From a virus, in the IMG/VR virus record IMGVR_UViG_3300030104_003486, positions 1-20,546 of that record: 20,546 nt of DNA; one strand, given 5' to 3'. Made by a program: the position numbers and the translations under genes. Positions 1 through 20,546 of the stretch are shown one piece after another (position 1 is the stretch's first letter; every line of letters starts with the position of its first letter). The notes beneath the pieces were generated by a model. It was given only the letters and a program-made list of their open reading frames with translations. It did no database searches and had not been told where the DNA came from.

Positions 1-9
1 AGGAACTGG

Positions 10-246
10 ATGGATCAGACGACATCTTCTAAGACTGTCTTCTCTAAAATCCGGTTTAATCTTGGGGAGATACTAGCTATTGAACAGGTCTTAAGGCACT
101 CCACAGACTTTGGTCAATCGGTAGCTCCCCCTGATGTTGTTAGCGGGATCTTACAAAAGATACAGAACCATAAACCTTTAGTTGGAACCATAGGATGGGA
201 GCAGGATTTAAAGATGGGTTTAAATACAGACACAGAAAATGGATAA
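10..246 (+). CDS. Small hypothetical phage protein
   Basis: This is a 78-residue open frame starting with ATG, with an AGGA motif five bases upstream at the very edge of the window. I do not recognise the family. The protein is soluble, with no membrane segment or signal peptide. A middle stretch (about residues 15-60) contains alternating hydrophobic and polar residues compatible with helices. The last 17 codons overlap the next gene, which is in the -1 frame, and two slippery-type heptamers (T TTA AAG and T TTA AAT) lie in phase in that overlap. The frame may therefore continue into the downstream gene by frameshifting. It is the first of three small overlapping plus-strand genes, opposite in direction to the late virion block. 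Function unknown. Confidence 0.6.
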   Translation: MDQTTSSKTVFSKIRFNLGEILAIEQVLRHSTDFGQSVAPPDVVSGILQKIQNHKPLVGTIGWEQDLKMGLNTDTENG

Positions 247-446
247 AGAAAAAACCTCGTTTTCGAATTCCATTTGACCCTGAAAAAAGAGAGATCCAGA
301 AAGAAGGGCGTAACTTTCAGAAAGCAGGATTTACTTCTTTTGTGGAATACGTCCGATTTCTCAAGAAACAGGCTAAGAAGGAATTGGAACTAGCTGTTTC
401 CAAAGGCAAACACCCCGTAACTATCGATAAAGATGACAGCATATAA
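195..446 (+). CDS. Small basic hypothetical protein
   Basis: This is an 83-residue, strongly basic protein, rich in Lys and Arg especially at residues 10-35 (KWIKKKPRFR) and 55-63. It has no recognised domain; the charge would fit nucleic acid or ribosome contact, but that is only a guess. The ATG start lies inside the preceding gene with a 52-base overlap and only a weak GGA upstream as a ribosome site. Either it is translationally coupled or it is the downstream part of a frameshifted fusion. In the overlap this frame reads more like natural protein (GFKYRHRKW) than the end of the upstream frame does. Its end overlaps the start of the next gene by 14 bases. Confidence 0.55.
   Translation: MGAGFKDGFKYRHRKWIKKKPRFRIPFDPEKREIQKEGRNFQKAGFTSFVEYVRFLKKQAKKELELAVSKGKHPVTIDKDDSI
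207..225 (+). other. Possible -1 frameshift site (tandem slippery heptamers)
   Basis: Two heptamers of the X XXY YYZ type lie in the correct phase of the 10-246 frame: TTTAAAG at 207-213 and TTTAAAT at 219-225. A -1 slip at either would carry ribosomes into the 195-446 frame and give a fusion of about 145 residues. This is seen in sequence; activity is inference. I did not find a convincing pseudoknot directly downstream, and AT-rich DNA makes such heptamers common by chance. Confidence 0.25.
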
Positions 447-621
447 CTACTGCACTAGAAGTGGATACAAATCAAAAACTTATAGCCACAAAGAAAGAAT
501 TAGACGTGATCGAGGAGAAGAATGGAAATTAGTACATGAGGAAATTACTTATCCTCCTCATATTGAAGAGGCAATGGAGCTTATTAAAAAATTACAGGAG
601 GAAAAAACTAATCCTGAGTAG
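433..621 (+). CDS. Small hypothetical protein
   Basis: This is a 62-residue charged protein with no family I can name. The N-terminal half is basic and Tyr-rich (YKSKTYSHKERIRRDR). The C-terminal half is a predicted amphipathic helix (EEAMELIKKLQEE). The ATG lies 14 bases inside the end of the preceding gene, and the ribosome site is weak, so coupling is likely. Its TAG stop is the first part of the 5' arm of the GC-rich inverted repeat that starts at 620. It is probably a small accessory phage gene; nothing in the sequence gives a function. Confidence 0.5.
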   Translation: MTAYNYCTRSGYKSKTYSHKERIRRDRGEEWKLVHEEITYPPHIEEAMELIKKLQEEKTNPE

Positions 622-722
622 CGGGTTCCAGGTCACCAGCCTGTTCACTGCAGGGAAGGACATGAGCAACTGCAGTTAAACCCGCTTCCAGTTCTGGGTC
701 GTCATATCTCATCACGGCCCAG
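620..722 (+). ncRNA. Possible structured RNA (three-way junction plus hairpin)
   Basis: This segment lies between two plus-strand genes and is about 56% G+C by hand count over 621-731, clearly richer than its flanks. Complementary arms are seen directly. An outer stem AGCGGGTT (620-627) pairs with AACCCGCT (679-686). Inside it sit CAGG/CCTG (629-632 with 640-643, 7-base loop) and ACTGCAG/CTGCAGT (647-653 with 670-676, 16-base loop). Together these form a three-way junction with 1-3-base joiners. A separate hairpin follows: CTGGGTCGT (694-702) with ACGGCCCAG (714-722), nine pairs including one G-T. No T-tract follows on either strand, so it is not an ordinary intrinsic terminator. It is not a recognisable tRNA or hammerhead. 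Strand is uncertain, because a competing minus-strand peptide frame covers the same bases. Confidence 0.35.
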
Positions 723-743
723 TTACCCTCAAAATAATAATCA

Positions 744-1148
744 ATGCCTATCGTTAAACCTAAATTGGGAGAAGAGGTTCCTGGTACTTGGTTAACTCCC
801 ATCAAATACTCACATACTGTTTATGATCAAGGTGCTCACTACGAATACCAATGTCGTTGTGGTAATACTAAGGTTCTCCGTAGAGCTAATGTCAAAAGCA
901 CCAATTGCCGTTCCTGTGGATGTTTACAAAAGTTGAATCAACAGTCTTTTGTCAAGAAATGGTCGAAACATCAAAAAGGAAAACCTCCCTGGAACAAAGG
1001 TCTAAAAGGCATGAAAAGCAATGCTAAAGGCCATCCCAATCTCTCCTGGAAAAAAGGGAAGATTATGTTGAAATATCCTAATGGCAAAATTGAATGGATT
1101 AAGGTTTCTGATGAGAAGATCGGAAGCCATCATCAGTTCAAAGAATGA
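744..1148 (+). CDS. Zinc-ribbon protein with NUMOD-like motif
   Basis: This is a 134-residue basic protein. Residues 34-60 hold a CxC...CxxCGC knuckle (Cys37, Cys39, Cys55, Cys58, Cys60) of the kind found at the front of many phage HNH-endonuclease-associated and DNA-binding proteins. Residues 79-89 (GKPPWNKGLKG) resemble the NUMOD3-type DNA-binding motif of homing endonucleases. No HNH catalytic motif (paired His with Asn/His) is visible, so it may be a DNA-binding relic, a regulator, or part of a minimised mobile gene. A stop codon lies two codons upstream in frame, so ATG 744 is the first possible start; there is no clear Shine-Dalgarno. Its stop abuts the stop of the endolysin gene on the other strand with zero spacer. 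The Cys pattern is seen; the DNA-binding role is inferred from motif knowledge. Confidence 0.65.
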   Translation: MPIVKPKLGEEVPGTWLTPIKYSHTVYDQGAHYEYQCRCGNTKVLRRANVKSTNCRSCGCLQKLNQQSFVKKWSKHQKGKPPWNKGLKGMKSNAKGHPNLSWKKGKIMLKYPNGKIEWIKVSDEKIGSHHQFKE

Positions 1149-1673
1149 TTATTCCCGTTCCTGCCAGAGTCCCTTGTAATACTTTGCTTTCCCCTTCACC
1201 TTTACCATCCTTAACACCTCCTTTCTATTTCCTCCCACACTACTGTAGGATACGTGAACCCATCCTGAATTAGGTCCTTCTGCTTCTCCGGTGATTTTGG
1301 ATACTCTCTGGGGATTATAATTTTCCAGAATTAATTGATCGAATTCGAGGTTATCCCGAATCCATTCTGCCAGTTCCATATTTGAAACCGACTCACTTAT
1401 AATTTCTATATCTGCTGCAGCCGAGGTTCCAGAACAGCAATGTTGTGATTTCTGACTGCCTCCGATCAAAGTATTTAACGGCTCTGACCGGAAACAACTG
1501 TTAATTTTGGTAGGACCGAACTTGTCTCTGACAGGCTGAAGAACCTTTAGTGTCAGTGCTGTTATTCTTGCAACTGCGTTGTTATCTAAATGTTCTTCCT
1601 GGTCAATCCCAGCATGGATTGCACTAGGGCTATAAACCAGTTCATGCAGACTGAAATTCTGGCTTATTCTCAT
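1149..1673 (-). CDS. Endolysin, M15-type peptidase
   Basis: This 174-residue protein resembles the Peptidase_M15_3 family (zinc D-Ala-D-Ala-type peptidases used as phage endolysins), which cut the peptide cross-links of peptidoglycan at lysis. The expected order is present: an N-terminal NFSLHELV segment (6-13), QPVRD (46-50), the SCFRSEPLN block (59-67), GGSQKSQH (71-78), AAADIE (85-90) and GWVHVSY (137-143). The probable zinc ligands are His78, Asp88 and His140. The frame is open further upstream, but I chose the ATG at 1673 because MRISQNFSL matches the usual family N-terminus and lies just after the upstream stop. The spacing between His78 and Asp88 is longer than the usual H-x2-G-x-A-x-D, and two adjacent cysteines (79-80) are unusual. 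There is no signal peptide, so it would need a holin. It is the last gene of the minus-strand block. Confidence 0.85.
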   Translation of the reverse strand: MRISQNFSLHELVYSPSAIHAGIDQEEHLDNNAVARITALTLKVLQPVRDKFGPTKINSCFRSEPLNTLIGGSQKSQHCCSGTSAAADIEIISESVSNMELAEWIRDNLEFDQLILENYNPQRVSKITGEAEGPNSGWVHVSYSSVGGNRKEVLRMVKVKGKAKYYKGLWQERE

Positions 1674-1683
1674 TGCTAACCAT

Positions 1684-1944
1684 TCAGGATTTGTCGGCCA
1701 ACTCAAGGAGGGATTGATGACCATGAGACTTGTCACGATCAATCTCGGCATCAAATGCATCCTGAACTTCTTTAGGCATTTGCTTAAAATGCTTTTGCAG
1801 CATTTCTTTACCGAAATCTGTAGCTTCATCTTTAATGAAACCAACTAGCATGTTTGCCACTTGGGGCAAGATAAGGTTAAGCATGTCTTCCTTTGCTTTA
1901 GGGTTGGGGTTAATAAAGTCATAAAACCATTTAAGTAATTGCAA
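1684..1944 (-). CDS. Small hypothetical protein of the lysis region
   Basis: This is an 86-residue protein beginning with a TTG codon that has AGGA five bases upstream and overlaps the preceding gene by 14 bases. An alternative ATG at 1884 (66 residues) also has an AGGA four bases upstream, so the start is not settled. The N-terminal part (LLKWFYDFINPNPKAKED) and a moderately hydrophobic helix (LNLILPQVANMLVGFI, about residues 22-37) are followed by a charged tail. The hydrophobic helix is amphipathic rather than a clear membrane span. I do not recognise the family. Its position between a holin-like gene and the endolysin suggests a lysis-associated or small late protein, by context only. Confidence 0.6.
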   Translation of the reverse strand: MQLLKWFYDFINPNPKAKEDMLNLILPQVANMLVGFIKDEATDFGKEMLQKHFKQMPKEVQDAFDAEIDRDKSHGHQSLLELADKS

Positions 1945-2281
1945 TTGGTTCCTTGTCGTTGTGTGGTGGAATTTCGTGTTTTTCAGGTTCCTGGGCTAAG
2001 TCACCACCGGATTCAAAATAGAACTTCGCTATGCCAGCGATAATCGGTATAAATGCGCCAATAAGTATATTAAGTAAATCTTTACTTGAGGAAGGTAACT
2101 CGGCAGATGCTCCAAGCATTATATGAACAACATAAGCAAAAATTCCTAAAGCACTTAAAGCAATAGCAAATCTTGCTGCAAACCTAAGCACCTGGATCTT
2201 TTCATTTACTGTAGTTGATTCTTTAACAGGCTTTGGAGGATCAGGTTTTGTAACTGTTGTTACAGTTGTTTCTTTAGCCAT
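1931..2281 (-). CDS. Holin-like two-TM membrane protein
   Basis: This 116-residue protein has two clear membrane segments: about residues 34-57 (FAARFAIALSALGIFAYVVH) and about 69-88 (LLNILIGAFIPIIAGIAKFY). A polar Thr/Pro/Lys-rich N-terminus precedes them and a charged tail follows. This is class II holin topology: two spans, small, and next to an endolysin. Holins oligomerise in the inner membrane and release or activate the endolysin. No family signature is recognised, so the call rests on topology and context. The ATG shares its A with the TAA stop of the 19-codon micro-gene (TAATG), and no Shine-Dalgarno is visible. Its translation probably depends on ribosomes finishing the micro-gene, which would tie the two products in stoichiometry. 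Confidence 0.65.
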   Translation of the reverse strand: MAKETTVTTVTKPDPPKPVKESTTVNEKIQVLRFAARFAIALSALGIFAYVVHIMLGASAELPSSSKDLLNILIGAFIPIIAGIAKFYFESGGDLAQEPEKHEIPPHNDKEPIAIT

Positions 2282-2340
2282 TAGTCAATTATTATATATG
2301 CCCAGATTATTGTTAATACCCCAATAATAATTAGTTCCAT
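2281..2340 (-). CDS. 19-residue hydrophobic micro-gene
   Basis: A complete ATG-to-TAA frame of 20 codons encodes MELIIIGVLTIIWAYIIID, a single membrane-span-length peptide with an acidic residue near each end. It fits exactly between two membrane-protein genes. Its ATG overlaps the upstream TAA (TAATG at 2338-2342), and its own TAA overlaps the downstream ATG (TAATG at 2279-2283). Without it, the space between the flanking genes would be the only sizeable minus-strand gap in the block. The exact double coupling and near-pure hydrophobic content argue for a real gene. It could be a pinholin- or antiholin-like lysis regulator, a small partner of the flanking membrane proteins, or merely a leader that carries ribosomes to the holin-like gene. 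No homology is claimed. Confidence 0.6.
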   Translation of the reverse strand: MELIIIGVLTIIWAYIIID

Positions 2341-2681
2341 TATTTACTCATTAAAGCTGATGCCATTCCTTGAATTGTATCTGCTAATCGTTCATTACTT
2401 TTAGTTACATCTTTATTTGAGATAGTTAAATTGCTAATAGCTTCAGCAAAATGCTCATTTCTTTGGTTTTGTTCTTTAATTACATCTATAAGCCTTGAAT
2501 CACCTTCCGAATCCTTATTCTCCCACCTTACTATTTCATCCCTGTGAGCCTGTTGAGTCTTCATTATGTAGTAGAAACAGAATCCAATAATTACTGCTGG
2601 CAGTCCTATTCTTTCCACTAACATCATTACTTGATCTAGTTCCATTATAGACTCTGGTGAAGGAGGATGATGTCCACTCAT
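2340..2681 (-). CDS. Single-TM coiled-coil protein, holin/BhlA-like or spanin-like
   Basis: This 113-residue protein has one membrane segment at about residues 24-40 (RIGLPAVIIGFCFYYIM). A long hydrophilic helix rich in Glu, Asn, Lys and Ser follows (about 41-110), probably a coiled coil. The arrangement resembles BhlA/UviB-type holin-like proteins, whose N-terminal span is followed by a charged helix. An inner-membrane spanin component is an alternative. The start overlaps the end of the preceding gene as ATGA (2678-2681); an internal ATG at residue 13 is also possible. It begins the probable lysis cassette: this gene, the 19-residue micro-gene, the two-span protein, a small unknown and the endolysin. 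Membrane topology is seen; lysis function is inferred from position. Confidence 0.6.
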   Translation of the reverse strand: MSGHHPPSPESIMELDQVMMLVERIGLPAVIIGFCFYYIMKTQQAHRDEIVRWENKDSEGDSRLIDVIKEQNQRNEHFAEAISNLTISNKDVTKSNERLADTIQGMASALMSK

Positions 2682-2998
2682 GGTTTAGGATACTTATCTT
2701 TCACTGCCTTAATATCTTTTTTCCACTCATCAATTCCAGAATGGTAGATTTTATCAAGCTGGTCTTCGATGCTTGGGTAAGCTACTGCTCGGTCACGTTG
2801 GTATTGAATCTTTTTATCTGCTTCAACCCAATCTTCATACGCTTTTAGAATGTTTTCTTCAGAAGGTACTGCATCAGAATGTACCCACGTTTCTTTTATG
2901 TCTTTGTATGTAGCTTGGTTACTGCAAGCATAATTTCCTTTAACATTGTACCCTAAATGAACTAATCCCCACGAAAGTTTAAAACTTAAATCACTCAT
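2678..2998 (-). CDS. Tail fibre assembly chaperone-like protein, copy 3
   Basis: This 106-residue protein ends in the shared signature YQRDR (66-70), YPSIEDQLDKIYHSG (74-88) and KAVKDKYPKP (97-106). I associate this pattern with small tail proteins of marine phages annotated as tail assembly chaperone-like. Two relatives lie upstream in this window (ends at 4538 and 3651). The N-terminal half differs completely between copies, as expected if it contacts a specific adhesin. The start shares its A with the upstream TAA (TAATG), with AGGAG six bases before it, and directly follows the adhesin gene it may serve. Chaperone function is inferred from family resemblance and pairing. It could instead be a structural tip protein. 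Confidence 0.6.
   Translation of the reverse strand: MSDLSFKLSWGLVHLGYNVKGNYACSNQATYKDIKETWVHSDAVPSEENILKAYEDWVEADKKIQYQRDRAVAYPSIEDQLDKIYHSGIDEWKKDIKAVKDKYPKP
2790..2805. repeat. 16-bp repeat in chaperone-like genes, copy at YQRDR codons
   Basis: CGGTCACGTTGGTATT (plus-strand reading) occurs here and identically at 4668-4683, with a 13/16 match at 3766-3781. Each copy encodes the YQRDR motif of one of the three paralogous chaperone-like proteins on the minus strand. The repeat is explained by shared coding sequence, but it also offers short homology for recombination between cassettes. Confidence 0.6.
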
Positions 2999-3645
2999 TA
3001 AACTTCTCCTATTTTAATAAAACGCAATATATTTTGTAAAAGAACATGACTAGAACTATGTGTATGACTAAGACTACCTCCAGCATGAGTGTTTTCTTCT
3101 TGATTTATATAAAATCCGTATTTTTGGCTAGTGGATGTTACTTTTAAAGTTCCATTATTTAATTGCGATTGACCATTACTGTATTCCCGACTGTCATAGA
3201 AAAGGGTACTTCCAAAATTAACATTTTCGGTTGTTATATCTCCTAATGTTGTGCCAGATCCACTAGAATCGCCATAGGTGCGAATGCCGTAAACAAATGA
3301 ATGGTGATTCCGATAAATGGCCCGAAAAAAATCCCAGATATAATAACCAGTATTCATAGTCCAATAATTACTGTTCAGACTTAATATATTTTGAGTAAAT
3401 GCACTATCTTCTGTTCCATTTTTAATAGTGGTAAAAGGACAAATTTGAACTCCTGTACCACCAAGATCACCTTGGTTACTACCTGAACCAGAAGTTACTG
3501 TCCTTAATAAATAGTTTACACCAGAAGAAACACCTTTAGGAAAAGTTACATCATTATGCAAAGTAACCGCACTAGAACTAAGTGTTGCTAGAGTCTTAGT
3601 TGCTGATCCGTCTTTAATATTGTCTACTTGAAGATCGCTAGGCAT
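2998..3645 (-). CDS. Putative tail adhesin / receptor-binding protein, cassette 3
   Basis: This 215-residue protein is rich in Ser, Thr, Gly and Asn with alternating beta-strand patterns and no membrane segment. The N-terminus (MPSDLQVDNIKDGSATKTL) follows the pattern M-s-x-hydrophobic-x-V-x-x-I-K-D-x-x-x-T, also seen in the two other putative adhesins of this region and common at the front of phage tail-tip and receptor-binding proteins. The rest is unlike the other two, which fits variable receptor-binding heads on a shared attachment peptide. A His-rich stretch (HAGGSLSHTHSSSH) lies near the C-terminus. It is followed by a chaperone-like gene with a TAATG overlap. Receptor binding is inferred from composition and context. 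Confidence 0.6.
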   Translation of the reverse strand: MPSDLQVDNIKDGSATKTLATLSSSAVTLHNDVTFPKGVSSGVNYLLRTVTSGSGSNQGDLGGTGVQICPFTTIKNGTEDSAFTQNILSLNSNYWTMNTGYYIWDFFRAIYRNHHSFVYGIRTYGDSSGSGTTLGDITTENVNFGSTLFYDSREYSNGQSQLNNGTLKVTSTSQKYGFYINQEENTHAGGSLSHTHSSSHVLLQNILRFIKIGEV

Positions 3646-3650
3646 GATTT

Positions 3651-3950
3651 TTATTCTGGCTTTGGGTATTTCTCTTTTACAAGTTTTCGCTTTGCTTGTA
3701 GTGCTGTTAAATCATCATCTAAAATTGCGTGAATACATTCTTGTAAATCTGGGTATTCTGCTAATCGATCTCGTTGGTACTGGGTTTTAGTTTCTTCTTC
3801 TTTTATCTTAACAATTTCTGCATCAATCTCTGCATCAGTAACTTTTAATAACTTTGGGTTACTACTGATTATTTCCCCACCTTCTGTTAACTCAGTAAAT
3901 GAAGACTTAGGAAACAGATTTTGTAATGCTTTAAATTTATATCTATTCAT
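3651..3950 (-). CDS. Tail fibre assembly chaperone-like protein, copy 2
   Basis: This 99-residue protein has YQRDR (58-62), YPDLQECIHAIL (66-77) and VKEKYPKPE (91-99), the same C-terminal signature as its two paralogues. The frame is open 23 codons further upstream, but I chose the ATG at 3950. It forms an ATGA overlap with the stop of the preceding adhesin gene and has a GAGGTG ribosome site five to six bases upstream. The N-terminal half is unrelated to the other copies. It pairs with the adhesin gene at 3947-4531. The QLD motif of its relatives is replaced by ECIHAIL, so it is the most diverged copy. Chaperone role is inferred. Confidence 0.6.
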   Translation of the reverse strand: MNRYKFKALQNLFPKSSFTELTEGGEIISSNPKLLKVTDAEIDAEIVKIKEEETKTQYQRDRLAEYPDLQECIHAILDDDLTALQAKRKLVKEKYPKPE

Positions 3951-4531
3951 CCTGTCACCTCTTGAACGATCATGTGGGAATCTTGTATACTCCACGTTCC
4001 ACCAGTGACATAAGGACACAATCGCACAGTTATTGTTCCGCTACTTGATGGTATTAAATACCTACCTATCACAAAACTTCCTGCACCATAATAAGTATTT
4101 CCTGAAGCATTAACATAGGATGTTAAAACATGGGCCACCTCAGTACCTTGAGCGCTTGTATTTTGGTCATCCTTAATCCTTAAAACTGTCCAAGTGTAAG
4201 TATCAGAATGATCGTTGTTAAAACCACCACCAGCCGTCCAAATATATAAATAATTTCCTGCCGTTGGTGAAGCAACATCTAAAGTAGCAACATAATCCGC
4301 CCACAGAGATGATGTATTATCAACACTTGCAGATGCAGAAGTTGCATAAAAAGTCCGAATAGCGTTTCCACCAGCAGGGAAAACAACTGAGGAACCTAAA
4401 GTCCCTGCACTAATTGTCCCTGCATTTGCTATCCCACCTGAAGCAGTTAAAGCACCAGTAGAATCCGCAATGCTTATCCCAGCAGTTCCGTCTTTTGCTT
4501 TGACACTACTTACTTTTATTTCAGAACTCAT
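3947..4531 (-). CDS. Putative tail adhesin / receptor-binding protein, cassette 2
   Basis: This 194-residue protein is rich in Ala, Gly, Ser and Thr. The N-terminus MSSEIKVSSVKAKDGTAGIS is the classic beginning of small phage tail-tip proteins. Residues about 20-50 (STGALTASGGIANAGTISAGT) look like a short beta-helical stalk. The C-terminal about 130 residues are strand-rich and end in HMIVQEVTG, as in jelly-roll-like tip domains. AAGG lies six bases upstream of the ATG. It is followed by its chaperone-like partner with an ATGA overlap. No residues of a catalytic depolymerase are apparent. A receptor-binding role is inferred. Confidence 0.65.
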   Translation of the reverse strand: MSSEIKVSSVKAKDGTAGISIADSTGALTASGGIANAGTISAGTLGSSVVFPAGGNAIRTFYATSASASVDNTSSLWADYVATLDVASPTAGNYLYIWTAGGGFNNDHSDTYTWTVLRIKDDQNTSAQGTEVAHVLTSYVNASGNTYYGAGSFVIGRYLIPSSSGTITVRLCPYVTGGTWSIQDSHMIVQEVTG

Positions 4532-4537
4532 GATGCC

Positions 4538-4855
4538 TTATTCTGGTTTAGGATGTGCATCTTTTACTCCTTTAATAGCTTTGTAGAACCCACCATCCTT
4601 GCTTACTTTTTCGCTATCAATGTCTTTGAATAGTAGATCGAATTGTTCGCCTAGTTCTGGGTACTTGCGGTCACGTTGGTATTTTTTAGCATCGTACTCG
4701 TCTTGGAGTTCTTTTAACTTGGCCTGAATTGCTTTATCACTAGGTTGTTTTATATTTTCATCTTGCCAATCTATTTGATTGATATCATTTCCAATTACTT
4801 GAAATTTAGCATTAGGTGTTAATGCAACTATTGCTTCAGTGTATTTTGGTTTCAC
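4538..4855 (-). CDS. Tail fibre assembly chaperone-like protein, copy 1
   Basis: This 105-residue protein starts with GTG, which overlaps the preceding stop as GTGA (4852-4855). The first half (ALTPNAKFQVIGNDINQIDW) has the look of phage tail assembly chaperone proteins, which often begin with a short ALRPNA-type strand and an I-x-W motif. The second half has PSDKAIQAKLKELQDEY, YQRDR (59-63), KYPELGEQFDLLF (64-76) and KGVKDAHPKPE (95-105). It carries an insertion of about 8 residues before the last block compared with its two paralogues. It is the best-conserved copy at the N-terminus and may be the ancestral one. It pairs with the adhesin gene at 4852-5415. Chaperone role is inferred. Confidence 0.65.
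   Translation of the reverse strand: MKPKYTEAIVALTPNAKFQVIGNDINQIDWQDENIKQPSDKAIQAKLKELQDEYDAKKYQRDRKYPELGEQFDLLFKDIDSEKVSKDGGFYKAIKGVKDAHPKPE
4668..4683. repeat. 16-bp repeat in chaperone-like genes, second exact copy
   Basis: This is an exact copy of the 2790-2805 element, about 1.88 kb away, again covering the YQRDR codons. The two copies flank cassettes 2 and 3, so recombination between them would delete or exchange a full adhesin/chaperone unit. Confidence 0.6.
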
Positions 4856-5415
4856 GCTTTTACTTCCATTAATATAATTGACGAAGTTGAATTATTGGCG
4901 GAGGCGGCCTCGTTGACTGAAACAGAACCATGTTGAGACGGATAACCAACCATTGATGCCGTTACAGTTACTGAACCGTGATAAGCAGGAGAAAATAAAT
5001 AATTAGTAGAAAGTAGATTTGCGTAACTAGCAGTGTCTAAATTTAAACCAAATTTAATTCCGTAGCTTCCAGTTGCATCTGTGAGAGTTTGTCTATACGT
5101 TTGTGCAGTCACTCCGCTTCCGCTTGTTACCAGTTGAGCACCAGCAAATTTTGTATTATTATTCCCACCACTTAGTCCCCAACTCATAACAGCAAAAACC
5201 AGTAATTTATTAGATGAACTACTCATTGTTATAGAATGTGATACCGCATTAACTACACCAGTACCCGAAGCGGGACTATCTGAAGTATTCATAGTAGTTT
5301 GCAAAGTCGTACCAACAGGCACGTTTGCACCCCAACCCCAAGCACTTCCAGAATCACTAGCAAGTTCTCTGGTGCCAGTTTTATCTTTTATAGAATTAGC
5401 GTAAATTCCTGTCAA
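4852..5415 (-). CDS. Putative tail adhesin / receptor-binding protein, cassette 1
   Basis: This 187-residue protein begins with a TTG codon with AGGA ten bases upstream, inside the end of the preceding gene (20-base overlap). I accept TTG because the resulting N-terminus (TGIYANSIKDKTGTRELASDSG) matches the attachment-peptide pattern of phage tail-tip proteins and of the two other adhesins here. No ATG occurs in frame until about residue 42. The body is beta-rich with Ser/Thr/Asn-rich loops, and the C-terminus STSSIILMEVKA resembles the last strand of tail-tip jelly-roll domains. It is followed by a chaperone-like gene with a GTGA overlap. Receptor binding is inferred. Confidence 0.65.
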   Translation of the reverse strand: MTGIYANSIKDKTGTRELASDSGSAWGWGANVPVGTTLQTTMNTSDSPASGTGVVNAVSHSITMSSSSNKLLVFAVMSWGLSGGNNNTKFAGAQLVTSGSGVTAQTYRQTLTDATGSYGIKFGLNLDTASYANLLSTNYLFSPAYHGSVTVTASMVGYPSQHGSVSVNEAASANNSTSSIILMEVKA

Positions 5416-5599
5416 CTGTTATTGGTCCTGCCATAACTACGTTTTCATCTGCCGAAATTGTGACAGTTCCTTTTATATTCTTAGGGTTTCTTAAAACCCC
5501 TGTGAGCGTAGAACTAACGTGCCCTGTGATACCATTCTCATCTGTTTTAACAGATGTAAAATCACCTTGAGTAAGTGAACCTTCTCCTTGTCTTTTCAT
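5396..5599 (-). CDS. Small beta-rich virion protein
   Basis: This is a 67-residue protein. A longer open frame starts upstream at 5650, but I chose the ATG at 5599. It overlaps the preceding stop as ATGA and has GGAG six bases before it. The sequence is strand-rich and contains GTVTISADENVVMAGPITV (about residues 44-62), a pattern seen in small phage tail or head structural proteins. It lies between another small beta-rich protein and the first adhesin, so a tail-tip or fibre-connector role is likely. No specific family is named. Confidence 0.6.
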   Translation of the reverse strand: MKRQGEGSLTQGDFTSVKTDENGITGHVSSTLTGVLRNPKNIKGTVTISADENVVMAGPITVDRNLR

Positions 5600-5946
5600 G
5601 CGTTCTCCAATACTGAAACTATGACTTCTGCTTTGTTCGCTACAGAACAAGCACCATGTATTTCTGATGTATCTGTAATAACAATCTTTCCATCAACAAG
5701 ATCCAGGTTGCCTCCTACTGGAATTGAAGTGCTTTTACAGATATGAATCTTGCTGTCATCTGATGCAACAAGAGCAATATCGACTGTGACTGTAGCCGTA
5801 TGCACGTTTGCTATATTTAATCCGATAACAACGTGTCCTTTGTCGGTTGTTACTGCACTAAGATCAGTACCAATTTGAGAAGCTGTTCCATGGTTCCCAA
5901 TTGATGTTTCTGATAATGCTGATTTTCTAGTTACAAATTTTGCCAT
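5596..5946 (-). CDS. Small beta-rich virion structural protein
   Basis: This 116-residue protein has alternating strands. A core reads VVIGLNIANVHTATVTVDIAL, then IPVGGNLDLVDGKIVI, then AEVIVSVLENA at the end. The pattern of 'strand, then G-x-x-hydrophobic for a baseline, then V-S-V-L-E' recurs in small structural proteins of marine phages placed near tail fibres. GGGGTG lies five bases before the ATG and overlaps the stop of the fibre gene region. It probably forms part of the tail tip or fibre attachment. I do not claim a named homologue. Confidence 0.6.
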   Translation of the reverse strand: MAKFVTRKSALSETSIGNHGTASQIGTDLSAVTTDKGHVVIGLNIANVHTATVTVDIALVASDDSKIHICKSTSIPVGGNLDLVDGKIVITDTSEIHGACSVANKAEVIVSVLENA

Positions 5947-5949
5947 AGA

Positions 5950-6891
5950 TCACCCCAGAGCGATTGAAAAGACGATTGCGTTTGCTTGTGAAGTATCGGC
6001 TGCCGAAGTTGCAGACGCTGCTGCTGCTGCAGCACTAACTTTTGCAGACGCAGTTGATCCGTCTACTGTTCCTGTAGGTTTTGCAGCCCATGCCTTTGCA
6101 GAGTATTCCCCAGTATTTGATCCGCTATCATTGGTAACTTCAGGATATGAGGTTCCATCTCCTGCCCATTCTTTAGCTTTTTCTCTGTGATGAAGGGCTG
6201 AATAACCATCGTTGCTTGTTGATGCTGAAGTAACATCGGCAAAAACCGAAGCCTGGGAATTTTCAGCAGTTTGAGCATAGTTTTTAGAATTCGTTGCAGC
6301 CCTTGTTGCTTCTGTAGCTTTAGTTGTTGCTGTCGTTGCCTGTGCTGTTGCATCTGCTACTTGAGCATCTGGATCGTTGGTTGATACACCTAGATCCCCG
6401 TTTGCATCAAATTTAAGTGCTTTATTCAGTCTATTGGCTTTATTGACATTGAGGGTTGATGCCGTATCTGCATTTGAATTAAAAGCCGTTGTTCCTGAAA
6501 GACTTGTGTCAAATTTGAAGGAATACTGTCTACCATCATTCAACTGCTGAGACATGATGGTAATTTTGTCTAAACCTGTTTCGACGTTCTCTATGTCTAA
6601 AGCATCGTTATTGACAAAGTTTGCTTCTTGTAGATATGCCAGTGAACGCACAATCGTAATAATGTCACCGGAAACAGGAAGATGACTTGAGGTAAAAGAA
6701 ACAGTAGCCGTGTTATCCGTTGCAACAGTTACGGAATACTGCTGTGGGCTGGATATGGTCTTTAAGACATTATTGACATAAACACTTACATCATCTGCAC
6801 TATAGATTGGTGCAGGAGTCGCATACGTACTCGAAGTTGTTGCGTCTGATGAAAGGGTGTATGAGGTACGTGGGGTATCGCTATTGATCAT
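5950..6891 (-). CDS. Tail fibre protein, T7 gp17 N-terminal-like stem
   Basis: This 313-residue protein has an N-terminal region (about 1-125) with the strand pattern of the T7 tail fibre N-terminal domain: a YTLSSD opening, DDVSVYVNN (33-41), a valine-rich strand block, then IITIVRS, and LDKITIMSQQLND. That domain anchors the fibre to the tail tube. Residues about 178-215 are Ala/Thr-rich heptad-like (ATAQATTATTKATEATRAA), as in trimeric fibre stalks. Further on comes the frequent phage-fibre motif GEYSAKAWAAKPTGTV. The protein then stops after a short Ala-rich segment. A T7 fibre is 553 residues with a C-terminal receptor-binding head, which is missing here. The head function may lie in the downstream adhesin genes. 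The start overlaps the previous stop (ATGA) and has GGAGG nine bases upstream. Confidence 0.8.
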   Translation of the reverse strand: MINSDTPRTSYTLSSDATTSSTYATPAPIYSADDVSVYVNNVLKTISSPQQYSVTVATDNTATVSFTSSHLPVSGDIITIVRSLAYLQEANFVNNDALDIENVETGLDKITIMSQQLNDGRQYSFKFDTSLSGTTAFNSNADTASTLNVNKANRLNKALKFDANGDLGVSTNDPDAQVADATAQATTATTKATEATRAATNSKNYAQTAENSQASVFADVTSASTSNDGYSALHHREKAKEWAGDGTSYPEVTNDSGSNTGEYSAKAWAAKPTGTVDGSTASAKVSAAAAAASATSAADTSQANAIVFSIALG

Positions 6892-9476
6892 CTAAAAGGA
6901 CCTCCGTAAGAGACAAAATTGGTTGGTCGTAGAGCATCAAAGTATTGTTGTTGATCAACACCTTTGCTCCAGTTCTCAACCATCTGGGTGTATCCAGGTT
7001 GCAGTGTTTCCATTACCTGATAATGAACGAGGTAATTGTATGCTAATTCCGTATAGAACAAATTCATGAACGGGGTACGTTCCCGAATCAAGTTCCACGC
7101 ATCAGCAGCACCGTCCTGCCCAGTCGCCAGTCCCTTACCTAGCGAAGCGATGTCCTTGAAAAATTCGTAATGTGGACCGAGTAGAGTTTCATCAAAACTG
7201 GAATGATGTCTTCCTACTTCCTCTAACAGAAAATCTCCTATTCCTGCAGCAAAGCCACTCTGAACTAAGGATTCTAATACTGTGTTGAGGTTATCCGGTC
7301 TTCTTGGTTCCTTTCCTTTAATTAAGTCTTTTACTGCAAGCGACGCATACCCTAATCCAATCATTGGAGTGAGGTGAAGCAAGCTTGGTAAACCCATCTC
7401 CCACATTCTAGGGAGCACCTTGCGTCCCATAACTACTGGATGGGATCTAAATGTAAAGATCATTTGTGCAACTACTGCGGGAACTGTTCCTCTCTGGAAG
7501 GTTCTCATCATGAATGCTCGGTCCATAGCATCAGGCGTTGGAACGGCTGCACGGGCTTCATTCTGGTAAAATCGGTCCAGCATAAACCCTAATCTTTCAC
7601 CTTTTTTCCCGTCTATTTTTTGTCTTATCCAGTCTGATGTAATAAATCTTTCATTTCCCAGCTCGACATTTTTGTAGTTTGGATTGTTTTTCAGACGTTC
7701 TTTGATCGAAAACGATCCTACAGACTGAAGTTCCATCCAGTCTTGTTCCTTAAATCGGTGTTCCTGCAAAGTTTTCTTTAAAAGAGGGTCAAGATCCTTC
7801 CAGGAGGATTTGAGCTTCTGTGCCATGTGCATGGACATCGATCTCCCCCAGACTTCCTTCCAGGTATTGGTCCACCAATTCAATCCACTAATATCGAACA
7901 TTTTTTGTGCAGAACGATTCAGCCTTTCTCCAAAGGCATAACGGCTATGGGTTTCCTGCAGTATCCCTTCTAGTGCCACGTTCATGTGGTTGAGGACGTA
8001 ATCACGTTCCGTTTTTGACTTAATCTTGTCTAGACGGGCACGGAATCCTCCAATTATGTCGGAATAAGAATCAAGAAACCCTCTGCCATTACTGTGAAGA
8101 TTGACTGCTACAGAAGCTGCATCTCCAAATGATGAGATCATGGATTTTCCCATCGTTGTCGTTATGAGAAGAGATTGTAATCCCCTCATAAACTTGGCAA
8201 CCGATGGTCTTCCTACTACATAGGCTTCACCAGAAACCTGCTTCCATAACGAATCCAGTTGATCTCTCTGCCATGCTGATAACTTGACAGGCTTTGCTTT
8301 GGCAGCATCTGCATTCTCTACCATTTCGTTCCATGCAGATTTGGCATAGATGACGTTTAATTGTTCATCAGGCTCCAGTGCTGCGACTTTTGCGCTATCT
8401 AAACTGTCAGGACTCTTATCATGCTGAAATGGTCGCCACTGGCCTTCTAGGTCCATTAAATCGGATTGTTTCCATTCTCTGACAATTCCTGCTTTATCAA
8501 TAAAAACCTTCTCTCCTTCCATTCTTCTGCGGAGATACCGATATGCTTCTTTAGGATTGCTTCCAAAGGCTTTCATAAGAACCAGTCGGTCATCCATCAC
8601 ATCCATTCCTGCCAACATTGCATCTACAGGATTGTCGTGACCAAACTGCTTATTGTAATCAAGCCATGCAGTCTTATCTTTCAGTTGAAGATGGCGGGTC
8701 ATCTGGAGTCGTTTTCCCAGAGATTTATTCATGACATTCTGGGACCAATCGAACTCGTCTACGTTCTTGGTTATGTTGTCGTAGACTGCTCCAAGATATT
8801 TTTTTCGTGCTGGTTCTGTTAAATCTGAAAGAAGGTTTCCTCTCACATCAAAAGACTTCTCCATATCTATTCGATCATGGATAAAGTCCACCCATTGTTT
8901 CTTTCCTGCCGATACCATTCTGATCTGATCATGCCATTGCTGTGTGACGTGATCATCCTTCCAGAACATTCCTGCTCCGTACTTATTTGCTTCAAAAACC
9001 TGTGCTTTCTTTTCGTTATAGACATTCTCACTAAACGAAAAGGCTTCTGAATTCTGACCTTTTTGTTGTCCTGTAAAGGGAAGCATCTCTTCTACAGTTG
9101 CTTCCTGAAATGCCTTGTCAGAAGATTTCCTGCTGAATAATTTTCTATCAAAGGGGAGGGCATTAAAGATCCTGCCCATTCGGTTGGTTTTAAACCCGTC
9201 TTGATCCCGTGCTACGTTTTCTAGGAATCCATATAATTTGTTGTAAACATCATTTGAAGATCCCGTCATGAGATCCTTAAAGAATGGAATTCTGGAATAA
9301 AGATAGTTTCTGGCAACCTGAGTCGATTTAAGACGGAATGCCTGTCTCTTAGCACCTTCCGGTGACAATGTCTGGAGCTTTTCCAAACTGACATCCTTCA
9401 ACGAATCGATCACATCCGCTGCTTCGTCGTAGCTGATCTTAAACTGCTTGGATAAAGTGCTTGCGCAGACTGTCAT
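6888..9476 (-). CDS. Large internal virion / DNA-ejection-like protein
   Basis: This 862-residue protein is mostly helical and charged. Near the C-terminus are FRSHPVVMGRK (about 680), a hydrophobic segment at about 694-718 (MGLPSLLHLTPMIGLGYASLAVKDLI) and another at about 734-754 (LESLVQSGFAAGIGDFLLEEV). This layout recalls the C-terminal parts of very large podovirus internal virion proteins (T7 gp16 position). Those proteins enter the host envelope and help form the DNA-translocation channel. It sits in the gp16 position, immediately before the fibre gene, with ATGA overlaps at both ends. No lytic transglycosylase motif is visible. The role is inferred from position and hydrophobic pattern. 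It could also be a polyvalent virion protein with an unrecognised enzymatic domain. Confidence 0.6.
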   Translation of the reverse strand: MTVCASTLSKQFKISYDEAADVIDSLKDVSLEKLQTLSPEGAKRQAFRLKSTQVARNYLYSRIPFFKDLMTGSSNDVYNKLYGFLENVARDQDGFKTNRMGRIFNALPFDRKLFSRKSSDKAFQEATVEEMLPFTGQQKGQNSEAFSFSENVYNEKKAQVFEANKYGAGMFWKDDHVTQQWHDQIRMVSAGKKQWVDFIHDRIDMEKSFDVRGNLLSDLTEPARKKYLGAVYDNITKNVDEFDWSQNVMNKSLGKRLQMTRHLQLKDKTAWLDYNKQFGHDNPVDAMLAGMDVMDDRLVLMKAFGSNPKEAYRYLRRRMEGEKVFIDKAGIVREWKQSDLMDLEGQWRPFQHDKSPDSLDSAKVAALEPDEQLNVIYAKSAWNEMVENADAAKAKPVKLSAWQRDQLDSLWKQVSGEAYVVGRPSVAKFMRGLQSLLITTTMGKSMISSFGDAASVAVNLHSNGRGFLDSYSDIIGGFRARLDKIKSKTERDYVLNHMNVALEGILQETHSRYAFGERLNRSAQKMFDISGLNWWTNTWKEVWGRSMSMHMAQKLKSSWKDLDPLLKKTLQEHRFKEQDWMELQSVGSFSIKERLKNNPNYKNVELGNERFITSDWIRQKIDGKKGERLGFMLDRFYQNEARAAVPTPDAMDRAFMMRTFQRGTVPAVVAQMIFTFRSHPVVMGRKVLPRMWEMGLPSLLHLTPMIGLGYASLAVKDLIKGKEPRRPDNLNTVLESLVQSGFAAGIGDFLLEEVGRHHSSFDETLLGPHYEFFKDIASLGKGLATGQDGAADAWNLIRERTPFMNLFYTELAYNYLVHYQVMETLQPGYTQMVENWSKGVDQQQYFDALRPTNFVSYGGPFR
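6901..6905 (-). promoter_or_regulatory. Shine-Dalgarno of tail fibre gene
   Basis: GGAGG on the minus strand lies nine bases before the ATG at 6891, inside the last codons of the upstream gene. Together with the ATGA overlap it supports the chosen fibre start. Confidence 0.6.
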
Positions 9477-10555
9477 TTGTTTTTCTTAATACAATCGATA
9501 CCAAAATTAATGATCTTCTCGAACTCATCTGCTGTTCGGTTGACTACTGATCCTGTAAAATCTGTAACCTTTTTCTGAAACTCTGGTGTCAAAATATTGT
9601 CTGCTGTTTCTCCTAAACTATCTCTTATCGTATTAAAGGTTTCATTAGCCCGTGCTGCTTCAAAATGGTTCTGAGCGTTACCTAATATTCCATCGCTTTC
9701 CTGTGCTGCTTGATTGGCTACATGCTCTGGTTTGACGTTATGCTCTGGATGTCTTGGACCTGCTGGAGTAAAAGGATCTTGTGGTCCTCTAGGGTTGTAA
9801 TCATCAGGCATGACAGAGCCTAATTCTCCATCTCCAAGGTCTTTAGAAACCTTTGTCAACGCACCAACTTTAAAATGTTTTGGAAGATTAATGACTGTAG
9901 GAGCAAGCTTTCCAAAAGCTGCCAAAGATGATCCTGCACCCGCTGCAAATGCAACATCGGTCAATGCTTGTTGCCATCCCCAAGGTTGCTGAAACTGTTC
10001 TTTTTTAGGGACAAAGATTGCTGCTTCTGCAACTCCTGCATAAAGTGCAGACTCTGAACCTACCCGCACAATATCTCCAATGGGTTTTTTAATTCCGTTA
10101 ACACCTAAACCCATCCCTTTTCTCATCATCCTTGCTGTCGATCCGATTCGTGCAACTGCACCTCCAAATGGCAGTAACATTAATGGATCAGGAACAGAAC
10201 CCACCAAAAAACCTCCTATCCTGGAAGGTTCCCACATACCTACATTCTGATTAAACCATCCGTATGCTTCTTCTCTTCTGTGGACTTTAGTCAGTAGCTC
10301 TACCTGAGAAACTGTCATCCCATCTTCGTACTGAAGTGGAAGATTCCCAACCATGTCCTGGAATTGATCTTTACTTACAGGAGTTTTGTCACGGGGATTG
10401 TTGTATGCCAACCATTCTAATCCCTGCATCAATGGAGTCTGTTGAAACCCTTCTGAAACAGAAGACAGGAAAGTTCCCATAGCACCTGGACGATAACGCC
10501 CCAATGCGGATCGCATTACTTCAGGACTAGAATATCGATAGGTTTGACGAAACAT
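9473..10555 (-). CDS. Putative internal virion protein with hydrophobic segments
   Basis: This 360-residue protein has no recognised family. Three Gly/Ala-rich hydrophobic stretches are visible: about 112-138 (RIGGFLVGSVPDPLMLLPFG), 164-182 (ALYAGVAEAAIFV) and 197-222 (ALTDVAFAAGAGSSLAAFGK). They lie within the first two thirds; the C-terminal third is polar. Similar glycine-rich amphipathic segments occur in phage ejection proteins that insert into the host membrane. The end overlaps the next gene as ATGA, and the start is six bases after the previous stop with no clear ribosome site. Position in the internal-protein block supports a virion role; this is inference. Confidence 0.55.
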   Translation of the reverse strand: MFRQTYRYSSPEVMRSALGRYRPGAMGTFLSSVSEGFQQTPLMQGLEWLAYNNPRDKTPVSKDQFQDMVGNLPLQYEDGMTVSQVELLTKVHRREEAYGWFNQNVGMWEPSRIGGFLVGSVPDPLMLLPFGGAVARIGSTARMMRKGMGLGVNGIKKPIGDIVRVGSESALYAGVAEAAIFVPKKEQFQQPWGWQQALTDVAFAAGAGSSLAAFGKLAPTVINLPKHFKVGALTKVSKDLGDGELGSVMPDDYNPRGPQDPFTPAGPRHPEHNVKPEHVANQAAQESDGILGNAQNHFEAARANETFNTIRDSLGETADNILTPEFQKKVTDFTGSVVNRTADEFEKIINFGIDCIKKNK

Positions 10556-10561
10556 AATTGC

Positions 10562-12016
10562 TTACAGAAACGGGATTAAATTCTCGTCTGTTTCAATGGT
10601 TTGTTCTGGTGTCATAGGTGCTTCAAACAAGAAGCTAAAGGTATGCTGATTGATACTAAAATATTCTTTGATCTTGGTAGTTCTATCCCCGTGCTTGGCT
10701 AATTCATTGTTTATGTAATCTCTTATTTGGTCATCTGTTGGGTCTGAAATATATCGTTCACTTTCATACAAAATATCACCTCTGTCCTTTCTAAAATGCT
10801 CAATCATTGGCTTTAAAACAAAATCGACTTGGGCTTTACTAAAATTTTGCATTGCCCCTAAAAGAAATCCTTTAAAAATATCTGTTTTGGGAAACTGCTG
10901 GCCTGACAACGTATCTGGTCTTATAGTCGGAGCTTCATTGTAAGTTCCTAAATATTCTTTTTCATGGGTCATTAAATCTTCCCAAATAGATGAAAACTTG
11001 TTCCCTTTTGTTTCTTCTATCTGATGAAGACCACTTACAATTTCTGCTGAAAGCGACATTCTTTGTGCTTCATTCCATGGGATGTAGGCTGGTTCTCCAT
11101 TAATAAGTAAGTCACCGAGTACATTTAAAGGAAGGTAATCATTTGGTAAAGGATACCAATCTTCTTGTTCTTCATATTCTCTAAGAACCAGTTTCCAGCG
11201 GTTCCCGTCTTCTGCTAATACAGCATCAACTTGTATTGTCCCTCTGTTTTTAAATGCTTCTTCAAGAAACATTTGTTTTTGTTGAGTGGTTAATCGTTCT
11301 GAACCTAATAGATCAAATTGTTCTGGTTTATATTTCATCAAGGTTTCAACAACGGATCTTTCTGCTCCAGCTACGACTTGGTTCCCTGTAATCCCATACA
11401 TTCCAGCAACTTTTTTAGGCAGTCCATGATGCGCTCCAGATGAATCATTTCTGCCTGTAACCATAAACCCGTAGAGACTGTTTACTGATTTTTGAATAGC
11501 TTGATGACTATCGTATGCCGTATTTTGTTTGTGATAATTAGCAAGTTGAGTAACAGCATCCATGTGCATCACTCGTTCTTCTGGTTTATTTAACAAATGC
11601 CATGCAGATGAATATTCTGTGAGGTACGATTGCACATCTTTTTTATCTACAACTAATCCAGATGCAGGATCTAAATGCTTTGCTCCGAAAAGATCCCTTT
11701 TAGTAGTAGGCTCAACAAGGTCCCACAGCATATTAAGGGCAAAATGATAATGATCCCCATTAGCTTTAAACACTTGACCACGGGCATCTTGATCCATTTC
11801 TGCAAGTCTTTGATTCCCTTGCCATCTAAGGTTTTTACTTTGAAATAAACTAAATACATTGCCGTAAGTATCGATTGTTGCATTTGGGCTTTTAAGATCA
11901 TCCAGTTGTGAATTGGTTGTAGGTTCAGGTATCCCATGTTGCTCAATAACACCTATAAGCGGTGGATGCTTTGCCAGCAATTGCCCAATATTGTCGTAAT
12001 GATATTTAGGATTCAT
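10562..12016 (-). CDS. Hypothetical protein, probable internal virion component
   Basis: This 484-residue soluble protein has no membrane segment and no family I recognise. It is helix-rich, with many aromatic and His residues in the first half (for example the HYHFALNMLWDLVEP region at about 88-102). An acidic/aromatic stretch (REYEEQEDWYPLPNDYLPL) lies near the middle. The start overlaps the stop of the nuclease-fused protein gene as ATGA. It lies between two proteins that I place in the DNA-ejection set, so I infer that it belongs to it. I looked for a lytic transglycosylase catalytic block (E-S followed by a GLMQ-type motif) and did not find one. Confidence 0.5.
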   Translation of the reverse strand: MNPKYHYDNIGQLLAKHPPLIGVIEQHGIPEPTTNSQLDDLKSPNATIDTYGNVFSLFQSKNLRWQGNQRLAEMDQDARGQVFKANGDHYHFALNMLWDLVEPTTKRDLFGAKHLDPASGLVVDKKDVQSYLTEYSSAWHLLNKPEERVMHMDAVTQLANYHKQNTAYDSHQAIQKSVNSLYGFMVTGRNDSSGAHHGLPKKVAGMYGITGNQVVAGAERSVVETLMKYKPEQFDLLGSERLTTQQKQMFLEEAFKNRGTIQVDAVLAEDGNRWKLVLREYEEQEDWYPLPNDYLPLNVLGDLLINGEPAYIPWNEAQRMSLSAEIVSGLHQIEETKGNKFSSIWEDLMTHEKEYLGTYNEAPTIRPDTLSGQQFPKTDIFKGFLLGAMQNFSKAQVDFVLKPMIEHFRKDRGDILYESERYISDPTDDQIRDYINNELAKHGDRTTKIKEYFSINQHTFSFLFEAPMTPEQTIETDENLIPFL

Positions 12017-15000
12017 TGACCACTCGCAGCTTGTTCTAGTTGTTGAGAATGTTTACCAGCACCAAAATGTTTCATGTAACCGGAATAACCATTTCTTATT
12101 AACCATTCTTGAAGCATAATTTTTTCGTCAATCCAGACATAAGCTAAACTCCTCCCGTACTGACCCTTTCCAAATATTTCCAATCTTATTTTACTTTTGC
12201 TTAATAGATCAGTTACTGCTTTTGCAGCTTTTTCTCCTTCTGGAGTTCCAAGTTCTGGAGTATCGACGTTGGCAAGCCTTATTCTTTGATCTCCAATAAT
12301 TAATGTGTCTCCGTCAATTACTCTTTGTGTTTGATAAAATTTGCTTTGTTGTATGTTCTTTTCGTCATGCACCTGACCTGCTTCTAGTTTTAATAATGCA
12401 TCGTCAACGGCAGTAGCATTAGGTTCTTTCTGAAGTCTCTCAATCCTTGCTTTTGCAATGTTTTCAAAAGGATTAAATACAGTTAATTTATTTTCATCCC
12501 CTTTGGCATTTTTAAAAAGATTATCAATGACATCTTGAACAGCAACGTCCGTAGGCAACAAAATCGCTTCTTTAAGACCTTTGGAAACTTCGTATGCATA
12601 TTCATTAAGATCATCAAAAGTGACGATGTTTGCTCCAAGTCTGGTTTCTAGGGTTTGTCCCTCATTATCCTTTTGTAATAAAGGATTCCCTTGTTCTGTA
12701 TCAGGATTAAATATTTTGGTCTGAAGCCAATGCGAGTAATTGGTTAAGTGATTACCTAAATCGACACTGCTGGTTATGTAATTTGGAGTAGCAAGATCCC
12801 ATTGGTTATCAGCAATTCGGTCAGATTGAGCAAAATCATCTCTTTTCATTAAGGGATATTTTTCTCTTAATTTTTCATAACCATCTTTTTGACTTCTGAT
12901 TGCTCGATATTTTTCCCATTTGTTGTGAGCAAAGTTGACTAGGCTATCGGATTGCTCTTTTGTCCTTAACTGTCTCCTGCGTGTTTTGACTCCTGATCGT
13001 AGACGATAGAACCATCCAGGAACCTTTCCGTCTGGGAATAAATCTTCACGTTCATTCAGTTGTTCCATAATCCCACCCATTTGGTTTGAATGGGTTGCTT
13101 GGTCTGCCAGTTCGCTGATACGTCCAGAAAAAGCACTATCTGCATCGTTATCAGGCTGAGACAAACGATCTGTAAGGTTATCTTGTGTTGCTTTAAGACT
13201 TCCTTCTAACAGTAATTGCTGAACTCTGGTTACGTCACCTTTGTCGTCATCTGTAACTTTTAGTATGTCTAAGGATCTTCTTACTGAATCAATTCCCTGC
13301 TGATCTGTTACATTTCTAATTGCTTGCTCTAATCCTGTGTAATTGACGTTTTGCTGTTTAGCATTTTGGTTCGATTCTTTGGTTTCAATCCGGTCTTTTA
13401 AACCAGTTTCCATTCTCTGAAGAGTAGTATTCAGTTCTTCAGCATTGACACGATCCTGGATTAAGGTTTCGACCTGTGCTTTTGCAATTTGAAAGTCTTC
13501 TATGGTTTCTGCTTCAAGTGCTTTTTGAATAATCTTCTGGAAATTTTCAGCATCTTGTTGGTTCTCAAATTTGGCATCCAACTCAATCTGTTTGAGTCCT
13601 CTAATTCCTCTAAGATATTCTTTCTGAAACTCGGTCAAATCCAACCCATTGATGTCATCTTCTGTCATCAAGGATTTGCTGTTTTTAGTTTGCTGAATCT
13701 GATTTCGTTGCTTTAACTGGAGCAGTTCTTGACCCTCTAATATTTTTCTATCTTCAGTCGCTTTTTCTTTTTGCTCAAAAGATAGTTTCAATCCATTTAA
13801 TGTTGCTAACTGGTCCTGATGATCCGCAAAACGGATGGATTCAGGTCTTTTTTCAAGACCTTCAATCATTTTTTGAACGCCACTTGATGAAGTGACTAAG
13901 GAAAGGTTTTTACGGAAGGAAGCTAAAGTTCCCTGACGGGCAGTTTCTTTAAAATCTCCTTTAGCTTGAAGATAGAAAGACTGGAGATCACCAGGACTGG
14001 CTAATTTAAAATTTTGTACTAATTCATTCTCTGCAAGTTCACCAAGGTCATCATCAGAAATAACTTTGGCAGTATTTTTATCAACAACTTTTTCGTATGT
14101 TTCAAGAAACGTCTGCTGATTTGCTTCATCTGATAAAAAATTACTGAGATAACGGGAGCTTTTCTGATTATTTCGGAGTTGGTTTTTGTTACCCAGAAAA
14201 CCACGAAGACGGATCTTATCCAATTCTTCCATATCCGAATTGCCATTAATCCGTCCCAGCACTGTGTTATAGTCCCAATTATCCTTATTTAGGACATTCT
14301 CTATCTTTCCTGTTTCTTCAAGTGCTCGTCTCTGTTTTAAAGATTCTTCACTTTGAATGTATTGTTGAACAATGCCTATGGCACTTTTAAGTCGTTGATC
14401 ATTTTTAAAAAGCTTTTTAACAGCATCTAAATCAACAATGGTGTTGCCGTTATCAACTTTTACTAGACTTCTAAAAACCGAACTGTTCTTTAGATTCACC
14501 TCTAATCGGAGAAGTTCCCGATTCTGTAAATAATTTGTATTTTTGTTTTTTAATGCTGTGTGCAGTTTTTCTTTATTTTCGGCACTTTGAATGCTGTATG
14601 CAGGAGTGGTTTCATTTAATCTGTCAGAAATGTCACTTGGAAGGACATTAGGATTATCAATTAATTCAACAAGACTGTCATAGGCTGCTTTTTTATCGGT
14701 TTCCGCATGCATGTGCCATTGGTCAAAAAGCTCCAGGGGATCGGCTCCTGGGAAACTCGCCTGGACTGATTTGAATGTTTTCCTTGCCCACACTTTTGGA
14801 TTATTGCGAAACGCCACAATTGCACGGGTTCTTTGAACCTTATCTGCTAAAATCCTAAGTTTGCTATTATAAACCTGCTTTCCTACGGCTCCGTCATTTT
14901 TCAAAGGGCCAAAAGTATTTTGGAAATCAGCAGTATAAGTCTTTACATCAACATCCTGTCCCGTTAGCACTCTCTGCATAGCATCGTCTGCTAATCTTTT

Positions 15001-15510
15001 TACTTCAGTATTGATCAGAACATTGATGCGATCCGTGCGTTCCTGCATCGTTGCACCAATGGCCTGTTTAATCATTTTGCTTTGATAAGCCTTTGCATGA
15101 TTTTTCAGTTTCCGATTTAGCCGATCACTATCTGAATATTTTATTTCTTTACTCCAAGGTCCAGTATGTCCGTCACTTTGACCTAGAAAATAGTCTCTGA
15201 CTGAAGTGTGGTTTAATTTTTCAAAACCATAATTTGGTAATTCATCAAATCTCCAAGATTCATAATCCAAGTCCATTTGTTCTTCCATGGATTGTTTCTG
15301 TTCCTGGAACTCAAGGTCTTCATTTGATTTTTGTATTTTGGCAGCAACAGGTCCAAGCTTTGCGAATACTCCTTCCAGGTTTTCAAACAAGGTTGCCGTT
15401 GCCTTATTTGCACCAAAGTCTGTTTCTCCTTGAGGTACTTGGGTCTGAGGGGCTTGCATCATTTGAGTCTGCCCCTGCGGTCTTTGGAAGTATTGTCTTG
15501 GGATTATCAT
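12013..15510 (-). CDS. Internal virion protein with C-terminal SNase-type nuclease
   Basis: This is a 1165-residue protein. The N-terminus (about 1-40) is Gln/Pro-rich. The long middle (about 50-1050) is charged, Gln-rich and helical, as in T7 gp15-type ejection proteins. Residues about 1060-1150 form a staphylococcal-nuclease-like (thermonuclease) domain: RVIDGDTL (1063-1070), RIRLANVDTPE (1076-1086) and QYGRSLAYV (1117-1125). By motif alignment Asp1068, Arg1078, Asp1083, Glu1086 and Arg1120 match the SNase active-site residues Asp21, Arg35, Asp40, Glu43 and Arg87, so the domain looks catalytically intact. It would hydrolyse DNA or RNA phosphodiesters with Ca2+. The start shares its A with the upstream TAA (TAATG), with no Shine-Dalgarno visible. 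Family of the N-terminal part is inferred from position and composition; the nuclease call is strong. Confidence 0.8.
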   Translation of the reverse strand: MIIPRQYFQRPQGQTQMMQAPQTQVPQGETDFGANKATATLFENLEGVFAKLGPVAAKIQKSNEDLEFQEQKQSMEEQMDLDYESWRFDELPNYGFEKLNHTSVRDYFLGQSDGHTGPWSKEIKYSDSDRLNRKLKNHAKAYQSKMIKQAIGATMQERTDRINVLINTEVKRLADDAMQRVLTGQDVDVKTYTADFQNTFGPLKNDGAVGKQVYNSKLRILADKVQRTRAIVAFRNNPKVWARKTFKSVQASFPGADPLELFDQWHMHAETDKKAAYDSLVELIDNPNVLPSDISDRLNETTPAYSIQSAENKEKLHTALKNKNTNYLQNRELLRLEVNLKNSSVFRSLVKVDNGNTIVDLDAVKKLFKNDQRLKSAIGIVQQYIQSEESLKQRRALEETGKIENVLNKDNWDYNTVLGRINGNSDMEELDKIRLRGFLGNKNQLRNNQKSSRYLSNFLSDEANQQTFLETYEKVVDKNTAKVISDDDLGELAENELVQNFKLASPGDLQSFYLQAKGDFKETARQGTLASFRKNLSLVTSSSGVQKMIEGLEKRPESIRFADHQDQLATLNGLKLSFEQKEKATEDRKILEGQELLQLKQRNQIQQTKNSKSLMTEDDINGLDLTEFQKEYLRGIRGLKQIELDAKFENQQDAENFQKIIQKALEAETIEDFQIAKAQVETLIQDRVNAEELNTTLQRMETGLKDRIETKESNQNAKQQNVNYTGLEQAIRNVTDQQGIDSVRRSLDILKVTDDDKGDVTRVQQLLLEGSLKATQDNLTDRLSQPDNDADSAFSGRISELADQATHSNQMGGIMEQLNEREDLFPDGKVPGWFYRLRSGVKTRRRQLRTKEQSDSLVNFAHNKWEKYRAIRSQKDGYEKLREKYPLMKRDDFAQSDRIADNQWDLATPNYITSSVDLGNHLTNYSHWLQTKIFNPDTEQGNPLLQKDNEGQTLETRLGANIVTFDDLNEYAYEVSKGLKEAILLPTDVAVQDVIDNLFKNAKGDENKLTVFNPFENIAKARIERLQKEPNATAVDDALLKLEAGQVHDEKNIQQSKFYQTQRVIDGDTLIIGDQRIRLANVDTPELGTPEGEKAAKAVTDLLSKSKIRLEIFGKGQYGRSLAYVWIDEKIMLQEWLIRNGYSGYMKHFGAGKHSQQLEQAASGQ

Positions 15511-16166
15511 TATGCACTCATCATGGCGTATGAACCTAATGCGCTGGTAGCTGCAGAGAACATTCCGACAGATTTGGCATATTCAGCCTGTTCTCGTTGT
15601 AGATATGCGGATCGGTAAAGATTCTGATATGTCATTATCGTTTGTTCATATTCAGCATCTTTCCATTGTTTGTATCCTTCTTCTGCTCTATCTATGTCGC
15701 TATAAGTGTCTGTTGTAACTTGTTGCTGTGCGTACCAGGCATCAAAAGCCTGTTCGACGACAACATCCTGTGTGGTTCCTTGCCCAACGACTGCACCTGA
15801 TGCAGATACTGCAGTTTTAGCTGTTCCAACGGCTCTGTCTCCTAAACGAGCAACTTCAGCAAACTGCCTACCACCTTCATCTGCACGTTCTGTTACAAAT
15901 CGGCTTAAATTCGTTCTTTGTCGTTTTGCATTTTTATAAAAGTTCGCAAGTATCTGTTCTGCATATCTCTCTTTTTCACCAGCATCCTCATATTCCGATT
16001 GATGCTGAAAATGGGTCTTTGCCAATCCTGACAAAAACTGGCCTGTTGCTACTGCACCCTGCGATCTTTTAGAAGTCCAGTAAGGGGTTTTTGCAGATGT
16101 TGTATTTGGTTTTGCCCAAGGATAACCACGTTGACTACTTTGGGATGGGTTCCAATTATTCCTCAT
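15510..16166 (-). CDS. Internal virion protein, T7 gp14-like position
   Basis: This 218-residue protein is helical and Ala/Gln/Arg-rich. It has many alternating charged residues (EYEDAGEKERYAEQILANFYKNAKRQR) and a hydrophobic C-terminus (about 202-218, GMFSAATSALGSYAM). Length and place just after the nozzle gene match T7 gp14 (196 residues), an internal protein ejected into the outer membrane. The ATG lies one base after the TGA of the nozzle gene, and its own TAA overlaps the next ATG, so it is coupled on both sides. Homology is inferred from gene order, size and composition rather than a distinctive motif. Confidence 0.65.
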   Translation of the reverse strand: MRNNWNPSQSSQRGYPWAKPNTTSAKTPYWTSKRSQGAVATGQFLSGLAKTHFQHQSEYEDAGEKERYAEQILANFYKNAKRQRTNLSRFVTERADEGGRQFAEVARLGDRAVGTAKTAVSASGAVVGQGTTQDVVVEQAFDAWYAQQQVTTDTYSDIDRAEEGYKQWKDAEYEQTIMTYQNLYRSAYLQREQAEYAKSVGMFSAATSALGSYAMMSA

Positions 16167-16167
16167 A

Positions 16168-18702
16168 TCAGACGTTCATTTCATGTTCTGAAACTAATGC
16201 AACCAGAGTTACCGGAAAAGGCTGGTCACAAACGATTTTAATGGATTCCTCATCCAAGGATCGGCTCATGATATTTGCCGTTTTGGTTCCTGTAAAAAGA
16301 GGAACTTTGGTATTAAGTGGGTCTGCAGTAAGACGGAATATAAACTCTTCCATTTCAGATGTAGTCATAGAAGAAAGTCCTATTTTAACGCCTAAAGAGT
16401 CGTGTAATGAAAGGTGTGCTTTTACGACCCTATCTCTGCCTACAACAAATAAACTCCCGTCTACGGCTTGTTTTGGAGTCAACAAGACCACATGCGAGTC
16501 ATAAGCTAGTCCTCCTACCAATTTGGTAACTGCAGAACCTATGGTAATTGTTCCGTTACTGTCGGTTCCAACAGTTACATCATTCTGAACAGCACCATCT
16601 CCTAATATCCTGATAGACTCGTTTTTAAGATGAGCAAACTGTGCGGTAGTAAATGAGGATGCCGTTTTGTAAAGACCACAATCGACAAAATGGGCTAGTT
16701 CCTGACCTGTTTCAGAAGGCTCATAAAACTTTTCAAGAAACTCCACATACCTGACTGTTGAACCATGAATATCTCTTTTGACAATAAGCCATAACTGATC
16801 CCTTCCGTCATGCGGAATAACTGCCATTGATTCGACTTTGGCATGATTTCCAAGGGTTGCATCAGCTTGGGTTCCTCCAATAGTATGATGCCCCCAACCA
16901 ACGACAGGCATCGTATCTTCGTAAGATAATGATGCTAATGTTCCATCTTTAAGTCTGCACCATGTCAATGAATGAGGTTGTTTTTGATAAACCAGTTCCT
17001 TGACTTCTTTTCCTACTAACTCATCTGCTTGGTATGAAATTTCAGAAGATTCGTATTGAACGTCTTGTCCCGAAAATGTCAGAACCCTCATTTTTCTGCG
17101 GTTAAACTGAACATAGATCATTGCGTTGCCAACACGGGCAGGCTTAATGTCGGCAGCTTCCCAGGACGTATCTCTGATTAATGAGAAGTTTGTGGGAGTA
17201 ATCGTGTAGGAAGTTTCAGAACCATAGAGATTAAAAATCCCTCCAGAAGTACCGATAGCAAGCTTCTTTCCTTCCTCGATCCAATAGATTTCATCAACTG
17301 TGTCAGAATCAATGGTCAGGCTAATGGCATTGTTATCCAGGATCTGTTCTCCCATGATCGTTTGACCAATCGAATCGGAAGAACCAGTTGAAACACCAAT
17401 TTTAGAATCAGGAGCAAAGCTTAAAAAATCACCTGCTTCTGAAAGCCATATTGTTGTGGGATATTGAAGAGATGCTGCAACAACAAGACGTTGCTGATGA
17501 ATTTCTATGGCAGAGGGCCATTTGTTATCTCCTCCTAAAATGCCCATACGCCATTCACGGGTATTGACATCAACCAAACCTACTTCACCTTGAGAAGTAG
17601 CAGTTATAGAACCACCACCTCCAGCTACTGCAGTAATCTTAAACCATGTCCATCGAATGCCTTTGGTCTTTTCTGCTTCTGATCCTGCAAATGTATTGAC
17701 CCGAATAAGCCTTTCATCGTCATCTGAATCAAAAGTATGCCCTGTTGCCGTTATGGTGCAGGCTTTTCCTTTTTTAATAACTTTTTTCTGAACTTCTAAT
17801 TTACCTGTCCATTCAGTAACAGCACCTGAAGCAATACTTAATTTAAATTCTAATGCTGATCCTCCAAGAGTGCTTGCAATCTGAAATGACGAAGATTGAG
17901 CATTGATAACATAATAATCAGTATTTAATGATGGAAACCCGTTTTCAGAAGATGCAGTCGATGAAGCAGTAACCAAATTACCAACTGTTAAACTTGTTGT
18001 TCCATCAAGTGAATTAGCATCGGTAGGAAACCTGATTTTGGTCCCATTCATCAATCCATGACCATAAAGCACAAAGCGGTCATCAGAAGTGTCAATGGCA
18101 ACTCCATCAACATGAACCCATTCGTAATCTGAACCTGTAACTGCAGTGACCTTTACCAGTTTTGTGTTATCAGTATTAATGGCATCCCATGGTCCATCTA
18201 AAAAATCGACATCGGTTAAAGTCCATACAGAATTATCTGCTGCTCTGGTCCCAGAAGCTGCAATTGTTCTGGCAAGTTGTTTGGGTTTGAAATCTTTGTG
18301 GACTATGTAAAGAACATCTGCAGACTGAGTAAAATCAATCTCTAGGCATTGTGCTGCAGTTATTCCGGTGGTTGAGACTTCATAAGGCGTGGTTCCGCTA
18401 TGTACCAGTAACTGACCATTTTGGGAAAAGAAACGGATCTTCCCGTTACTGAATTCAAGGACATAACTTTGTCCTTCTCCAAAATAGAATGGAACTAATC
18501 GAGATCCATCAGAAGTGTTGGTAGTTGCATTGGCTGCATAATAGGTCCCTGGTCTTCTTTTGGCAGGTCCTTGAAGAAGAGGAACAAAGTTCTTCATCTC
18601 TTTAAGACCTTGTTTATACAAATCTGCATCAAAACGACCATGCATCTTAGGAGACAACTCGCCTCCTGCAAAGCTGTTTTGAACCCTGTATTTAGTTGCC
18701 AT
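16168..18702 (-). CDS. Tail tubular protein B / nozzle protein
   Basis: This 844-residue protein is strand-rich throughout. Residues 8-55 carry the family opening NSFAGGELSPKMHGRFDADL, then KNFVPLLQGPAKRRPGTYYA. I recognise this pattern (N-x-F-x-x-G-E-x-S-P ... G-x-x-x-R-R-P-G-T) from podovirus tail tubular/nozzle proteins. The length is close to T7 gp12 (794 residues). The protein forms the hexameric nozzle at the end of the tail, through which DNA passes and to which fibres attach. The start overlaps the TGA of tail tubular protein A (TGATG). It is followed by the gp14-like gene. Confidence 0.85.
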   Translation of the reverse strand: MATKYRVQNSFAGGELSPKMHGRFDADLYKQGLKEMKNFVPLLQGPAKRRPGTYYAANATTNTSDGSRLVPFYFGEGQSYVLEFSNGKIRFFSQNGQLLVHSGTTPYEVSTTGITAAQCLEIDFTQSADVLYIVHKDFKPKQLARTIAASGTRAADNSVWTLTDVDFLDGPWDAINTDNTKLVKVTAVTGSDYEWVHVDGVAIDTSDDRFVLYGHGLMNGTKIRFPTDANSLDGTTSLTVGNLVTASSTASSENGFPSLNTDYYVINAQSSSFQIASTLGGSALEFKLSIASGAVTEWTGKLEVQKKVIKKGKACTITATGHTFDSDDDERLIRVNTFAGSEAEKTKGIRWTWFKITAVAGGGGSITATSQGEVGLVDVNTREWRMGILGGDNKWPSAIEIHQQRLVVAASLQYPTTIWLSEAGDFLSFAPDSKIGVSTGSSDSIGQTIMGEQILDNNAISLTIDSDTVDEIYWIEEGKKLAIGTSGGIFNLYGSETSYTITPTNFSLIRDTSWEAADIKPARVGNAMIYVQFNRRKMRVLTFSGQDVQYESSEISYQADELVGKEVKELVYQKQPHSLTWCRLKDGTLASLSYEDTMPVVGWGHHTIGGTQADATLGNHAKVESMAVIPHDGRDQLWLIVKRDIHGSTVRYVEFLEKFYEPSETGQELAHFVDCGLYKTASSFTTAQFAHLKNESIRILGDGAVQNDVTVGTDSNGTITIGSAVTKLVGGLAYDSHVVLLTPKQAVDGSLFVVGRDRVVKAHLSLHDSLGVKIGLSSMTTSEMEEFIFRLTADPLNTKVPLFTGTKTANIMSRSLDEESIKIVCDQPFPVTLVALVSEHEMNV

Positions 18703-19319
18703 CAGATTTTAGAATAACCTTCTGCAGGTGCATCTATCGGTTTCCAGGGGTCTGTAAATGCCCCCATTCTTCCGTCAAGCCATGTCGATCCGTGGTAATA
18801 TTCTGGTGTTCCTTCTGTGGCATCCATACTTCTGGTGGTTGCCAATTCCATTGTAAATTTCTGCCACATTTCCTGCTTCAATGCAGTTTTTGCAGTCAGA
18901 GGTTCTGCGAGTTCCCATGCCAGTCGTATCCCTATAAGATTCACAACATTGGCATCCAATAAGGTTAAATCGGAGGGACGCTGAACGTATTTGATTTTGA
19001 TGGTTCCCGAATCGGTATGGAGTTTTGATCCCTCAATTCGGTAAGCAATGGTTGCATCATGAATCGAAAGGACTCGGATACAATCATTTGGAAGAGAATA
19101 CTGGTAGGTATAACCCCAGGATGGAGTTTCAGAATCTCTTGTTAGGACTGTACGGGCCGTGACGCAATTCCACGGATGGAGTCGCAACACGGAATCCCGC
19201 ACATCATCAAACCGGAGTTTGCATAGACGGGCACGTTCATTATTCTCATCAAGAGAAACAATCTTTTGCTCACCTAAGTTGGTCAGCGCAATATTGCAAA
19301 TATCAACTGCACCCGCCAT
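18702..19319 (-). CDS. Tail tubular protein A (adaptor)
   Basis: This 205-residue protein begins MAGAVDICNIALTNLGEQKI, followed by ARLCKLRFDDVRDSVLRLHPWNC (about 30-52). This is the typical front of the phage tail tubular protein A / gp11-like adaptor family, in which a helical domain binds the portal. Length is close to T7 gp11 (196 residues). It connects the portal to the nozzle encoded by the next gene, whose ATG overlaps its TGA. A strong AAGGAGG lies four bases upstream of the ATG and overlaps the stop of the preceding gene. Confidence 0.85.
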   Translation of the reverse strand: MAGAVDICNIALTNLGEQKIVSLDENNERARLCKLRFDDVRDSVLRLHPWNCVTARTVLTRDSETPSWGYTYQYSLPNDCIRVLSIHDATIAYRIEGSKLHTDSGTIKIKYVQRPSDLTLLDANVVNLIGIRLAWELAEPLTAKTALKQEMWQKFTMELATTRSMDATEGTPEYYHGSTWLDGRMGAFTDPWKPIDAPAEGYSKI

Positions 19320-19323
19320 TCAG

Positions 19324-19330
19324 CCTCCTT
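19324..19330 (-). promoter_or_regulatory. Strong Shine-Dalgarno of tail tubular protein A
   Basis: AAGGAGG on the minus strand lies four bases before ATG 19319. It is a near-perfect anti-16S match and one of the strongest ribosome sites in the window. Confidence 0.75.
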
Positions 19331-19823
19331 AATCGATGGTATAAGTAATGATGGTTTGAACAGTAACTGCTGCTGCTGCTCCAGATCCTCCTGCATGTTT
19401 TAACGTAATGAAGGATTCCTTGGGCAGAGCAAAGCCTACTGCACCTGTGGCAATCGGACCTGTAAGAGTCCAAGCTGCACTGGTGGCAGCGGTTGCTGCT
19501 ACAAATTTAACATCATCACCTGCTGTCGCTCCATCAACGGGCAAGTATCCGACTGAAACAGTCTTACTTGAACCGAGAGTACCGGATTGATACAGCTTTA
19601 TATCCCAGATTTTTGCCATCTCGGGTAGAACCGCTACATGAACAAGACCATTTAAGGCCCATGTCCCGTTAGTTCCAACAACATGAGTGTCATACCAGAC
19701 ACGCATCCGTCCACCATTGTCAGCGACATTGAGCATGACGGGTTTTGCATTACCGCTTTGTGCGGTCTTTGCCAGATTCGTAGCGTAGTACGAAGGGGCA
19801 GTTCCTGCAGTGATAGCAGTCAT
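19329..19823 (-). CDS. Small beta-rich virion protein, candidate capsid decoration
   Basis: This 164-residue Ala/Thr/Gly-rich protein has regular strands, no membrane segment and no recognised domain signature. It lies directly after the major capsid gene and before tail tubular protein A, a place where T7 has no gene. A strong AAAGGAG ribosome site suggests high expression. Position, size, beta-rich composition and the strong ribosome site fit a head decoration, head-fibre or other abundant virion protein. The sequence does not allow a firm choice. Its stop overlaps the ribosome site of the next gene. Confidence 0.65.
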   Translation of the reverse strand: MTAITAGTAPSYYATNLAKTAQSGNAKPVMLNVADNGGRMRVWYDTHVVGTNGTWALNGLVHVAVLPEMAKIWDIKLYQSGTLGSSKTVSVGYLPVDGATAGDDVKFVAATAATSAAWTLTGPIATGAVGFALPKESFITLKHAGGSGAAAAVTVQTIITYTID

Positions 19824-19827
19824 AATT

Positions 19828-19834
19828 CTCCTTT
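19828..19834 (-). promoter_or_regulatory. Strong Shine-Dalgarno of the capsid-adjacent gene
   Basis: AAAGGAG on the minus strand lies four bases before ATG 19823, in the 15-base gap after the capsid gene. This gap is the longest non-coding stretch in the minus-strand block. Confidence 0.7.
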
Positions 19835-19838
19835 CAGT

Positions 19839-20546
19839 TTAAGCGTTTTTGCATTTGATTTTGAGAACACGCTTTTCTTCTAAACGTGTTGAACCCATCG
19901 TCATCCGAAAGTAGATATACTGGCTAAATCGCTTGTCGGCTCGTTCATCTACACGGGCAACAATGTCTTCCCAAATGCAGAGTCCAAGTCCAGCACGATG
20001 AAAGCAGAGAACATCTTCCACACTACTGGCAACAGTGGTTTTCTCCGTTCTGATAAAGTTGAATCCCATGAAGGAATCTACTTCACCTGTATACAGAGCA
20101 TACAGAGGAGAGAAGTCACGATTGACGTAACTGGAATCATTCAACATGCCCTCAATCTGAGCAGATGAACAAACAATGAATAATGGAGATCCTCCACCTG
20201 CATCGTAGTCATCGGCTTCATTTTGCTGAAGCATGCGTTGTGCTCGGATGAGCTTATCGACAGTCAGGGTTGTGTTTGTCCCTGTAGTTCCGTCTTGCTG
20301 AAAATCAGCAGCAATTTCTTGAGAACCAGGAAATGTGATTGGCGTATTAGCTTCTGATCCGCTGGTGTTTTCAGAACCATAAGCAGTTCCAAAAGCAGCA
20401 TCGAGAATGATGTCATCAATCTTTCGTCCCATTGCCATTGCAGCCGACTCAACGTAAGCACTGGCAGGGTCCATGATCAGACGTAATTTATCCGGATTGT
20501 CTACGAGTTTGCCCCAATCATAATCTTTTGGTGTAATCCGTCTTCG
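19839..20546 (-). CDS. Major capsid protein (N-terminus beyond window)
   Basis: The frame stays open to the right window edge, so the ATG at 20474 is internal and the gene is partial; 235 codons are visible. The visible start (RRRITPKDYDWGKLVDNPDK, then LIMDPASAYVESAAMAMGRKIDDIIL) matches the conserved part of a podovirus capsid family with a D-Y-D-W-x-x-L-V-D...DP-x-S-x-Y...A-M-G-R-x-x-D-D-x-I pattern, which has the HK97-type fold. The C-terminus (MTMGSTRLEEKRVLKIKCKNA) also fits. It forms the icosahedral shell. Gene order into the decoration candidate and tail tubular proteins supports the call. Truncation is due only to the window end. Confidence 0.85.
   Translation of the reverse strand, partial: RRRITPKDYDWGKLVDNPDKLRLIMDPASAYVESAAMAMGRKIDDIILDAAFGTAYGSENTSGSEANTPITFPGSQEIAADFQQDGTTGTNTTLTVDKLIRAQRMLQQNEADDYDAGGGSPLFIVCSSAQIEGMLNDSSYVNRDFSPLYALYTGEVDSFMGFNFIRTEKTTVASSVEDVLCFHRAGLGLCIWEDIVARVDERADKRFSQYIYFRMTMGSTRLEEKRVLKIKCKNA

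Follow-up and report, generated by a model that had tools for sequence, protein, structure and literature searches.

A 19-codon optional micro-gene under purifying selection between two membrane-protein genes of a probable phage lysis cluster

Phage genes as short as 19 codons fall below what ordinary gene finders report and are normally dismissed. We asked what should be made of such a frame fitted exactly between two membrane-protein genes in a 20.5-kb virus fragment (here called the window, meaning the whole stretch of DNA that was analyzed): does it encode a peptide that is kept by selection, and if so, what might that peptide do? The coding signal described below comes from comparative data. 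The source phage is marine and podovirus-like. We found no relative of either flanking protein among the named phages of the phage collection, and named-phage matches were confined to the tail tube protein and a short stretch of the endolysin (P-SSP7). For the tail tube protein, identity was about 33%, with HTVC010P-type pelagiphages among the best named relatives.

The micro-gene shares one base with each of its neighbors

The original prediction, made from the window alone, described an ATG-to-TAA frame of 20 codons at 2281-2340 with TAATG at both ends. It omitted the strand, which is minus, and was otherwise correct in every detail.

2281..2340, minus strand: micro-gene MELIIIGVLTIIWAYIIID, 19 codons plus stop, from a reading of the sequence
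2338..2342, minus strand: upstream TAATG joint, where the upstream gene's stop and the micro-gene's start share one base
2279..2283, minus strand: downstream TAATG joint, where the micro-gene's stop and the downstream gene's start share one base

The ATG of the micro-gene occupies 2340-2338 and its TAA 2283-2281, while the upstream gene stops with TAA at 2342-2340 and the downstream gene starts with ATG at 2281-2279. Together with the G that follows, each joint reads TAATGG, a direct repeat with copies at both ends of a 59-bp unit. The product, MELIIIGVLTIIWAYIIID, has one predicted membrane helix and a Kyte-Doolittle mean of 2.17; both of its ends are acidic, and it has no basic residues.

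Three other readings of the region were tried and rejected. The RNA folded no better than shuffled sequences did (z = +1.1), which speaks against an RNA element. The region held fewer promoter-like matches than its shuffles, leaving no case for a dedicated promoter. The peptide matched phrog_502 at E = 0.11, too weakly to be assigned to that family.

Eight copies of the frame bear the mark of selection on the peptide

Seven more IMG/VR contigs, no two of them sharing an IMG/VR metagenome number, have the 19-codon frame at this junction, giving eight copies with the window. A degenerate DNA scan of IMG/VR for the peptide recovered exactly those seven contigs and no others. In a length-relaxed pattern scan of IMG/VR, the family appeared nowhere else among the matches listed, which were mostly chance matches. 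All eight copies, at base identities as low as 83%, have 19 codons and are free of indels and internal stops; their consensus carries at least one stop in each of the five other frames.

The copies vary at 15 columns, namely, eight third positions, five first positions, and two second positions. The 15 substitution types include nine synonymous ones (one of these being a change of the stop from TAA to TGA, seen once), against 4.8 expected at random (P = 0.012). The remaining six are conservative, being exchanges within I/V/L/M or F/Y. Under random placement, the probability of seeing only synonymous or conservative changes is 2e-5. Both tests take the types to be independent of one another and draw on few data, eight copies of 60 bases. 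In 26 of the 28 copy pairs, dN was lower than dS, and dS was zero in both exceptions. Judged from these substitutions, the micro-gene is conserved by selection acting on the peptide. This agrees with the claim in the original prediction that such a frame is unlikely to be an accident, and the alignment of the junction across relatives that it had suggested showed conserved length and hydrophobicity along with the synonymous excess. Frame-breaking indels or stops with the flanks kept, named in advance as the evidence that would speak against a gene, were sought among the relatives; none was found, only clean absence.

AT-rich sequence readily gives Ile-rich frames, and most relatives lack the unit, both of which would suit an accidental frame or the remains of a gene in decay. 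Eight copies of equal length, free of indels and internal stops and with a biased pattern of substitution, nevertheless make this the least probable of the explanations that we weighed, and we give it hardly any credence.

Comparative genomics has found other short conserved phage open reading frames that standard annotation missed (PMC11323111; small-protein catalogue, PMC11364881), and those genes were likewise recognized through selection on the protein sequence. The micro-gene resembles them in having both a frame and a length conserved in relatives (eight copies) and purifying selection on its amino acid sequence (P = 0.012 and 2e-5). It differs in that 19 codons is near the short end and in that its unit comes and goes with start-stop coupling intact.

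The 59-bp unit is optional

We scanned IMG/VR with each flanking protein and obtained 138 loci, which gave 74 distinct junctions at which each flanking gene was readable. The micro-gene was present in eight of these, 54 were direct joins without an insert, and 12 held other inserts. One locus without the unit (L034) and one with it (L036) have identical bases at 97% of positions downstream and 90% upstream, so that the former presents a clean empty site. L006, the nearest relative of the window as judged by the downstream gene, has another kind of insert in this position. Trees of the flanking genes imply about six presence changes each, and well-supported branches force at least five for the downstream gene and at least six for the upstream gene. 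By this reckoning, the 59-bp unit moves, or is lost, often.

Since TAATGG stands at both ends of the unit, gain or loss affects neither the flanking genes nor the coupling between them. The boundaries of the unit are plain from the geometry; the process itself we can only propose. One tentative and rather doubtful possibility is that the TAATGG stop-start joints are exchange points, at which recombination between copies would precisely add or drop a lysis-modulating 19-residue peptide with the coupled translation of the neighbors undisturbed, the slot being a hot spot for unrelated micro-genes. Whatever its route, a unit this precise that comes and goes between two coupled genes supplies natural pairs with and without the peptide.

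The same junctions bear on a second idea in the original prediction, that of a ribosome relay to the holin-like downstream gene, in which the frame would merely couple the translation of its neighbors and the peptide would be irrelevant. The TAATG joints are perfect at both ends of the frame, and coupling at overlaps is well established (PMC6728339). However, a one-base TAATG-type overlap was present in 33 of the 54 direct joins, which means that 33 of the 74 junctions already unite the two genes in this way without the unit, and the amino acids are conserved beyond what the frame alone would need. Because coupling is present without the unit and the residues are conserved, the relay is disfavored, and we consider it very improbable.

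The flanking genes suggest a lysis cluster

The genes around the micro-gene were as follows.

2340..2681, minus strand: upstream gene, 113 aa, BhlA/UviB-like holin candidate, with weak family matches only
1931..2281, minus strand: downstream gene, 116 aa, holin-like two-helix hairpin, with membrane helices at 38-56 and 69-87
1684..1944, minus strand: 86-aa gene, next in the conserved order, with no membrane helix at the threshold used
1149..1760, minus strand: M15 peptidase endolysin with a provisional start, its frame open to 1844 and homology in relatives beginning near 1757

The order of upstream gene, micro-gene, downstream gene, 86-aa gene, and M15 endolysin is common to the relatives that are long enough to show it.

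The upstream protein has a hydrophobic membrane helix at 18-36 followed by one long helix; its structure model (pLDDT 83) places helices at 15-25 and 27-112. As modeled, this is the architecture of BhlA, an N-terminal helix and then a charged helical tail. It is this neighbor, not the micro-gene, that we liken to BhlA/UviB (PF10960, phrog_2429, phrog_4898), on the basis of a short N terminus, one helix, and a long charged helix. Among its homologues, the best match to phrog_2429 had an E value of 7e-4 and the best to phrog_4898 (holin) an E value of 0.003. The likeness has a limit in that the score against Pfam Holin_BhlA was 15.1 bits, below the curated gathering score of 22.6; Holin_BhlA matches were seen for 4 of 25 homologues, with a best E value of 0.023. 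The downstream protein is highly conserved and matches phrogs that are mainly families of unknown function, and its structure model is of low confidence (pLDDT 63). For neither flanking protein did any family match exceed a curated holin cut-off. Gene content and order nonetheless suggest that the neighborhood is probably a lysis cluster whose holins are candidates.

Comparable arrangements are known. In F1 mycobacteriophages, deleting either LysF1a or LysF1b alters lysis timing (PMC13056207), and both there and in Gordonia phages (PMC9671378) several small membrane proteins adjoin the endolysin, as they do here. The likeness drawn here is one of arrangement: LysF1a has 88 aa and the hosts are actinobacterial, whereas the peptide described here has 19 aa and is optional.

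Unrelated inserts occupy the same slot

The 12 junctions with other inserts held a 28-aa Cys-rich open reading frame (three junctions), a 37-aa coiled coil (three), both of these stacked (one), a 53-aa open reading frame (two), a cell wall hydrolase open reading frame (two), or a NifU-like gene (one). The 28-aa product carries the pattern CPECHSYPC.C. These three kinds of small frame were found in L006, L046, L091, L014, L103, L104, L116, L016, and L086, with L014 being the locus in which the 28-aa and 37-aa frames are stacked. The longer inserts were as follows.

L060:2548-2997: cell wall hydrolase open reading frame in the slot (Hydrolase_2, E = 1.3e-20)
L051:997-1383: open reading frame in the slot closely similar to the L060 hydrolase, for which Hydrolase_2 was tested
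L070:1153-1530: NifU-like Fe-S scaffold gene in the slot

The hydrolase of L051 and L060 is possibly a second lysis enzyme.

In seven more distant contigs, the downstream gene is immediately preceded by a one-helix open reading frame of 27 to 31 aa whose product shows the pattern Y.PL......T(Y/F)..LDL.

L265:1410-1502: 27-31-aa one-helix open reading frame, found in the same slot in L268, L269, L272, L273, L274, and L277

Four members of this distant group that keep the downstream gene (L266, L267, L270, and L271) lack the frame. To test whether the 27-31-aa family is homologous to the 19-aa one, we aligned their profiles, and the score was no better than that of column shuffles (P = 0.41), a weak test for sequences this short. 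As there was no sign of relatedness, one-helix peptides may have reached the slot twice.

Position alone is no proof of a role in lysis, given that the NifU-like, Cys-rich, and coiled-coil inserts are not lytic looking. That the slot also accepts such inserts gives rise to the main rival explanation, in which the micro-gene is an accessory gene in a general late-gene slot and its peptide targets the host or rival phages, for instance by superinfection exclusion or host membrane takeover. Besides the unrelated accessory frames, including the NifU-like one in L070, the repeated gain or loss of the unit and its absence from most relatives are consistent with this view. Against it, a place with a membrane gene on either side, a short way ahead of the endolysin, fits lysis better, as do the recurring one-helix frames and the cell wall hydrolase found in the slot. 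We judge an effect on host or competitor to be rather unlikely.

A possible accessory modulator of holins

The reading that we favor, with about even confidence, is that the micro-gene encodes a real, translated, optional 19-residue peptide that would lie in the inner membrane as one helix, belong to the small-gene slot of the probable lysis cluster, and act as an accessory holin modulator. A role in the timing of lysis is plausible from the position of the gene and the predicted topology of its product.

In this scheme of a holin modulator, ribosomes would end the upstream gene, restart at the overlapping ATG, and make the peptide; they would then stop and restart on the downstream two-helix gene. 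The TAATG geometry of both joints is suited to this, and restart of translation has been shown elsewhere at overlapping gene pairs, for which coupling is well established (PMC6728339). The peptide would enter the membrane as one helix, acidic at either end, simultaneously with the neighboring holin candidates, and would alter when or how these open the membrane. If it does tune lysis, the peptide would be among the smallest known lysis modulators and would offer a tractable test of the control that a single short helix can exert.

Phage 21-type pinholins have two helices, about 70 residues, and dual starts. Like these pinholins and their antiholins, small membrane proteins by which phages time lysis, the micro-gene peptide is small and of predicted membrane type, and a peptide of their type was one of the two inferences in the original prediction. 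Its view of a coding membrane micro-gene in a lysis-type neighborhood has held up; the assignment to the pinholins has not, as the peptide has 19 residues and one helix at most, with one ATG in the frame in the window.

A closer match in size is IbsC, a type I toxin of 19 aa with a single hydrophobic helix (PMC8309996). This equal length and the very high hydropathy raise the alternative of a toxic one-helix peptide that would depolarize the membrane alone, in the manner of an IbsC-like toxin or a minimal holin. Toxins of the Ibs kind are paired with an antisense RNA antitoxin and are toxic when induced. The comparison made here extends to length and hydropathy: IbsC belongs to a chromosomal toxin-antitoxin locus, whereas the micro-gene is in a phage late gene cluster and its product has two acidic ends and no basic residue. 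Most relatives do without the micro-gene, so it is not needed for lysis. A toxin of this kind seems to us improbable, and we prefer the modulator.

Additional observations at the locus

Several minor features accompany these results. In the product of the upstream gene (2340-2681, minus strand), a variable N terminus leads to an invariant internal Met13-Glu14, and this Met13 is possibly a second site of initiation of the kind used by dual-start holins. Around 1684-1760, within 1149-1944 on the minus strand, the 86-aa gene shares some 75 bases with the endolysin frame. In the genome collection, one locus (L148) holds a relative of the downstream gene with 73% identity; its contig is filed under a Woesebacteria MAG and is more likely a co-binned phage contig. 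Elsewhere in the window, a late protein of 1165 aa (12013-15510, minus strand) has an endonuclease-like domain at its end (phrog_452, residues 1044-1147).
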